Positions 1-64,000 of a DNA stretch of 64,000 bases are shown here, piece after piece (the first letter of the stretch is position 1; every line of letters begins with the position of its first letter). A program made the translations under genes and the position numbers. The stretch spans positions 1 through 64,000 of the forward strand of contig NZ_KB899979.1 in NCBI RefSeq assembly GCF_000378485.1, read 5' to 3'. Below the pieces are notes generated by a model. That model did no database searches. It was not told the origin of the DNA and was given only the letters and a program-made list of their open reading frames with translations. The stretch is from Flavobacterium rivuli WB 3.3-2 = DSM 21788 (GTDB taxonomy: Bacteria > Bacteroidota > Bacteroidia > Flavobacteriales > Flavobacteriaceae).

Positions 1-82
1 TCGGTCGAAATGGAAGAACCGCAGATACGGATTTTTCAATATTAAATCAGCTATAAATTAATCATTTAATAGAGTCTGGTTA

Positions 83-347
83 TGTCATTCTGAGCGGAGT
101 GCAACGCAGCCGAAGAATCTCATGTTATAGCGTCACGATGATAGCTGAGATTTCTCTACTACGCTGCGCTTCGGTCGAAATGGAAACCGTTGACTCATAA
201 ACTTGCATTTAAAAGGTAGGAGAAATCCCGGGTTCCTGGTCATCGCGAGGCACGAAGCGATCTATTCGGGCTGCTACGCTTTGGTCGAATGTAATATCTA
301 TCATTATTGAGATTCTTCGGCTGCGCTGCACTCCGCTCAGAATGACA
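83..347. repeat. 40-bp inverted repeat pair in the left intergenic region
   Basis: The arms at 83-122 and 308-347 are reverse complements with one mismatch in 40 bases, separated by 185 bases. The spacer also holds a second motif (about 148-183, a GAGATTTCTC...GTCGAAATGGAA type) that recurs at 1-15, 27278-27318 and 46289-46366. The stretch 1-448 has no credible coding sequence; it consists of these repeats followed by the tatA terminator. Such dispersed repeats are common in Flavobacteriaceae intergenic DNA. Their function is unknown. Confidence 0.8.
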
Positions 348-392
348 GAGCAAGCTTTCATTTTAGAAAGAAGTTGATTCTAACCCAACATC

Positions 393-425
393 AAAAACCC
401 CTTTAGGCAGTACCTAAAGGGGTTT
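393..425 (-). terminator. Rho-independent terminator of tatA
   Basis: A perfect 13-bp stem (395-407 with 413-425) closes a 5-base loop and, read on the minus strand, runs into a short T tract. It lies 24 bases beyond the tatA stop codon. Confidence 0.85.
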
Positions 426-448
426 GGTTTATAACAGCTTACGGCATG

Positions 449-634
449 TTATAATTTATTTTCTTCCTGTGCTTTTTTACTTACAGCAGGCTCATCTCCT
501 TCTTTAGCGGCATTTTTAAATTCTTTAATACCGGTACCCAATCCTTTCATAAGTTCGGGGATTTTTTTTCCACCAAACAGTAATACAACAATTACCAATA
601 TTACGAGTATTTCTGTTATACCTAATTTTCCCAT
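449..634 (-). CDS. tatA: Sec-independent translocase subunit TatA/TatE
   Basis: This 61-residue protein has the full TatA layout: a short N-terminus, one hydrophobic helix (about residues 7-20), the conserved hinge with [14 protein letters not shown], an amphipathic helix to about residue 43 and a charged tail. TatA oligomers form the translocation path for folded twin-arginine substrates across the inner membrane together with TatC. The length is normal for the short Bacteroidota forms. It appears to be a single-gene unit followed directly by a strong terminator. tatC is not in the window. Confidence 0.95.
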
Positions 635-828
635 GACACAAAATTTTAATTATAAAGACAAAGTTAATTATAAATTGATTTCCTTAAACTATTTACGACA
701 ATTATTTGGTTATGGTTTGCGTTAAATAAAACAAAATATTGCGAACCCCTTATTTTAGGGCAAGGTTTACTGCTCACAAAACACTAAAATAAGCAGGGAT
801 TAGTATATTTGTCAATTAAACCTACAGT

Positions 829-1698
829 ATGCCGGCAAAAAGGCTTAAAAAACAAATTATCAGGAAAAAGCTGTTTAATAAAAACCGCCTGGTAATACTT
901 AACGAAGATACCTTTGAGGAAATTTTTTCGCTCAGGCTTAACCTCATGAACGTGTTTGTGGGGCTTACTACCGTAAGTATCGTAATGATTGCGCTTACCA
1001 CTTACATCATTGCATTTACGCCCCTTAGGGAGTATATTCCCGGTTACGCCTCTACAAAACTTAAGCGCGAAGCTACCGAGAATGCCGTAAAATCTGACTC
1101 GCTCATTAAAGTAATCCAGCAAAATGATGCCTACCTGGCATCGCTTAAAAAAGTACTTACCGGCGATCTTGACCCTACTAAACTAAGTCGCGACTCTATA
1201 GTTGCTACAGGCCAAAAAGAACTTTCGCCGGAGGAAATGAAACCATCTGAAGCAGATGCTAAACTGCGCCAGGAAGTGGCTCTGGAAGATAAATATAACC
1301 TTTTTGAAAAGGCACAGCCCCGCGTAACGCAGGTATTATTTGCCCCGGTAAAAGGGCATATTATCCAGCCTTACAATGCCAGTAAAAAACAATTTTATAT
1401 AACCGTTGCCCTTGCTAACAATACACCTATAAAAGCTATTGCCGCGGGAACCGTGTTGCTTGCCGACTGGACACCTACTAACGGCAATGTAATTATAGTG
1501 CGCCATAACGACGGTATAATATCGGTTTACAAACAGGCCGGCAGCGTAACAAAAGAGCAGGGAGATATTGTAAAATCGGGCGAGGTTATAGCTATGGCCG
1601 GCAGTAGCGGCATACAGCAGGGTGGTATACCATTGCACTTTGAGCTCTGGAAAGATGGCTATCCTATAAACCCAACCCAGTTTATTGATTTTGAATAA
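829..1698 (+). CDS. LytM/M23-domain protein, membrane anchored, degenerate metal site
   Basis: The 289-residue protein has a basic N-terminus, a transmembrane helix (about 41-62), a helical linker, and a C-terminal LytM-like domain (about 171-286). In the M23 family two ligands lie in an HxxxD motif and two in an HxH/LHFE region. Here the LHFE motif (H270) is kept, but the first motif reads QFYITVAL (about 188-195) with no His or Asp, and the usual YxH position reads YKQ (234-236). It therefore probably does not cleave peptidoglycan and may instead act as an activator or scaffold, as EnvC and NlpD do. It overlaps the next gene by one base (TAATG), so the two are likely co-translated. Confidence 0.8.
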   Translation: MPAKRLKKQIIRKKLFNKNRLVILNEDTFEEIFSLRLNLMNVFVGLTTVSIVMIALTTYIIAFTPLREYIPGYASTKLKREATENAVKSDSLIKVIQQNDAYLASLKKVLTGDLDPTKLSRDSIVATGQKELSPEEMKPSEADAKLRQEVALEDKYNLFEKAQPRVTQVLFAPVKGHIIQPYNASKKQFYITVALANNTPIKAIAAGTVLLADWTPTNGNVIIVRHNDGIISVYKQAGSVTKEQGDIVKSGEVIAMAGSSGIQQGGIPLHFELWKDGYPINPTQFIDFE

Positions 1699-2051
1699 TG
1701 GAAGATTTTGTTGCAAATATTGCCCTGTCGTCATTTATATGTGGTATTGCCTTTGTGGGCATGGGGCTTGTTATGTATTACTACCCGCCTAAAAAAATAA
1801 ACGACCTGTACGGTTACCGCACCGGTAGTTCTATGAAATCGCAGAAACGGTGGGATTTTGCCCAACGCTTTTGTGCCGTTCAGGCCATGAAAGTTTCGGT
1901 GGTACTGATAGTAGTATCGTTATTGTTTTACTTTATCCCGGTAGATACAGCTATCAAACAATTTTTAGGTGTATTCCTGCTCCTTTTAGGCGCGGCTTAT
2001 TTATTATACAGCACAGAGAAGGCTATTAAACAACGATTCGACAAATCTTAA
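1698..2051 (+). CDS. SdpI-family small membrane protein
   Basis: A 117-residue protein with three predicted transmembrane helices (about 7-28, 64-82, 88-106). Between the first two lies the SdpI-type cytoplasmic motif, here YGYRTGSSMKSQKRWDFAQ. In Bacillus the SdpI family gives immunity to the SdpC toxin and transmits a signal; most homologues, including those of Bacteroidota, have no known role. It starts on the last base of the M23-like gene and is followed after 13 bases by the GH3 gene, which suggests one transcript. Confidence 0.7.
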   Translation: MEDFVANIALSSFICGIAFVGMGLVMYYYPPKKINDLYGYRTGSSMKSQKRWDFAQRFCAVQAMKVSVVLIVVSLLFYFIPVDTAIKQFLGVFLLLLGAAYLLYSTEKAIKQRFDKS

Positions 2052-2064
2052 TATTACACATACA

Positions 2065-3558
2065 ATGTCTTTAAAAACATTAGGGGCAAAAATATTCGCA
2101 GCCATAATACATGGCAGGACCCAAAAATGGGCTAACAACCCTGTTGCCATACAGCAAAAGGTGTTTGCACAATTATTGGCAAAGGCCAAAGACACCCAGT
2201 TTGGCATAGACCACGGTTTTGAAGGGATAGCCACTTACGAGCAGTTTTCTGCAAAAGTTCCTGTGCGTGATTACGAGGGCTTAAAAAGCTATATAGACCG
2301 CGTGGTGCATGGCGAAGAGAACATTCTCTGGCCGGGTAAGCCGCTGTATTTTGCCAAAACATCGGGTACTACAAGTGGGGCAAAGTATATTCCGCTTACA
2401 AAAGAGAGCATGCCTTATCATGTAGAGGCTGCCAGGAATGCCATACTGGCTTACATTCACGAAACGGGCAAGGCAGGCTTTGTAGATGGCAAGATGATCT
2501 TTTTGCAGGGAAGCCCGGAGCTTGATGAAAAATACGGCATACAGTTTGGCCGCCTTAGTGGCATTGTGGCGCATTATGTGCCGGCTTATTTACAAAAAAA
2601 CCGCATGCCCAGTTGGGAAACCAACATGATAGACGACTGGGAAACCAAGGTAGATGCTATAGTAGGGGAGACCTACCATGAAGATATGCAGGTAATATCG
2701 GGCATACCGTCGTGGGTACAAATGTATTTTGAAAAGCTGCACCAAAAAGAAGGCAAAAAGGTGGGGGACATCTTTAAGAATTTTAACCTGTTTATATATG
2801 GTGGGGTAAACTATGAACCTTACCGTGCTAAATTCGAGAACCTTATTGGCCGAAAGGTAGACAGTATAGAACTTTTCCCGGCTTCGGAAGGTTTTTTTGC
2901 CTACCAGGACAGCCAGAAAGAAAAAGGTATGCTGCTACTGCTTAACGCAGGTATTTTTTACGAGTTTATTAAAGCCGATGATTTTTTTACTGAAAGTCCG
3001 CGCCGTTATACCATTGGCAAAGTGGAGTTGGGGGTAAATTATGTACTTATAATTTCTACTAATGCAGGTTTGTGGGCATATAATATAGGCGATACCGTAC
3101 AGTTTACATCACTCGCGCCATACAGGGTTATTGTTAGCGGCAGGATAAAACACTATATATCGGCATTTGGCGAGCATGTAATTGGTAAAGAAGTAGAAAG
3201 CGCCATGAACGAGGCCATGCAGGGAACAAAGGTTAGCATTAACGAGTTTACTGTTGCCCCGCAAATAAATCCGGTGTCAGGATTGCCCTATCACGAATGG
3301 TTTATAGAGTTTGAAAAAGAACCTGCAGATATGGATGCCTTTGCGCTGGGCATAGATGCAGCCATGCGCAAACAAAATGTTTATTATGACGACCTTATTG
3401 TGGGCAATGTATTGCGTACGGTTGTTATTACAAAAGTGGACAAAAATGGCTTTCAGGATTACATGAAATCTATAGGTAAGCTGGGCGGGCAAAACAAGCT
3501 GCCACGGTTAAGTAACGACAGGAAAATTGCAGATGCCTTACAGCAAACAATTCAGTAA
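2065..3558 (+). CDS. GH3-family acyl-acid amido synthetase
   Basis: The 497 residues match the adenylate-forming GH3 fold throughout. The ATP-binding motif appears as FAKTSGTTSGAKYIPLT (about 92-108), followed by the YGGVNYEPY and LFPASEGFF motifs and, near the hinge, YNIGDTVQF. Plant GH3 enzymes conjugate hormone acids to amino acids. Bacterial members are widespread in Bacteroidota, but their substrates are largely unknown, so only an ATP-dependent acyl-adenylation and amide-forming role can be stated. It is third in the run with the M23-like and SdpI-like genes. Confidence 0.88.
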   Translation: MSLKTLGAKIFAAIIHGRTQKWANNPVAIQQKVFAQLLAKAKDTQFGIDHGFEGIATYEQFSAKVPVRDYEGLKSYIDRVVHGEENILWPGKPLYFAKTSGTTSGAKYIPLTKESMPYHVEAARNAILAYIHETGKAGFVDGKMIFLQGSPELDEKYGIQFGRLSGIVAHYVPAYLQKNRMPSWETNMIDDWETKVDAIVGETYHEDMQVISGIPSWVQMYFEKLHQKEGKKVGDIFKNFNLFIYGGVNYEPYRAKFENLIGRKVDSIELFPASEGFFAYQDSQKEKGMLLLLNAGIFYEFIKADDFFTESPRRYTIGKVELGVNYVLIISTNAGLWAYNIGDTVQFTSLAPYRVIVSGRIKHYISAFGEHVIGKEVESAMNEAMQGTKVSINEFTVAPQINPVSGLPYHEWFIEFEKEPADMDAFALGIDAAMRKQNVYYDDLIVGNVLRTVVITKVDKNGFQDYMKSIGKLGGQNKLPRLSNDRKIADALQQTIQ

Positions 3559-3622
3559 AAAAGTAATAACACAGCCATAACACAGCTCTTAAAGCAATGT
3601 TAACTAACTAAAAATAAAATAC

Positions 3623-3630
3623 TACATTTG
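3623..3630 (+). promoter_or_regulatory. Bacteroidota -7 promoter box (TACATTTG)
   Basis: A TAnnTTTG match sits 14 bases upstream of the ATG at 3645. It marks a new transcription unit starting with the DUF6909-like gene. No convincing -33 TTG was seen at normal spacing. Confidence 0.6.
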
Positions 3631-3644
3631 CCATAAAAGATACT

Positions 3645-5333
3645 ATGCAGGGAATTAAAAACATATCTCGGTCGCGTGCGCAGGAATCTTCTGCCGCTAT
3701 AGAACGCCTTTATATAACCATGCGCCACCTGTTTAACCGCGGGTTTTATAAGCCCATGGGAGTATCCGGCGATACATTAAGGGAGGCATTACTGTCTCTT
3801 CGCCCGGAAATTTATGGGTCGGTAGCAGATGAAAAGGGCGAGCTTAACGGCCTGTTGTATGTTATAGAACGCCTGCCGGTGGGTATAGAGCAGTGCAGGT
3901 TTATTAACCTTACGTCTGACGAGGGGTATTCTAAATCTCATTTTAAAGCTATTGTACCGCCTAAACGTAAACGTAACTGTTACCGTATAGATGAAGAGCA
4001 AATGAACGTGGAGATAACCCGTGGCCGCTCTGATATTTATGATATACTTACACACCTTACCTTTATTTTTATTGAAGCCGAAAAGATAAAGAACCGCGTA
4101 CTGGTAGATGATAACAGCGAGATGGGCCGCGACTGGGTAAAACTGGAACAGGCAATTGCACATGAAGAACCGTTGACACTTGAAGAACGCGAAAAATCGA
4201 TATCGCACGTATCAAATATACTGGGGCGCACTTTTGCCGAAATCATAGATATTTATGATGCTTTTGGCACCAAGGCGCAGCCGGACAGGTTTTTACATGT
4301 TATATACTGGCTGGGTAAACTGGCTATAGAAGAGGCTATGGGCGGTGCCAAGCGCACCATTACCTTTAGCCCTATATTGCAGGAACGCCTTGGACACCAC
4401 ATTCATGGCGAAATATGGGCCGATAACATTAAGGCAGTGCTTAAGCAAAACGGCTTGCTGGAAAGGCCTATACATATTATTAGCGCTAATATGCACAGTG
4501 TTATGAACTCTATTTTTGCAGCCGATGTGCTTAAGTCGAAGTTTAAGGATAACGCTAATTACCAGATATTTGAAGAGCTGAGCAAACGTGGTAACGATGT
4601 TACCCGTAACAAAGTTCAGGATTTTGCACTAAAGAACGGCATGGTTTACATGCCCGATACATCTGGCACTAATATAGATGTACAGATATTTGACACTGCA
4701 CAGATAGACTTCTCTAAAACGTCTTTCCCTACAGCTAAACTGGGCGATGATAAACCCGTAATTATTGTTATGGACTACGCTTTTGGCGAACAGGCTTATG
4801 AAACTATAGACGAACTGCTTAAACCTTATAAAGAGGGAGATATACGAACATTGCTTAATGTACAGTCGGTATCCATAATGGGTAAAGCAGGTATATTAGA
4901 GGGTAACAAGGGAGATATCATGATACCGTCTGCCCATATAAACGAAGGTACAGGAGACAACTACCCGTTTGTAAACGAACTTACCGAAGAATTGCTCAGT
5001 GGCCAGGGAATCCCTGTTTACAGCGGCCCTATGGTAACAGTATTAGGCACATCATTGCAAAACCGCGACTTGCTTAAGTTTTTTAACGAGAGCACCTGGG
5101 GCGTTATAGGGCTGGAGATGGAAGGCGCCTATTACCAGAAAGCCATACAATCTGCCTCAAAAATAAGAAAGAGCATTAACCCCGATGTAAAAGTGCGCTA
5201 TGCCTATTATGCATCAGATAATCCTCTCGAGACCGGTAGTACACTGGCATCCGGCGGCCTGGGCACTACGGGTGTAAAGCCTACCTACCTTATTACCATA
5301 AAAATTTTAGAACAAATATTTAATATCCAATAA
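3645..5333 (+). CDS. DUF6909-type protein, nucleosidase-like C-terminus
   Basis: I recognise this 562-residue soluble protein as a conserved Bacteroidota protein of the DUF6909 type, with no assigned function. The N-terminal third is helical and charged. The C-terminal third has features of the PNP/AMP-nucleosidase superfamily: a GxLEGNKGDIMIPSAHINEG stretch, then GIPVYSGPMVTV, and the glutamate motif GLEMEGAYYQKAI (about 487-499). In nucleoside phosphorylases an MEGA/E motif binds the ribose. A role in nucleoside or nucleotide cleavage is an inference. It has its own promoter and is followed by the polysaccharide locus after 6 bases. Confidence 0.6.
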   Translation: MQGIKNISRSRAQESSAAIERLYITMRHLFNRGFYKPMGVSGDTLREALLSLRPEIYGSVADEKGELNGLLYVIERLPVGIEQCRFINLTSDEGYSKSHFKAIVPPKRKRNCYRIDEEQMNVEITRGRSDIYDILTHLTFIFIEAEKIKNRVLVDDNSEMGRDWVKLEQAIAHEEPLTLEEREKSISHVSNILGRTFAEIIDIYDAFGTKAQPDRFLHVIYWLGKLAIEEAMGGAKRTITFSPILQERLGHHIHGEIWADNIKAVLKQNGLLERPIHIISANMHSVMNSIFAADVLKSKFKDNANYQIFEELSKRGNDVTRNKVQDFALKNGMVYMPDTSGTNIDVQIFDTAQIDFSKTSFPTAKLGDDKPVIIVMDYAFGEQAYETIDELLKPYKEGDIRTLLNVQSVSIMGKAGILEGNKGDIMIPSAHINEGTGDNYPFVNELTEELLSGQGIPVYSGPMVTVLGTSLQNRDLLKFFNESTWGVIGLEMEGAYYQKAIQSASKIRKSINPDVKVRYAYYASDNPLETGSTLASGGLGTTGVKPTYLITIKILEQIFNIQ

Positions 5334-5339
5334 ATAGTT

Positions 5340-6332
5340 ATGCAAAACCAGATTAACAATTCTGATGAAATTAGCCTGTCTCAGGTGGCCGATAAAGTTA
5401 AAGGTGTTTTTAATAGTATAAATGATGCTTTTTTTAATTTAATACAGTTTATAATACGCAATATTATAATTATCGTGGCATTAATTGTAGTAGGTGTGGG
5501 TTTAGGAACCTATTTAGATAGTGATAACGAGACATTTTCTCATAAAATTATCGTTATGCCTAACTTTAAAAGTGTGAACTACCTTTATGAGGAAGTAAAC
5601 CGCATTAATGCTAAGTTAAAGGAAAAGGATTATGAATACCTTGAGAAAATAGGGATTACGGATGCTGACAACATTGCGAAAATAGAGATAGAAGCTATTG
5701 TAGATATCTATGAGTTTATAGATGATAATGGTGGTGTGGCAGAAAACGACAGTAAATTTCAGTTATTTAAACTGATATCGGAAAATGGTGATATGAACAA
5801 AATGCTCGAAGATAATACCACCAGTAAATATTATAAAAACCATGTAATTACGATTACTACTAAGGGCAGGGCTACGCAAAAAAATCTTATAGACCCCCTT
5901 TTAACACATTTAGAGAACAATGATTACTTTAAATCAATGCAAAAAACGTTTTACAGTAATCTCGAAATGACAATAGCAACTAACGATTCTATTTCAAATC
6001 AAATAGATGCCGTGATCAGGGCTTATTCATCTTCATCAGGCGTAGCAAGCAGTAATCTTGTAGCTTTAAACGAAAAAACTTCGATTAACGACCTGCTTAG
6101 AACAAAACAGTCGCTTGCCGAAACTAAATCTTACTACAATACTAAACGTATAGAAAATAGTAAGGTAATTAAAGACAACGGAATTTTACTTAACACCAAG
6201 GTTACTAAATTAAGTAGCAGTTCTAAAGTTATATTACCGTTACTGTTCCTGTTCCTGTTTATAGTTATTTATAACTTTAGAAAGTATTATAAAAACGAGA
6301 TTAACAAAAGAAAAGCAGCCGCAAATATTTAA
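5340..6332 (+). CDS. Wzz-like chain-length determinant (polysaccharide co-polymerase)
   Basis: A 330-residue inner-membrane protein with one helix near the N-terminus (about 36-58), a large charged, partly coiled periplasmic domain (about 60-295), and a second helix near the C-terminus (about 298-316). This is the two-helix topology of polysaccharide co-polymerases, which set chain length with the Wzy polymerase. The sequence is divergent and carries no kinase domain. Position at the head of an O-antigen-type cluster supports the call. Confidence 0.65.
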   Translation: MQNQINNSDEISLSQVADKVKGVFNSINDAFFNLIQFIIRNIIIIVALIVVGVGLGTYLDSDNETFSHKIIVMPNFKSVNYLYEEVNRINAKLKEKDYEYLEKIGITDADNIAKIEIEAIVDIYEFIDDNGGVAENDSKFQLFKLISENGDMNKMLEDNTTSKYYKNHVITITTKGRATQKNLIDPLLTHLENNDYFKSMQKTFYSNLEMTIATNDSISNQIDAVIRAYSSSSGVASSNLVALNEKTSINDLLRTKQSLAETKSYYNTKRIENSKVIKDNGILLNTKVTKLSSSSKVILPLLFLFLFIVIYNFRKYYKNEINKRKAAANI

Positions 6333-6350
6333 TTGTAGTTTAAACAGGAC

Positions 6351-6902
6351 ATGACATTTACACCTACACTGCCAAATGGCTGTTTTATAATAGAACCTAA
6401 TGTTATAAACGACGGCAGGGGCTTTTTTATGGAAAGTTTTAGCCAGGCTAAATTTGAAGCCGGCACAGGGCTTACCATAAATTTTGTACAGGATAACCAG
6501 TCCTATAGCACAAAAGGCGTTTTAAGAGGGCTGCATTACCAAACAGGAAGTTATGCCCAGGCTAAACTTGTAAGGGTACTACAGGGAGATGTATTAGATG
6601 TGGCGGTAGATATTCGCCCGGAATCTGCTACGTATGGTGCCCATGTAGCGGTAGTACTTAGCGCGGCAAATAATAAGCAGCTTTTTATACCCAGGGGTTT
6701 TGCCCATGGGTTTTTAGTACTTAGCGATACTGCCACTTTTTTTTATAAGTGCGATAATCTATATAATAAAGAGTCTGAAGGGGGTATTGTATATAATGAC
6801 CCATCCATAGGCATCAACTGGGGTATGGCACAGGAAAATCTCCTGATATCTGACAAGGATATTGCGCTGCCCGATTTGCAAAACAGCAAAAAAGTATGGT
6901 AG
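6351..6902 (+). CDS. rfbC: dTDP-4-dehydrorhamnose 3,5-epimerase
   Basis: The 183-residue length and the motifs are those of RfbC: DNQSYSTKGVLRGLHYQ with the catalytic His, then LDVAVDIR and FIPRGFAHGFLVLS. It double-epimerises dTDP-4-keto-6-deoxy-glucose on the way to dTDP-L-rhamnose. It overlaps rfbD by 7 bases. The two earlier enzymes, RfbA and RfbB, are not in this window and must be encoded elsewhere if the pathway is complete. Confidence 0.95.
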   Translation: MTFTPTLPNGCFIIEPNVINDGRGFFMESFSQAKFEAGTGLTINFVQDNQSYSTKGVLRGLHYQTGSYAQAKLVRVLQGDVLDVAVDIRPESATYGAHVAVVLSAANNKQLFIPRGFAHGFLVLSDTATFFYKCDNLYNKESEGGIVYNDPSIGINWGMAQENLLISDKDIALPDLQNSKKVW

Positions 6903-7768
6903 TTTTAGTAACAGGGGCAACGGGCCAGTTAGGGCAGGCACTTAAAGCGGCGGCACCGGTGCATAATAATATACAGTTTTATTTTGCAGGATCTGCCGAG
7001 GCAGATGTTACTAATGCCCAAAGCCTGCATGATATTTTTGATAAAATAAAGCCACAATACTGTATTAATACTGCAGCTTACACTGCTGTTGATAAAGCCG
7101 AAAGCGAGCCGGAGAAAGCACATGCCGTTAATGTTGCCGGCGCAGCAAATATTGCCAGGACATGTAAAGCATTTAATACCGTACTCATACATATATCTAC
7201 CGATTTTGTATTTGACGGAACTAAGAAAACTCCTTATAACGAGGATGATACCACAAACCCGCAAAGTGTTTATGGTACAACAAAGCGCGATGGCGAAATT
7301 GAAATCCAGAAAATCATTGAGCAGTATTACGTAGTAAGAACATCATGGGTATATTCTCAATATGGCAGTAATTTTATGAAAACCATGCTGAGGCTTGCTG
7401 CAGAACGCAGCTCTCTAAGCGTGGTTAACGATCAGGTGGGTACACCTACTAATGCCAATAGCCTTGCTAATACCCTTATTGCAATAATTGCTTATAACGC
7501 TGCTAATAAGGCTAACCCTAAATTTGGCACATATCATTTTAGTGATGAGGGGCAATGCAGCTGGTATGATTTCGCAAAAAAAATATTTGAGGTAAATAAA
7601 ATTACTATAGATTTACGGCCAATTACCACTAAAGCTTATCCTACGCCTGCTAAGAGGCCTGCTTATAGTGTGCTTAACAAACAAAAAATAAAAACATCTT
7701 TTGCTATTAGTATACCAGACTGGCAGGATTCTCTGGAAAATAATATAGAGAAAGATAGAGTTAATTAA
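6896..7768 (+). CDS. rfbD: dTDP-4-dehydrorhamnose reductase
   Basis: A 290-residue short-chain reductase: the N-terminal GATGQLGQAL motif binds NADPH, HISTDFVFDG holds the catalytic Thr/Ser region, and VYGTTKRDGE carries the YxxxK pair. It performs the last step to dTDP-L-rhamnose. The start codon lies inside the end of rfbC, which implies translational coupling. The GT2 gene follows after one base. Confidence 0.95.
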   Translation: MVVLVTGATGQLGQALKAAAPVHNNIQFYFAGSAEADVTNAQSLHDIFDKIKPQYCINTAAYTAVDKAESEPEKAHAVNVAGAANIARTCKAFNTVLIHISTDFVFDGTKKTPYNEDDTTNPQSVYGTTKRDGEIEIQKIIEQYYVVRTSWVYSQYGSNFMKTMLRLAAERSSLSVVNDQVGTPTNANSLANTLIAIIAYNAANKANPKFGTYHFSDEGQCSWYDFAKKIFEVNKITIDLRPITTKAYPTPAKRPAYSVLNKQKIKTSFAISIPDWQDSLENNIEKDRVN

Positions 7769-7769
7769 A

Positions 7770-8498
7770 ATGCAAAAAATAGCCATAATAATTCCCTGCT
7801 ATAATGAGGAGAAGAGAATTAAAAAAGAGTTAGTAGTTTCATTATTAGCTCAGTCATCGGTTGATGTTTATCTTGCAAATGATGGCAGTACAGATAATAC
7901 AATTATTGTGCTCGAGGATATTGTGAAGGATTTTAATGAGCGCTGTTTTATATTTAATTATAAACAGAACAGAGGCAAGGCAACCACAATTTATAATGCC
8001 GCTAACGAACTTATAAGTAAAGATATATATTCGCACATTGGTTACTTTGATGCTGATTTTAGCACACCTGTTCCAGAGATGTTAAAAATGCTTAAAGAAC
8101 TTTACAGGAAGCCGGAATTTTTTATTACTGGCTGCAGGGTAAAGCTTTTAAATACAAATATTGACAGAAAACTGTACCGCCATATTATAGGGAGGATCAT
8201 AGTTACATTAGTAAATTTCAGGTTTAAATTAGGGGTGTACGATACCCAGTGCGGGGCAAAGATTTTTCCGGTAAGCATTGCAAAAACGGCATTTAACAAG
8301 CCGTTTTTAACATCCTGGCTTTTTGATATGGAAATATTTATCAGGCTAAAAAACAATGACTTAATGTTTAACGGCAGAGAATTTCCTTTGCGTAACTGGA
8401 CAGACGTAGAAGGCTCTAAATTAGGCTGGAAGACAGCTTTTAAAATTTTAAAGGAGATGTATATACTAACCACAAATTATAACGTAAAAGTTTCATAA
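7770..8498 (+). CDS. Glycosyltransferase family 2 (dolichyl-P-glucosyltransferase-like)
   Basis: A 242-residue GT-A enzyme. It begins with IIIPCYNEEKRIKKEL, has the nucleotide-binding NDGSTDNT, and the metal-binding DADF motif (about 92-95). The later TQCGAKIFP and SWLFDMEIFIR motifs are typical of the branch that charges a polyprenyl phosphate with a sugar. Such enzymes supply the lipid-linked donor for membrane transferases like the GT39 protein encoded next. It has no membrane segments of its own. Confidence 0.85.
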   Translation: MQKIAIIIPCYNEEKRIKKELVVSLLAQSSVDVYLANDGSTDNTIIVLEDIVKDFNERCFIFNYKQNRGKATTIYNAANELISKDIYSHIGYFDADFSTPVPEMLKMLKELYRKPEFFITGCRVKLLNTNIDRKLYRHIIGRIIVTLVNFRFKLGVYDTQCGAKIFPVSIAKTAFNKPFLTSWLFDMEIFIRLKNNDLMFNGREFPLRNWTDVEGSKLGWKTAFKILKEMYILTTNYNVKVS

Positions 8499-8519
8499 TT
8501 ATCTAACTTAAATAAAAAC

Positions 8520-10370
8520 ATGAAAATAATTAATTGGTGTAAAGAGAATTACATCTTATTAGGGATTATAATTTTAAGCTTTGCATTTAGGATTTACAAC
8601 TTAGACTTTCAAAGTCCATGGGGTGATGAGATATTCACGTTAATATTTTCGCATTCTGATAAATCATTAGGTGAAATTTTCGAAGTTTTAAAGGGCGATG
8701 TACACCCGCCTTTGTATTATTACACGATACATTTTTTCTTAGAAATTTTTGGAGATTCTATTTATGTGGCGAGGTTTGTATCATTATTATTTGGAGTAGG
8801 CGGCATTGTAGTGTTATACTATTTAGGAAAAGAACTTTTTAATAAAAATGTTGCGCTTATAGCAGTGGCTCTGTTATGTATAAATCACTTTGATATATAT
8901 TATTCTCAGGATGCAAGGATGTATACCATGCTGTTTTTTTCGACAACATTATCATTTCTTTTTTTAATTCGTTATATTAAAACGCCCACATTAAAATCTG
9001 CATTAATATACTCTTTTAGTACCGCTTTGCTGGTTAATACGCATTTCTATGCTTTATTTGCACTTTGCACACAGTATCTTATTATATTATATTTTATAAT
9101 TAAGCCATATAATACTACGTGGAAAAGAATATTTTTTCATGCCTTAATTTCAGGTATAATTACATTAATATCTTTTATACCTTCTCTTGTAATTTTTCTA
9201 AGTACAAAAGGAATAAAGTCGTTTTGGATTCCGGTTCCTGAGAGAGATGTATATACTACAATGTTTAAAGAGTTTTTTGGTTTTTCAGAGATTGCTATCG
9301 TTATTGCTGTTATAGCAATTCTATATTTTCTTTATAAGGTGTTTAACGAAGAAGAATCCAGCAATTATAAAATTAATCCTGTAACAGATAAGCCGGTTTT
9401 TGCTTTCCAAATTCTCTTCATCTGGATTTTCATGTGCATTTTCATACCTTTTTTGCTGTCTTTTGCGCATTTGCCAATGATTGTAAGCAGGTATTTTATA
9501 AATGTACTGCCCCCTGTTTTTTTGCTAATAGCTGCAGGAATAAACTATATAAAAAACAGTACTGTAAAGGTAACCTTAATATCAGTTTTTATAATATTCT
9601 CTTTAACAGACCTTGTTTTTGTTAAAAACTATTATAATAAAAACACAAAGACCCAATTTAGAGAAGCATCTATTTTTGTTAAAGAGCACCACAAAAACAA
9701 CGAAAAAATTTACTCTACTTTTGAATTCTTTTTTTCATACTATTTAAGGCCAGAGGAGCATCATAAAGTAATAAATAATTCTTTAAATGAAATTGCGTAT
9801 CGCATTACTAATGAGAATGAAAAACCTGAATCATTTTGGTATGTAAATCCTCTCTACTTTGATTTTCCGGATAAAGATTCAGAGTCTACGCTCAAACTTT
9901 TAGATAGTTTATATGTTGTTGATGAAAAATTAGAACTGTTTGATGCGGCTGCAAAACATTATCATACAAGGGCAGATTATAAACCAACCGGAGGCATTGA
10001 ACAATTTAAGCCTTATAAAGACAGAAATGGATCTGAAGCAGAATTCTCTATTGAAGTTGTTAAGGATCTTGGCAGGAAGGTTACTGTTACTGGATGGGCC
10101 TATTTTCATGACCAATCTATGGAGAAATCTAAAATATCAATTGTGCTGGTTACAGACAAAAAGGATATTGTATTAGATACTGAGAGTGTTTTAAGGGAAG
10201 ATGTTACTACATATTTTAAAAGTAAATATGACCTGTCGAACTCTGGATTTACAATACAAATTGATAAAACCAATCTTGAACCGGGAACCTATAAACTTGC
10301 ACTATATCTTACAGACCCTGTAACAAAAAAAGAATCGCTATTAATGTCCGATAAGACAATAACCAAATAA
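8520..10370 (+). CDS. GT39/PMT-type membrane glycosyltransferase with C-terminal beta domain
   Basis: The 616 residues contain about ten transmembrane helices (residues 10-390). The first periplasmic loop carries the Asp-Glu pair in WGDEIFT and the DVHPPLYYY motif typical of GT39/ArnT enzymes, which take sugars from polyprenyl-phosphate donors. A soluble part follows, and the last 110 residues look like a beta-sandwich (VTGWAYFHD..., REDVTTYF..., GTYKLALYL). The preceding GT2 gene could make its donor. The acceptor (lipid A, glycan or protein) cannot be told. Confidence 0.75.
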   Translation: MKIINWCKENYILLGIIILSFAFRIYNLDFQSPWGDEIFTLIFSHSDKSLGEIFEVLKGDVHPPLYYYTIHFFLEIFGDSIYVARFVSLLFGVGGIVVLYYLGKELFNKNVALIAVALLCINHFDIYYSQDARMYTMLFFSTTLSFLFLIRYIKTPTLKSALIYSFSTALLVNTHFYALFALCTQYLIILYFIIKPYNTTWKRIFFHALISGIITLISFIPSLVIFLSTKGIKSFWIPVPERDVYTTMFKEFFGFSEIAIVIAVIAILYFLYKVFNEEESSNYKINPVTDKPVFAFQILFIWIFMCIFIPFLLSFAHLPMIVSRYFINVLPPVFLLIAAGINYIKNSTVKVTLISVFIIFSLTDLVFVKNYYNKNTKTQFREASIFVKEHHKNNEKIYSTFEFFFSYYLRPEEHHKVINNSLNEIAYRITNENEKPESFWYVNPLYFDFPDKDSESTLKLLDSLYVVDEKLELFDAAAKHYHTRADYKPTGGIEQFKPYKDRNGSEAEFSIEVVKDLGRKVTVTGWAYFHDQSMEKSKISIVLVTDKKDIVLDTESVLREDVTTYFKSKYDLSNSGFTIQIDKTNLEPGTYKLALYLTDPVTKKESLLMSDKTITK

Positions 10371-10494
10371 TAGCATTATGTAGTGGCATGTTTTATTGCT
10401 AACAATTACTTATTAATAGATAACTGTAAATCAAATAATTAAGTATATATAAAAAATTGTATAACCTTGGTATTTAACATAATTTAAAATTATA

Positions 10495-10502
10495 TACCTT
10501 TG
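10495..10502 (+). promoter_or_regulatory. Bacteroidota -7 promoter box (TACCTTTG)
   Basis: TACCTTTG lies 19 bases upstream of the lipoprotein start at 10522. A TTG at 10467-10469 is 25 bases further up, slightly beyond usual spacing. It indicates an internal promoter in the polysaccharide locus. Confidence 0.55.
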
Positions 10503-10521
10503 CAAAAAAATTAACAAAAAA

Positions 10522-11076
10522 ATGAAAACACGTATTTTTATTTTAGCTGCTATTTTATCATTGGGAGTAATATCCTGCAAAAAAGATGCAGATACTAAAA
10601 CAACTGAAACAAGTGCTGAAACTGCTGAAGTAAAACCTGATTTTAAAGTAGAAGTTGATGCTGCTACAGATAAAAATGATGATTTTGCAGTATACTACAC
10701 CGAAGATGGATCTACAAATTTTACTGCTGATAAAGCCCTATGGGCCGGCATAAAAGCGGGTAGTGAACAAAAACTTATGTTCCAGTTTCCTGATGGGATA
10801 GTACCTAAAGCATTAAGATTAGATTTTGGTCTTAAAACAAAAGAAAACCAGGGAAATGTACTTTTGAAAAAAGTTAAAATTACTTGTTATAATAAAGATT
10901 TTGAAATAAAAGGTTCTGATTTTTTTACTTATTTTGTAAAGAACGACTCTATAGATACACAAATAGATGCTGCAGCAGGCACTATTACTTTTAAACAAAA
11001 TCTTAAAAGTAACTCTGCCGCACTTTATTATCCGGGTGCTGAATTAAATAATGCCATTGCTAAACTTATTAAGTAA
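10522..11076 (+). CDS. Putative lipoprotein of unknown function
   Basis: A 184-residue protein with a lipoprotein signal ending in SLGVISC (Cys19), then a low-complexity Thr/Glu linker and a compact beta-rich domain. I do not recognise a family. The mature region shares the theme of glycan-modified surface proteins near GT39 genes, but that is only context. It has its own promoter and is followed by an imperfect terminator hairpin, so it may be expressed apart from the polysaccharide genes. Confidence 0.6.
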   Translation: MKTRIFILAAILSLGVISCKKDADTKTTETSAETAEVKPDFKVEVDAATDKNDDFAVYYTEDGSTNFTADKALWAGIKAGSEQKLMFQFPDGIVPKALRLDFGLKTKENQGNVLLKKVKITCYNKDFEIKGSDFFTYFVKNDSIDTQIDAAAGTITFKQNLKSNSAALYYPGAELNNAIAKLIK

Positions 11077-11096
11077 TACAATCCTATAAGCTAATT

Positions 11097-11131
11097 AAAA
11101 GGGCTATCTCAAATGAGGTTAGCCTTTTTTT
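11097..11131 (+). terminator. Terminator after the lipoprotein gene
   Basis: An imperfect hairpin (AAAAGGGCTATCTC paired with GAGGTTAGCCTTTT, one mismatch and a bulge) is followed by seven T residues. It splits the polysaccharide locus into two units. Confidence 0.65.
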
Positions 11132-11202
11132 ATTTATTACTGGAGATAGTTAATTCTTTATTATTAAAGTACACGATTGCAATTTTAAAGATTTAAAAAA
11201 AA

Positions 11203-12480
11203 ATGATTAAAACGATACTTAAAAATAAGCGGCTACTAAATTTTTTTATATATGGTTCCGGACAAGCATTTAACCTTATAAGTCCGTTAATTGTTATTCC
11301 TTACATTGTACTTATTTGTGGCGAAGACGGCTTTGGCAAGGTAAATTTAGGATTTAGTATGGCTTTGTTTTTAATACTTATTGTTGATTATGGCTTTGAG
11401 ATAAAAAGCCCTAAAGAAGTATCTGAAAACAGGGAGAACCCTAATAAATTACAGGAAATAGCGAACATAACATTTTATTCCAAATTTGTAATTTTTATAG
11501 TAGTGTTTTTAGCAATCAGTATACTTATATGGTTTGTACCCTTTTTATATAGCGAGCGGTTGTTATACTTTTTTAGCACCACAATAATTTTAGCACAGGT
11601 GTTTAATCCCTGCTGGTTTTTACAGGGTTTAGAAAATTTCAGGCTCGTTAGTGCAATCAATATAGCATCTAAGGTTACTTACGTGATTTTTGTTTATATA
11701 TTTTTAAAGTACAAGGGCGATTATATATATGTAAATATGGTATTAGGACTTAGTTCTCTCATTTTTAATATTATATTTCTTATTTATGTAATAAAAAAAT
11801 ACCATTTAAATTTATTAAAGCCAAATGTAAAAGAAATAAGGGCTGTGTTGCGGGCTGACTTTTCTTTATGTATCTCGCAACTTTTCCTTTCAGCAAGACA
11901 GTTATCTCCATTTTTTATAGTAAGCTATTTTTTAGGTTATGTTACAGGTGGCCAATATGCCATAATAGAAAGGGTATTAAGCATGTTTAGAACATTTATA
12001 CAAGTATTTTTGAGGTTTTTTTATCCTTCAGTTTGCTATAAGATATCAAAAAATGTGGTGGAAGGATTTACATTCTGGAAAAAATATACAGGATATAGCA
12101 TACTTATAATGTGTACAGGAGCTACAACACTTTACTTTTTTTCTGTAAAAATACTCTTGTTCTTTAACGTGGCTAATGATGGTGTTGCCACGCTCGATCC
12201 TGTTTTTAGGGTAGCTTTAATTATTCCTTTTATAATGGCATTGTCTTATCCGTTAGAGCAATTAATGTTTGTTATAAACAGGAACAAGGCTTATGTAAGG
12301 ATAATTATGAGTGTTGCTGCCATAACCATAGTGCTCATGCTTCTTGTAGTAAACAACTATGGAATTATAAGTATAGTGTTATCTTTACTGCTTTCAGAAA
12401 TGCTTGTTGCCGCCCTATACTTTAAATATTCATACCTTTTTTTAAAAGGCCAGATAGAAAAAGAGAATGTTAATGCTTAA
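11203..12480 (+). CDS. Wzx-like oligosaccharide flippase
   Basis: The 425-residue protein has about 12 transmembrane helices and the N-terminal pattern of the MOP/polysaccharide-transport family (SGQAFNLISPLIVIPYIV, then GKVNLGFS). Wzx proteins move lipid-linked repeat units across the inner membrane. It stands immediately before a Wzy-like polymerase, as in most Wzx/Wzy-dependent loci. Base composition is more AT-rich than in the flanking housekeeping genes. Confidence 0.85.
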   Translation: MIKTILKNKRLLNFFIYGSGQAFNLISPLIVIPYIVLICGEDGFGKVNLGFSMALFLILIVDYGFEIKSPKEVSENRENPNKLQEIANITFYSKFVIFIVVFLAISILIWFVPFLYSERLLYFFSTTIILAQVFNPCWFLQGLENFRLVSAINIASKVTYVIFVYIFLKYKGDYIYVNMVLGLSSLIFNIIFLIYVIKKYHLNLLKPNVKEIRAVLRADFSLCISQLFLSARQLSPFFIVSYFLGYVTGGQYAIIERVLSMFRTFIQVFLRFFYPSVCYKISKNVVEGFTFWKKYTGYSILIMCTGATTLYFFSVKILLFFNVANDGVATLDPVFRVALIIPFIMALSYPLEQLMFVINRNKAYVRIIMSVAAITIVLMLLVVNNYGIISIVLSLLLSEMLVAALYFKYSYLFLKGQIEKENVNA

Positions 12481-12540
12481 TGTTGTACCATATTTAGCAA
12501 TTAAAAAACGGCGTTTAAAAAATAATGATATACAAATACA

Positions 12541-13800
12541 ATGATTAAGTTAAAAAAAAACCTGATCTACCAGTTACTATTTGCGCTTTGCATAGCGGTA
12601 ACCTATTTAAATAATTATGAACTTACATTTGTTGTTTGGTCACTAACTGCTGTATTAACCTTAAAGCAACGATACTCCTCAACAATATTATTTTATATAT
12701 TTATATTTACATCTATTTTAGGAATTGCTTTTATAAGCGCTTTCTTTAATGAGTTTCTTCAATATAATTACTTTAGAGATGTAAGCTATTTATTAAAGCC
12801 CGTAATAGGATTATTGCTGGGCTACAATTTATGCAGAAACGAAGATATTAAACCATTTCACACAATTGTATATACAGGGCTTTTTATTGCGGTTATACAT
12901 TTGTGTATAATTGCTTACTCTATCGTGGTATATAGAGTATTAAATATACATGAGTTAAGGCACTATGGCGGTTACTTTAGTGATTTTGAAGTATATTCTT
13001 TACTACTTATTATTTACAGCGATCGCTTTAAGCTCAATTTTTCTAAAAACCGCAAATTAATTATTTTATCAATCCTGCTGATTTCATCATTTCTATATGT
13101 ATCCAGGACAAATTTTTTGCAGTTTTTAATTTTTTGGATGGCCATGAGTGGTTATTTTAAAATTAATAAGCGCTCATTAAAGGTAATAGGCAGTTTTATA
13201 GTATTCATAATATTATTGTATACAGCTTTGTTTAACATGAAATTTTCTCGAAACGGTTCCGGCATGGAGGCCTTTTGGTTTAAAGTTAAAAATGCACCAA
13301 TTGAAGCTTTTAAATCTAAGGTTAATAAAGAAAACTGGGAGGATTTTAATGACAATTACCGCTCTTACGAAAAAATTGTTACTTTAAAGCAGGTTGGAGA
13401 AACCAATGTAGGGATTGTTTTGGGTAAAGGTTTAGGTTCTACAGTTGATCTTCGCCGTGAAGTATGGACTAATGATGGCGAATTTATGAGGTATCTGCCT
13501 ACACTTCACAATGGTTTTATTACAATATATTTAAAAGCCGGCCTTGTAGGTATTGCATTATATATACTATTTTTATTTTATTTATGTAAGCTGCCTAAAA
13601 CACAGGATGATTATATAACCCAAATTAATTTATTATTATTAGGAACAGGAATTTTTCTATTCCTTTCCAGCTGGGTATTGCTTGGGCTTTATTACAAAAC
13701 TGAAAACAAATCTATTATCATAGGTTTTATAATATGCTACAGGGAGATGATGATAAAACGTGAAAGGCTAAAAACGGGGAGTAAAAATCTATTTTATTAA
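12541..13800 (+). CDS. Wzy-like O-antigen/polysaccharide polymerase
   Basis: A 419-residue protein with about 11 transmembrane helices and a large soluble loop at about residues 235-320, the usual topology of Wzy polymerases and O-antigen ligases. The late motif LPTLHNGFITIYLKAG resembles the HNxFL..Y...G signature of the Wzy/WaaL superfamily. Between the flippase and the glycosyltransferases, polymerase is the best role, but polymerase and ligase cannot be separated by sequence alone. It shares one base (TAATG) with the next gene. Confidence 0.7.
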   Translation: MIKLKKNLIYQLLFALCIAVTYLNNYELTFVVWSLTAVLTLKQRYSSTILFYIFIFTSILGIAFISAFFNEFLQYNYFRDVSYLLKPVIGLLLGYNLCRNEDIKPFHTIVYTGLFIAVIHLCIIAYSIVVYRVLNIHELRHYGGYFSDFEVYSLLLIIYSDRFKLNFSKNRKLIILSILLISSFLYVSRTNFLQFLIFWMAMSGYFKINKRSLKVIGSFIVFIILLYTALFNMKFSRNGSGMEAFWFKVKNAPIEAFKSKVNKENWEDFNDNYRSYEKIVTLKQVGETNVGIVLGKGLGSTVDLRREVWTNDGEFMRYLPTLHNGFITIYLKAGLVGIALYILFLFYLCKLPKTQDDYITQINLLLLGTGIFLFLSSWVLLGLYYKTENKSIIIGFIICYREMMIKRERLKTGSKNLFY

Positions 13801-14945
13801 TGAAAAGCATTCTTGTAATACATCAGTCGGCAGAATTGTATGGGTCCGATAAAACGCTGCTTTTGCTGTTGGGAGATCTTGACAAAACAAAATTCAGCAT
13901 ATTAGTAATTTTGCCCGGTCAGGGGCCTTTGGTGCAGGAACTGGAAAATAAAGGAATTAAAGTGGTTATATTACCTGTACTTAAGCTGTACAGAAAAATG
14001 TTTACCCCTAAAAACATGATTCTGTTTTTTAAAGAACTGGCAAGAACAATACCCCTGTTAGACAAGCTTAATGAAAAATATAATTTTGATATAGTATATT
14101 CTAATACCCTTGCCGTTTTATTAGGCATGTTTTATGCACGCAAGCGCAAAATAAAGCATATATGGCACGTGCATGAAATAATTGTACACCCTAAAATTAT
14201 AGCCGGCCTTTTTACATATTTGCTTAACAAGTATGCAAATGTTGTGGTATGTAACTCGGCTGCAACCCGGGCTAATCTTACAGGCCGCATTCCCGCTATT
14301 GCATCTAAATGTATTGTGGTACATAACGGCCTCGATCCTGAAGCTGTGCAACACGTAACCGGGGGGATTACAAGGCAGCTATTGGGTTTTAACCACACCG
14401 ACATAATTGTTACCCTTGTAGGGAGGATAAGTCGTTTAAAAGGCCATAAATGGCTTTTGAGCACTTACATTAATTTTTTAGCAAACAGCAATGTAAAACT
14501 ACTTTTTGTGGGGTCGCCGGTACCGGGGCAGGAATATTACCTGCATGAGGTGGAAGGTATTATACAGGCAGCAAATATTAGTGATAAGGTAAAAACAGTA
14601 CCATTTACAAAAGAGTTGGAGGCAGTTTGGACTATTACAGATATTGCTGTGATGCCATCTACAGAGGCAGAGTCCTTCGGGCTTGTAGCACTTGAGGCCA
14701 TGCTGGCTAAAAAACCCGTAATTGCTGCTAATCACGGCGGGCTAACTGAGATTGTGGTACAGAACAGCACGGGCTTTCTTGTAGAGCCGGGTAACGAGCA
14801 AAGCCTTGCCGATGCTATTAAGCAACTTACAGATGATGCAGGGTTGCGCTTAGAAATGGGTAAAAAGGGGTATGAAAGAGCTAAAGAGTCTTTTTCTCAG
14901 GAAAAATATGTAGAAGGAATGGTGAGTATACTCAATACTTATTAA
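13800..14945 (+). CDS. Glycosyltransferase family 4
   Basis: A 381-residue GT-B enzyme. The C-terminal donor domain has VTLVGRISRLKGHKWLL, then MPSTEAESFGLVALEAMLAKKPVIAANHGGLTE with the EX7E pair, and LVEPGNEQSLADAI. The N-terminal half has the GSDKTLLLLL acceptor-domain pattern and HVHEI. Sugar and linkage cannot be predicted. It starts on the stop of the Wzy-like gene. Confidence 0.9.
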   Translation: MKSILVIHQSAELYGSDKTLLLLLGDLDKTKFSILVILPGQGPLVQELENKGIKVVILPVLKLYRKMFTPKNMILFFKELARTIPLLDKLNEKYNFDIVYSNTLAVLLGMFYARKRKIKHIWHVHEIIVHPKIIAGLFTYLLNKYANVVVCNSAATRANLTGRIPAIASKCIVVHNGLDPEAVQHVTGGITRQLLGFNHTDIIVTLVGRISRLKGHKWLLSTYINFLANSNVKLLFVGSPVPGQEYYLHEVEGIIQAANISDKVKTVPFTKELEAVWTITDIAVMPSTEAESFGLVALEAMLAKKPVIAANHGGLTEIVVQNSTGFLVEPGNEQSLADAIKQLTDDAGLRLEMGKKGYERAKESFSQEKYVEGMVSILNTY

Positions 14946-14990
14946 ACCGTATAAGGCGGGCTTAATAAAGTGAATAATGATTTAAAAACA

Positions 14991-14998
14991 TATATTTG
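14991..14998 (+). promoter_or_regulatory. Bacteroidota -7 promoter box (TATATTTG)
   Basis: TATATTTG sits 19 bases before the ATG at 15018, suggesting a third promoter in the polysaccharide locus. No clear -33 element was seen. Confidence 0.5.
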
Positions 14999-15017
14999 CG
15001 TTTTCAAAAAATAAGCG

Positions 15018-16130
15018 ATGAAAATAGCTATTGTAGGTACAAGAGGAATACCAAACCATTACAGCGGGTTTGAGCAGTTTGCCGAATATTTTTCTGTGTA
15101 CCTTGCAGATAAAGGGCATGACGTTTACGTATACAACTCCCATAACCACTTATACCAGGAAAAAACCTTTAAAGGGGTAAACCTTATACACAAGCATGAC
15201 CCGGAATATAAGCTGGGTACGTTTGGGCAGTTTATTTACGATTATAACTGTATTACAGATTCCCGCAAACATAATTTTGATGTTATACTTCAGCTTGGTT
15301 ACACAAGCAACTCTATATGGTATTTTTTACTGCCCAAAAAACCGGTTATAGTAACTAATATGGATGGGCTGGAGTGGAAACGCTCTAAATATTCGCCATC
15401 GGTTCAAAAATTTTTAAAGTTTGCCGAAAAACTTGCTGCTAACAGTAGTGATTACATGGTAGCCGATTCTTTAGGTATACAATCATACCTTAAAAACAAA
15501 TACAAAAAAGACTCGCAGTATATACCTTATGGCGCACACCCGTTTACAACGCCAGATGATGCTATTTTAAAAGAATATGGTGTAGAGAAAGGTGCCTACA
15601 ACATGATCATTGCCCGCTTTGAACCCGAAAATAACATAGACATGGTATTGCAGGGTGTAGCAGATGGCAATGATAAAACTACCATACTGATAGTGGGCAA
15701 CAATACCACAAAGTATGGCGAATACCTAAAAAAGAAATATGAATCTTATAACAATATTAGGTTTACCGGTGGTATTTTTAACATAACTTATTTAAATAAC
15801 CTGCGTTATTACTCTAAGCTTTATTTTCATGGGCACTCTGTGGGGGGTACAAACCCGTCGTTGCTGGAGGCCATGGCATCAAGGGCATTTATTATAGCAC
15901 ACAATAACGATTTTAACCGCGCTATACTTAAAGATAATGCTTACTACTTCTCTAATCCGGCAGAGGCGGCACAGCTGCTTACCACCCTTAAAAGAGAGGA
16001 GAATTTAGAAAAAATTGACAATAATTATAATGCCATAGTGCACGATTTTAACTGGGATAAGATTAATGGCGAATATCTACAATTTTTCGAGGAATGCTTT
16101 GCTAAAAAGAATAGGCCTGTCTCCGGGTAA
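15018..16130 (+). CDS. DUF1972-type glycosyltransferase (GT4 clan)
   Basis: A 370-residue protein with the DUF1972 N-terminal motif IVGTRGIPNHYSGFEQFAEY and QLGYTSNSIW, followed by a GT4 C-terminal half (IARFEPENNIDMVLQG, HSVGGTNPSLLEAMASRAFIIAHN). Relatives in O-antigen and exopolysaccharide loci are often rhamnosyltransferases, which would fit the rfbCD genes upstream. That assignment is an inference. Its 3' end overlaps the next gene by 65 bases if that gene starts at 16066. Confidence 0.85.
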   Translation: MKIAIVGTRGIPNHYSGFEQFAEYFSVYLADKGHDVYVYNSHNHLYQEKTFKGVNLIHKHDPEYKLGTFGQFIYDYNCITDSRKHNFDVILQLGYTSNSIWYFLLPKKPVIVTNMDGLEWKRSKYSPSVQKFLKFAEKLAANSSDYMVADSLGIQSYLKNKYKKDSQYIPYGAHPFTTPDDAILKEYGVEKGAYNMIIARFEPENNIDMVLQGVADGNDKTTILIVGNNTTKYGEYLKKKYESYNNIRFTGGIFNITYLNNLRYYSKLYFHGHSVGGTNPSLLEAMASRAFIIAHNNDFNRAILKDNAYYFSNPAEAAQLLTTLKREENLEKIDNNYNAIVHDFNWDKINGEYLQFFEECFAKKNRPVSG

Positions 16131-17388
16131 AAAACTTTTGGTTTTTTTATTATCGCTTGTAGCAATAACAATTCCTATGGGCAATGTGTATAACAGTATC
16201 TCAATTATATTTTTTGTACTGTTATCTGTACTGGCTGTACGCCGGCAGGATGTTTCTTTCAGGTCTGTATTGTTATGGCCGGTACTGTTATTTTTATTAA
16301 TGGTTGCCTCTGTATTATGGTCTGTAAACTGTACTGCATCTATAAAGGCACTGGGCAAAGAGGCATCGCTCATTTTTATACCGCTCGCTTTCTTTTTAAA
16401 CAGGCGCCTGGGCCGCCGCGGTGTAGATGATATTTTAAAAAACTACAGCATAGGCATGTGCCTTTTTGGCCTGTATTGCTTAATAAGGGCAATAGTAAGG
16501 TATACTGCCACCGGCAATGCAAATGTTCTTTTTTACCATGAGCTTGCCGGGGTGGGGCTTAATGCTATATACCTCTCTGTACTTTTTTCGCTGGCATTGT
16601 TCGAGTTCTTATCCAGAACGCACAAAACCATTATGGGTAATGTTTCTATGCTTTTTTTATTGATAATGGTTTTTATGCTATCCTCTAAAAATATAATTTT
16701 TATAGACGTAGTTCTTATAATTAATTACTACCTGTTCTTTTCGGGTATGGCAAAAAAAGCCAGGATAACCGCTATAGCAACGTTTTGCATTCTTGCAGCA
16801 ATATTGGGCTACTATGGCAAAATATACCAAAGGTTTGTTCATGAAACAGAGACAGGTGCTACAGTAACTTCTATGGGCATACATAATGTAACAATAAATG
16901 AAGCATGGAGTAACAATCAATTTTCGTCTAACGACTATTTTAACGGTACTGCTTTTCGTACCTACCAAATACGGATATTTACAGAGATGCTGCAGGAAGA
17001 CCCTATATTATTTACCGGTTATGGGCTTAATAACTCCGGCATTAAAATAGAGGCTAAGGGAAATGAGCATAACCTGTACCACGGTAACGATGAAAATGTG
17101 GGCTATAATAAGCTAAATTTTCATAACCAGTATGTAGAAGCCTTTGCCGATTTGGGCATTTTTGGTGTACTCATCATTTTTATAATGGCCATTATCAATT
17201 TGGTAAACGGCATTAAACAAAAATATTTTGTGCATATTGCTTTTGCAATTCTTATGATAAGCTTATTTTTGACCGAGACATTTTTATGGAGGCAAAGGGG
17301 CGTAGTATTTTTTACAGTTTTTTATTGCCTTTTTAACGACTTGTATCCGCAACGTGTATTTAAGCCGGCACAAGCTCCCGATGCTTAG
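16066..17388 (+). CDS. O-antigen ligase/polymerase-like membrane protein
   Basis: A 440-residue protein with about 11 transmembrane helices and a soluble loop (about 265-345) that holds the FHNQYVEAFADLGIFGVL motif of the Wzy/WaaL family. It is the second such protein in the locus; one may polymerise and the other may ligate glycan to lipid A-core. The chosen start at 16066 lies inside the preceding gene. The first in-frame alternative with a good hydrophobic N-terminus would use TTG near 16099, so the first ten residues are uncertain. Confidence 0.7.
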   Translation: MANIYNFSRNALLKRIGLSPGKKLLVFLLSLVAITIPMGNVYNSISIIFFVLLSVLAVRRQDVSFRSVLLWPVLLFLLMVASVLWSVNCTASIKALGKEASLIFIPLAFFLNRRLGRRGVDDILKNYSIGMCLFGLYCLIRAIVRYTATGNANVLFYHELAGVGLNAIYLSVLFSLALFEFLSRTHKTIMGNVSMLFLLIMVFMLSSKNIIFIDVVLIINYYLFFSGMAKKARITAIATFCILAAILGYYGKIYQRFVHETETGATVTSMGIHNVTINEAWSNNQFSSNDYFNGTAFRTYQIRIFTEMLQEDPILFTGYGLNNSGIKIEAKGNEHNLYHGNDENVGYNKLNFHNQYVEAFADLGIFGVLIIFIMAIINLVNGIKQKYFVHIAFAILMISLFLTETFLWRQRGVVFFTVFYCLFNDLYPQRVFKPAQAPDA

Positions 17389-17474
17389 GTTTAGATATTG
17401 AGTGGTTTACACTCAATGTGGTAACTATTTATTAAAAAGAGAGAAATAAACCTCTCTCAGGATTTATACATATA

Positions 17475-18842
17475 ATGATTTTATCTGACAGGGAAGGGTA
17501 CTCAAAATATCTGAGATTAATCAACATCAGTTTTGATGTTTTAGTAATTACGCTGCTCTTTCCCATGTTTTTTACGGGCCTTGGGTTAAACAACCTGCAT
17601 TTTGGTATATACCAATTTGTGTGCTGGTCTATTATAGCTTATTTTTCAGAGTTTTACGAAGTATACAGATACACTCCGCCACAGCAAATAGGAGCCATGC
17701 TGGTTAAGCAGGGCATTATATTCCTGTTAGTGGTAATAGCATTTTTTCCTTTTGCAAAGCAAACAGTTTTTAGTGGCGAGGCTACGGCTAAGTACATGGT
17801 TGTAATATTTGCATTAATTACACTCTTTAAATTCCTGCTGTTTTATTACCTTAAAAAATACAGGATGGTTACCGGTAGCAATTACAGGAACGCAGTAATT
17901 ATAGGCTATACACAGGACGCCCTTAGATTAAAAAGTTTTTTTGAAGAAAAAACAGAATATGGCTACCGCTTTTCGGGGTTTTTTTCTGATACGGCAGTAA
18001 ACAATGATGTAAAAGGCCGCATTGCAGATATTAAAACCTTTGTAAAAGAAAATCACATAGACGAAATTTACTGCTCCCTTAACGAGCTTAGCAATGACCA
18101 GCTAAAAGACCTTGTTAACTTTGCCGATATTACAAACAAAACCATAAAATTTATACCCGATACTAAAGAGATATTCTCTAAAAACCTGCGTATAGATTAC
18201 TATGAGTTTTTTCCGGTACTGTCTTTACGCAAAACAGCGTTACACGAACCTGCAGCACAAGTTATAAAGCGGGTTTTTGATATTGCATTTTCTATGCTGG
18301 TTATTATACTTGTATTGTCATGGCTTGCACCTCTGCTTGCCATACTTATAAAGTTAGAATCTAAAGGGCCTGTGTTCTTTAAGCAAAGCCGCCCCGGGCA
18401 TAACGAAAAAGAATTTTTTTGCTACAAATTTCGTTCCATGCAAATAAACGAAACCACAGAGCAGTCTGTAACCAGGAACGACCCCCGTGTAACCCGTATA
18501 GGCAAGTTTATACGCAAAACAAGTATAGACGAGCTGCCGCAGTTTTTAAACGTGCTGCATGGAGAAATGTCTGTAGTGGGGCCGCGACCGCATTTATGGA
18601 CGCAGAATAACCTTTACAGCAGCAGGATTAAAAAATACATGGTGCGCCTGTATGTTAAGCCCGGTATTACAGGGCTGGCACAGGTAAGGGGCTTTAGGGG
18701 CGAAATTACTAACGACGAAGACATGATAAACCGCATTAAGTATGATGTGTTTTATATAGAGAACTGGTCGCTGCTCCTTGATTTTAAAATTATAATACAA
18801 ACAGTGGTAAACATATTTATGGGCGAAGAAAAAGCTTATTAA
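17475..18842 (+). CDS. Undecaprenyl-phosphate phosphoglycosyltransferase (WbaP/WcaJ type)
   Basis: A 455-residue polytopic initiating enzyme. It has four N-terminal helices, a CoA-binding-like domain (about 140-235), and the conserved C-terminal bacterial sugar-transferase domain starting at RVFDIAFSM. The core motifs are KFRSM, then [24 protein letters not shown] and [10 protein letters not shown]. It transfers a sugar-1-phosphate to undecaprenyl phosphate, beginning each repeat unit. It closes the polysaccharide locus, with purD 33 bases after it. Confidence 0.93.
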
Positions 18843-18846
18843 TAAT

Positions 18847-18854
18847 TACCTTTG
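18847..18854 (+). promoter_or_regulatory. Bacteroidota -7 promoter box for purD (TACCTTTG)
   Basis: TACCTTTG occurs 21 bases before the purD ATG, immediately after the stop of the phosphoglycosyltransferase gene. It separates housekeeping purine synthesis from the polysaccharide locus. Confidence 0.6.
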
Positions 18855-18875
18855 CAAAAATAAACACACAACAAC

Positions 18876-20147
18876 ATGAATATTTTACTACTTGGTTCTG
18901 GAGGGAGGGAGCATGCACTTGCATGGAAAATGCTGCAAAGCCCATTGTGCAATACCCTTTTTGTAGCGCCGGGCAATGCCGGTACTGCCACAATAGCACA
19001 AAATATAAACATTAGCCCCCTTGATTTTGAAGCGATAAAAAGCTTTGTTTTAGAGCAGGCTGTAAACATGGTTGTTGTGGGTCCCGAAGACCCTTTAGTA
19101 AAAGGCATATACGATTTTTTTAAAAATGATGCCGCCCTTGCAGCTATTCCTGTTATAGGCCCGTCTCAGCATGGTGCAGAGCTGGAAGGCAGTAAAGAGT
19201 TTGCTAAAAAATTCCTTGTAAAAAATAATATCCCTACTGCCGCTTACGATAGTTTTACTAAAGAAACCGTAGAGCAGGGCTGTGCTTTTTTAGAAACCCT
19301 GCAGGCGCCATACGTGCTTAAAGCAGATGGTCTTGCGGCCGGTAAAGGCGTGCTTATATTGCAGGATCTTGCCGAAGCGCAACAGGAGCTTAGAAACATG
19401 CTTGTAGGCGAAAAATTTGGCCAGGCAAGTACTAAGGTTGTTATAGAAGAATTTCTTGATGGTATAGAGCTTAGCTGCTTTGTACTTACCGATGGTAAAA
19501 GCTATAAAGTATTGCCTACTGCTAAAGATTACAAACGCATAGGCGAAGGCGATAAAGGGCTTAACACGGGTGGTATGGGTGCTGTATCTCCGGTGCCGTT
19601 TGCAGATGATGCTTTTATGCAAAAAGTAGAAGAGCGTGTTGTTAAACCTACTATTCAGGGTCTAATAAACGATAATATAGATTACAAAGGGTTTGTATTC
19701 ATAGGGCTTATAAAAGTGGGCGACGACCCGTTTGTAATAGAATACAACGTGCGTATGGGCGACCCGGAAACCGAAGTGGTAATACCAAGATTACAAAGTG
19801 ACCTTGTAGAATTATTTATTGCTGTGGCAAACCAAAAACTGGATGAAACCGTACTATCTGTAAACCCTAAAAGTGCTGCAACAGTAATGTTAGTATCTGG
19901 CGGTTATCCTGAAGATTATGAAAAAGGGAAAGTAATTACAGGCCTTAATAAGGTAGAAGGTTCTATAGTATTTCATGCCGGTACAAGCGTGAGCGGAGAT
20001 GATGCCGTTAGTGCCGGTGGCCGTGTGCTTGCTGTAACATCTTACGGGCATGATTATAAAGAAGCCATAAAAAAATCTTACCAAAACATAGCATTACTAC
20101 ATTTTGATAAGATGTATTTTAGAACAGATATAGGCTTCGACTTATAA
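18876..20147 (+). CDS. purD: Phosphoribosylamine-glycine ligase (GAR synthetase)
   Basis: A 423-residue ATP-grasp enzyme of normal length. It begins ILLLGSGGREHALAWKM, has GPEDPLVKG, the glycine-rich KADGLAAGKGV ATP lid, and the TGGMGAVSP and EYNVRMGDPE motifs. It joins glycine to phosphoribosylamine in the second step of purine synthesis. The neighbours downstream are the small DUF6341-type gene on the opposite strand and upp, a gene order typical of Flavobacteriaceae. Confidence 0.97.
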   Translation: MNILLLGSGGREHALAWKMLQSPLCNTLFVAPGNAGTATIAQNINISPLDFEAIKSFVLEQAVNMVVVGPEDPLVKGIYDFFKNDAALAAIPVIGPSQHGAELEGSKEFAKKFLVKNNIPTAAYDSFTKETVEQGCAFLETLQAPYVLKADGLAAGKGVLILQDLAEAQQELRNMLVGEKFGQASTKVVIEEFLDGIELSCFVLTDGKSYKVLPTAKDYKRIGEGDKGLNTGGMGAVSPVPFADDAFMQKVEERVVKPTIQGLINDNIDYKGFVFIGLIKVGDDPFVIEYNVRMGDPETEVVIPRLQSDLVELFIAVANQKLDETVLSVNPKSAATVMLVSGGYPEDYEKGKVITGLNKVEGSIVFHAGTSVSGDDAVSAGGRVLAVTSYGHDYKEAIKKSYQNIALLHFDKMYFRTDIGFDL

Positions 20148-20378
20148 TTAAGATAAGAACGAGTGCGCTGTAGTATCCTGATTGTCTTCTCCGGTTTTGT
20201 CAAAAATTGCAATTTGTTTACACCAGTATACAAAAGCTGCACAGCAAATAAGGATAAACATCCAAGTTATTGTGTTGGCAGTCCACCAGTTAGCTAACTC
20301 AAGGTTGCGTAAAAAATGCAACGGAACAAAAAGGAAATCAGTAAAAAAAGATCCTATGGCTTCAAAAAATGCTGTCAT
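20148..20378 (-). CDS. Small membrane protein, DUF6341 type
   Basis: A 76-residue protein with one clear transmembrane helix (about 35-53) preceded by a hydrophobic, aromatic N-terminal stretch. I recognise it as the DUF6341-type protein that sits beside purD and upp in many Flavobacteriaceae. Homologues have sometimes been labelled uracil phosphoribosyltransferase, apparently by neighbourhood, which this short membrane protein cannot be. Function unknown. It converges on purD with no space between the two stops. Confidence 0.75.
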   Translation of the reverse strand: MTAFFEAIGSFFTDFLFVPLHFLRNLELANWWTANTITWMFILICCAAFVYWCKQIAIFDKTGEDNQDTTAHSFLS

Positions 20379-20425
20379 TTTCAGATAAGTATTATAGTTC
20401 AGTCACAAATGTATAAAATAATCAC

Positions 20426-21355
20426 ATGTTAGCAAGTATTTTTAGTAAATCAAGGCCCATAAATTACGTTTTAATTGGCGGTGCACTTGTTTTGTTCTAT
20501 GCCATGTATGTGCTTAAAGATACGTCGTGGACAAATTCGTACATTTTAGTAATAAAAAAACTGTGCTTGCTATTACTATTAGGAGGGTCATTACTGCTTA
20601 CAGGCTTTATAACATTAAGGAACACATTAACCAGGGCAAACAGTTATGCCCTGGCTTTGTTCCTGTTTTTTTTGGTGCTTTTTCCTACCACACTTATAAA
20701 CGAAAATATAATTATTGCAAACTTTTTCCTGCTGCTGTCACTGCGCAGGCTTATCTCGCTGCAATCACTTATAACCCCAAAAGAAAAAATATTCGACGCT
20801 TCCTTCTGGATATTTGCCGCCACGATATTCCACTTTTGGTGTATACTGTTTATAATTCTGGTATTCATATCAATAGTGTTTCACGTATCGCGCGATTACC
20901 GCAACTGGATTATACCTTTTATAGCCTTTTTTGCAGTAGCTGTATTGTATTTAATGATAGGGCTTATGGTGGGGCACCAGTTCTTTAACCACATACTCGA
21001 AGAGGTTACCCCGGGTTTTGATTTTACGTATTTTGAAAACGTTTATCAAAATATTGCTCTTGCCCTCTATGCCTCAATAGTTGTTTTATTTGTATGGCCA
21101 TATACTATTGGGCTAAGCAGTAAACCTTTAAACCTGCAGGCATCTCATAAAAAAGTACTGTTCTCGTTTCTTGCCGGGGTGGGTATTTATGTATTATCTG
21201 CCGGTAAAAACAATAGTTTTCTTGCCTTTACCTTTGCGCCACTTGCTATTATGGGGGCAAATTTTATAGAAGCCCAGGATAATAAATGGATACGCGAAGC
21301 CGCCCTTATGGGAGTAATGGCGATTGCCATTTTTATATTTTTTATGCAGTTATAG
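20426..21355 (+). CDS. DUF6427-type integral membrane protein
   Basis: A 309-residue protein with about nine transmembrane helices and no catalytic motif that I recognise. It matches the DUF6427-type protein conserved next to upp in Flavobacteriaceae. Its promoter would be shared, back to back, with the DUF6341-type gene (47 bases between starts). Its last 6 bases overlap the last 6 bases of upp on the other strand. Confidence 0.75.
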   Translation: MLASIFSKSRPINYVLIGGALVLFYAMYVLKDTSWTNSYILVIKKLCLLLLLGGSLLLTGFITLRNTLTRANSYALALFLFFLVLFPTTLINENIIIANFFLLLSLRRLISLQSLITPKEKIFDASFWIFAATIFHFWCILFIILVFISIVFHVSRDYRNWIIPFIAFFAVAVLYLMIGLMVGHQFFNHILEEVTPGFDFTYFENVYQNIALALYASIVVLFVWPYTIGLSSKPLNLQASHKKVLFSFLAGVGIYVLSAGKNNSFLAFTFAPLAIMGANFIEAQDNKWIREAALMGVMAIAIFIFFMQL

Positions 21356-22003
21356 CTTAACGCCATAAGCCAGGTCGCCGGCATCGCCAAGTCCCGGTAC
21401 TATATATTTCTTGTCGTTAAGGTGGCTATCTGTATCGGCTATCCATAAATGGCAGTTATCAGGCAGTTGTTGCTGTACATAAGCAATACCTTCCGGAGCA
21501 GCAATAACCACGGCAATATGAATTTCTTTAGGCAATTCATTTTCCAGTAACTTTTTAAATACCGCTACTAACGATAACCCTGTGGCAAGCATAGGGTCGG
21601 CTAATATTAATATCTTGTCGTTTAAAGATGGTACAGCCTTATAATCTACCTGAATATCAAAGGCATCATCGTTGTTATAATGATGGCGGTAGGCAGATAT
21701 AAACCCGTTCTCTGCATCATCAAAAGAAGAAAGCAGGCCATCATGCAATATTAATCCGGCACGTAAAATAGAGCATATTACTATGGGGGTTTGTATGGCT
21801 GTAGTATTTTTTATGCCTAAAGGTGTAGTTACAGCTACAGGTGCATAAGACAGCGATTTGCTAATTTCATACGCCATTATTTCGCCTATGCGCTGCATAT
21901 TTTTACGAAAGCGCAGGCTGTCTTTCTGAACATTTACATCACGTATCTGTGCCAAAAAATGGTTGAGTATGCTGTTGTTTTTAGAAAGGTTATGTACCTG
22001 CAT
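21350..22003 (-). CDS. upp: Uracil phosphoribosyltransferase
   Basis: The 217-residue protein has the PRPP-binding loop LILADPMLATGLSLV, the RAGLILHDGLL motif, and the C-terminal uracil-binding YIVPGLGDAGDLAYG. It makes UMP from uracil and PRPP in pyrimidine salvage. The convergent DUF6427-type gene overlaps its stop codon, and no hairpin terminator separates the two. Confidence 0.96.
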   Translation of the reverse strand: MQVHNLSKNNSILNHFLAQIRDVNVQKDSLRFRKNMQRIGEIMAYEISKSLSYAPVAVTTPLGIKNTTAIQTPIVICSILRAGLILHDGLLSSFDDAENGFISAYRHHYNNDDAFDIQVDYKAVPSLNDKILILADPMLATGLSLVAVFKKLLENELPKEIHIAVVIAAPEGIAYVQQQLPDNCHLWIADTDSHLNDKKYIVPGLGDAGDLAYGVKL

Positions 22004-22045
22004 TTTACGTTTAATTTTGTATTATGAGGATAAAAGTATTAAAAC

Positions 22046-22053
22046 TATATTTG
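22046..22053 (+). promoter_or_regulatory. Bacteroidota -7 promoter box (TATATTTG)
   Basis: TATATTTG lies 16 bases before the DUF4254 start at 22070 and would drive the DUF4254-GT9 pair. Confidence 0.55.
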
Positions 22054-22069
22054 TAAAAAAATAAAAAGT

Positions 22070-22675
22070 ATGTTTTCAGGTATCGCCTATCCTATTTTTG
22101 AACAAAGCATAAACGACTATCACCAGTATGACAGCGTAGACCAACCTATTAACAACCCTTTTGGTAAGGATAAAATAGAGCACTTGCTTTATGCCAAAAA
22201 CTGGGTAGATACTGTGCAATGGCATTTTGAAGATATTATTCGTAACCCCGATATAGACCCTGTGGCAGCACTTACGCTTAAGCGTAAAATTGATGCATCT
22301 AACCAGGAACGTACAGATATGGTAGAGTATATAGACAGCTATTTCCTGCAGCAATACAGCAATGTAACGCCAAATGAAAATGCCACCATAAACTCTGAAA
22401 GCCCGGCATGGGCTATAGACAGGCTGTCTATACTTGCACTTAAAATTTACCACATGAACGAGGAGGCCACCCGAGAAGATGCCTCTGCAGAACACAGGCT
22501 TAAATGTACAGAGAAACTTAATATATTATTAGAGCAAAAAAAGGATCTTAGCACTGCTATAGATACCCTGCTTACTGATATTGAGGCAGGTACTAAATTT
22601 ATGAAAGTATACAAGCAAATGAAAATGTATAACGACAACGAGCTTAACCCTGTGCTTTACCAAAACAAAAAATAG
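22070..22675 (+). CDS. DUF4254-containing protein
   Basis: A 201-residue, almost wholly helical soluble protein that I recognise as the DUF4254 family. It contains the NNPFGKDKIEHLLYAKNWVDTVQWHFEDIIRNP region with conserved Trp, His and Asp residues. Function is unknown, but it is repeatedly found just upstream of a GT9 heptosyltransferase-like gene, as here with a 5-base gap. A role in lipopolysaccharide core synthesis is an inference from that linkage. Confidence 0.75.
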   Translation: MFSGIAYPIFEQSINDYHQYDSVDQPINNPFGKDKIEHLLYAKNWVDTVQWHFEDIIRNPDIDPVAALTLKRKIDASNQERTDMVEYIDSYFLQQYSNVTPNENATINSESPAWAIDRLSILALKIYHMNEEATREDASAEHRLKCTEKLNILLEQKKDLSTAIDTLLTDIEAGTKFMKVYKQMKMYNDNELNPVLYQNKK

Positions 22676-22680
22676 GCTGA

Positions 22681-23733
22681 ATGCCACACAAAAAAAGACA
22701 AAAGCACCTGCTCATTTTGCGGTTTTCGGCTATGGGCGATGTTGCTATGACGGTGCCTGTAATACGGGCACTTGTGCAGCAATACCCGGATGTTAAGGTA
22801 ACTGTGGCATCGCGCGGCAGCTACAGGGCTTTTTTTGAAAATATACCTAATGTAAACTTTTATGAAACTGATTTTGAACGGTTTCATAAAGGTTTTTTTG
22901 GTTTATGGAAGTTGTTTAAAGAACTGCGCAACCTGCACATTTATGCCGTAGCCGATTTGCATAACGTTATGCGGTCTAAGGTTATAACAAAACTGTTTGC
23001 ATTTAAGGGTAAAAAAACAGCTACTACAGATAAGCTTCGTAAGGAGCGGGCACAGCTCACAGCTCTTAAAAATAAAGTTTTTAAACCACTGCCGCAGGTT
23101 ACCCTAAGGCATGCCGATGTATTGGCACAACTGGGTTTCCCTATAGATCTTGACAATGTTAACTTTCCACCGGTACAGGTTCTTAGCGATGATGTTATAG
23201 CCGTTACCGGTACTAAAACCGGCAGGTGGATAGGTATAGCGCCCTTTGCCCAGCATAAAGGCAAGGTATACCCCAAAGACTTAATGGTAGAAGTTATAAA
23301 CAAGCTTGCCAATACTCCCGATACTAAGGTTTTTCTTTTTGGAGGGGGCAGGGCAGAGTCTAAAATATTAAAGGAATATGCAAACGGGCATCCGGATATT
23401 ATAGTTATAGCAGGCGGGCTGTTTATATTAAGACAGGAACTTAAACTTATAAGCAACCTGGATGTTATGATAAGTATGGATAGTGCTAATGCACACATGG
23501 CAGCCATGCAGGGTGTAAAAGTAATTACCCTTTGGGGTGCTACCCACCCTTATGCAGGTTTTGGGCCATTTAAACAGCCTTTAAGCAATGCGTTAGTGTC
23601 TGACAGGGATAAATATCCTATGCTGCCCACCTCTATTTATGGTAATAAAGTGGTACCGGGTTATGAAGATGCCATGCGCACCATAACACCGGCAGCTGTT
23701 ATAGCCAGGGTAAATGAGGTGCTAAGTAAATAA
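22681..23733 (+). CDS. Glycosyltransferase family 9 (heptosyltransferase-like)
   Basis: A 350-residue GT-B protein. It starts with ILRFSAMGDVAMTVPVIRAL, the GDV motif that opens GT9 enzymes, and has IGIAPFAQHKGKVYP and the donor-site SMDSANAHMAAMQGVKVITLWG. Such enzymes add heptose or related sugars to the inner core of lipopolysaccharide. It stands far from the polysaccharide locus, so it probably serves the conserved core rather than the variable chain. Confidence 0.9.
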   Translation: MPHKKRQKHLLILRFSAMGDVAMTVPVIRALVQQYPDVKVTVASRGSYRAFFENIPNVNFYETDFERFHKGFFGLWKLFKELRNLHIYAVADLHNVMRSKVITKLFAFKGKKTATTDKLRKERAQLTALKNKVFKPLPQVTLRHADVLAQLGFPIDLDNVNFPPVQVLSDDVIAVTGTKTGRWIGIAPFAQHKGKVYPKDLMVEVINKLANTPDTKVFLFGGGRAESKILKEYANGHPDIIVIAGGLFILRQELKLISNLDVMISMDSANAHMAAMQGVKVITLWGATHPYAGFGPFKQPLSNALVSDRDKYPMLPTSIYGNKVVPGYEDAMRTITPAAVIARVNEVLSK

Positions 23734-23946
23734 CTATACTACTTTTTGAAGATAGAACTTGCGGCCATCGGCAGCAGTATGCTCCATAAAATCGGTCTTT
23801 TTAAACGCCCTGTAGTAAAACATATAGGGCTTTAGGTTTTTAGCAACGCTGTTAAGCGATATCACAAAATCTTTTAAATTAGTGCTAAAAACAATAACCT
23901 TATTATCAGTCTGTGCGGTAAAAAGGTTGCTTAAGTCGTTTATCAT
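23734..23946 (-). CDS. Small conserved protein of unknown function
   Basis: A 70-residue soluble protein starting with ATG at 23946. A longer reading from GTG at 23979 is possible, but a TATTTTTG -7 box lies just before the ATG, so the longer form would not be transcribed. The protein is rich in Lys and aromatic residues and has no motif that I recognise. It ends directly against the GT9 stop codon. Confidence 0.55.
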   Translation of the reverse strand: MINDLSNLFTAQTDNKVIVFSTNLKDFVISLNSVAKNLKPYMFYYRAFKKTDFMEHTAADGRKFYLQKVV

Positions 23947-24045
23947 GCCGCAAAAATACGCTATTATTTTGTGAGACACAAACCCGCCTATGCATGAACA
24001 GCTAACGTGTTTTGCTAATCAGTATCAAACGGGATAAGTAATAAA

Positions 24046-24141
24046 CCTACAAGGTTTTTAAAACCTTGCAGGGGCCGGAAAATACTGTGTGTAGTAAGTA
24101 ATCAGGGTGTAAAACCTACAAGGTCTTTAAGACCTTGTAAG
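24046..24141. repeat. Two copies of a 27-bp palindromic repeat
   Basis: Copies at 24046-24072 and 24115-24141 share the pattern CCTACAAGGTYTTTAARACCTTGYARG. Each folds into a hairpin with complementary arms around TTTAA. The variable positions change in pairs (GTTTTTAAAAC and GTCTTTAAGAC), which keeps the stem intact. They lie between a small gene and the exonuclease gene, in 262 bases without coding sequence. Confidence 0.8.
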
Positions 24142-24208
24142 TTGTTATATTTAATATTCTATGCTTACAAGTATGTAAACAAATTACCAAATAAACATAT
24201 TTTACAAA

Positions 24209-24922
24209 TTACACATGTATAATTTCATCCTCTATTAATAATTCTTCACGGCGCATGCGCAGTAATACCTGTGCTGTGGCAACCACATCTTTTTCGCAGT
24301 AGGTTACAATACGGTCTATATCTTTTTCTACATGAAAAACATGCCCCACCTGAGAGCCATCTATATCGCCTTTAGGTGATGGGATGCCTAATATTTTTGT
24401 CATTAATTTTAGCGAGGTAAAACTTTTAAAATCGCCAAATTTCCATAGCTCCATAGTATCAAGGTGCGGTACTTCCCACGGTTTTTTACCAAACAGGTTT
24501 AACTTGGGCGGTATGGGCACGCTGTTTATTATCATGCGGCGGGCAATAAATGGAAAATCAAATTCTTTAGCATTATGGCCGCACATTATATGTTGTGGCT
24601 GGCTAAAATGGTTATTAAGCAGGTTGCTGAAGTCTTTAAGTATTTTGATTTCTTCGCCAAAAAAAGACGTAACCCTAAAGTGGCGTATGTCTCCCTTAAA
24701 AGTAAAATACCCTGCAGAGAGGCACACTATCTTGCCAAACTCGGCCCAGATACCTGCACGGTCATAAAACTCCTCGGCAGTAAAATCGTCCTTGCGCTGG
24801 TATTGGGTTTTCAGGCTGTAAAGTTCGCGGGTTTCATCGTCCAGCAGGTTAAAATGTTCCTGCTCCGGCACCGTCTCTATATCCAGGAAAAGTATGTTTT
24901 CAAGCTTTATTCTCTCAATCAT
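24209..24922 (-). CDS. 3'-5' exonuclease, PolB-like DEDDy family
   Basis: A 237-residue RNase H-fold nuclease. The first metal site is ILFLDIETVPE (Asp-x-Glu), the second appears in MCGHNAKEFDFPFIARR, and the third is YCEKDVVATAQVLLRM, giving the Tyr-x3-Asp of the DEDDy class. This matches the stand-alone polymerase-B-like exonuclease family of Bacteroidota. The substrate is unknown; DNA repair is the usual guess. It is a monocistronic gene with palindromic repeats downstream. Confidence 0.85.
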   Translation of the reverse strand: MIERIKLENILFLDIETVPEQEHFNLLDDETRELYSLKTQYQRKDDFTAEEFYDRAGIWAEFGKIVCLSAGYFTFKGDIRHFRVTSFFGEEIKILKDFSNLLNNHFSQPQHIMCGHNAKEFDFPFIARRMIINSVPIPPKLNLFGKKPWEVPHLDTMELWKFGDFKSFTSLKLMTKILGIPSPKGDIDGSQVGHVFHVEKDIDRIVTYCEKDVVATAQVLLRMRREELLIEDEIIHV

Positions 24923-25010
24923 CGTTTATTTTTTTGCCAATTATACAAATTAGTTCTTCTCTTTAACGAAGCTATAATTTGTGGCAATTAGTGTAATTTG
25001 TGGCTAAGTT

Positions 25011-26216
25011 TTATTTAGCTCCGGCTTTTGTTAATGCTTTGCTGTTTCCCTCGCCCTCATTAGGTTTTAACAGGCCAAGCATTTTATACGCTTCGTCTAC
25101 ATATACATAAAAATCGTTACTGTGTGGGTCGTTTTCGGTTTGCAGGCCTTTCTTATGACCCAGGCGTGTAATGATAAGTTTATCCTGAGGGACAACAATT
25201 ACAAACTGGCCTAAGTGGCCACGCATATAATACATTTTTTTGCCAAGATAAGTTTTTAACCACCAGCCGTAACCATATTGTGGCGATGCAGCAAAGCGCG
25301 GATTGACCATTTTTTGCACATCGGTACTATCTAACAATCTGGTGCCGTTCCAGTTGCCATTATGCTCAAATAACTTACCAAAGCGCGAAAAATCACGGGC
25401 ATTACTGGCAAAGCAGCAATATGCTTTTTCTATACCATCTTTATGGTCGGTTTGCCAAAGGGCATCGTTTTCTGCACCCATAGGCTGCCAGAACTTCTCT
25501 GATACATAGTCAGACAAATGTTTGCCTGTCGCTTTTACAATTACCATAGCAAGCAACTCAGTAGCGCCACTCACGTATTCAAAATTCTTGCCCGGTTCTC
25601 TTGTAACGCCTACATTAAGCATGGTTTTTTCTAACTCAGTACCAAAATAAGCACGGGTAGTTATAGAAAAGGCACTGCTGTATTTTTCGTCCCAGTCTAA
25701 ACCCGTAGCCATAGACGATAAGTCGCCCACGGTTAAGTTGGCAGCCAGGCCTTTACTAAACTCGGGAAAGTAGTCGCCCACCTTCTGGTCAAGGCTTTTT
25801 ATTTTTCCCTCCTCTATAGCTTTAAACAGCGCCGCCGATGTTACACTTTTAGCCATACTAAACGAGTTGGATTTAGAATCCTTACCGTACCCATCGTAAT
25901 AGCTTTCGTGCCATATACTGTCATTCTTAATTATAAGGTAAGCCACAGTACCAAGCTCTTTGTGTACTTCTTCCAGCCTTGCGGTCGCTTTTATTTTATT
26001 ATAATCTTTAGCAACAGGCCATGATTGCGCAGTACCTTTTTTTACAACACGGTTATCAAAATGCACATAATCGTCAAGATAGGCGGTGGTTTTGCCGTGT
26101 AAATACACCACCCTCACTGCCTTTAGCAAATAGTCTACATTAAATATATACAGCAGTGCTACGGCCACAGCTAAAAATGCTATTAGCCCAATGAGGAATT
26201 TTTTAATGAATTTCAT
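25011..26216 (-). CDS. Serine hydrolase, beta-lactamase class C fold
   Basis: A 401-residue protein with one N-terminal helix (about 6-25) that is a signal anchor. The nucleophile motif is SMAK (Ser120, Lys123). The second motif region reads FEYVSGATE, so the usual YxN is YVS, and the third motif region reads RGHLGQ (in place of KTG/HxG). This fits esterase- or transpeptidase-like members of the S12 family rather than true resistance enzymes. It is probably periplasmic and tethered to the inner membrane. Confidence 0.85.
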   Translation of the reverse strand: MKFIKKFLIGLIAFLAVAVALLYIFNVDYLLKAVRVVYLHGKTTAYLDDYVHFDNRVVKKGTAQSWPVAKDYNKIKATARLEEVHKELGTVAYLIIKNDSIWHESYYDGYGKDSKSNSFSMAKSVTSAALFKAIEEGKIKSLDQKVGDYFPEFSKGLAANLTVGDLSSMATGLDWDEKYSSAFSITTRAYFGTELEKTMLNVGVTREPGKNFEYVSGATELLAMVIVKATGKHLSDYVSEKFWQPMGAENDALWQTDHKDGIEKAYCCFASNARDFSRFGKLFEHNGNWNGTRLLDSTDVQKMVNPRFAASPQYGYGWWLKTYLGKKMYYMRGHLGQFVIVVPQDKLIITRLGHKKGLQTENDPHSNDFYVYVDEAYKMLGLLKPNEGEGNSKALTKAGAK

Positions 26217-26336
26217 AAAAGGTGGTTATGATGGAATGCTACGAATTTAAGCAAAATTTGTTTACATCTAAAAGTGATTGAGATAACACATTTGAGCTAA
26301 TTTGTATTGACAGGTAATAAGTTTCAAATCAATTGT

Positions 26337-26409
26337 ATAAAACAAAAACCCACGAACTGCATTAGCAATTCGTGGGTTTTTAAAAATTTATAAACTATTC
26401 CATTATTTT
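26337..26409. repeat. 73-bp direct repeat, copy A, containing an orphan terminator
   Basis: This copy matches 27345-27417 at 72 of 73 bases (mismatch at 26401). It holds a 13-bp-stem hairpin (26344-26381) with A and T tracts on both sides. No gene ends here: the serine hydrolase starts to its left and the orphan gene starts to its right. It therefore looks like a displaced copy of the S8 protease terminator. Confidence 0.85.
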
Positions 26410-26457
26410 TCAAGATTCTGTGAGATGGCCACACCTTTACGATATAACTTTGCCTTT

Positions 26458-26946
26458 ATGAAACGACACAGAGGCTTAAAGCGATATTACAAAAATCTTT
26501 ATATTCAGAATGATTTTGATAAAATTACAGGCTTAAAGTTTGATAACCCCTTTAATTGGCCTTTAAACCTGCATTTGCATTTTGACTGGTACAGATATGG
26601 CAACAACAGTTTTAAACGAAGAGCGCCACATCTTGACAAATTATTCAGGCACTTTGATTTACTGGCTGAAAAAATTAATGAAACGCAATCTGGCAACACG
26701 TTATATGCTATAATTTTAGACTATTATAGTGGCAGCGATGCTATTTTTATCGACCATAAAAGTTCAGTTAATGGGAACCTTACTTTTAAAGTTGAAGATT
26801 TATCAGTAGTAAGTACTCTTACCAATGAAGCGTTGATTGAGTATTTAGAAAAGCTGACAGGGTATGAAAAATTATACGGACAGGCCAATGAAGCATTTTG
26901 TTTTCTTTTTAAGAAGGATAGCGATAGTACTTTTGATAATCAGTAA
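26458..26946 (+). CDS. Hypothetical protein in a repeat-bounded unit
   Basis: A 162-residue soluble protein if read from ATG 26458; a longer reading from 26425 would include the TAACTTTG box at 26445-26452. That places the start almost at the transcript start. The protein is rich in aromatic residues (LHLHFDWYRYGNNSF, LDYYSGSDAIF, EAFCFLFKKD) and has no family that I recognise. It lies between two copies of a 73-bp direct repeat and has repetitive DNA after it, which suggests it arrived by recombination or duplication. Confidence 0.55.
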   Translation: MKRHRGLKRYYKNLYIQNDFDKITGLKFDNPFNWPLNLHLHFDWYRYGNNSFKRRAPHLDKLFRHFDLLAEKINETQSGNTLYAIILDYYSGSDAIFIDHKSSVNGNLTFKVEDLSVVSTLTNEALIEYLEKLTGYEKLYGQANEAFCFLFKKDSDSTFDNQ

Positions 26947-27344
26947 CATACTTTAACCTCTTTTTAAGAACTGTAGTGTATACATCTTAATTATTTTATT
27001 TTCTTCTTTTATCCTGAAACAAAAGAAGCAATCCCGATAGCTATCGGGACAAGGCTCTAACTTCTTATGCTACAAATTTCAAGCTTCCGCTAAATCATTT
27101 GAACTCGCTGCGCTCAAACAGCAAATGATTTTTAACGGCATAGATTCACTCAAATCTGCTTACTCATAACCCAAATATATTTCTTCTGAAAATACTTGTG
27201 CAAACGATAGTTTGAGCGGTTGGGGCAGTGGAATTTACATTCCACAATTACAAGATTGCTTTGCGCTTCGAGATGGGTGTTCCATTTCGAAAGGAGCGCA
27301 GCGGAATTGAGAAATCTTAATACATTAGAATTTCCTTCAACCAA
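26947..27344. repeat. Intergenic repeat cluster without genes
   Basis: This stretch has no credible gene. It contains a hairpin with CTTCTTTT/AAAAGAAG arms (27003-27028), a perfect 18-bp palindrome (27032-27049), inverted AAATCATTTG/CAAATGATTT arms around a GAACTCGCTGCGCTC core, and a copy (27278-27318) of the dispersed AAATGGAA/GAGAAATC element also seen at 148-183 and 46289-46366. Confidence 0.7.
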
Positions 27345-27417
27345 ATAAAACAAAAACCCACGAACTGCATTAGCAATTCGTGGGTTTTTAAAAATTTATA
27401 AACTATTCTATTATTTT
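27345..27417 (-). terminator. 73-bp direct repeat, copy B, terminator of the S8 protease gene
   Basis: The hairpin at 27352-27389 has a 13-bp stem and T tracts both ways and begins 22 bases past the stop codon of the protease gene. The repeated block reaches into the final codons of that gene (to 27417). This is the functional-looking copy of the pair. Confidence 0.85.
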
Positions 27418-29012
27418 CTCGACATTTTATCGGCAAGGATAATAGCGTTGTAAGCATTTACAATTTTACCAGATCTTGAAAGATCTGAGAAAGGCTTAAC
27501 ATTTTCAGGGTCTCCGCCGGCTACTACATCAAATGTAATAGGAAGGCCGGACTCCATGATAATTTGTTTTACCTGTGGTGCCTTAAGGTTAGGGTAGTAT
27601 GAGCGTATTAATGCTGCAACACCCGCCGCGTTAGGCGATGCCATAGAAGTACCCTGTAAGAAAGAGTAGGTATCGTTAGGCGTAGTAGCATATATCCTTA
27701 CACCCGGCGAGAAAACGTCTACCTTAGTTTTACCGTAGTTAGAAAATTCTGCAACCAGTTCCGGGCCATAGTTATAGCTAATAGCACCTATGGTAAGAAC
27801 GTTGTTAGTATACTCTGTAAGTGTGTTTTTATCATCGTTAGGGTAACGTTCAGATGTATCTCCATCAAGATCGGTGCTTTCATTACCTGCAGCAAAAACT
27901 ACAAGAACATCTTTATCGGCTGCATATTTAAGTGCATCATAAACCCAGTCGCTGTGTGGCGAGTAGTATTTACCAAAACTACCGTTTATTACTTTAGCAC
28001 CATTGTCTACCGCATAGCGTATAGCAAGGGCAACATCTTTATCGTACTCATCGCCATCCGGCACGGCACGAACACTCATAATTTGTACATGCTCTGTAGC
28101 AACACCGTCGCCACCCAGGTTATTACCCCTGCCTTGTGCAATAATACCGGCAACGTGAGTACCGTGTTTAGCACCTTCTTTTTCCGGGCCTGTTACATTA
28201 TTATTACCATAGCTTTTGTTAGTAAAATCATCCGGGTTGTCGCCTAATATTTTACGCGCATCATACTCCTTATTAAGGTGGTATTTAAGCTCGCTGTCAT
28301 AATGCTCTGCACCGCTTTTTACCTGCTCTATAAGTTCTGTGCGGGGTACCCTTGCCAAGAACTGGACAAAACGGCCTTTAACAGCATTAAGCATCTGGTC
28401 GTCTGTCTTTAGTTTTTCAAGGTCTTCGGCAGTATAGTTTTCCTTCCCTGTTTTTTCCTGGAACGATTTGTCGGCTTTCAGGATAAAATCCATCTGCTGC
28501 TTGTTTGCCTTAGCCTCGTTAACCTCTTTATCAAATTCTGCCTTTGCTTTTTTGTACGTTGCAGATCCGTCATCGCCTTTTTTAAGGATACGCACAAACT
28601 CCATATTTTCGTGCTCTATATCGCCCAGGAAGTTCCATCCGTGTATATCGTCAATATAGCCGTTCTTATCATCGTCAATACCGTTACCTGCAATTTCTTT
28701 AGGGTTAGTCCATATAACCTCTTTAAGGTCCGGATGAGCAATATCTACACCACTGTCTATAACACCTACAACAACTTTAGTGCTTTTACGGTCTTTAAGC
28801 AGTTCATAAACGCGGTCTACACTCATACCGGGAATGGTATCTTTTAAAAGATCGAGGTCGCTCCAGCGTTTTTCCTGCACTTCTGTAAGGTTTGCTTTTT
28901 TAGCCGTAATAGGCGTAGTTATAGCAAGAGGCTCGGCAGTGATTTTTTTTGCACCACAGCTTGCAAGAAACAATGCTAATGCTGCGGAAAGGTAAATGGA
29001 TTTAAATTTCAT
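27411..29012 (-). CDS. Subtilisin-like S8 serine protease, lipoprotein
   Basis: A 533-residue protein with a lipoprotein signal (lipobox LASC, Cys19). The catalytic triad is complete: Asp86 in VIDSGVD, His286 in HGTHVAGI and Ser456 in GTSMASP, with the oxyanion Asn377 in AAGN. The Asp-to-His distance is about 200 residues, against roughly 40 in subtilisin, because of a charged helical insert at about 130-275. Similar inserts are known in Bacteroidota S8 proteases. It probably acts at the outer membrane or in the periplasm. Confidence 0.93.
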   Translation of the reverse strand: MKFKSIYLSAALALFLASCGAKKITAEPLAITTPITAKKANLTEVQEKRWSDLDLLKDTIPGMSVDRVYELLKDRKSTKVVVGVIDSGVDIAHPDLKEVIWTNPKEIAGNGIDDDKNGYIDDIHGWNFLGDIEHENMEFVRILKKGDDGSATYKKAKAEFDKEVNEAKANKQQMDFILKADKSFQEKTGKENYTAEDLEKLKTDDQMLNAVKGRFVQFLARVPRTELIEQVKSGAEHYDSELKYHLNKEYDARKILGDNPDDFTNKSYGNNNVTGPEKEGAKHGTHVAGIIAQGRGNNLGGDGVATEHVQIMSVRAVPDGDEYDKDVALAIRYAVDNGAKVINGSFGKYYSPHSDWVYDALKYAADKDVLVVFAAGNESTDLDGDTSERYPNDDKNTLTEYTNNVLTIGAISYNYGPELVAEFSNYGKTKVDVFSPGVRIYATTPNDTYSFLQGTSMASPNAAGVAALIRSYYPNLKAPQVKQIIMESGLPITFDVVAGGDPENVKPFSDLSRSGKIVNAYNAIILADKMSRK

Positions 29013-29087
29013 TATCTGATTAAATTACTTTAGTAGAAAATTTGTCGAAAGTATTGCGAATTTGTTACACAAAAGTACACATTAACA

Positions 29088-29948
29088 TTAGATTAATATA
29101 TCTGCAGCTTTAAAAACTTCTTTTAGCCGCACACCTTTATCGGTATGCTGTACCGTTATAACCTCGTGGTGTGCATCATGCCCCAATAGTAAATAATGGC
29201 CAGTATCTGCTGCTGCATTCAAAAATTTTGCCTTTTCGTCTATAGTTAAAAGCGGGCGGGTGTCATACCCCATAACATACGGTAGCGGAATGTGGCCCGT
29301 GGTAGGCAGCATATCGGCAGCAAAAATTATGGTCTTGCCGTTATACTCTATCTGCGGTAGCATTTGCTTTTCGGTATGGCCGTCGGCAAAAAATATCCCA
29401 AATCCCAGTTCGCTTTTCTCAACAAAATCGCCATTCGGGCGTTGTACAAATTTTAGCTGTCCGCTTTCCTGCATTGGTAAAATATTCTCCGATAAAAAAG
29501 AAGCTTTCTCGCGGGCATTAGGTTTGGTTGCCCATTCCCAATGGTTATCGTTCGTCCAGAAATGCGCATTTTTAAAAGCCGGTTCATAGCCCGTGCGGTC
29601 TTTGTTCCACTGTATGGCACCGCCCACATGGTCAAAATGCAGGTGGGTTAAAAAAACATCGGTAACATCGTCGCGGCTAAAGCCATGTTGCGCCAGCGAT
29701 TTATCTATAGAGTGGTCACCCCATAGCGAGTAGTACCCAAAAAACTTATCGCCCTGCTTGTTGCCCATGCCAGTATCTATCAGGGTAAGGCGGTCGCCAT
29801 CTTCTACCAGCAGGCAGCGTGCGGCCATATCTATCAGGTTATTACTATCGGCAGGGTTGGTTTTGTTCCATATAGTTTTTGGCACCACGCCAAACATAGC
29901 GCCACCGTCGAGCTTAAAATTGCCGCTCTCTATTGTATATAATTTCAT
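29088..29948 (-). CDS. MBL-fold metallo-hydrolase
   Basis: A 286-residue beta-lactamase-fold hydrolase. The metal site motif HLHFDHVGG (HxHxDH) is intact, followed by DGHTEKQM and the late LLGHDAHH motif. The pattern fits the lactonase-like branch of the family, but the substrate cannot be read from sequence. No signal peptide is present, so it is cytoplasmic. It is divergent from the suf operon. Confidence 0.85.
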   Translation of the reverse strand: MKLYTIESGNFKLDGGAMFGVVPKTIWNKTNPADSNNLIDMAARCLLVEDGDRLTLIDTGMGNKQGDKFFGYYSLWGDHSIDKSLAQHGFSRDDVTDVFLTHLHFDHVGGAIQWNKDRTGYEPAFKNAHFWTNDNHWEWATKPNAREKASFLSENILPMQESGQLKFVQRPNGDFVEKSELGFGIFFADGHTEKQMLPQIEYNGKTIIFAADMLPTTGHIPLPYVMGYDTRPLLTIDEKAKFLNAAADTGHYLLLGHDAHHEVITVQHTDKGVRLKEVFKAADILI

Positions 29949-30044
29949 AGTTAAAGATTTGCACAGCCAAATTAACTATTTTAAAGTAAACTATTGGTAT
30001 AAGTATTGCTTATACTGCTATATGTATAAATAAGACACCTATTA

Positions 30045-30073
30045 TTGCTTTACGCAAAAATGTGGTATCTTTG
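30045..30073 (+). promoter_or_regulatory. Promoter of the suf operon
   Basis: TTG at 30045-30047 and TATCTTTG at 30066-30073 are 18 bases apart, a close fit to the Bacteroidota -33/-7 consensus. The first suf gene starts at 30110. Confidence 0.7.
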
Positions 30074-30109
30074 CACTAAATTTAGACTAATTTTTAAAGT
30101 AACTGAATT

Positions 30110-30439
30110 ATGATAAAAGTATCTGATACAGCAAAAAAGAGAGCCGTCATGCTTATGGAGGATGAAGGTTTTAATGCCGTTACCGATTATATACGAGTAG
30201 GTGTTAAAAGTGGTGGATGTTCAGGCTTGTCATACGAACTGAAATTTGACAATGCGCTTAGCGAAACTGATAAAGTATTTGAAGACAATGGCGTTAAGAT
30301 AGCCGTAGACAAAAAAAGCGTATTGTACCTTGCCGGTACCGTGCTGGAGTTTAGTGGTGGCCTTAACGGTAAAGGCTTTGTTTTTAATAACCCAAATGCC
30401 AGCAGGACCTGCGGGTGTGGGGAGAGTTTTTCACTGTAA
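30110..30439 (+). CDS. HesB/IscA-family Fe-S carrier (A-type, SufA-like)
   Basis: A 109-residue A-type carrier with all three conserved cysteines: SGGCSGLSYEL and the C-terminal CGCG pair. It accepts Fe-S clusters from the SufBCD scaffold and hands them to target enzymes. Its position as the first gene of the suf operon agrees with this role. Confidence 0.93.
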   Translation: MIKVSDTAKKRAVMLMEDEGFNAVTDYIRVGVKSGGCSGLSYELKFDNALSETDKVFEDNGVKIAVDKKSVLYLAGTVLEFSGGLNGKGFVFNNPNASRTCGCGESFSL

Positions 30440-30591
30440 AGTTTAACGTTTAGGGTTTCAGGTTTAAAGTTGTTTAAGGCCTGAAAATTAAACCCGCAAT
30501 GTTTATCCATAATTAACACGTTATTTCAGTACTGTTTTGTGTTTGAGTAAGCAACCTTAAACTTTAAACTTTAAACCTGGAACAAAAGAAG
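30440..30591. repeat. Heptamer-type repeat spacer between HesB and sufB
   Basis: The spacer opens with GTTTAACGTTTAGGGTTT-like heptads and closes with CCTTAAACTTTAAACTTTAAACC-like heptads, which are mutually complementary. The RNA could fold back on itself. The same pattern recurs in the next three spacers of the operon. Confidence 0.7.
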
Positions 30592-32040
30592 ATGAGTAAA
30601 TACACAGAAGATGATTTAAAGATCGAACTCGAAACTAAAGAGTATGAGTACGGTTTTTATACTGATATAGAGAGTGATACCTTTCCTAATGGGCTAAGCG
30701 AAGACATTGTGCGTGCCCTTTCTTTAAAAAAGGAAGAACCGCAATGGATGACCGACTGGCGCCTTGAGGCTTATCGCGCATGGGTGCAAATGACTGAGCC
30801 TGAATGGGCAAACGTGCATTATGTTAAGCCCGATTTTCAGGCAATATCCTATTACTCTGCCCCTTTAAAAAAGGCAAAGTATGAGAGCCTGGATGAGGTA
30901 GACCCTGAGTTGCTTGAAACGTTTAAGAAACTGGGCATCTCTATAGACGAGCAAAAAATGCTGAGCGGCGTAGCGGTAGACATCGTTATGGACTCGGTAT
31001 CGGTTGCCACGACATTTAAAAAGACGCTTGCCGAAAAAGGCATTATATTCTGCTCTATATCTGAGGCTATTAAAGAGCACCCGGAACTGGTACAGAAATA
31101 TCTTGGCAGCGTAGTACCGCAAAGAGACAACTTTTATGCAGCACTTAATGCCGCCGTTTTTAGCGACGGTTCGTTTTGCTACATCCCTAAAGGGGTGCGT
31201 TGCCCTATGGAATTAAGCACGTACTTCCGTATTAACCAGGCAGGAACAGGCCAGTTTGAGCGTACGCTTGTAGTGGCAGATGAAGGTAGTTATGTTAGCT
31301 ACCTTGAAGGCTGTACTGCTCCAAGCCGCGACGAGAACCAACTCCATGCCGCCGTGGTAGAGCTTATTGCCCTTGACGATGCCGAGATTAAATACAGCAC
31401 CGTGCAAAACTGGTTCCCCGGTAATAAAGAGGGTAAAGGCGGTGTATATAACTTTGTAACCAAACGCGGTATTTGCGAGAAAAACGCAAAAATATCATGG
31501 ACACAAGTAGAAACCGGTAGTGCCGTTACCTGGAAATACCCAAGCTGCATACTTAAAGGAGATAACTCTGTAGGAGAATTTTATTCTATCGCGGTTACCA
31601 ATAACTTTCAGCAGGCAGATACGGGTACTAAAATGATACACCTTGGCAAGAATACCAGGAGTACCATTATATCTAAAGGTATATCGGCAGGAAAATCGCA
31701 AAACAGCTATCGTGGCCTTGTGCAAATAGGCAGCCGTGCAGATAATGCACGTAACTTCTCGCAGTGCGACTCATTACTTATGGGCAACAATTGTGGGGCG
31801 CATACGTTCCCGTACATAGAATCTAAAAATACATCGGCTAAAATAGAGCACGAGGCTACGACAAGTAAAATTGGCGAAGACCAGGTGTTTTACTGCAACC
31901 AGCGTGGTATCCCTACAGAGAAAGCTATTGCCCTTATTGTAAATGGCTTTAGCAAAGAGGTACTTAATAAACTACCTATGGAGTTTGCTGTAGAAGCGCA
32001 AAAATTGCTGGAGATAAGCTTAGAGGGAAGTGTGGGATAA
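30592..32040 (+). CDS. sufB: Fe-S cluster assembly scaffold SufB
   Basis: The 482 residues match SufB throughout: [41 protein letters not shown] and the C-terminal [11 protein letters not shown]. It forms the SufBC2D complex on which new clusters are built. The length is normal. The next gene is a four-helix-bundle gene rather than sufC. Confidence 0.97.
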
Positions 32041-32101
32041 TAATTTGTTCAAGGTTTAAGGTTTAAAGTTCTACTCTAACCCTAAATGTTTCTTTTGAAT
32101 A
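32041..32101. repeat. Heptamer repeat spacer before the four-helix-bundle gene
   Basis: Contains AAGGTTTAAGGTTTAAAG (about 32048-32066), the forward heptad orientation. The complementary CTTTAAACCTTAAACCTTAAAC run stands after the gene at about 32494-32517. Confidence 0.7.
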
Positions 32102-32491
32102 ATGGCTACAATAAAAAGATTCGAAGATTTAGAAATTTGGCAGGAAGCAAGATTATTGGCAAAAGAGATTCATTTGGTTTCTATTGGCACTGGTTTAAAA
32201 ACCGATTTCAAACTTCGTGATCAGATTAAAGCATCTTCTGGTTCAGTTATGGATAATATATCAGAAGGGTTTGAAAGAAATGGGAACATTGAATTTAGAC
32301 AGTTTTTATCAATAGCAAAAGGATCAGCCGGTGAAGCAAGATCACAATTATATAGAGTTTTAGATTTTGGATATATCAGTGAAGAGCAATTTATAGCTCT
32401 GAAAGAGAGATTTGAAAACTTAAGCGGGAAAATAAATAATTTTATAATCTATTTGAATAATAAGGATTTTAGGGGTACAAAGTTCCAATAG
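32102..32491 (+). CDS. Four-helix-bundle (23S rRNA IVP-type) protein
   Basis: A 129-residue all-helical protein of the S23/IVP family: [17 protein letters not shown] at the N-terminus, then [21 protein letters not shown] and [12 protein letters not shown]. Family members were first found in intervening sequences of 23S rRNA genes and also occur as free-standing genes in Bacteroidota. The biochemical role is unknown. Here the gene stands between sufB and sufC and is bracketed by inverted heptamer runs, which suggests a mobile or recently inserted unit. Confidence 0.88.
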
Positions 32492-32527
32492 GCAACTTTA
32501 AACCTTAAACCTTAAACAAAAAAACTA
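32492..32527. repeat. Heptamer repeat spacer before sufC
   Basis: The 36-base spacer is almost wholly CTTTAAACCTTAAACCTTAAAC, the reverse complement of the run before the four-helix-bundle gene. Confidence 0.7.
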
Positions 32528-33274
32528 ATGTTAAGTATAAAAAACCTACACGCTCGCGTAGAAGACAAAGATATTTTAAGAGGTATTAACCTTGAGGTTA
32601 AAGCCGGTGAAGTACATGCCATAATGGGTCCTAACGGGTCTGGTAAAAGTACATTATCGTCTGTAATTGCCGGAAACGAAAATTATGAAGTAACCGATGG
32701 TAATATTTACCTTGAAGGCGAAGATATCAGTGAGTTTGCCCCCGAAGAAAGGGCACACAAGGGTGTTTTCCTTTCGTTTCAGTATCCGGTAGAAATTCCC
32801 GGAGTATCTGTAACTAACTTTATGAGAACCGCAATTAACGAAAGCCGTAAAGCCAATGGCCTTGAAGAAATGCCGGCTAACGAAATGCTGAAACTTATCC
32901 GCGAGAAAAGTGAGCTTTTAGAGATAGACCGTAAATTCTTATCGCGCTCGCTTAACGAAGGTTTTTCGGGTGGCGAAAAGAAACGTAACGAGATCTTCCA
33001 GATGGCAATGCTGGAGCCTAAACTGGCTATTCTTGATGAAACCGACTCAGGGCTTGATATTGATGCACTTCGTATTGTGGCAAATGGTGTAAACAAACTA
33101 CGCAGCGAAAACAACGCAGTTATTGTTATTACCCACTACCAAAGGCTGCTTGACTATATTGTTCCAGACTTTGTACACGTACTTTACAATGGTAAAATTG
33201 TAAAAAGCGGTGGTAAAGAACTGGCTTACGAACTTGAAGAAAAAGGTTACGACTGGATAAGGTCGGAAAATTAA
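32528..33274 (+). CDS. sufC: SufC ATPase
   Basis: A 248-residue ABC ATPase with Walker A GPNGSGKST, the SufC-type signature FSGGEKKRNEI and Walker B LAILDETDSGLDIDAL. It powers conformational change in SufBC2D during cluster assembly. It is soluble and not a transporter ATPase. The spacer on either side carries heptamer repeats. Confidence 0.97.
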   Translation: MLSIKNLHARVEDKDILRGINLEVKAGEVHAIMGPNGSGKSTLSSVIAGNENYEVTDGNIYLEGEDISEFAPEERAHKGVFLSFQYPVEIPGVSVTNFMRTAINESRKANGLEEMPANEMLKLIREKSELLEIDRKFLSRSLNEGFSGGEKKRNEIFQMAMLEPKLAILDETDSGLDIDALRIVANGVNKLRSENNAVIVITHYQRLLDYIVPDFVHVLYNGKIVKSGGKELAYELEEKGYDWIRSEN

Positions 33275-33373
33275 TATTTGTTTAAGGTTTAAAGTTTAAA
33301 GTTGCTATTATAACGGTTTACCGTTCCTCAACTTTAAACGTTAAACATTGAACTTTAAACAAACTAATGAATA
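33275..33373. repeat. Heptamer repeat spacer between sufC and sufD
   Basis: The spacer opens with GTTTAAGGTTTAAAGTTTAAAG (about 33279-33300) and closes with CAACTTTAAACGTTAAAC...CTTTAAAC (about 33328-33360). The two halves are complementary, so a long imperfect hairpin with the middle as loop is possible. Confidence 0.75.
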
Positions 33374-34690
33374 ATGGATTTAAAAGAAAAACTATTATCT
33401 TCTTTTATAGCTTTTGAAGAGCGTATAGATGTAAACTCTGATTTGCACAACGTTCGTACAGAGGCTTTAAAGAATTTCGAAAATAAAGGCTTCCCTACTA
33501 AAAAAGAAGAAGCCTGGAAATACACATCGCTAAACGCCGTTCTTAAAAACGATTTTAGCGTATTCCCTAAAGAGGACAGTGCTATAAATTACCCTGATGT
33601 AAAAAAATACTTTTTGCACGAAATAGATACTTTTAAACTGGTGTTTATAGACGGTGTGTTTAGCTCATTCCTGTCTTCTACCACACACGATGGGCAGGAT
33701 ATCTGCTTAATGTCTTCGGCATTAACAAAGCCTAAGTATAAAGAGGTTATAGATACCTATTTTAATAAAATAGCAAATACAGATGATAGCCTTACCTCGC
33801 TAAATACAGCTTTTGCCAGTGAGGGTGCCTTTATAAACATCCCTAAAAGCAAGATTGCCGATAAGCCTATCGAGATCATGTATTTTTCTACCGGTAACGA
33901 GGCTGCCCTTATGGTACAGCCGCGCAACCTTATTATTGTGGGCGAAAATGCACAGGTACAAATTATAGAGAGGCACCAAAGCCTTAATGGTAATCCTGTT
34001 TTAACGAATAGCGTTACCGAAATTTTTGCACAGGAAAGTTCTATTGTAGATTACTACAAGATACAAAACGACGTGCTTACTGCAAACCTTGTAGACAATA
34101 CTTACATTGCCCAAAAAGGTAAAAGCAACGCATCTGTACACACCTTCTCTTTTGGAGGTAACATAACAAGGAACAACCTTAATTTTTACCACCAGGGTGA
34201 GCGTATTGAGAGCACCCTTAAAGGTATTACACTTATAGGCGATAAGCAACTTGTAGACCACTACACGCTGGTACGCCACGCTACACCTAACTGCGAGAGC
34301 CACCAAAATTATAAAGGTATTTTTGATGGTAATGCAACGGGGGTATTTAACGGAAAAATATATGTTGAGAAAGAAGCCCAGAAAACGGATGCTTTTCAGC
34401 AGAATAACAATATATTGATAAGTGAGAAAGCTACCATTAATGCAAAACCTCAGTTAGAGATCTTTGCTGATGATGTAAAGTGTTCTCACGGCTGTACAGT
34501 AGGCCAGCTCGATGAGAGCGCTATGTTTTACATGCAAAGCCGTGGTATTCCTAAAAAAGAAGCTAAGGCTTTACTTATGTATGCTTTTAGCAACGAAGTT
34601 ATAGAAAGTATAAAAATACCGGAACTTAAAGCACGTATTACAAAACTTATTGCCTCTAAACTTGGTGTAAATATAGGCTTCGATTTGTAA
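33374..34690 (+). CDS. sufD: Fe-S cluster assembly protein SufD
   Basis: A 438-residue SufB paralogue with the N-terminal PTKKEEAWKYTSL motif and the C-terminal KCSHGCTVGQLDESAMFYMQSRGI motif. It pairs with SufB in the scaffold. The last residues (LGVNIGFDL) are typical of SufD. A terminator follows, so sufS and sufE are not part of this operon. Confidence 0.96.
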   Translation: MDLKEKLLSSFIAFEERIDVNSDLHNVRTEALKNFENKGFPTKKEEAWKYTSLNAVLKNDFSVFPKEDSAINYPDVKKYFLHEIDTFKLVFIDGVFSSFLSSTTHDGQDICLMSSALTKPKYKEVIDTYFNKIANTDDSLTSLNTAFASEGAFINIPKSKIADKPIEIMYFSTGNEAALMVQPRNLIIVGENAQVQIIERHQSLNGNPVLTNSVTEIFAQESSIVDYYKIQNDVLTANLVDNTYIAQKGKSNASVHTFSFGGNITRNNLNFYHQGERIESTLKGITLIGDKQLVDHYTLVRHATPNCESHQNYKGIFDGNATGVFNGKIYVEKEAQKTDAFQQNNNILISEKATINAKPQLEIFADDVKCSHGCTVGQLDESAMFYMQSRGIPKKEAKALLMYAFSNEVIESIKIPELKARITKLIASKLGVNIGFDL

Positions 34691-34716
34691 ATATCCGGCT
34701 TAAATATAGCAATACA

Positions 34717-34746
34717 TAAAGTGCCTCTATACAGAGGCATTTTTTA
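34717..34746. terminator. Bidirectional terminator after sufD
   Basis: A TGCCTCT/AGAGGCA stem (34722-34728 with 34733-34739) with A tract before and T tract after. It can stop the suf transcript and the convergent methyltransferase transcript. Confidence 0.8.
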
Positions 34747-34763
34747 TGTATTATATGGAGTAG

Positions 34764-35504
34764 TTATTCTTCGGTTTTTTTTGCTATGCAAAATGTGCTT
34801 ATGCCAAAAGGAAATGAGAACAATCGCAGCATTTTATTTTCTAATAGTAAAAGATTTAGCATTGCAGTGTTTACAAAACTTTTGCCCATTGCAATATCGC
34901 TTACCGCAGATTTGTCTTTTTTTAATTTACCGCTTACTTTTCTAAACAGGAATACCGGGGTAAACAGGAAAAAATTCCAGTACCCTGATTTAACAACTTT
35001 AAGGTTTTGCTCTTTAAATCGGGCTTTCAGTTCAGCTTTTGTATACCTGCGGTAGTGCATATTAATATCATCATGATAACTCCATAAAGACATAAATGCC
35101 GGAACAAAAACATACATTGTGCCCCCTTTATTTAAAAGGGTTTTCCAGTTTGCAAGGGCCTTGCTATCGTGCTCAAGGTGCTCAAGGCAGTCTGATGCAA
35201 TTATAATATCAAATTTTTGGGTAAGTGTAATATCCTGCCCATCCATTACATAAGAATTTTTAATACCGTTAGCCTTACTGTTCTTTATTGCCTGTTCACT
35301 AATATCAATCCCGTAAAGGTTGTTAATTGCAAAGCCAAGTTTTTCTGCATCTTTAAGAAAAACTCCCGATGAGCATCCAATATCTAATATTTTACTGTCT
35401 TTAGGGGCATTTTTAATCAGGTCTAATAAATAATCACGCCTTGATTTAAACCACCAATGATCTGTTTCAACATCATGATATTGTTTTTCATAATCTTTTT
35501 GCAT
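34764..35504 (-). CDS. Class I SAM-dependent methyltransferase
   Basis: A 246-residue methyltransferase. Motif I reads ILDIGCSSGVFL (about 39-50), followed by LYGIDISEQAI and the IIASDCLEHLEH motif. A hydrophobic segment near 160-175 may give membrane contact. The type is usual among small-molecule or sugar/lipid-modifying methyltransferases in Bacteroidota. The substrate is unknown. It is convergent with sufD and divergent from the heme operon. Confidence 0.85.
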   Translation of the reverse strand: MQKDYEKQYHDVETDHWWFKSRRDYLLDLIKNAPKDSKILDIGCSSGVFLKDAEKLGFAINNLYGIDISEQAIKNSKANGIKNSYVMDGQDITLTQKFDIIIASDCLEHLEHDSKALANWKTLLNKGGTMYVFVPAFMSLWSYHDDINMHYRRYTKAELKARFKEQNLKVVKSGYWNFFLFTPVFLFRKVSGKLKKDKSAVSDIAMGKSFVNTAMLNLLLLENKMLRLFSFPFGISTFCIAKKTEE

Positions 35505-35683
35505 AGTGCGAAATTCTAATAATTATGTAAGGCATTTAAGTAAAATACCGCTAATACTACTTCTAAATTTTTAAGTAAAGATATTTATTTATGCAGAGCG
35601 AACATCCTATTTTACTATACTCTTTGATGGTATAACTATGTTTTGCAGTAATAGATACATTAAAATTACATTAGAATATTATT

Positions 35684-35751
35684 ATTTAGAATTAATAAAA
35701 ATAACTTGCATATCTAACGTATGTCCTTTAGATTTGCAATTTAGAATTAAT
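35684..35751 (+). promoter_or_regulatory. Promoter with two identical flanking boxes, heme uptake operon
   Basis: TTG (35706-35708) and TAGATTTG (35729-35736) form a -33/-7 pair with 20-base spacing. The 13-mer ATTTAGAATTAAT occurs at 35684-35696, upstream of the -33, and again at 35739-35751, at the expected transcript start. The downstream copy extends to TTAGAATTAATCTAA, an imperfect palindrome. This is the layout of a repressor site, plausibly for an iron- or heme-responsive regulator. Confidence 0.6.
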
Positions 35752-35766
35752 CTAAGTTTAATCAGA

Positions 35767-37929
35767 ATGCAAACCACTTCAAGACTGTTTTTTTACATTG
35801 CCTCATTTGTTAGTTTTAGTGCCCTGGCGCAACAACCGGTTAAAGACACTATATATACTAACCTAGATGAAGTAGTTGTAACAGGACAGCCGGAACCTCA
35901 ATCTATAAAAAAATCGGTTTTTAATGTAAAGGTAATTAGCCGTAAAGATATTGACAGGCAGGCGGCAAATAACCTGGCCGACCTAATGAATTTTTACCTC
36001 AACATTAACATAAACCAGGATCCGGGGCAGGGCCGTTCTACAGTATCTGTATTCGGGCTGGATGGGCAATATTTAAAGGTACTCGTAGATAACGTTCCGC
36101 TTGTTAGCGATACCGGCCTTGGCAACAACATAGACCTTACCCAGATAAACCTTGATGATGTAGAGCAGATAGAAATTATAGAGGGTTCTATGGGTGTTAC
36201 CCACGGTGCAAATGCGGTATCGGGTATTATAAACATAATTACTAAAAAATCTACGCAGCACGACTGGGAAATTAAAGCAACTCTACAGGAAGAAAGCGTA
36301 GGCAGCGAATATTCTGCATCAGATAAAGGCCGGCACATACAATCGGTAAAAGTATCGCACAAAATAACCGATAACTGGTTTATATCTGTAGGCGGTAACC
36401 GTAACGACTTTGCAGGCCTGCAAGGCGACAGGGGGGGTAAAAACTATCTTTATAACGAAACAGATATTAACAGGCAACGTGGTTACAGCTGGCTGCCTAA
36501 AGAGCAGTATGTGGGCAATGCACTATTAAGCTACAAAAAGAACAGAACAAGGGTATTTTATAAATTTGATTATTTTAACGAGAATATAGATTACTATAAC
36601 CCTCTTGTAACCATACAGGATAATTATCCTTTTTGGGATATTTTATTTGGCAACGACAGGCGCTACAAAACAGAAAGGCTGTACCATCATTTAAACTCGT
36701 CGGGGTATTTGTTTAAAGAAATGGCCTACAACATTTCTGCCTCATACCAAAAACAAACGCGCGATTTTGAAGATTTTAAATACTTTATAGAGGAGCGCAA
36801 CGAGGCAGATAACCAAAGGCTAACCTACCAGTCTACAGAGGTATTGTACTCTACGGGTAGTATAAGCAACATTCTTAATAATAAAAAATACAACCTGCAG
36901 GTAGGTTATGAGCTTGTAAACGAAAAAGGATTTGCATCTTCCAGGACAGGATTATTCAGGGACGAAAATGGTGGCTTTGCAGATAAAAGAGCTACTCTTA
37001 ATAATTATGATGTGTATACTGCTGCCGAACTGGCTTTTACAGAACGTTTCTCTGGCCGTGCCGGTGTACGTTACTCAGCACAATCAAAATTCGACGACCA
37101 GTATGCAGCATCTGTAGGCCTTCGCTACTTGTTTGATAAAGGTATAGAAGTGCGCTCGTCTTTGGGCAAATCATACCGTACACCAAACTTTGAAGAGCTT
37201 TACACATACCTTGTAGATTCTAACCACGATGTAAGGGGTAATCCTGACCTTGTTCCGGAAAACAGTACATCTGTAGACCTTAATATCAAAAAAATAACCA
37301 ACTTTTCATCGGGCTTAAAAATGTCTAACAACTTTATGGTTACTTACCTTGACGTTATAGACAGGATAGGCCAGGTACAAATAAATTTTGTACCCCTGCA
37401 ATACAAGTATATAAACATAGATAACTTTAAGGTATGGAACTTTAGTACGAGCCACGAGTTTAACTATAATAATTTTATGCTTAAAGCCGGTGGGGCAGTA
37501 ACAGGAACGTCTCAAAATGTAAGCAATGGGGCCGTAAGGAGTGATGACTCATACCTGTGGGCAGTGCAGCTAAATGCTAATTTAAACTATAGCGTTCCTA
37601 AATGGAATACAGAATTTTCTGTATTCTACAAACTAAACGGGCAGCAACAGCAAATAGTTTCTACTACAGATCCTAACGACAGTACAAGATCAATATTTGG
37701 TATAGCAAAAATCAGTTCATTTAGCTGGCTTAATGCATCTGTTCGCAAATCATTCTTTAAAAAGAGTTTTGATGTAACACTGGGTGCAAGAAATTTGCTT
37801 GATGTTACAAACGTGCGCAGCTCTATAGCACAAGGCGGTAACCTGGGCCATGGCGGTGGCAGTACCGATTTGCCCGCAGCATACGGCCGTTCTTATTTTG
37901 TTAAACTGGTTTACAACATAAACTTATAA
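35767..37929 (+). CDS. TonB-dependent outer-membrane receptor, probably heme
   Basis: A 720-residue receptor with a signal peptide (MQTTSRLFFYIASFVSFSALAQ), a plug domain (about 30-160, starting DEVVVTGQ) and a 22-strand-type barrel ending FVKLVYNINL. An earlier in-frame ATG at 35638 would add 43 residues and hide the signal peptide; the promoter at 35706-35736 also excludes it. The HmuY-like gene directly downstream suggests heme as substrate. No cobalamin riboswitch was seen in the leader. Confidence 0.9.
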   Translation: MQTTSRLFFYIASFVSFSALAQQPVKDTIYTNLDEVVVTGQPEPQSIKKSVFNVKVISRKDIDRQAANNLADLMNFYLNININQDPGQGRSTVSVFGLDGQYLKVLVDNVPLVSDTGLGNNIDLTQINLDDVEQIEIIEGSMGVTHGANAVSGIINIITKKSTQHDWEIKATLQEESVGSEYSASDKGRHIQSVKVSHKITDNWFISVGGNRNDFAGLQGDRGGKNYLYNETDINRQRGYSWLPKEQYVGNALLSYKKNRTRVFYKFDYFNENIDYYNPLVTIQDNYPFWDILFGNDRRYKTERLYHHLNSSGYLFKEMAYNISASYQKQTRDFEDFKYFIEERNEADNQRLTYQSTEVLYSTGSISNILNNKKYNLQVGYELVNEKGFASSRTGLFRDENGGFADKRATLNNYDVYTAAELAFTERFSGRAGVRYSAQSKFDDQYAASVGLRYLFDKGIEVRSSLGKSYRTPNFEELYTYLVDSNHDVRGNPDLVPENSTSVDLNIKKITNFSSGLKMSNNFMVTYLDVIDRIGQVQINFVPLQYKYINIDNFKVWNFSTSHEFNYNNFMLKAGGAVTGTSQNVSNGAVRSDDSYLWAVQLNANLNYSVPKWNTEFSVFYKLNGQQQQIVSTTDPNDSTRSIFGIAKISSFSWLNASVRKSFFKKSFDVTLGARNLLDVTNVRSSIAQGGNLGHGGGSTDLPAAYGRSYFVKLVYNINL

Positions 37930-37938
37930 ACTATTAGT

Positions 37939-39333
37939 ATGAAAAAGATAGTTACACTTTTTGCCTTTGTAGTGGCATTGCTCTTAACAGCCTGTAATGA
38001 AGATGATAACGGCACAAACCGCATGGGTGTATCGTTCGCAGTAGAATCTGTAAATATTACAGATGCCGTAACTCCCGTAAAGATCCTTTTTTATAAAGAC
38101 GCACCATCAGATGGTTTTGTAACAATTAGCTATACCACGCAAAATGTGGCTTATGGCGCTGATTTTACAACGAATACTGCTGCCGAAGGTGGCACGTTTA
38201 CATTACCCTTTACTGCCGGAGCCACAGCAATAGAATTTAACTTTAATAAAATTACCAATGCTGCCGAAGGCGAAGTAAAAAACGTAGTATTTAAAATAGC
38301 ACAGATATCGCTTAGCCAGGTAGAAATTACAGGCAACGAAACGGTAACATTAAACTTTAATGAAACAGCTTCTACCGGAGGCCCGGCATCGCCACTTGTG
38401 GGTGGGTCTAATCAGCCTAACCAGGTATATTTTGATTTAAGCTCCGGCCAGTACAAAACGTCGTTAAGATCAAACTGGGATTTAGGTTTTTATGGTGGCG
38501 ATAACTTTAGGGTAGTAATAAACGGTTCTATAGGCATGGCTGTAAAACAACTTACTACTACAGATATAGATGCCATACAAACATCTAACAATCTTGTGTC
38601 TATAGGGACATTTGACCCTGCCAATGCAGTATATATTGACAACCCTAACGGGTTTTTAAGCGGTACCGCCATTGCAGAAGTTAGCGCTAATGATGCCGAT
38701 AATAAGGTATATCTTGTAAACATGGGCTTTAGTGTACCTACCACACCGGCAGGAAACGGAGCTGTAAGCGTAGCCGGACCATTAAGAGGATGGAAAAAAA
38801 TACGCATACTTAGAGATAGTAATGGTTACAAACTGCAATATGCCGACCTGAATGCCACCACACATACAGAGGTTGCCATTGCAAAAGACCCTGTATATAA
38901 TTTTACTTATTACAGCCTGCAAAATAATGCACCTGTAACAATAGAACCCGAGAAAGCAACCTGGGATCTTAACTTTACCACCTTTACTAATATTATAGAA
39001 GGTGCAGGATCTTATTTTTATTCAGATTTTGTAATTACCAATGCCAAAGGCGGCACAAGGGCTTATGAAGTACTTACAAGTGCAATACCTTATGATAATT
39101 TTACTGCTGCAAATCTTGTAACAGATGATGCCAGGCTTAAAACAGATACAGAGCAGGACCAAAGAATAATAGGTGCTAACTGGCGAAATGTTATTCCGGT
39201 GCAGCTGTATTCTGACAGATATTATATAATTAAAGATCCGGCGGGCAACATCTATAAACTAAGGTTTACAGCATTGCTAAGCCAGCAGGGCGAAAGAGGT
39301 AACCCGTCCTTTCAGTATGCCCTTGTACAATAA
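37939..39333 (+). CDS. HmuY-family heme-binding lipoprotein
   Basis: A 464-residue lipoprotein (lipobox LTAC, Cys19). Residues 30-130 look like a Calx-beta-like domain (VTISYTTQNVAYGADFTT). The rest matches HmuY: VYFDLSSGQYKTSLRSNWDLGFYGGDNFRVVINGSIGMAVKQ and a closing KLRFTALLSQQGERGNPSFQY. HmuY captures heme at the surface and passes it to a TonB receptor; here the receptor gene ends 9 bases earlier. The extra N-terminal domain makes it about twice the size of Porphyromonas HmuY. Confidence 0.88.
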   Translation: MKKIVTLFAFVVALLLTACNEDDNGTNRMGVSFAVESVNITDAVTPVKILFYKDAPSDGFVTISYTTQNVAYGADFTTNTAAEGGTFTLPFTAGATAIEFNFNKITNAAEGEVKNVVFKIAQISLSQVEITGNETVTLNFNETASTGGPASPLVGGSNQPNQVYFDLSSGQYKTSLRSNWDLGFYGGDNFRVVINGSIGMAVKQLTTTDIDAIQTSNNLVSIGTFDPANAVYIDNPNGFLSGTAIAEVSANDADNKVYLVNMGFSVPTTPAGNGAVSVAGPLRGWKKIRILRDSNGYKLQYADLNATTHTEVAIAKDPVYNFTYYSLQNNAPVTIEPEKATWDLNFTTFTNIIEGAGSYFYSDFVITNAKGGTRAYEVLTSAIPYDNFTAANLVTDDARLKTDTEQDQRIIGANWRNVIPVQLYSDRYYIIKDPAGNIYKLRFTALLSQQGERGNPSFQYALVQ

Positions 39334-39364
39334 GTTTTTGTAAGTTAGTTTTTGTTTTATTCCC

Positions 39365-39401
39365 CCCGGCAGTTTGTGTGTTTAATACTGCCGGGTTTTT
39401 T
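39365..39401 (+). terminator. Terminator of the heme uptake operon
   Basis: CCCGGCAGT (39365-39373) pairs perfectly with ACTGCCGGG (39387-39395), followed by six T residues. Confidence 0.85.
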
Positions 39402-39680
39402 GTGCTTTATAGTTATCGCGTACAAATGCATGTAAGTGATTTAAACCACTAAGTACACAAAGTTTTTTCACTAAGGTCACAAGGCTATATGAATAAAACA
39501 GGTACATATTCCGCCATAGGCGGGAGTACACAAAGCTAATACGTAAAGCCTTGTGTACTCAATCCTGATTGACAGGATTGTCATTTTTTGTGCAAAGTAT
39601 CAGGCCTGACTTTGTGTTCTTAGTGAAACCATCGCGCCCTTTGTGGTAAAACCACAATTCGTGTTTCTGTTTATTGCAAC
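39402..39680. repeat. Repeat-rich intergenic DNA without genes
   Basis: Contains related tracts in opposite orientation: ACCACTAAGTACACAAAG (about 39440-39460) and, later, TTTGTGTTCTTAGTGAAACC (about 39611-39630) and CCCTTTGTGGTAAAACC, plus a short TCAATCCTGATTGA palindrome (about 39559-39572). No coding sequence is seen. Confidence 0.6.
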
Positions 39681-40376
39681 TTAAACCGCAAAGAAATCTT
39701 CCAGCTCTTGTAATGTTTCGGCAGATGTTTTTATGTCTTTTACCACCTCGCCCTTATGCATAGCTACAATACGGGTACTAACCTCTGTAGTATGTGCCAG
39801 GTCATGGCTCGACACCAAAATAGTTACATTTTTATCGTCAGAAAGGTCTTTAATAATCTTTTTAAGCCTGAACTGTGTAGTAGGATCCAGGTTTGCAAAA
39901 GGCTCATCGAGTATAATAACTTCGGGGTTACCAATGAGGGTGGCGATAATGCCCACCTTTTTTTGGTTTCCTTTAGAGAGGTCGCGCAGGTATTTCTTCT
40001 TTTTAAGTATTTCGCCATTAAAAAAATCTTCATGCTTTTTGAGCAATTCGTCTACGGCTTGCTTGTCCTGCCCGCGCAATTCGCCTATAAAATAAAAATA
40101 CTCTTCAGGCGTAAGGTAGCCAATAAGAAATGTTTCGTCAATAAATGCAGCAGTAAACGGTTTCCAGCCTTCGCTCTTGTTTACCTGTATCCCGTTAGAT
40201 GTTATAGAGCCGGTAGAAGGCTCTATTAAATCCAGCAGCAGGCTAAAAAAAGTAGTTTTACCCGCGCCATTGTTACCCACAAGCCCAAAGCTTTCGCCCT
40301 TTTGTATCTCAAGGTTGCCTATGTTAAGTACTGTGATTCCTTTATATGTTTTTGTAAGGTTATTTACCTGTATCAT
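39681..40376 (-). CDS. ABC transporter ATP-binding protein
   Basis: A 231-residue ATPase with Walker A GNNGAGKTT, signature LSKGNQKK and Walker B VIILDEPFANLDP, followed by the H-loop VSSHD. The QKK form of the signature is usual in exporters of the CcmA/NatA branch. It is 24 bases downstream of the DUF5687 membrane gene, which should encode its permease. Confidence 0.93.
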   Translation of the reverse strand: MIQVNNLTKTYKGITVLNIGNLEIQKGESFGLVGNNGAGKTTFFSLLLDLIEPSTGSITSNGIQVNKSEGWKPFTAAFIDETFLIGYLTPEEYFYFIGELRGQDKQAVDELLKKHEDFFNGEILKKKKYLRDLSKGNQKKVGIIATLIGNPEVIILDEPFANLDPTTQFRLKKIIKDLSDDKNVTILVSSHDLAHTTEVSTRIVAMHKGEVVKDIKTSAETLQELEDFFAV

Positions 40377-40400
40377 GATATATAGTAGTAATAGTTGTGG

Positions 40401-41873
40401 TTAGTTTTTTTGTTTGTAGGCATCTATAGTAGAGTACTTTTCTGATAGGTACACCTTTTCGATAGCTTTAAATACGATGTTCCTGAAAGCAAACCCCAAA
40501 ATGCCTAATGCGGCTACCAGCGCAATGCCGGCTCCTTTGCCCAACAGTTTATCGCCATACATAAAAACAAGAAAAGGCAGTATAAGCTTAGGCAGTACCA
40601 GCAAAATAGCCTTTATATTAAATGCTTTTTTACCGCCAAAAGCCTGTTGTGTAGTTGTAAGGTCTATAGGGGTTTTTATAAATGCACCACTAAGCAATGC
40701 CAAATGAGAATTTACACCCATGTTATATATGGCAGCTGCCAGTACCATAAGGTAAGCTTCGACACCAAAAAATAAGCAAACGGTAGCCAGTAATGTTGTA
40801 ACCGCTGTGGCAATAACAATGAGCCACCACTTAGCCGATATATACTCGCGGTATTTAATATTCTGGCTCATCATTAATGGGTAGTAGGCACTATCCCAGC
40901 TGGGCACTAACTGCCCAAAGGTAAACATGAAACCATTTGTTATAGAAAGTGCCCCGAGTATCTTCCAGTACGGGTTATTATATTGTTCTACTACTCCCGA
41001 TAATAAAAGTATACCATAGGCATAAAAAAACACACCCTGAAACACAGTGGTGCGTGGCCTCTTGTTGCGCCATATTAGCTTAATGTCGTTTTTAAGGAAC
41101 GTGCCCATAAGCCCAAAGCGGTTAAGCCAGGTAAGGTTTTGGGTAACGGCCTCAGTATGTTTGCCTTTAAGCCCGGTATCCAGGTACATGGCTTTTGTAA
41201 AATAGGTAAAGGTGTATTTCCATACTGCCGCTAACACTATTACAGGCAGCAGGAACATATAAGGCGTATTATAAAAACTATCGAACACCGGCCCGGTATA
41301 CTGTGTAACATCAAACAGGTTATAGTAGTGTAATGATCCTAAACCTGCAATTACCGCAATAAATATAATAAAGAGGTTGTCTTTGCCATCAAGCAGCAGG
41401 TTTATAAGGTTGTTTATATACACTATTGCCCATAACGATACCATCCATAAAATTACGTTCAGGGCAGGATAATCTCCCTTAAATATGAGCAATAAAGCAA
41501 AAGGTATAAACAAAAAAGCGGGCAGCAATGTAAAGATAGATACAAACGTTTTACCCATTATAAAGCTTATTATCGTACCCCTATTTATAGGCATGGGTAG
41601 CAGCGGCCGTATGTTTATAACGGGTATCGACTGAAAAATTATGCGAATGGTAACATCTGCCAGGAAGTAGTAAATCAGGAATCTATTTACCGTTTGTATA
41701 GGGTTCATTTTTTCGTCCCTAAAAATAAAAAACATGCCTACACCGCCCATTGCAAATAAAATGGCAAGGTTTATTTTACCAATGATCATAAATATCTTTA
41801 AGATCATGTTGCCGGTAAAAGATGCAGAGCGGGTAAAGGATTTCCACTCAAGGCGTAAAAATTTACTGAACAT
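40401..41873 (-). CDS. DUF5687-type ABC transporter permease
   Basis: A 490-residue polytopic protein with about 12 transmembrane helices and the DUF5687-type N-terminus (FLRLEWKSFTRSASF). A soluble loop around 250-275 (FLKNDIKLIWRNKRPRT) repeats the N-terminal pattern and is typical of this permease family, found only with an ATPase like the one downstream. Substrate unknown; a lipid, peptide or drug exporter is possible. Confidence 0.85.
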   Translation of the reverse strand: MFSKFLRLEWKSFTRSASFTGNMILKIFMIIGKINLAILFAMGGVGMFFIFRDEKMNPIQTVNRFLIYYFLADVTIRIIFQSIPVINIRPLLPMPINRGTIISFIMGKTFVSIFTLLPAFLFIPFALLLIFKGDYPALNVILWMVSLWAIVYINNLINLLLDGKDNLFIIFIAVIAGLGSLHYYNLFDVTQYTGPVFDSFYNTPYMFLLPVIVLAAVWKYTFTYFTKAMYLDTGLKGKHTEAVTQNLTWLNRFGLMGTFLKNDIKLIWRNKRPRTTVFQGVFFYAYGILLLSGVVEQYNNPYWKILGALSITNGFMFTFGQLVPSWDSAYYPLMMSQNIKYREYISAKWWLIVIATAVTTLLATVCLFFGVEAYLMVLAAAIYNMGVNSHLALLSGAFIKTPIDLTTTQQAFGGKKAFNIKAILLVLPKLILPFLVFMYGDKLLGKGAGIALVAALGILGFAFRNIVFKAIEKVYLSEKYSTIDAYKQKN

Positions 41874-42155
41874 AAAGGGTTGCGGTTTGGTTTATGGTAT
41901 TAGTAGCTGCATGCCGCCTAAAGTTACAGTATTTATTGAAAAATAAAGCAGTCTGAATAATTTATCACGCAAAGGCGCGAAGACGCAAAGCTGTATACTA
42001 AATTAGGTGTCATTACAACAACTGTTAAGACGCAAAGCTTTGCCGACTTACAGTCGCTTGGTGGGTAAGAGTGTAGTATCCGGCTTAGCGTCTTTGCATG
42101 AAGTTAAAATAGTCAAAAATCGACTAAATATAATAATAGATGGTACTACACTATG
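41874..42155. repeat. Repeat-rich spacer between the PadR operon and the ABC operon
   Basis: Holds GCAAAGGCGCGAAGACGCAAAGC (about 41969-41991), a second GACGCAAAGC at about 42029-42038, and TTAGCGTCTTTGC (about 42086-42098), in inverted orientation. No gene or strong terminator was seen. Confidence 0.6.
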
Positions 42156-42848
42156 TTACAGTTTTTCCCATTTATAACCAGGATATGCTGCTGAGAGATG
42201 TTCTGTTGCCTTTGCCGGAATAACATACAGCACTACATAGCTGTGCATAAGGCTGAGTACAAATACAAGTGCCATTAACAATATAAAGATTTCTTGCAGA
42301 TGATCGCGCAATGCAAACTGCATGAATTGTATGGTCATGCCTGCAACAGCCATAGCCGATCCGCCCCTGTATATCATTTCTTCCAGGAGCCAGCGTTTAC
42401 CTGTGGCGTCAGTTTTTACTTTGTATATCTTCTTAAGCTTTATTATCCTGTAAAAACTGAAACCTTCTAATATAAGAATTAGCGGTATATAAACAGGAAG
42501 AAAAAATTTGAATAATTTATAGGTTATTACAAACATGGCTATGGTAAGTAGTATGCGCGGCAGTTTAAAAAACTCTTTAAAGTAACGGGCCATAAGCTTC
42601 GTATATTTTTTGCCCAGCGCTTTTTGGCGTTCTTCTACCACATCGCTAAAGCCGTATATGCCAAATTTTTTAAACTCTGTTTTCAGGGCATCGTCAAATG
42701 TTAACTGCGGCTTTACTTCCCAAAGTGTTTCTATGGCATTGGCAAGATGGTCTACAAGCTCTGTCTGCAAGTCGTAATATTCTACAAAATGCTGTCGGGT
42801 AAAAGTATAAAGCTGTTCTATTTGTTCGGCGTTTAAAGTTTTATGCAT
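42156..42848 (-). CDS. PadR-linked membrane protein, paralog 4
   Basis: A 230-residue protein, the most divergent of four tandem paralogs. It keeps the N-terminal helical motif (YYDLQTELVDHLANAIE, about 24-40) and has about four transmembrane helices in the second half, but it has lost the shared C-terminal NKxYKLxY tail. A longer soluble insert lies between the N-terminal motif and the membrane region. Its start overlaps the stop of paralog 3 by 8 bases (ATGCATAA). Function unknown; see the PadR operon finding. Confidence 0.65.
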   Translation of the reverse strand: MHKTLNAEQIEQLYTFTRQHFVEYYDLQTELVDHLANAIETLWEVKPQLTFDDALKTEFKKFGIYGFSDVVEERQKALGKKYTKLMARYFKEFFKLPRILLTIAMFVITYKLFKFFLPVYIPLILILEGFSFYRIIKLKKIYKVKTDATGKRWLLEEMIYRGGSAMAVAGMTIQFMQFALRDHLQEIFILLMALVFVLSLMHSYVVLYVIPAKATEHLSAAYPGYKWEKL

Positions 42849-43458
42849 TGTAGCGTAATTTGTATTCTTTATTAAGTTGCTTTGCCGTTACTAACAGCAA
42901 TGCCGAAAAAGAAATTATTGCAGCAAAACACAGCATTACCAAGGCATCTGATGCCATTTCTTTTTGCCATTTAAGCATTCTTAAGGTTATGTAAAAAAGC
43001 GGAGCCGGTAAAATACCAAAACCGGAAATTGCAGAAAATTGGTCTTTATCTACAATAGCTTTCCATGCATTAGGCATAGAGGCCATACAGCTTAATACAA
43101 CATAGCTTAAAAACAATAATAGTGTTACATCGCCCCTGTCAAGAAAAGTGTGTAAAAGCATAGCGATTAAAAATACCGAAACAAACAGCAAGAAGAACCA
43201 CGGCTTACGACTACTTTTAAACAAGTAATTGAGGCTTTTTTTGAACGCTATAAACATAAACTTCCTGTTCGTTCTTTTCAGTTCTTTTTTATGAAACACG
43301 ATGTAAACTTTCAGCTTTTCATTAAAATCTCCCGATAGTTCCTCCAGGGCGGTGGCAATATGGTCGGTCATTTCATACCGTGTATCTATATAGGCTACCC
43401 CTATTTTTAAGGCTGCATCTATAAGTACAATTTGTTCGGCGTTTACAGTTTTATGCAT
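42841..43458 (-). CDS. PadR-linked membrane protein, paralog 3
   Basis: A 205-residue protein with a soluble helical N-terminus (YIDTRYEMTDHIATALE, about 23-39), about 5 or 6 transmembrane helices (86-195) and the C-terminal tail LNKEYKLRYNA. Its start overlaps the stop of paralog 2 by 8 bases (ATGCATAA). The N-terminal motif resembles the helical HAAS/DUF1700-type domains encoded next to PadR regulators in Firmicutes. That similarity is by eye only. Confidence 0.65.
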   Translation of the reverse strand: MHKTVNAEQIVLIDAALKIGVAYIDTRYEMTDHIATALEELSGDFNEKLKVYIVFHKKELKRTNRKFMFIAFKKSLNYLFKSSRKPWFFLLFVSVFLIAMLLHTFLDRGDVTLLLFLSYVVLSCMASMPNAWKAIVDKDQFSAISGFGILPAPLFYITLRMLKWQKEMASDALVMLCFAAIISFSALLLVTAKQLNKEYKLRYNA

Positions 43459-44059
43459 TGTAGCGTAATTTGTATTGTTTATTAAGTGCCCATAACGACT
43501 GCATTAGGAACAAAAAGAATGTTATGCTAAACGAATAGTAAAATAGTAAAACCATTGTATTATCTATAAGCCTGCCTGCCCTAAAAACTATCGACCCGCA
43601 ATATATAAAAGTTACCAGCCTGTTTATTACCGAGTAATTATTCCTGCTGATAATTTTATAGAACCAGAAATAAACATACAGCACAGATGATACTATAAGT
43701 AATGTAATTTCAAGGTCGGTGGCCCTATCTTCTACATCACTATAATTGCCAGATAGTATTGCTAAAGCAAACAGGGTTAATGCTACGGCCCATAACTGTG
43801 GCTTAAGCACGGTGCTTTTAAGTATGCCTAATGCCTTATTACGTGCCAGCTTTTTAAAAGCACGGTTAGAAGCAAGCAAGTCTTTTTTATTGTAGAGCAT
43901 GTACCGGCTAAAGTTATCCTTAAATGTGCCATCCATGTTTTCTATGGCAGTAGCCACATGGTCGGTCATTTCATGGCGAATATCGTCGTAGCGCACACCC
44001 GCCTCTTCAAGGTATTCATCTATAGTCCGCAGTTCTAAAGGGGTTAGTGGTTTAGCCAT
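43451..44059 (-). CDS. PadR-linked membrane protein, paralog 2
   Basis: A 202-residue protein with the clearest N-terminal motif of the four (YDDIRHEMTDHVATAIE, about 24-40), about four transmembrane helices, and the tail LNKQYKLRYNA. It overlaps paralog 1 by 8 bases (ATGGCTAA) and paralog 3 by 8 bases. The membrane halves of the four paralogs are far more divergent than their two ends, as if the ends bind a common partner. Confidence 0.65.
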   Translation of the reverse strand: MAKPLTPLELRTIDEYLEEAGVRYDDIRHEMTDHVATAIENMDGTFKDNFSRYMLYNKKDLLASNRAFKKLARNKALGILKSTVLKPQLWAVALTLFALAILSGNYSDVEDRATDLEITLLIVSSVLYVYFWFYKIISRNNYSVINRLVTFIYCGSIVFRAGRLIDNTMVLLFYYSFSITFFLFLMQSLWALNKQYKLRYNA

Positions 44060-44675
44060 GGTATTGTAATTTGTATTGCTTGTTAAATTGCTTAGCAGTT
44101 ATAAACATTGCCAGGCTAAACATAATTACTGCTGTAAAACAAAGTATTAAAGTTGTATCGTTAAAATATTCTTCATGAAAAAACAGTTGCATAGTAGGAT
44201 AAAACAGCAGCACATAAATAAAAGCAAAGCTAAAGCTGTAAGAGTATTGCTTCTTTCTGTTAAAAGTAGCGTCAAACAGGCTCGCACCAGATTTGCTTGT
44301 TACCAAACAGCAAATGCCAATGTATGCCATATATAATGTAAGGATAGTTTCGGCCTTGCCAAAAAAAGTATTTATAACATATCCTGTTGTAAAAACCACT
44401 ATTGTAAAAACTAAAAATAAAGGCTTTAGCAAAGTAATAAGCAACTGCTTGTAAGCTTTGCCCATAGCAATAATTATAAACCTTATGTTAAGCTTTTTAA
44501 GTTCTCTTTTATGTGCTAACATATAACCTTTTAAATGATGCTCAAAACGCTCATCTTTTTGTTCGAGTGCGGCAGCGATATGGTCGGTTAATTCAATACG
44601 GATATCAATATAGTTTATACCCGCTTTTATAAGCGCTTTATCTATAAGCTGTATTTGATGTTCTGTAAGTTTCAT
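44052..44675 (-). CDS. PadR-linked membrane protein, paralog 1
   Basis: A 207-residue protein with the N-terminal motif YIDIRIELTDHIAAALE (about 22-38), about five transmembrane helices and the tail FNKQYKLQYHG. It starts 3 bases after the padR-like stop codon, so translation is probably coupled. Function unknown; a membrane sensor or effector controlled by PadR is the simplest reading. Confidence 0.65.
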   Translation of the reverse strand: MKLTEHQIQLIDKALIKAGINYIDIRIELTDHIAAALEQKDERFEHHLKGYMLAHKRELKKLNIRFIIIAMGKAYKQLLITLLKPLFLVFTIVVFTTGYVINTFFGKAETILTLYMAYIGICCLVTSKSGASLFDATFNRKKQYSYSFSFAFIYVLLFYPTMQLFFHEEYFNDTTLILCFTAVIMFSLAMFITAKQFNKQYKLQYHG

Positions 44676-44678
44676 AGC

Positions 44679-45026
44679 TTAAAATTGTAAATCGGGGTTA
44701 GGCGATGGGCTCACTAAACTCTGCATGTTCTTTATAAATTCTTCCAGCTCGTTAAGGCGGTTCACGGTTTCTTTCTCGCCGCTTTCGGTAAGCTTGTAGT
44801 ACTTGCGCATACGGTTGTCTACCTTTTCCACTTCCACATCCAGCAGGCCATCAGCCTCCAGTTTGTGCAGGGCAGGGTAAAGGGCACCTTCGGTAATATT
44901 AAGCTCGCCTTTGGTTATAAGCTTTACCTTTTGGGTAATCTCGTAGCCATACATGCGGCCGTTCTCTTCCAGCAGTTTCATTATTATTGTATTAAGGCTG
45001 CCTTTGTAAAGTTGTGAGTTTTTCAT
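44679..45026 (-). CDS. PadR-family transcriptional regulator
   Basis: A 115-residue winged-helix protein. It begins with the typical MKNSQLYKGSLNTIIMKLLEE, then YGYEITQKV and ITEGALYPALHKLEADGLL, which is the recognition helix and wing. I chose ATG 45026 over 45041 because a TATATTTG -7 box (45051-45044) sits right before the longer start. PadR proteins are usually autorepressors relieved by a ligand or partner. It leads the operon of four membrane paralogs. Confidence 0.92.
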   Translation of the reverse strand: MKNSQLYKGSLNTIIMKLLEENGRMYGYEITQKVKLITKGELNITEGALYPALHKLEADGLLDVEVEKVDNRMRKYYKLTESGEKETVNRLNELEEFIKNMQSLVSPSPNPDLQF

Positions 45027-45043
45027 ATAAAAAATGTTCACTG

Positions 45044-45085
45044 CAAATATACATAATTTTCTTATGCATAATACTCTTAAGTATT
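45044..45085 (-). promoter_or_regulatory. padR promoter with palindromic operator candidates
   Basis: On the minus strand TATATTTG (45051-45044) is the -7 box. Upstream of it are a perfect palindrome TTATGCATAA (45062-45071) and AATACT-CTTA-AGTATT (45070-45085). They cover the expected -33 area and suit an autoregulatory PadR operator. Confidence 0.55.
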
Positions 45086-45125
45086 ATTTTAGTGTTAGAG
45101 ATTTTATTAACGCAAAAGGAATGCT

Positions 45126-45133
45126 TATTTTTG
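45126..45133 (+). promoter_or_regulatory. Bacteroidota -7 promoter box (TATTTTTG)
   Basis: TATTTTTG lies 16 bases before the reductase start at 45150, in the space divergent from the padR operon. Confidence 0.55.
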
Positions 45134-45149
45134 CAGGAAATATATAGCA

Positions 45150-46202
45150 ATGTCCACATTTCATTTACTTAAAATAAAAGATATAAAAAGAGAAACACCG
45201 GGAGCAGTTTCTATTGCTTTTGATGTTCCTCCTCTGTTGGCCGACCTGTACAACTTTACAGCGGGCCAGTACATTAATATAAAAACCATTTTTGAAGGAG
45301 AAGAAATTCGAAAGGCATACTCTATATGCTCTGCCCCCGGCAGCGGCGAACTTCGTGTTGCCATTAAGGCCGTTCAAAATGGTGGGTTCTCTAAGTTTGC
45401 CAATGAAAAGCTTGCCGTAGGCGACAGTATGGAAGTAGGCACACCCGAAGGTAATTTTACTTTTGAGCCTAAACCCGACCGCCAGCGCAACTATGCCGCC
45501 TTTGCCGCAGGCAGCGGTATTACCCCGGTGCTTGCCATTATACAGTCTGTTTTAGAGGGTGAGCCGGAGAGTACTTTTGTACTTGTTTATGGTAACAAAT
45601 CGCCGGAAGACACTATTTTTCATGACTTTTTGCACGAGCTGCAACTTAAATATGTAGGCCGCTTTTTTGTACAGTTCGTGTACAGCAAAGCGCGCGAAGA
45701 AGGATCACTTTTTGGGCGTATAGAACGTTCTACCGTGAATTTTGTAATTATGAACAAGCACAAGGAAAAAGAATTTTCTAAATTTTACCTGTGCGGGCCG
45801 GAAGAGATGATACTTACCGTAAACGAGGTGCTTAAAGAAAAGAACGTTCCTGAAAAGAACATTAAGTTCGAATTGTTCTCTACGCCTATTGCCGAGAAGA
45901 AAATTGAGGAGAACCTGGATGGCCAGACAAAAATTACGGTTCTCGTAGATGATGAGGAGACTACCTTTGTAATGTCTCAGCAAATGACGGTGCTCGATGC
46001 TGCCCTTAAACAGGGTGTAGATGCCCCATACTCATGCCAGGGTGGTATATGCAGCAGCTGTATGGCGCGTATAACAAATGGTAAGGCAGTGATGCGTAAA
46101 AACGCCATACTTACTGATAGCGAAATTGCCGAAGGTTTAGTGCTTACCTGCCAGGCACACCCTACTACTCCGGAGATCTATGTAGATTTTGATGATGTAT
46201 AA
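45150..46202 (+). CDS. PaaE-like NAD(P)H-dependent ferredoxin reductase with 2Fe-2S domain
   Basis: A 350-residue three-domain protein: an FAD-binding barrel (KAYSICSAPGS), an NAD-binding domain (AAGSGITPVLAIIQ, then FYLCGPEEMI), and a C-terminal plant-type 2Fe-2S domain with SCQGGICSSC and the final Cys in LTCQAHP. This is the layout of PaaE and related oxygenase reductases. No paaABCD genes are near, so it must serve another oxygenase, desaturase or electron acceptor encoded elsewhere. Confidence 0.9.
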   Translation: MSTFHLLKIKDIKRETPGAVSIAFDVPPLLADLYNFTAGQYINIKTIFEGEEIRKAYSICSAPGSGELRVAIKAVQNGGFSKFANEKLAVGDSMEVGTPEGNFTFEPKPDRQRNYAAFAAGSGITPVLAIIQSVLEGEPESTFVLVYGNKSPEDTIFHDFLHELQLKYVGRFFVQFVYSKAREEGSLFGRIERSTVNFVIMNKHKEKEFSKFYLCGPEEMILTVNEVLKEKNVPEKNIKFELFSTPIAEKKIEENLDGQTKITVLVDDEETTFVMSQQMTVLDAALKQGVDAPYSCQGGICSSCMARITNGKAVMRKNAILTDSEIAEGLVLTCQAHPTTPEIYVDFDDV

Positions 46203-46235
46203 TCTTTAAATTTAAAGATTTAAAATTGAATAGTT

Positions 46236-46262
46236 AAAAGATGCTTTAGGGCATCTTTTTTT
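46236..46262 (+). terminator. Terminator of the reductase gene
   Basis: AAAAGATGC (46236-46244) pairs with GCATCTTTT (46251-46259) and runs into T residues. Confidence 0.8.
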
Positions 46263-46288
46263 GTTGTAAAAATTTAAGAGCTGAGTAT

Positions 46289-46366
46289 TCCATTCCGAAT
46301 GTAGCGCAGCGAAATTGAGGAATCTCTTAATTAAGCGTTTGAGATTTCTCCTTCGTCGAAATGGAA
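46289..46366. repeat. Dispersed inverted-repeat element
   Basis: Left arm ATTCCATTCCGAATGTAGCG...GAGGAATCTC (46289-46325) and right arm GAGATTTCTC...TCGAAATGGAA (46341-46366) are imperfect reverse complements around TTAATTAA. It is the same family as the elements at 148-183 and 27278-27318. The rest of 46263-46457 holds nothing else that I recognise. Confidence 0.7.
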
Positions 46367-46457
46367 AAGCGTATGTATTTTATATTGGATTTAATTATTA
46401 AAACGTTACATGTAGCAATGTCAGGCCTCTGTCTGTAAACTGCGACTGCAAACTAAA

Positions 46458-47138
46458 CTAAGGCGCTATAAGCTTAAACCCTATCCTTGGGATATTTTCT
46501 ATACGGATGCTCTCATCCTCCCGGAAAATTTTGCGCAGGCGCGAAATAAACACATCCATACTGCGGCCCATAAAGTAATCATCGGTGCCCCAAAGCTCTG
46601 TAAGTATCTTTTCGCGTTTTAGTATGGTATTCTTGTTATCAATAAAAAGCTTCAGCAATGCCGACTCCCTTTCGGTTAGCTGGGTGCTTTCGCCATTTTT
46701 TATTACCACATAGTTATCGGGGTCAAACGTAAAAGAGCCTACCGTGCAGGTATTGTTTTTTATGGTGGGCTGCTTTTGGCTGCGCTGTAAAAAAACTTCT
46801 ATTTTAAGTATAAGTTCTTCTATGCTGTAGGGCTTAACAAGATAATCGTCGGCACCCAGCTTAAGACCTTTTATACGGTCTTCCTTTAAGGTCTTGGCCG
46901 ATAAAAATATAATGGGCACTTCTATATTTATGGCCCTTATGGCAGCAGCAAGCTCAAAGCCATCCATTTGCGGCAGCATAACATCGAGGATGCACAGGTC
47001 ATAATCCTCCTTTTTAAAAGCATCAAAAGCATCTTTACCATTTGTAAAATGCACTACCTCATAATATTGCTCAAGGTTATCGGCCGTAAGAAATGCCAGG
47101 GTATTATCGTCTTCTACATATAGTATTCTTTTTTTCAT
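46458..47138 (-). CDS. OmpR-family response regulator
   Basis: A 226-residue regulator with a receiver domain (phospho-acceptor Asp in CILDVMLPQMDGFEL, Thr/Ser and Lys in IIFLSAK and LVKPYS) and a C-terminal winged helix (LTERESALLKLF..., SMDVFISRLRKIF). The start overlaps the stop of the kinase gene by 4 bases (ATGA), so the two are a cognate pair. Confidence 0.95.
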   Translation of the reverse strand: MKKRILYVEDDNTLAFLTADNLEQYYEVVHFTNGKDAFDAFKKEDYDLCILDVMLPQMDGFELAAAIRAINIEVPIIFLSAKTLKEDRIKGLKLGADDYLVKPYSIEELILKIEVFLQRSQKQPTIKNNTCTVGSFTFDPDNYVVIKNGESTQLTERESALLKLFIDNKNTILKREKILTELWGTDDYFMGRSMDVFISRLRKIFREDESIRIENIPRIGFKLIAP

Positions 47139-48502
47139 TCAAGGCTGCTTTTAGGTATATGTATGGTAATGGTTATCCCGGTTCCCGAATTATTTTTTAT
47201 GGATATTTTCCAACCGTGAAGTTCACAAATCTTTTTTACATAAAAAAGCCCTATGCCAAAACCTTCTACCTCTTTTTTATTTTCGCGCGGTATGCGATAA
47301 AAACGGTCAAACACAAAATCGATGTGCTCTGCTGCAATACCGGGACCATCATCCTTAAATTGAAGTTGCAGCCCTTTACCTTCGGGTGTAACAGTAATAT
47401 CAATTTTAGGTGTTGCCGTACCGTATTTAATCGCGTTCTCTACAATATTATAAGCAATATTATAAAAGTGAAACTCATCTGCCTTTACTGGGCGGCTATC
47501 GCCTAAAGACGTTACATTTACCTGTGCATTTTCAAACTTAAGCATGGCATTGTCTTTAACCAGCTCCAGCGTTTCGGTAATGTTAAAAGCCTTTTTTTCG
47601 AGCGATACAATGCTGCCTTCTGTTTTGGCTACAGATAATATGCGCTCTATATGCTGATTAAGCTTGTTGCTTTGCTCTATAATTATTTTAAGGTACTTAC
47701 TAAGTTTAGGGTTAGTTTCTATAGCCTCCTGCTTAATGGCATAGTTAGATGCTATGAGTATAGACGATAGTGGTGTTTTAAACTCGTGCGTCATGTTGTT
47801 AATAAAATCTTTTTGCAGCTCTGTATACTTTTTTTGGCGCAAAAGCAGCAGCACAGAATAGACGTATATAACCAATACTAAAAGTAGTACGCCGGTATAT
47901 ACCCAGTACTGCTGTAACGATGTTATATAACTATGGCGCAACTGCGGGAACCTAACGGCAAAATAATATACCAGCCCCGGTCGTTTTGTAAAACAGTTCT
48001 TGCAGGTATGTTTCTCTTTATCGCTACTGTTCATGGTTATGTATTCGCCATAAACCATTTCGTCGCTGCCGCAGTTATACATGGCATACTCATAATCCAT
48101 GTCGAGCTTTACCTTCTGAAATTCGTTCTTGAGGTATATTTCGAGGATATCTGCCTCAAAAACGTCATCAACATTCACCACATAATAATCTTCAGATATT
48201 TTTTTTATAGGGCTTGTAGCCGGCTGTTCGCTTTTATTATCCCTGTAAATTTTTGTAACCACATCCTGCAGGGCAAAATGTATTTTTTCGCCAAGTTCCT
48301 TTTTTTCAAAGGTATACGCCTGGTTTAGGGTGGCCAGCTGCATGGCAATAACGCCCACAATAGCGAGCAGCCCTATTAAAACAATGATATTTAATTTATT
48401 GAATTTCAATTTTTGGAATGTAATTTGCTTATATGTACACGATAACGTAAATTGCGATACCGATATTACTATAAAATAAGCACAGCCACAACCCGTTAAC
48501 AT
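47135..48502 (-). CDS. Sensor histidine kinase
   Basis: A membrane kinase with two helices around a periplasmic sensor region, then the H-box MTHEFKTPLSSI, the N-box YNIVENAIKYG, and DDGPGI and GFGIGLFYVKKI ATP-binding motifs. From ATG 48502 it has 455 residues with an odd Cys-rich preface of 31 residues. A TTG at 48409 would give a more usual basic start directly before the first helix. The periplasmic part has a pair of cysteines in KHTCKNC. The signal is unknown. Confidence 0.92.
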   Translation of the reverse strand: MLTGCGCAYFIVISVSQFTLSCTYKQITFQKLKFNKLNIIVLIGLLAIVGVIAMQLATLNQAYTFEKKELGEKIHFALQDVVTKIYRDNKSEQPATSPIKKISEDYYVVNVDDVFEADILEIYLKNEFQKVKLDMDYEYAMYNCGSDEMVYGEYITMNSSDKEKHTCKNCFTKRPGLVYYFAVRFPQLRHSYITSLQQYWVYTGVLLLVLVIYVYSVLLLLRQKKYTELQKDFINNMTHEFKTPLSSILIASNYAIKQEAIETNPKLSKYLKIIIEQSNKLNQHIERILSVAKTEGSIVSLEKKAFNITETLELVKDNAMLKFENAQVNVTSLGDSRPVKADEFHFYNIAYNIVENAIKYGTATPKIDITVTPEGKGLQLQFKDDGPGIAAEHIDFVFDRFYRIPRENKKEVEGFGIGLFYVKKICELHGWKISIKNNSGTGITITIHIPKSSLE

Positions 48503-48553
48503 GTCGTTAACAAGAGTTTAAAACAGGTTAACAACTTTGTGGCTATAAGTAAA

Positions 48554-48561
48554 TATATTTG
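48554..48561 (+). promoter_or_regulatory. Bacteroidota -7 promoter box (TATATTTG)
   Basis: TATATTTG precedes the DUF1573 gene by 50 bases, leaving a modest leader. A TTG at 48537-48539 is at slightly short spacing. Confidence 0.5.
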
Positions 48562-48611
48562 TAATATCAATTTTTAAAAAACATTTATTAACTAATAGTA
48601 TTTAAGTAATT

Positions 48612-49121
48612 ATGAAAACTCTTAAACTTTCTTTATTCGCAGTAGCAGGAGCTTTATTCCTTTCTTTCTCTGCAAATGCACAACAGGTTGCTAAAAAAGA
48701 TGTAAAAACATCAAGCGTTCCTGTAAAAGCTGCTGTAGCCCCGGCTGCCGCTACACCGGTAGATCAAAAACCTACAGGACTTACCTTTAAAGAAGAAGTT
48801 TACAGCTTTGGCGATATTGAAAAAGGTAAACCGGTAACTCACGAATTTACTTTTAAAAATACATCTAAACAAACTATCCTTCTTACAAATGTAAAAGCTT
48901 CATGTGGCTGTACTACTCCTACATGGACAAAAACTCCTATTAAACCGGGAGAAAGCGGTAATGTAACTGCTACTTACAATGCTGCTAACGAAGGCGCGTT
49001 TACAAAAACTATTACTGTTACAGCTAACGATACAGAGCAAAACAAAGTACTTACTATAAAAGGTAAAGTAAACCCTGGTGCTGCTGTAGTTGCTCCTGCT
49101 AACGGTCCTACACAACAATAA
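48612..49121 (+). CDS. DUF1573-domain secreted protein
   Basis: A 169-residue protein with a signal peptide (to about residue 23, SFSANAQQ), an Ala/Pro/Val linker, and a DUF1573 Ig-like domain: FGDIEKGKPVTHEFTFKNT, ASCGCTTPTWTKTPIKPGE, and a final VLTIKGKV. It is a periplasmic or surface protein of unknown role, very common in Bacteroidota. A strong promoter and terminator suggest abundant expression. Confidence 0.92.
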   Translation: MKTLKLSLFAVAGALFLSFSANAQQVAKKDVKTSSVPVKAAVAPAAATPVDQKPTGLTFKEEVYSFGDIEKGKPVTHEFTFKNTSKQTILLTNVKASCGCTTPTWTKTPIKPGESGNVTATYNAANEGAFTKTITVTANDTEQNKVLTIKGKVNPGAAVVAPANGPTQQ

Positions 49122-49145
49122 TAACCCTCTACATTTAAGGTTAGT

Positions 49146-49175
49146 AAAAGCCATCGGGAAACCGGTGGCTTTTTT
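49146..49175 (+). terminator. Terminator of the DUF1573 gene
   Basis: AAAAGCCATCGG and CCGGTGGCTTTT form a 12-bp stem (one G-T pair) around GAAA, with T residues after it. Confidence 0.88.
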
Positions 49176-49286
49176 GTTTAATAATTATAAATAAAATTAG
49201 TTGGAAAAATATCTTTACAAAATGTAAAGTTTGTTTTACTTATTGAGTATTTTGTTTTACATTAGCTTAAAATAAAATCATCAATC

Positions 49287-49769
49287 ATGAAAACGAGTTA
49301 TTTATTTGCACACTGGTTTAAAACAATAAGCGGTATTTTGTTTGTGTTGTCGTTTATACTGTTTGTTAGCTTTTACGCATTCGACCAGTTTGGTAATTTT
49401 GAGTACAAGGCAAAAGTTTTTGCCATTATAGGCAACGACGGTTTTTTAGGCAATAATGATATATTTGACTGGGTAGAAAATTCTATTGTAGATGAGGTAC
49501 TTGCTACAATTGTAATTGTTAGCGGAGTTGTATTTGCCTTTGCCAAAGAAAAGCATGAAGACGAAATGGTACAATCTATCCGCCTTCACAGCCTTGCCTG
49601 GGCAACCATTGCAAATTATGGCATACTGCTGTTTTGCTACTTATTTGTTTACGGGCTGCCGTTTTTAAATGTTTTAATGGGAGCCATGTTCTCACAGCTA
49701 ATTATATTTATAATACTTTTTCGTTATAAAATGTATCGTTTTTATACTACCCAGCAAGATGAAGAATAA
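49287..49769 (+). CDS. Four-helix membrane protein paired with an HTH regulator
   Basis: A 160-residue protein with four predicted transmembrane helices (about 12-32, 68-88, 106-126, 130-150) and the cytoplasmic motif AKEKHEDEMVQSIRLHSL. It has the shape of the DUF2178-like membrane proteins encoded next to small XRE regulators. It overlaps the HTH gene by 11 bases. Function unknown; a membrane partner that controls the regulator is possible. Confidence 0.65.
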   Translation: MKTSYLFAHWFKTISGILFVLSFILFVSFYAFDQFGNFEYKAKVFAIIGNDGFLGNNDIFDWVENSIVDEVLATIVIVSGVVFAFAKEKHEDEMVQSIRLHSLAWATIANYGILLFCYLFVYGLPFLNVLMGAMFSQLIIFIILFRYKMYRFYTTQQDEE

Positions 49770-49959
49770 CATAAAAGTACAACGTGCCATACACAATTTA
49801 ACCCAACAGGACCTTGCAGAACGAATACAGGTAAGCAGGCAAACCATTAACGCGCTCGAAGCCGGTAAGTATGTGCCATCTACTGTGCTTGCCCTTAAAC
49901 TGGCAAAACTGTTTGATAAAAGCGTGAACGATATTTTTGAACTTGAGGCTACCGATTGA
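49759..49959 (+). CDS. Small XRE/Cro-family regulator (YozG-like)
   Basis: A 66-residue protein that is only a helix-turn-helix domain: LTQQDLAERIQVSRQTINALEAGKYVPS, then ALKLAKLFDKSVNDIF. It lacks any sensor part, so control must come through its overlapping membrane neighbour or by amount. The motif and length match the YozG type of short regulators. Confidence 0.92.
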   Translation: MKNNIKVQRAIHNLTQQDLAERIQVSRQTINALEAGKYVPSTVLALKLAKLFDKSVNDIFELEATD

Positions 49960-49998
49960 TTTTTGCGATGCGTATCTTTACGGCAAGACATAAACAGC

Positions 49999-50472
49999 AT
50001 GAACCAGGCATACATTAAAACTCCACTTGGCATTGCCCTTATTAAGGGCGATGCCTTTGGTATTAGTAAAATATCTATTTTAGATGATGCTGTGCCGGTT
50101 TCTGATACTATTCCTCATGAGCTTGAAACAGCGGTAACGCAGTTGCAGGAATATTTTGCCGGAGGCCGTAATGATTTTGATTTTAAAATAAACCCTGCAG
50201 GTACTGATTTCCAGGAAAAAGTTTGGGAGGCGCTCCTTAAAATTCCGTTTGGCACAACAACTTCCTATCAGGCATTATCATTACAATTAGGCGATGTAAA
50301 GGCTATTCGTGCTGTGGCATCTGCCAATGGTAAAAACCCATTATGGATAGTAGTTCCCTGCCATCGGGTTATAGGCAGCGACGGCTCCCTTACCGGCTAT
50401 GCCGGCGGTTTGTGGCGCAAAAAATGGCTACTGGAACATGAATGCCCCCCGGCACAGGGCAGTTTGTTTTAA
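49999..50472 (+). CDS. Methylated-DNA-[protein]-cysteine S-methyltransferase
   Basis: A 157-residue MGMT/Ogt protein from ATG 49999; a start at 49963 would add 12 unlikely residues. The active site is VVPCHRVIG with the acceptor Cys, preceded by the helix-turn-helix and arginine finger AIRAVASANGKNP. It repairs O6-alkylguanine by suicide transfer. It carries no AdaA regulatory domain. Confidence 0.94.
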   Translation: MNQAYIKTPLGIALIKGDAFGISKISILDDAVPVSDTIPHELETAVTQLQEYFAGGRNDFDFKINPAGTDFQEKVWEALLKIPFGTTTSYQALSLQLGDVKAIRAVASANGKNPLWIVVPCHRVIGSDGSLTGYAGGLWRKKWLLEHECPPAQGSLF

Positions 50473-50562
50473 TAGATACCCATTACAGTTTGCGATGCAG
50501 TTTTCAATGTTTGTGTATTTGGTATTTTACCGGAAATAGATATGCAATTATCTTTTTTTGAG

Positions 50563-51462
50563 CTAATAAATATCCCTTGCAACCCTGTAAGTATTAGCAT
50601 GTGCTTCTATAATAACCTTAATATCGGGGCTATAGCCGCCACCCATACTGCACTGTACGGGTATGCCCAGCTTATGGCAAACAGATAATACAATTTCGTC
50701 ACGCTGTTTGCAGCCATCTATGGTGCAGCCCAGCTTTCCCAGTTTATCTGTGGCTAAAATATCTACACCGCTCAGGTAAAAAATAAAATCGGGCTTGTGA
50801 GAGTCTATAAGTTTGGGTAAAGTTTCTCTTAAGATAGCAAGATATTCGGCATTACCCGTGTTATCCGGTAACGCAATATCAAGGTCTGATACTTCTTTTT
50901 TAAATGGGTAATTGGTTTTACCGTGCATCGAGAAAGTAAACACAGCATTGTTGTTAGTAAATATTTCGGCAGTGCCATTACCCTGGTGCACATCAAGATC
51001 TACAATTAAAATCTTTTTGGCAAGTTTATTATCAAGCAGGTATTGTGCGGCAATAGCCTGGTCGTTAAGGAGGCAAAAAGCTTCGCCGTGGGTACTGTAA
51101 GCATGGTGCGTACCTCCGGCAATATTAAAGGCGATACCCGTTTGCAATGACTGGTGGCATCCCAAAATAGTACCCTGTGCAATGCGAAGTTCGCGTTCTA
51201 CCAATTCGGTAGAAAGAGGGAAACCAATCTTTCGCACTGCCCGTGGGTCGAGCGTAAGGTTGAGCAAATCGTCCACATAACTTTTATCGTGTATTGCCAG
51301 TACATGCTGCATATCCGGCATGCCGGGGGCATGAAAGTCCGCCTCTGCGGCCGTGCCTTCATACAGTAATTGCTGTGGCAATAGCTCGTACTTGAGCATT
51401 GGGAAACGGTGCCCTTCCGGCAGCGGGTGTTTATATATGGGATGAAAAGCTATAGGGAGCAT
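50563..51462 (-). CDS. Histone-deacetylase-family hydrolase
   Basis: A 299-residue deacetylase-fold protein. The metal-site motifs are GGTHHA, DLDVHQGNGTAEIF and CSMGGGYSPD. Bacterial members act on acetylated polyamines, small molecules or proteins such as acetyl-CoA synthetase. It is 11 bases downstream of the acetyltransferase-like gene, which suggests one transcript with an acetylation theme, though no functional link is shown. Confidence 0.9.
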   Translation of the reverse strand: MLPIAFHPIYKHPLPEGHRFPMLKYELLPQQLLYEGTAAEADFHAPGMPDMQHVLAIHDKSYVDDLLNLTLDPRAVRKIGFPLSTELVERELRIAQGTILGCHQSLQTGIAFNIAGGTHHAYSTHGEAFCLLNDQAIAAQYLLDNKLAKKILIVDLDVHQGNGTAEIFTNNNAVFTFSMHGKTNYPFKKEVSDLDIALPDNTGNAEYLAILRETLPKLIDSHKPDFIFYLSGVDILATDKLGKLGCTIDGCKQRDEIVLSVCHKLGIPVQCSMGGGYSPDIKVIIEAHANTYRVARDIY

Positions 51463-51473
51463 ATAACAGTGTT

Positions 51474-52109
51474 TTATATCCCGTCATCCATTGCCTTTTG
51501 CAACACTTCAAAAAATAGCCCCACGTGATAACCGTCCATCAGGCCATGATGTACGTGTACCGATACCGGCATAGTACGGTTGCCAGCATCATCAACCATC
51601 ATTTTGCCAACAGATACTTTAGGACAGCTATCAGGAAACGTAAAATTGCGTGCATGAGATAACGAGGTAAAGTTTACCCAGGGTAATGCAGAAAAGTGGA
51701 TTAAATTATCCTCATCAAACGTTCTGGTAAACAGACCCGGAGTATTGCGCACGCGCTCAATTTCTGTTTGCGCACCGGCAACAAACGTTTCTATATTTTT
51801 GTGGTAAGGCATAAAAGAAAAGCCAAAAGTAGTATCGTTGCGCATTACTGTAGATGACACGTTTATAGTATCGTGAATAAGCACTTCGCCATTAGCAATG
51901 CGGTATTTAAAAGCCTCAATACTATTAACGGCAGTTAAGGTTTTGTGCAGGTAGTATAAAAAGAAAGGGATACCTTTTTGTTTAGCGGCAGTGTATGCTT
52001 TTGTACAATTTATAGTGGTAACAACGCCAAAGAAAGGCTCATTGAAACTGCTAAAAAATTTAAAATGTTCTTTGCGTGGCCAGGTATCAAGGTTTAATGT
52101 AACAGGCAT
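51474..52109 (-). CDS. Chloramphenicol acetyltransferase-like protein (CatA fold)
   Basis: A 211-residue CAT of normal length. The catalytic His motif HVHHGLMDGYHVGLFFE replaces the classical HHAVCDGFH but keeps His and Asp. FNEPFFGVVTTINCTKA and LPWVNFTSL match the family. It could confer chloramphenicol resistance, but chromosomal CAT-like enzymes in Bacteroidota may have other acceptors. No mobile element surrounds it. Confidence 0.85.
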   Translation of the reverse strand: MPVTLNLDTWPRKEHFKFFSSFNEPFFGVVTTINCTKAYTAAKQKGIPFFLYYLHKTLTAVNSIEAFKYRIANGEVLIHDTINVSSTVMRNDTTFGFSFMPYHKNIETFVAGAQTEIERVRNTPGLFTRTFDEDNLIHFSALPWVNFTSLSHARNFTFPDSCPKVSVGKMMVDDAGNRTMPVSVHVHHGLMDGYHVGLFFEVLQKAMDDGI

Positions 52110-52165
52110 TTTGTATGTAATAAGTATATTGCAAAGGTAAAACCTATAGAGCAGGATACCGTTAA

Positions 52166-53584
52166 TTACTCCACAAAATCGTCCTGAAATTTTACCATTA
52201 CATACTTTTTAGCTTTAGCATCATAAAAGCCAAGCACATAATAATAATCGTATTTAAAAACAGTTTGCATGCTAACAGCTTTTTCATGGCCTGCAATATA
52301 CTGGCCTATATAATCGGCGGCAAGCCTTTGCTGGGGCAATGGCTTGTGGTTAAAGCTATCATCAAACAAACTTTCAAAATAAACATTCTGGTTATTGCCC
52401 GGAAACATGCCCGACATGTCTCCGCTGCCAACGCCCGATGCAATTGTAGCCCCGCTCATCATGGCGCCTAAAATAAGGTCGCCCGCCGGCATGATGTTAC
52501 GAATAGAGCCTGTTACCACCATAATATCATTTGGGGTTTGGTAAACCGATACGGCTGCATCGCCCATAGCTGCCTTGCGAAGAAACTTTTTAGTGTTCTT
52601 AAACTCGTTGCCGCGCCTGTCGCCGGTTTGCTCCAGCAATGGCGAATTTTTAAAGGTAATGGTATCTTCTTTACCGGCCTCGTATGTTTTTATCACTTCG
52701 CCGTTTAATATATTAGTTGCCGATAAGTTAAGTTCTTCATCATTTAGGGTAACCTGGTATAACTTCTGGTTGTGCAAAAACGAATTAGACTTGCCCTCCT
52801 TTATAATTAATTGCGGAATTACTTTTTCTGTTACGCTATAGTTGCTTGTATTAACAGTAAAAATCTGGGTATAGGCAGGGTTCTGGTCGAATGTAAACTG
52901 TATGGCTTTCTCAGAAACGTATAATTTTACCTTTGCAGCAGCAGGGGGCAGGGGAGTGTAAGCATTTTCAACTTTCTGAACCGAATAGTCTCCCAAAAGT
53001 TTGCTTAAAGTGGTAGGGTGGTTATCGGCATCCTTAAACGTAAACGCAGAAAAATCTAACAGCCTGAGCAGGTAGCGGCCCTCGTAAAAAGCATATAATT
53101 TTAACTTAGAGCCCAGTTTAGGCAGCGTTATAATGTAAAAATAGTTGTTTTCGCTAAAGGTGCTCAGTATTTGCTCATTTGTAAAAGGCAGCGCAAAATT
53201 ATAATCGGTAACGGTTTTGGTTTCAAAATCAAAATGCAGCTCCTGTATTTTTTTATAGTCAGAACTTGCCCAGTAAGCCGATGGCTGCCCGTTTTCGTTA
53301 TAGCTGTAACCGGCCATAAAATCGTACTCGTCGGCATCGGGCCGTTCTGTAGCAATGCTGTCTTTATAGTACAGCACCCGGGTGTACTGCAGGGCAGTAA
53401 CCGTATTTTTATCTGATGCAAAAACAACCACGCCATGATTTTTAGCCTCCGGTGCAGTAAGGATTTCGTGGTAGTCCCTCGATTTTTTTAAATCAATATT
53501 ATGTGCAGATAAAACAACCTGGCTAAAGGCGTTTTGCAGGCAGCAGGTTATAAGTAATGTGGTGAGTATTTTTTTGATGGTCAT
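52166..53584 (-). CDS. Secreted protein of unknown function
   Basis: A 472-residue protein starting at ATG 53584 with a signal peptide (to about residue 22, QNAFSQ). The rest is beta-rich and periplasmic in character, with many Tyr and Asn residues, and a Gly/Met-rich stretch (about 370-395: LGAMMSGATIASGVGSGDMSGM). I do not recognise a family, though similar proteins occur in Flavobacteriaceae. No domain or catalytic motif was seen. Confidence 0.65.
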   Translation of the reverse strand: MTIKKILTTLLITCCLQNAFSQVVLSAHNIDLKKSRDYHEILTAPEAKNHGVVVFASDKNTVTALQYTRVLYYKDSIATERPDADEYDFMAGYSYNENGQPSAYWASSDYKKIQELHFDFETKTVTDYNFALPFTNEQILSTFSENNYFYIITLPKLGSKLKLYAFYEGRYLLRLLDFSAFTFKDADNHPTTLSKLLGDYSVQKVENAYTPLPPAAAKVKLYVSEKAIQFTFDQNPAYTQIFTVNTSNYSVTEKVIPQLIIKEGKSNSFLHNQKLYQVTLNDEELNLSATNILNGEVIKTYEAGKEDTITFKNSPLLEQTGDRRGNEFKNTKKFLRKAAMGDAAVSVYQTPNDIMVVTGSIRNIMPAGDLILGAMMSGATIASGVGSGDMSGMFPGNNQNVYFESLFDDSFNHKPLPQQRLAADYIGQYIAGHEKAVSMQTVFKYDYYYVLGFYDAKAKKYVMVKFQDDFVE

Positions 53585-53643
53585 GGCTGGCAAATTTTTA
53601 TTTAAGGTAACAATTTTTGAGCCAGTTTGTTTTTAAGCATGTT

Positions 53644-55719
53644 TTATGGCTTAGCTTTTTTACTTTTTAATATTGAATCCACCTTTTTTAATGAAATTGA
53701 ATCTACTGATTTAGATATATTATCTCCTAATTTGACCTCTTTTTTCTCAAATTCTGAAAGAGAATTATAACCAACTATAGCGATAATAAAGAGAACAAAA
53801 ACATAAATAATACCTATCCAATTATTTTTAAAACCTCTCGTTGAAAATAATATCAAAATAATAAAAATTCCTAAAGCAGATGCAAGTGAAAGCATAAATA
53901 ATAGAGATTGCCATACCGATTCTACAAATTTAAATGCTGGAATTGAAGATAGGACAAATGTTATAATTGCCGTAAATATGCTAATTATCTCAATCGATTT
54001 AAAATCTCTTTTCTCTATTTCGCTTTTAAGATCTTTAATGTCTTCTAAATCTTTTCTAATTCTTTTAATTGAATCAATCTGAAAAGATAAACTTTTGAAT
54101 TTTTGTTTTATTTCAATATACTGTTTATCAATTTGATTATTTACTGCGGGTAGAATAAATGAAGATGCTATAAAAATATTTGGTAATTCATCTATATTAA
54201 AAGAATCTATAGGGACTTGGCACTCACTAAAAGGTAATAAAAAGATATAATTATTGTTTGTTTTTGACCATTCTTTACTTAAAAAGTATTCGTCTAATTT
54301 ATTACCACATTCATCAGTGATTAATTTTTCATACTCATCCAAAAATTGGAGATTTGTTACTTCTTCGCTTTTTTTGGACAGGATATTAATTAATACGTTT
54401 AAATATTTATAATCTAAAAAAAAGTTATTTATTTCACCCTTAAGTAATCTTTTCGTTTTATTATATTCTTCTTTAATATCATAAATATTATCCGTTTTTT
54501 CAATATATGAGGAAAATGCGTTATTTAATGCGTAATTTGAAATAATATTTAATGCGTATTTATCATAAAAATTTGTGTTAACATCACTCTGTTTTTTTAG
54601 GAGATGTGACGATATTTCTTTTAATTTTTGATAATTTCTATGTACATCTTTGTTATATTTAATTAACTGATGAATTTGAATCGTGTTTAATGTTGACAAC
54701 TCAGAATTTTTTATGGCTTTAATTCTTTTTTGTGTTTCATGTTTCCAGTTATTAAATAATTCGTAGTGTGAATCGATCAATTTTGACCAATCAATTAGTT
54801 TACTATTATCTGACTGATACTCTTCTAATGTATTAGTGTTTCCATCAATTGAATAATGTATTGCAGAAGGATTTTCTTGCTGTTTTCGAGCCTTCCACTT
54901 GTGTTCTAAATAGCTTATCTTAAATTTTATAACTTTGGTAACTTTTACAAATTCTAAAATATCTAATTCTTCTATTACTTTTTCAATTGTATATAATCCT
55001 TCAAATTGTCTATTTTCACTTGAAAAAAAATGATCGTAAAATGATAGATCAATATTATTTACTAAATAACGCCAAAGATTTTCTGAGTACTTAGATAATG
55101 TAGATTTATTGAACTCACGTCTTATTTGCTGATCGGAAGAAAAAAGATATTCAACTTTATCTAAGGAATATTCATTTTCTATTCTTTTTATAAAAATTTT
55201 ATAGCTCGAACATCCTATCTTAACTGCACTAATAAATTCTGATATTTTAGTTTGTAATTCTAAATGAAATGAGTTAGTTAGGTTTAAAGTTGTAGATAAA
55301 CGATCTTCAATACCCTCTAACTCTGTCTTAATGTTAACATTATAGATATACTCCCCAATTAAAAGAGAATAATTTAAAAGCTTATAGATATCTTTTATAT
55401 AGTCGTCTGATTGTTGAAAAAAAATATCTTTCTTTAGAAGAAGTCTTTCTTCGTAATGAGAATTATTATTTTCTGCAATTGAGTTGATTATTGGTGCTTC
55501 TGAACCAGATGTAACAATGGCTTCATCAGTTGAATTTTCAATTAAGGATTCGTCATTATTTATAGGTAAAGATTCTTCTTCTAATTCTATTGTATCCTGT
55601 AGCCAAGAATCAGAAGAAGATCTTACCTCCGATATTTCATAAAAAATATCATTAACATCAATAGAACTAGTCTCAAAAGCATCAATTAAAGCAGGAATTC
55701 TTGATATTAACTTCTCCAT
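53644..55719 (-). CDS. 691-residue coiled, membrane-anchored partner of a Panacea-domain protein
   Basis: I do not recognise this protein. It has an acidic, Ser/Glu-rich N-terminus (1-90), a long, mostly helical charged middle (90-570) with coiled-coil character and many Asn, Lys and Tyr residues, and three C-terminal transmembrane helices (about 577-596, 604-625 and 635-651) before a charged tail. No catalytic motif was found. It lies 13 bases after the Panacea gene on the same strand. The DNA is clearly more AT-rich than the flanks, a sign of transfer. A toxin or defence effector acting at the membrane is an inference. Confidence 0.6.
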   Translation of the reverse strand: MEKLISRIPALIDAFETSSIDVNDIFYEISEVRSSSDSWLQDTIELEEESLPINNDESLIENSTDEAIVTSGSEAPIINSIAENNNSHYEERLLLKKDIFFQQSDDYIKDIYKLLNYSLLIGEYIYNVNIKTELEGIEDRLSTTLNLTNSFHLELQTKISEFISAVKIGCSSYKIFIKRIENEYSLDKVEYLFSSDQQIRREFNKSTLSKYSENLWRYLVNNIDLSFYDHFFSSENRQFEGLYTIEKVIEELDILEFVKVTKVIKFKISYLEHKWKARKQQENPSAIHYSIDGNTNTLEEYQSDNSKLIDWSKLIDSHYELFNNWKHETQKRIKAIKNSELSTLNTIQIHQLIKYNKDVHRNYQKLKEISSHLLKKQSDVNTNFYDKYALNIISNYALNNAFSSYIEKTDNIYDIKEEYNKTKRLLKGEINNFFLDYKYLNVLINILSKKSEEVTNLQFLDEYEKLITDECGNKLDEYFLSKEWSKTNNNYIFLLPFSECQVPIDSFNIDELPNIFIASSFILPAVNNQIDKQYIEIKQKFKSLSFQIDSIKRIRKDLEDIKDLKSEIEKRDFKSIEIISIFTAIITFVLSSIPAFKFVESVWQSLLFMLSLASALGIFIILILFSTRGFKNNWIGIIYVFVLFIIAIVGYNSLSEFEKKEVKLGDNISKSVDSISLKKVDSILKSKKAKP

Positions 55720-55732
55720 GTATGATGGAAAA

Positions 55733-56275
55733 TTAATTTAAAAAGTAAATTTTTTCCTCAGCTTTAATTATCTCAGAAGGTATAAATTCTCTTAGAGTAA
55801 ACTTCTCTTTAGCTTTTGCAAAATAATATTTCCATGAATACCAAGCATGACTTAATTCTACTAAATCAAATGCATTCATGTTAATTAATTTTGGATTAAT
55901 TTTTTTTAAACAATTAACGGAAGTATCAATCCTTAGTTTTAAGTTCAGATCAATTTGCATTATACAATAACCATCAATAATCAGAGTCTTGGAATTATCT
56001 ACTTTGGACGAGACAAGCAAATTATCCTTTATCGCTGAATAAATATCACTTTCTACGTGTCCATAAGGCATTGCTACGAAATTATCAAACACGTCATCAA
56101 GTAAAGTGCTTTCCGATTTACGTGTCGTACCAACGGCCGAAACAAAAAACAATAATTTCAATGCTTTAAGTATACTTATATCGTTATTTTGTATACCATT
56201 ATTTTCACTCTTATGCCATTCCACAAGCATAAAAAGCAGATATTCAAAGGCTTCTATTTTAATAGGCTTGTTCAT
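55733..56275 (-). CDS. Panacea (DUF4065/SocA)-like domain protein, probable antitoxin
   Basis: A 180-residue protein from ATG 56275; a longer frame to 56341 crosses the TATTTTTG box at 56304-56297. The region ILKALKLLFFVSAVG, LLDDVFDNFVAMPYGHVESDIYSAI matches the Panacea signature (conserved Lys-Leu-Leu-x-Phe helix, Ala-x-x-Tyr-Gly-x-Val and a following Ile-Tyr). Panacea domains are antitoxins for many unrelated toxins (PanAT systems). It is the first gene of a two-gene unit with the 691-residue protein. Confidence 0.68.
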   Translation of the reverse strand: MNKPIKIEAFEYLLFMLVEWHKSENNGIQNNDISILKALKLLFFVSAVGTTRKSESTLLDDVFDNFVAMPYGHVESDIYSAIKDNLLVSSKVDNSKTLIIDGYCIMQIDLNLKLRIDTSVNCLKKINPKLINMNAFDLVELSHAWYSWKYYFAKAKEKFTLREFIPSEIIKAEEKIYFLN

Positions 56276-56296
56276 TTTGAATGTTTTAGGAGGGTG

Positions 56297-56328
56297 CAAA
56301 AATACAACTACTATAGTAAAAATACTAT
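56297..56328 (-). promoter_or_regulatory. Promoter and operator candidate of the Panacea operon
   Basis: On the minus strand TATTTTTG (56304-56297) precedes ATG 56275 by 21 bases. Just upstream are a perfect palindrome TACTATAGTA (56309-56318) and another TACTAT half-site (56323-56328). The layout suits autoregulation, common in toxin-antitoxin operons. Confidence 0.5.
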
Positions 56329-56435
56329 TTTTTAAGCACAATAATACATCAACGCCGTTATTTTACAGTTATTTTAGTAATTCGTAGAAAATTCAATTAA
56401 AAAAGCATCTTAATCACTTAAATGCCCAAGTTACC

Positions 56436-58571
56436 TTAGCTAATCCCTTCCCCATTGCCCACGCCATCTGCATCAGGGTTAATAAATACCAGTTTGCCGG
56501 CGGCATTTTGGGTCATGAGTATCATACCCTGACTTTCCACTTTTGCTATTTCTTTAGGCGCAAGGTTTACTAACACCGTAACACGCCTGCCTATTATCTC
56601 TTCGGGGGTAAAGCTCTCTGCTATGCCGCTTACTATGGTGCGCACATCTATACCGGTATCTACCTTAAGCGTTAATAGCTTTTTGCTCTTGGGCGTTTTC
56701 TCTGCTTCAAGAATGGTTCCTGTACGGATGTCCAATTTACCGAAATCTTCAAACGTAATAAGGTCTTTTTGCGGTTCGGCAGTTTTATTCTCTGCTTTGT
56801 TAGCAGTTTTTGTAGCTTCTAAACGGTCTACCTGTTTCTGTATTTCTTCATCTTCTATTTTAGCGAACAGTAATTCTGCCTGGCCTATGTGGTGGTTTGG
56901 CGCAATAAGTTCTTGCTTAAGGGCAACATCGTTCCACGAAGTAACGTGGTTGTTAAACCTTGCATCATTAGCACTAAGCGTTTCATCTACAATACCAAAT
57001 ACAGAAACCGATTCGGGCACTGCATCAAGCTTTAAAATGTTTTTAAGCTTAGCAGCTGTAAAGGGCAGGAACGGCTCACTTAAAACAGATAGAGCCGCAG
57101 CAATTTGCAACGCCACATACATTTGGGTTTTAACACGCTCTTCGTCGGTCTTAATAACTTTCCATGGCTCTTCGTCGGCGAGGTATTTATTACCAAGGCG
57201 TGCTAGGTTCATAAGTTCGACTAATGCTTCCCTAAAGCGGTAACGCTCTATACTGCTTGCAATCACGGCTGGGTAGGCACGAAGTTCGGTCAGCGTAGCT
57301 TCGTCTATATCTGTAAACTCGTTAGGCTGAGGTACGCGCCCTTCATAATACTTATTGGTAAGTACTACAACGCGGTTAATAAAGTTACCAAAAATGTTAA
57401 CTAACTCATTGTTATTACGTGCCTGAAAATCTTTCCAGGTAAAATCGTTGTCTTTAGTCTCGGGTGCGTTGCTGGTTAAGGCATAACGCAATACATCCTG
57501 CTGGTTAGGGAAATCCTGTAAATATTCATGCAGCCATACCGCCCAGTTTTTAGAGGTGCTAAGTTTGTTGCCCTCAAGGTTAAGGAACTCGTTTGCCGGA
57601 ACATTATCTGGCAAAATGTAAGTGCCCTCTGCCTTAAGCATGGCAGGAAATATAATGCAATGAAAAACAATATTGTCTTTACCTATAAAATGTACCAGTT
57701 TGGTGTCCTCATTTTTCCAGTACGGCTCCCAGTCTTTACCTTCGCGTGCGGCCCACTCTTTAGTAGACGATATGTAGCCAATGGGCGCATCAAACCAAAC
57801 GTACAGCACTTTACCTTCGGCACCCTCTACAGGAACAGGGATACCCCAGTCCAGGTCGCGGGTTACGGCACGGGGTTTAAGCCCGTCGTCAAGCCATGAT
57901 TTTACCTGGCCAAAAACGTTAGGTTTCCAGTCGCTTTTATGGCCTTCCAGTATCCATTCGCGCAAAAAGGCATCATACCTGTCTAAGGGTAAAAACCAGT
58001 GGCGGGTAGATTTTAATATAGGTGTAGTACCGGTAATGGTACTTTTTGGGTTAATAAGGTCGGTAGCGTTAAGCGATGACCCGCAGTTTTCACACTGGTC
58101 GCCATAAGCTTCTGCATGGCCACATTTAGGGCAGGTGCCAATAACGAAACGGTCGGCCAGGAACTGCTCTGCCTCGGCATCATAGAGTTGCTCTGTAACC
58201 TCTTCAATAAAATCGCCGGCATCATACAGTTTCCTGAAAAACTCCGATGCGGTATCATGGTGTACCTTAGCCGATGTGCGTGAGTAATTATCGAACGATA
58301 TACCAAAATCTTCAAAACTTGTTTTAATGATGTGGTGATATTTATCGATAACCTGCTGTGGTGTAATGCCTTCCTTTTTAGCCTTCATAGATATGGCTAC
58401 ACCGTGCTCATCGCTTCCGCAGATGAATGCCACATCGCGCCCCTGAAGCCTCAGGAAACGGGAGTAAATATCGGCAGGAACATAAACACCGGCAAGGTGG
58501 CCTATATGTATGGGCCCGTTAGTGTAGGGCAATGCAGCAGTAACAGTATAACGTTTCGGGTCGTGTAACAT
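56436..58571 (-). CDS. metG: Methionyl-tRNA synthetase
   Basis: A 711-residue class I synthetase. It has HIGH as PIHIGHLAG, the zinc knuckle [17 protein letters not shown], the KMSKS loop as KLSTSKNW, and a C-terminal EMAP/tRNA-binding domain beginning [15 protein letters not shown] (about 600-711). The order is that of the long, dimeric MetG form. A TATTTTTG box (58600-58593) lies 21 bases before the start. Confidence 0.97.
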
Positions 58572-58667
58572 TTCTTCTTATGGTTTAATATGCAAAAATA
58601 CGAAATATTGGGCAAACTATATTGCTCATGTTTTAGGCGTATTGTTACAAATATTTTAGGTCCTGAA

Positions 58668-58700
58668 ACAAAAAATCCCGGTTGCAATTGCAGCCGGGAT
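58668..58700 (-). terminator. Terminator of the T9SS protein gene
   Basis: A near-perfect 26-base palindrome (58675-58700) with an ATCCCGGC stem. On the minus strand it is followed by six T residues. It lies 24 bases beyond the stop codon. Confidence 0.85.
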
Positions 58701-58723
58701 AGTATAGTAAAAATTTAATGTTT

Positions 58724-60349
58724 TTATTTTTTAACCACTCGCAACGTTTTAACAGTGTTGTTTGCCGCCGTTATATTTACAATATAAGTGCCTGCTGTTA
58801 ATGCCGACATATCTACAGTAGCGTTTACAGCATCAGCTTTTTTAGAAGTTAGCTGCTGGCCTAACAGGCTATAAACACTTACAGATGCAATACCCGCCGG
58901 ATGCGATACCGTAAGAACATCGTTTACAGGGTTAGGATAATAAGAAAATAATTTTGCTTCAGGGTTATCAATGCCCAATGTTTCTAAAGTAACTGTTACC
59001 GGTAAAACTTCGGCGCTTCTGCAGCCCGTAACAATTTGTATGGCATAATAGGTTGTTCCGCTTACTAATGGCGTATCTAAGCGTACTGGCGCTACAACTC
59101 CTGCAAGTGCAGCCTCGGGCGTTAAGTACCAAAATACATCAGTGCCGGTTACTTCAATATCCGTTACAAATGCAGGATCTGCATCTGTTGCAAAAATTGT
59201 TTGTTCGGTTGCTCCTGCAGGTGCAGCAATAGGGTTTACATTTACAGTAAAGCTAACTTCGGCAGTACAGTTTCCGCGTCCGCTGGTTTCTGCATATACA
59301 TAAACGCCCTGGGTAGTAGTAATTAAAGTGCCCGGTTGTATTATGCTACCTTCGCCATCGGGGCCGCCTGTGGCAGTATAGTAATTACCCCTGTTTAAGG
59401 CAGGAAGCTCATACGTGTCGCATGTTGTAACATCCTCCTGCTCATCAAGTATAATTTCGCTGAGTATAACCACAATTTGCGTGCGGGTTACACTCCTGCA
59501 TCCGTTAACAACCTGAGATGCATAGTAAGACGTCCCTGTGTTTAGAGCAGTAGTAAGGGCTAAAGGTTCTCCGCCGGTGGCAACATCATAATATAACACA
59601 TCGGTACCTGTTGGGGCAAGTGCATCAATAAGGTCGCCTACGGCAGATGCATTGCAGAATATCGGTGCCGGATCTGCCAGTGCCGGCGGCGTGTTGTTAA
59701 CCTCTATTTCTATAGATTCTGTTGTGGTAGAAAGATTCCCGGCTTCACATGTAATTACTACCCTGTAATCAAAAGTATCTGTTACGGTTGTAGTGTATGA
59801 TGCCGATGTAGCTCCCGGAATAGTAATAAAGAACCCGTTAAAGCCGGCATATTGCCACTGAAACGTTTCGTTGTTGGTATATTCGGTATCTAAGGTAAAT
59901 GTTACATTACTGCCTCCGCAAACATCTGTACCGGTAACCAGTATATTAGTTGTTGCCGGTGCAGTTTCGCATAACGTTTGCCCTTCGCAGGCAAGGCCTG
60001 TGGCTGTAACAAGTACAGAGCTGCTATAAGAAGGCATGCCTGAATTAGTGCAGGTTACCTTACAGCGGTAATATCTGGTGCCCACATTAAGCATATCAAG
60101 TGTAGCGCTGGTTTCGCCACTTAGGTCGCCCCACTGGCCACCGTTAAAAGATGATTGCCACTGGTACGTAAACGAATCGCTGTAGGTAGTGCCTAACGAT
60201 AGTACCACGTTTTCTGTAAGGCATACCGATGTATTTGCTGCCACTGTGGTAGATGCCGCCGGAAACCCGCTGCATTGTGCATTAGTAGTATTTACTGTAA
60301 AAGCAGATAAACACAGTGTAAGTAAAAAAAGATTGTAAAAGTGTTTCAT
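58724..60349 (-). CDS. Secreted T9SS cargo with Ig-like modules and type A sorting tail
   Basis: A 541-residue protein with a signal peptide (to about 24), repeated Ig-like modules of CHU_C/SPKC character with paired cysteines (about 30-230 and 230-450), and a C-terminal sorting domain (about 465-541): SYYPNPVNDVLTV, VSVYSLLGQQL and AGTYIVNI, ending LRVVKK. The tail directs export through the type IX system and surface attachment. The modules suggest adhesion; no enzyme domain was seen. Confidence 0.9.
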   Translation of the reverse strand: MKHFYNLFLLTLCLSAFTVNTTNAQCSGFPAASTTVAANTSVCLTENVVLSLGTTYSDSFTYQWQSSFNGGQWGDLSGETSATLDMLNVGTRYYRCKVTCTNSGMPSYSSSVLVTATGLACEGQTLCETAPATTNILVTGTDVCGGSNVTFTLDTEYTNNETFQWQYAGFNGFFITIPGATSASYTTTVTDTFDYRVVITCEAGNLSTTTESIEIEVNNTPPALADPAPIFCNASAVGDLIDALAPTGTDVLYYDVATGGEPLALTTALNTGTSYYASQVVNGCRSVTRTQIVVILSEIILDEQEDVTTCDTYELPALNRGNYYTATGGPDGEGSIIQPGTLITTTQGVYVYAETSGRGNCTAEVSFTVNVNPIAAPAGATEQTIFATDADPAFVTDIEVTGTDVFWYLTPEAALAGVVAPVRLDTPLVSGTTYYAIQIVTGCRSAEVLPVTVTLETLGIDNPEAKLFSYYPNPVNDVLTVSHPAGIASVSVYSLLGQQLTSKKADAVNATVDMSALTAGTYIVNITAANNTVKTLRVVKK

Positions 60350-60406
60350 AGTTATTATAATAATGTTTTGCTAAATATAACGATTATGTTTTAAAGTATC
60401 TGTTAA

Positions 60407-60568
60407 TGAACTCGTCTTGACTTTTCGATTGAAGCGAAAAATAGAGATTTTTGTTTCAGATTTTTGCTTTTTTGCATTGCATAGCAGTGCTACGGAATAA
60501 TAAAACAGGTAAAATGTGAAGTGAAAAGATCATTTTGCAGCCAATTGAAAAAAGTCAAGACGAGTTCA
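60407..60568. mobile_element. MITE-like 162-bp element
   Basis: Perfect 19-bp inverted ends (60407-60425 and 60550-60568) enclose 124 bases without coding sequence. The inside contains TTTTTGCTTTTTTGCATTGCATAGCAGTGC, itself with a GCATTGC/GCAGTGC-type near repeat. The size and ends fit a non-autonomous miniature element. No certain target duplication is visible. It lies in 315 bases without genes between the T9SS gene and the next gene. Confidence 0.6.
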
Positions 60569-60664
60569 ATATCAGGGTATCTTATTTTACATTTCGCTTT
60601 AAAGATTTCATTAAGTTTGTGTAACTCTCTGAATATAAACAGGCAGTAATACTAACAACAAAAT

Positions 60665-61312
60665 ATGAGTAAACTATACTTTACATTAGCCTTTACACTG
60701 CTTGCTGCTTTTGGCACTATTAACGGTCAGGAAAATTTAACAGACTCCTTACCTACCGATAGTATTGCCCCAGTAAAAACAAACCCAATCCTTTTTGCCG
60801 ATGTATATTTTGGAGGTGCCGGTGGCAGTTCTCACGGTTTTAGTGCCGCGGGAACGCTGAATTATCAATATAAAAAACACTTATTTACTGCACGTGTGGG
60901 TCAGTTATCAAGCTATAGAACGAGGTTGTTATCGCCTGTACTTCCATTTCCTTTAGTAAGGCTGCAAGAATCTGTAGATGAATATGCATTACTCTATGGC
61001 CGGCGTTACATTGCAGAGAATCGTGCATTTAGCTTTTCTGCCGGAGTTGCCTTTGTAAGCAGAAAACACTTTGTTGTTAATGAAGATAATGCTTTTTATG
61101 TACGGGAAAATGCCTTTGGCTTGCCTTTTGAGGCTTCTATAAAATGGTTTAAGCGCCGCAGGGTTCCGTACCATATTTATGGTATAATCCCTATCGGCAA
61201 ACCTACAGCTTTTGGTAATAGTTTCGGATTTAAGGTTTTGGGTAACGTTTCTAAGACTACCTTTGTGGGTATAGGTGTAACCTTTGGATTTGGTTACCAT
61301 AAATACTACTAA
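60665..61312 (+). CDS. Putative outer-membrane/secreted protein
   Basis: A 215-residue protein with a signal peptide (to about 21, FGTINGQ) and alternating hydrophobic strands that end in aromatic residues (FTARVGQLSSYR, FKVLGNVSKTTFVGIGVTFGFGYHKYY). The C-terminal Tyr/Phe is usual for outer-membrane beta barrels of about eight strands. I do not recognise a family. Confidence 0.6.
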   Translation: MSKLYFTLAFTLLAAFGTINGQENLTDSLPTDSIAPVKTNPILFADVYFGGAGGSSHGFSAAGTLNYQYKKHLFTARVGQLSSYRTRLLSPVLPFPLVRLQESVDEYALLYGRRYIAENRAFSFSAGVAFVSRKHFVVNEDNAFYVRENAFGLPFEASIKWFKRRRVPYHIYGIIPIGKPTAFGNSFGFKVLGNVSKTTFVGIGVTFGFGYHKYY

Positions 61313-61328
61313 CAGCAAATTTATTGTA

Positions 61329-62294
61329 ATGTTTTTCAACAAAATAATTTTCATTTTCCTGATGTCAATCGGCAGCATAGGTTATTCCCAAACTGCCATG
61401 AAAATCCCGCCCTACCTTACTAAAGGCGATACCGTGGGTATACTCGCCACTGCCCGTAAGGTAGACCTTGCACCACTACAACCCGCCATTGCCCTGCTTA
61501 AAAGCTGGGGGCTTAACGTGGTTATAGGCAAAACCATAGGGCTGGACAACAACCAGCTTGCCGGCGCCGACTGGCAGCGCGCCACCGACTTGCAGGAAAT
61601 GCTGGATAACCCAAAAATTAAAGCAATATGGTGCGGCAAGGGCGGTTACGGTACCGTGCGCATTGTAGACCGCATTAACTTTACAAAATTTAAAAAGAAA
61701 CCCAAATGGTTTATAGGCTTTAGTGATGCCACGGTGCTGCACAGCCACATAAATACTATGGATATTGCCACCATGCACGCCCTTGTGGGCATAAGCGCAA
61801 AAAGTGCGAGCCCGGAGGCAATAGAGAGTTTCCGAAAGGCGCTCTTTGGCGAAAAGCTTAGTTACACCATTCCGCCACATGCTTATAATAAAATAGGTAA
61901 GGCAACGGGCGAGCTCGTGGGGGGTAATCTCTCTGTACTGTACAGCATTATGGGCAGCAAATCAGAGGCTGATTATAAGGGCAAAATTATTTTTATAGAA
62001 GACCTGGACGAATACCTGTACCATATAGACCGTATGATGATGAACCTGGAGCGCAACGATTATTTTAAAAACGTAAAGGGTATAATTATAGGGGCCATGA
62101 GTAAAATGCGCGATAATGATATTCCGTGGGGGCATGATGCGTTGCAGATAATTCAGGATATTACAAAAGAATATAACATTCCCATTTGCTTTAACTTCCC
62201 GGCAGGGCATATTAAGGACAACCGTACCTTAATAATGGGCAAACAAATAACCCTTGATGTTACAGCAACCGGAACAAAAATTGTTTATGAATAA
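61329..62294 (+). CDS. LD-carboxypeptidase (S66/MccF-like family)
   Basis: A 321-residue serine peptidase from ATG 61329, giving a signal peptide (MFFNKIIFIFLMSIGSIGYSQ); an earlier start at 61284 overlaps the preceding gene. The nucleophile motif is IGFSDATVLH, with GGNLSVL and IFIEDLDEYLY as further family motifs. It trims the terminal D-Ala of murein tetrapeptides in recycling or deals with peptide antibiotics. Export is unusual against the cytoplasmic E. coli LdcA but common in Bacteroidota. Confidence 0.88.
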   Translation: MFFNKIIFIFLMSIGSIGYSQTAMKIPPYLTKGDTVGILATARKVDLAPLQPAIALLKSWGLNVVIGKTIGLDNNQLAGADWQRATDLQEMLDNPKIKAIWCGKGGYGTVRIVDRINFTKFKKKPKWFIGFSDATVLHSHINTMDIATMHALVGISAKSASPEAIESFRKALFGEKLSYTIPPHAYNKIGKATGELVGGNLSVLYSIMGSKSEADYKGKIIFIEDLDEYLYHIDRMMMNLERNDYFKNVKGIIIGAMSKMRDNDIPWGHDALQIIQDITKEYNIPICFNFPAGHIKDNRTLIMGKQITLDVTATGTKIVYE

Positions 62295-62398
62295 TACCTC
62301 TTTCCGTTTTAAACGGTTCCTGGTTAAAAAGCTACACATTAAATTACTTTGCACAATACAATAATAATTTTAGGGTTTTTATACAGTAAGATGTTATT

Positions 62399-62758
62399 AT
62401 GGCAGAACATAACGAATTAGGAAAACTGGGTGAGGAACTGGCAATAGATTTCCTCGAAAAAGCAGGATATAAAATTTTAGAAACTAATTGGGTTTTCCAA
62501 AAAGCAGAGATAGATATTATTGCCCAAAAAGGTAATGTACTTGCTGTTGTTGAGGTTAAAACGCGTTCGTCGGTCGATTTTGGTTTGCCGCAGGATTTTG
62601 TAAAGCCTAAAAAAATTGGGTTGTTAGTAAAAGCGGTAAACGAATATATTATAACTAATGACCTTGACAGCGAAGCGCGGTTTGACATTATTGCCGTTTT
62701 TAAGAACGGTAAAAACTATGAAATTGAGCATCTGGAAGACGCATTTTATTATTTTTAG
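62399..62758 (+). CDS. YraN/UPF0102-family nuclease-like protein
   Basis: A 119-residue protein with the restriction-endonuclease fold core LGKLGEELAIDFLEKAGY, then AEIDIIAQKGNVLAVVEVKTRS, which gives the Asp...Glu-x-Lys triad. Activity is not established for most members. It was probably co-expressed with neither neighbour, as gaps on both sides exceed 75 bases. Confidence 0.93.
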   Translation: MAEHNELGKLGEELAIDFLEKAGYKILETNWVFQKAEIDIIAQKGNVLAVVEVKTRSSVDFGLPQDFVKPKKIGLLVKAVNEYIITNDLDSEARFDIIAVFKNGKNYEIEHLEDAFYYF

Positions 62759-62791
62759 AATGTTAGAGATTTAACAAATTGTTTTATTTTA

Positions 62792-62799
62792 TATATTTG
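62792..62799 (+). promoter_or_regulatory. Bacteroidota -7 promoter box (TATATTTG)
   Basis: TATATTTG lies 37 bases before the ATG at 62837. The leader holds a CAACAACAACAACAA tract and no Shine-Dalgarno. Confidence 0.5.
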
Positions 62800-62836
62800 T
62801 GCCCACAACAACAACAACAAACACAACTATTTAGCT

Positions 62837-63496
62837 ATGAAAACAATTTCGAGTGTAGTAGAGCACTACATTAAGACAAAGCCATTTTTACTCAGTGCGC
62901 TTTCTCAGGGAATTATTAACCTAACATCGCTGGCCCGCAACATGATGCCTGAACTTGAGCAGGAACTTGGCAAAGATGTAAAGCAGGGCGCTGTGGTAAT
63001 GTCTTTAAAAAGGCTTAGCGAAGATCTTGATTTTAGGGTTAACCACAAGATAGTTAAAGTACTTAAAGGCATTGGCGAAATTACGGTTCGCTCATCGCTT
63101 ACAGATTACACGTTTGCAGTATCTGACACCATCCTGAACAAACAGGCAGAGCTAATAACGAGCGTAAACGCAAATCCGGAGGTGTTTTACACATCATCGC
63201 GCGGCGTTAACGAAACAAACATTGTGGTAAGTGCATCTATGAGCCCGGTGGTAGACCGCCTTTTTGCAGACGAGAAGCAAATAGAGCGTAACGACAACCT
63301 GGCATCTATTACAGTAAAGCTTCCTAAAGAAAACGTATCTACACCCGGTGTGTACTACTACATTTTCCAGAGGCTCGCATGGGAGGGCATTATTATTATA
63401 GAGGTTATCTCTACATCTTTTGAGTTTACCATACTGGTAAGCGAGCAGGAAGTAGACCTGGCATTTAAGGTAATTAAAGACCTGAAGAGCCTGTAA
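62837..63496 (+). CDS. ACT-like regulatory domain protein
   Basis: A 219-residue protein. The N-terminus is helical (SVVEHYIKTKPFLLSALSQGIINLTSLAR), and the C-terminus (about 155-219) has the beta-alpha-beta pattern of an ACT-like domain (ASITVKLPKENVSTPGVYYYIFQRLAWEGIIIIEVIST). Homologues in Flavobacteriaceae are often labelled aspartate kinase, but no kinase domain is present. Amino-acid binding is possible but unproven. Confidence 0.65.
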   Translation: MKTISSVVEHYIKTKPFLLSALSQGIINLTSLARNMMPELEQELGKDVKQGAVVMSLKRLSEDLDFRVNHKIVKVLKGIGEITVRSSLTDYTFAVSDTILNKQAELITSVNANPEVFYTSSRGVNETNIVVSASMSPVVDRLFADEKQIERNDNLASITVKLPKENVSTPGVYYYIFQRLAWEGIIIIEVISTSFEFTILVSEQEVDLAFKVIKDLKSL

Positions 63497-63530
63497 TTAA
63501 TAGTTAAAACCATTTAAAGAAATTATCTTG

Positions 63531-63560
63531 TTATGGCGCTTTCGGCGCCATAATTTTTTT
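63531..63560 (+). terminator. Terminator after the ACT-like gene
   Basis: TTATGGCGC and GCGCCATAA form a perfect 9-bp stem around TTTCG, followed by a T tract. Confidence 0.9.
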
Positions 63561-63682
63561 AAAAGAAAAACCAACAGCGTAGTAAGTGCGTAAATAAAAC
63601 AATTTAACACCACATAGTTGCTTATCAAATACTTAATTAAATTAGGCATTGTTACTTAATAATGCTTTGCACTACTTTTAAG

Positions 63683-64000
63683 ATGAAAAAAATTACGCTT
63701 ATTATAGCGCTCTTTAGTGCTATAACTTTTTACGGGCAGCACAAAATTGCTGCTAAGGTACAGCAGCTTACCCTGGCTAAAACAAGCTTTACAAAGTTTG
63801 CTCCACTTACGGTTGTTGCAACGCCTCAGACTATAACTGTGGCAAGTAATGCAACATTTGCTACCGTAAACAAGCGGGTGCTGCAAAGTATAGCAACAAA
63901 CAAATACCCGTTTGTAGAGCTGGCAATACCATACAATGGCAGTACCATCGAAATTCAGCTTTACCGCGTAGAGGTTTTAGCCAAAGGCTTTCATGCCGAC
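63683..64000 (+). CDS. N-terminus of a secreted protein, cut by the window edge
   Basis: An open frame of 106 codons runs to the window end. It starts MKKITLIIALFSAITFYGQ, a clear signal peptide. The rest (PLTVVATPQTITVA, FVELAIPYNGSTIEIQLYRVEV, KGFHAD) resembles the propeptide start of large T9SS-exported reprolysin-like metalloproteases of Flavobacteriaceae. That is tentative because the catalytic part is outside the window. Confidence 0.55.
   Translation, partial: MKKITLIIALFSAITFYGQHKIAAKVQQLTLAKTSFTKFAPLTVVATPQTITVASNATFATVNKRVLQSIATNKYPFVELAIPYNGSTIEIQLYRVEVLAKGFHAD

Follow-up and report, generated by a model that had tools for sequence, protein, structure and literature searches.

The suf operon in the window (the whole stretch of DNA analyzed here, 64 kb) raises the question of why short inverted repeats occupy its spacers from hesB to sufD, and how a small four-helix-bundle gene between sufB and sufC is related to them. 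The features of the region are listed below.

30110..30439, + strand: hesB/sufA-like gene, 109 aa (PF01521)
30441..30471, + strand: 5' heptad arm of the hesB-sufB hairpin (GTTTAAC GTTTAGG GTTTCAG GTTTAAA GTT), partly paired with the 3' arm in the fold
30553..30583, + strand: 3' heptad arm of the hesB-sufB hairpin, ending 8 nt upstream of the sufB start (repeat finding, TRF, fold)
30592..32040, + strand: sufB, 482 aa
32044..32070, + strand: 5' heptad arm of the IVP element, directly after the sufB stop (inverted-repeat finding, TRF, fold)
32102..32491, + strand: four-helix-bundle gene, 129 aa (PF05635 / TIGR02436, 23S rRNA intervening-sequence protein (IVP), S23 family)
32494..32520, + strand: 3' heptad arm of the IVP element, directly upstream of the sufC start (inverted-repeat finding, TRF, fold)
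32528..33274, + strand: sufC, 248 aa
33277..33303, + strand: 5' heptad arm of the sufC-sufD solo hairpin (repeat finding, TRF, fold)
33330..33363, + strand: 3' heptad arm of the sufC-sufD solo hairpin (repeat finding, TRF, fold)
33374..34690, + strand: sufD, 438 aa

Heptad arrays and the IVP gene in the suf operon

Direct reading of positions 29400-35500, repeat finding and TRF all agree with the initial annotation that each of the four hesB-to-sufD spacers holds inverted heptads of the TTTAAGG/TTTAAAG type. Repeat finding and TRF placed period-7 arrays at 30437-30471, 30553-30576, 32047-32070, 32494-32517, 33280-33303 and 33330-33360; the suf spacers account for six of the seven period-7 TRF rows of the window, the seventh being a 2-copy CACAGCT. 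The arrays are heptameric simple repeats with head-to-tail 7-nt units, as seen from the period-7 TRF rows and from the lag-7 peak with harmonics near IVP genes (see below). Within the window, runs of three GTTTAAR or YTTAAAC units with at most 3 mismatches occur in the suf spacers only, and none of the remaining 23 spacers of 40-250 nt has a lag-7 array (≥16/21). On direct reading the GTTTAAR arms lie directly 3' of a stop codon and the YTTAAAC arms directly 5' of a start codon. A search of the whole genome with GTTTAARGTTTAARGTT, allowing up to 2 mismatches, gave 95 matches, of which 14 fall within the hesB-to-sufD spacers; the reversed control gave 18.

RNA folding gave z -2.9 for the hesB-sufB spacer and z -5.4 for the sufC-sufD spacer, in line with the earlier proposal that the heptads can form RNA hairpins. 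An Rfam search of the suf region gave no curated family at its gathering score, the sole match, downstream of sufD, lying far under it; a known RNA family was dropped as the identity of the hairpins.

The product of the four-helix-bundle gene matched PF05635 at 1.1e-30 and TIGR02436 at 2.2e-26. PF05635 is its only Pfam domain; a transposase domain is absent. Foldseek indicated an S23 and Avd-like fold, and the S23 structure 2gsc is a Xanthomonas campestris protein. Within its 129-aa set the gene shows purifying selection (median dN/dS 0.107, 67 pairs). A phage origin of the window IVP was dropped, as it matched none of 50,697 phage records at 1e-5 and nothing in PHROGs at 0.1.

The arms on either side of the gene are 27 nt long, 96% complementary and 423 nt apart. 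The sufB-sufC spacer folds, IVP gene included, with a terminal 26-bp stem (z -3.6), and the element totals 477 nt. The arms are, as had been suggested, one hairpin that is split by the gene; gene and arms look like a single element. We think it probable that 32044-32520 is an IVS-like element in an mRNA operon, with the PF05635 gene inside a heptad stem, and that the other two suf hairpins are solo, gene-less relatives of it.

IVP genes and spacer types in suf operons of the genus

We surveyed 61 suf operons of the same genus; the denominators vary by spacer (58, 61 and 60). As the genomes are related, neither these counts nor those of the wider comparisons below are independent. IVP genes occupy hesB-sufB in 5/58, sufB-sufC in 4/61 and sufC-sufD in 22/60 cases. 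On the SufB+SufC tree their presence changes at least 5, at least 4 and at least 13 times, respectively. By eye, those in hesB-sufB and sufC-sufD are mostly flanked by arrays of other heptad types, and 13/30 suf IVP loci passed the lag-7 test.

The initial annotation had proposed that the gene was inserted into an older hairpin, and had named beforehand the absence of heptamers between sufB and sufC in relatives without the gene as the finding that would speak against this. The outcome was mixed. Among the 57 sufB-sufC spacers without an IVP gene, 15 are shorter than 40 nt and have no heptad array by eye, and 22 contain other ORFs; a lag-7 array is present in 8 of the 18 ORF-free spacers of 40-250 nt. 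Gene-less sufB-sufC hairpins occur in some relatives; the scenario of an unrelated hairpin is not the best fit. Insertion into a pre-existing unrelated hairpin is unsupported as stated, first because four of the six gene-less species in the window's clade (L069, L070, L072, L077) have a sufB-sufC spacer of 25-36 nt with no heptads, the remaining two having other ORFs there. It is also unsupported because the IVP gene occupies hesB-sufB and sufC-sufD as well, because flanking heptads tend to match among like IVP proteins despite differing neighbours, and because IVP genes of other phyla often have 7-/8-nt arms. The order of hairpin first and gene later is not favoured as a general scenario, while it is possible at any single site.

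The ORF-free sufC-sufD spacers contain lag-7 arrays in 23/31 cases. For hesB-sufB the corresponding figures are 2/43 for lag 7 and 5/43 for lag 8; with so few passing the lag-7 test, a heptad hairpin is not the rule in this spacer.

IVP genes and 7-/8-nt arrays beyond suf

PF05635 genes are associated with 7-/8-nt arrays in several phyla. An inverted repeat with a score of at least 24 surrounds the IVP gene at 56/110 loci vs 17/325 swapped pairs and 1/110 shuffled sequences. The same was found for 49 of 80 IVP loci vs 0/200 sampled control genes; this set of 80, although termed non-suf, still includes at least 6 suf loci. The repeat lag around IVP genes peaks at 7, with harmonics at 14 and 21. 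Among 80 named cross-phylum loci, lag 7 was found in 28, lag 8 in 21 and either one in 46, with other lags in 0-2. About half of the sampled IVP genes, from several phyla, have flanking period-7 or -8 arrays; a lag-7/lag-8 array was absent at the threshold in 36/80 IVP loci and in 34/80 of the named ones. Nearly all IVP genes (98/105) are co-directional with both neighbours. Lag 7 was also found at 9 of 14 plasmid IVP loci, 13 of which are cyanobacterial; at L412 the heptad arrays are long but run in direct rather than inverted order, and L411 and L417 lack such arrays altogether. A cas operon encloses the IVP gene in 3/14 plasmid loci, and IVP appears among CRISPR-linked proteins in a figure of PMC10910872.

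The heptad type tends to go with the IVP protein subfamily. Like flanks among pairs with different neighbours were found in 9/4243 pairs below 50% protein identity, 4/255 at 50-60%, 6/23 at 60-70%, 14/40 at 70-80% and 5/5 at 80-90%; 13 flank-alike pairs lie under 60% identity, and the 25 from 60% up derive from few proteins. A host-specific repeat is not favoured, as by eye the heptads at the various IVP genes of one genome are of several types.

Period-7 arrays elsewhere in the sampled genomes go with IVP gene content. In chunks without an IVP ORF, 0 arrays were found in 344 kb from 19 IVP-free genomes vs 14 in 290 kb from 20 IVP-rich ones; arrays of other lags are alike in both, with no depletion. 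Within the genus, such chunks had 0 arrays in 240 kb (no IVP gene), 5 in 300 kb (1-2 genes) and 16 in 300 kb (8-12 genes). The median number of GTTTAAR copies per genome is 33.5 with the GTTT subfamily vs 11, the GTTT set (A) having been hand-picked at an identity of at least 66%. For AAAGTCR the medians are 14 with the AAGTC subfamily vs 1, a comparison whose p-value needs care: this set (B; 21 genomes, 40-48% identity) was fixed after the copy counts had been seen, and AAGTC suf-operon flanks were already known at selection for at least 11/21 of its genomes. In IVP-rich genomes 39/473 other genes adjoin a lag-7 array, as predicted by solo hairpins but also by any repeat. Some genomes, such as G007, G078, G036 and G022, have many GTTTAAR arrays and no close GTTT-subfamily gene, and the IVP-free genome G073 has 8 such arrays.

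TAACTGA arrays directly adjoin a PF05635 gene in two genomes. We claim only these two adjacent cases and no enrichment: 13/18 TAACTGA-array genomes have an IVP match (1e-8), yet the class baseline is already 93/119 (1e-10). Of the five array genomes without a match, one is 80% and another 87% complete.

The search for IVP fragments within ±500 nt of 30 array loci of the window's own genome gave matches at only three, all of which view the window gene. The loops of the sites retrieved away from that gene contain no IVP remnant, and plain deletion relics were dropped as an identity for the solo hairpins; because no relic was found, these are not obvious deletion products, or their loops decay fast.

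These data bear on other explanations. The view of the initial annotation, in which the heptads are slippage-born simple repeats turned into mRNA processing or stability hairpins, and the IVP gene moves independently and lands in such hairpins, seems to us unlikely, albeit the strongest of the alternatives. Gene-less solo hairpins are common, unrelated ORFs also enter sufB-sufC (22/61 operons), and heptamers have been termed slippage-prone with reference to Mrazek et al. (PMC4679880, PMC4692102). Slippage fits poorly with heptad sequences that tend to track the IVP subfamily across loci and genomes, with the sampled chunks of IVP-free genomes, which lack period-7 arrays but are not depleted in those of other periods, and with IVP arms built alike in distant phyla.

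It is less likely still that the host keeps the hairpins as regulators, with a co-opted element setting SufB/SufC/SufD dosage by segmental mRNA decay. The hairpins do span whole stop-to-start spacers, several per operon; the high share of arrays in ORF-free sufC-sufD spacers fits, as does stem complementarity that is kept while the heptads vary between species. But turnover is high: spacer versions differ between near-identical species, arms are gained or lost around the same loop (L084, L091, L090), and 17-36 nt suffice between sufB and sufC in other relatives.

We give little credence to homologous recombination in the conserved suf genes as a means of swapping spacer cassettes, which would make the patchiness gene exchange and not transposition: it suits the unrelated sufC-sufD spacer versions next to nearly identical SufB and SufC, but it covers suf only, leaving unexplained both the genome-wide IVP-array link and L006, which shares IVP subfamily and like heptads with L151 and L153 despite other neighbour genes.

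Possible mechanism and comparison with known systems

For an IVS-like element with solo relatives, a mechanism can be proposed by analogy with the 23S IVS of Coxiella. Each stem in the suf transcript may be a double-stranded site cleavable by RNase III, and cuts there would split the message into hesB, sufB, IVP, sufC and sufD segments. As the arms are confined to the stretches from stop to start codon, such splitting would be nearly harmless. The IVP protein, with its Avd-like fold, may bind its own heptad arms and could help the element and the solo hairpins to spread or persist; a relative is reported to be a pentamer.

A wider reading is possible, but we hold it tentatively. PF05635 proteins could act in trans as one half of a kind of genetic element that is widespread but undescribed. 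Each subfamily would bind its own 7-/8-nt repeat, or have a partner enzyme copy it, and in this way inverted heptad hairpins would be written or maintained in intergenic regions across bacteria. A single system would then have produced the 23S rRNA IVS as well as the heptamer repeats found in this genus, in Cyanobacteria, in Xanthomonas and in Beggiatoaceae. In openly licensed PMC papers, a weak negative, we found no tie between PF05635/S23 genes and heptamer arrays bar a remark on Coxiella; in the literature searched, structures of the S23/IVP protein are solved and a function is not named. The link would join two old puzzles, the abundance of intergenic bacterial heptamers and the role of this protein. 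If it is true, one large class of repeats between genes is accounted for by a named gene family, and IVS fragmentation of 23S is one case of a wider habit in mRNA operons. It would also offer a direct genetic test, gene removal vs repeat behaviour, and may account for the place of IVP in the CRISPR-linked figure (PMC10910872), three plasmid loci having the gene within a cas operon.

The element resembles several known systems in part. REP/RAYT and MITE families have many short palindromic intergenic copies that are apparently tied to a protein acting in trans, as here; unlike in those families, the associated protein has PF05635 only in Pfam and no transposase domain. Avd of diversity-generating retroelements is alike in fold (4dwl, TM 0.72/0.85, Foldseek probability 1.00, but E 0.08; 8ub7, TM 0.69/0.80, probability 0.99, but E 0.57), whereas the IVP gene has suf neighbours and no reverse transcriptase beside it, the genome's single RT match lying on another contig (G000:C4).

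The intergenic heptamers of Xanthomonas (GGGAATC) and Nostoc (GGGGATT), described with a focus on G-quadruplexes (PMC4692102), also have period 7; those of Xanthomonas often form inverted pairs, and the strand depends on the side of the ORF, as in the suf operon. The S23/IVP gene is, however, absent from the text of that paper (no '23S', 'four helix' or 'XCC0516'). The TAACTGA direct repeats of Beggiatoaceae, Cyanobacteria and Bacteroidetes are likewise heptamer arrays that often lie directly upstream of start codons, but the candidate binders given in PMC4679880 are the S1, Csp and Csr families and do not include PF05635.

The gene with its arms resembles a 23S rRNA IVS, an element with terminal inverted repeats that form one long stem and, in the ORF-bearing class, an S23/PF05635 ORF. 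That of Coxiella burnetii is reported to be excised by RNase III and to have an S23p ORF undergoing reductive evolution (PMC4990558). The suf element differs in its location: it occupies the stop-to-start interval between sufB and sufC in an mRNA operon, not a 23S rRNA helix, and 29900-34800 has no rRNA match. Its gene is under purifying selection, and solo gene-less hairpins occur elsewhere in the Flavobacterium genome. The two are alike in an S23/PF05635-type ORF inside a terminal stem (26 bp here vs 28 bp in Coxiella) and in length (477 nt vs 428-444 nt), and in both of them tandem heptamers, GACAGAT in Coxiella, adjoin the ORF (PMC4990558).

The suf insert and its protein

The window belongs to the 4.49-Mb genome G000, and its suf genes lie in the order hesB-sufB-IVP-sufC-sufD, where IVP stands for 23S rRNA intervening sequence protein.

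30110-30439, hesB
30592-32040, sufB
32102-32491, 129-aa gene (IVP, PF05635), between sufB and sufC
32528-33274, sufC
33374-34690, sufD

In the suf spacers stop codons directly precede GTTTAAR heptads, and reverse-complement heptads finish right before start codons. TRF detected six period-7 arrays at this locus and one 2-copy row in the rest of the 64 kb; none of the 23 other window spacers of 40-250 nt contained a lag-7 array (≥16/21). The sufB-sufC spacer together with the gene (487 nt) folds as RNA with a z of -3.6 relative to shuffles, and its ends pair as a 26-bp stem; the two other suf heptad spacers also fold better than shuffles (z -2.9 and -5.4). At ≤2 mismatches GTTTAARGTTTAARGTT matched the genome 95 times (14 at the suf locus) versus 18 times for the reversed control. 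Thirty of these sites, several overlapping, were retrieved; by eye, wherever the context was readable, forward heptads come after a stop and reverse heptads ahead of a start, whichever strand they are on.

The 129-aa protein belongs to PF05635 (E 1.1e-30) and also to TIGR02436. Its AlphaFold2 model (53 sequences, pLDDT 91) matches 2gsc from Xanthomonas and 2rld from Bacteroides ('S23 ribosomal protein family'). The match to the DGR protein Avd (4dwl; TM 0.72/0.85) was not significant by E-value (0.08); an Avd likeness of PF05635 is also remarked in a passage of PMC10053308. The sole reverse transcriptase match (PF00078) in G000, L324 (G000:C4:163913-164554), lies away from the window gene. The gene is under selection, with a median dN/dS of 0.107 (range 0.03-0.48; 67 pairs with usable dS among 19 genes of 129 codons), and W13, Q41, S48, N52, E55, G56, S75 and E78 are invariant across the 53 sequences.

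The suf operons of relatives

SufC is present in 99 of 101 genomes of the genus, which from its gene content is probably Flavobacterium or close to it, and the 60 best-matching of the 99 regions were compared with the window. Counting the window, an IVP gene occupies the sufC-sufD spacer in 22/60 operons, hesB-sufB in 5/58 and sufB-sufC in 4/61; one species has two IVP genes in its suf operon. On a SufB+SufC tree, with 27 of its 57 inner branches drawn open, IVP presence changes at least 13, 5 and 4 times in these respective spacers, counts in which gains, losses and exchanges are not told apart. ORF-free spacers (40-250 nt) carry a lag-7 array (≥16/21) in 23/31 cases at sufC-sufD, 8/18 at sufB-sufC and 2/43 at hesB-sufB. 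One near-identical loop occurs in close species with both arms (L084), one arm (L091) or none (L090).

Among these operons (L068-L127) the sufB-sufC spacer holds other ORFs in 22/61, often of ~90 and ~162 aa; it accepts genes of several kinds. The hesB-sufB spacer of four species (L098, L101, L122, L125) has a GGGGGTTAGGGGGC-like inverted repeat at both ends instead of heptads.

Association of heptads with IVP genes

From 125 IVP ORFs we kept 110 distinct loci, 109 of them with full flanks. In the 60 nt on either side of these 109 genes the lag-7 identity is 0.43 and 0.42, versus 0.27-0.33 at most other lags; harmonics appear at lags 14 and 21, lags 1, 6, 8, 15 and 16 are raised too, and the ORFs themselves have no lag-7 peak. 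The two flanks are complementary (score ≥24) at 56/110 loci versus 17/325 swapped and 1/110 shuffled pairs. Compared with genes sampled from IVP-rich genomes, IVP loci show complementarity in 49/80 versus 0/200 cases and a lag-7 array alongside in 29/80 versus 39/473. The IVP gene is co-oriented with both neighbours in 98/105 cases, suf loci included.

Among locus pairs with different neighbours, alike flanks (score ≥50) occur in 9/4243 pairs below 50% protein identity, 4/255 at 50-60%, 6/23 at 60-70%, 14/40 at 70-80% and 5/5 at 80-90%; the 25 alike pairs at ≥60% are non-independent, most involving L143, L145 or the group L006, L147, L151 and L153. The heptad sequence therefore tends to travel with the protein subfamily. 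One common IVP lineage (many of L038-L067 and L185-L203) has, by eye, octads such as CTCAGCAA instead of heptads.

Beyond the genus, the best 80 of at least 585 confirmed loci include, by record title, Ruminococcus, Clostridiaceae, Acidobacteriales, Deltaproteobacteria, Thiobacillus, Nitrospirae, Omnitrophota, Elusimicrobia and SAR324, many being metagenome bins. In this best 80, lag 7 passes beside 28 loci, lag 8 beside 21 and either beside 46, while lags 4-6 and 9-12 pass beside 0 to 2; outside Bacteroidota the figures are 10/24 (lag 7) and 4/24 (lag 8), and the matched stretch is broken in 8 of the 80 genes. Plasmid records with an IVP relative number 25, of which 23 are cyanobacterial by name. 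The 14 inspected gave lag 7 in 9 (e.g. GGGAGTA/CTCCCTA, GGGAACA/TGTTCCC), lag 8 in 3 and lag 6 in 1, with direct, not inverted, arrays at L412. Three of the 14 have the gene within a cas operon: in the cyanobacterial plasmids L405, L408 and L412 it lies between cas6 and cas4 (two loci) or cas10 and cmr3 (one). A figure legend of PMC10910872 lists '23S rRNA IVP' next to CRISPR-linked proteins.

Arrays also occur away from IVP genes. Chunks of ≤20 kb were picked by coordinate only, and none contained an IVP ORF. Period-7 arrays (≥17/21) numbered 0 in 344 kb from 19 genomes of the class that have no PF05635 match at 1e-10 (IVP-free) and 14 in 290 kb from twenty IVP-rich ones (in 8 genomes), other lags being similar. 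Within the genus, two IVP-free genomes gave 0 in 240 kb (two chunks shared with the 344-kb set). Five genomes carrying one or two IVP genes had 5 arrays in 300 kb, G032 and G036 (12 and 8 genes) had 10 in 200 kb, and G096 and G054 (9 and 8 genes) had 6 in 100 kb. ORF calling on a subset of chunks plus one small locus placed 27/35 arrays in intergenic sequence, which makes up 14% of these stretches.

Heptad patterns were counted at ≤1 mismatch in 101 genomes, with kinship uncorrected and subfamily sets drawn by hand. Median GTTTAAR copies were 33.5 in 20 genomes with the GTTT subfamily versus 11 in 81 without (p 5e-4), and AAAGTCR copies 14 in 21 with the AAGTC subfamily versus 1 in 80 without (p 6e-6); crossed comparisons gave p 0.09 and 0.05. 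As exceptions, G007, G078, G036 and G022 are GTTTAAR-rich yet lack a close GTTT-subfamily gene, and 8 copies occur in G073, which is IVP-free. The reversed control TTGAAATTTGAAATTTG is a heptad repeat in its own right (145 matches in G063), so the contrast with the control is underrated. G016 (3.7 Mb), with IVP genes of both subfamilies, is extreme at 320 GTTTAAR and 406 AAAGTCR matches and would be well suited to the study of a copy burst.

Proposed mechanism and published heptamers

We propose that the suf insert is an IVS-like element carried in an mRNA. Its stem would be a likely RNase III site, and the IVP protein probably binds the heptads that flank its gene. Solo hairpins, which have no IVP gene between their arms, are on this reading relatives of the insert, maintained or spread with the help of the protein. 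The analysis establishes the anatomy, the association and the selection, whereas RNase III cleavage, binding and movement are inferences. The period of 7 might come from slippage, from a partner enzyme that copies the repeat, or from the spacing preference of a ring-shaped protein.

Excerpts of PMC4692102 describe Xanthomonas GGGAATC heptamers, of which one strain has 70 convergent pairs and whose placement near ORFs depends on the strand; '23S', 'four helix' and 'XCC0516' are all missing from the text of that paper. A repeat-binding protein of TAACTGA repeats was considered a possible mobile element by their author (PMC4679880, in part). TAACTGA triplets or longer occur in 18/395 Bacteroidota genomes, 5 of the 18 having no IVP match. 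In G329 and G510 they directly adjoin a PF05635 gene. At L348 the array extends into the next ORF's start codon (TAACTGATGAG), so that the repeat seems to supply the ATG. In the Coxiella IVS, as described in sections of PMC4990558, three tandem heptamers and one degenerate copy stand ahead of the S23 ORF, the stem is 28 bp long, and RNase III cuts the IVS in vitro.
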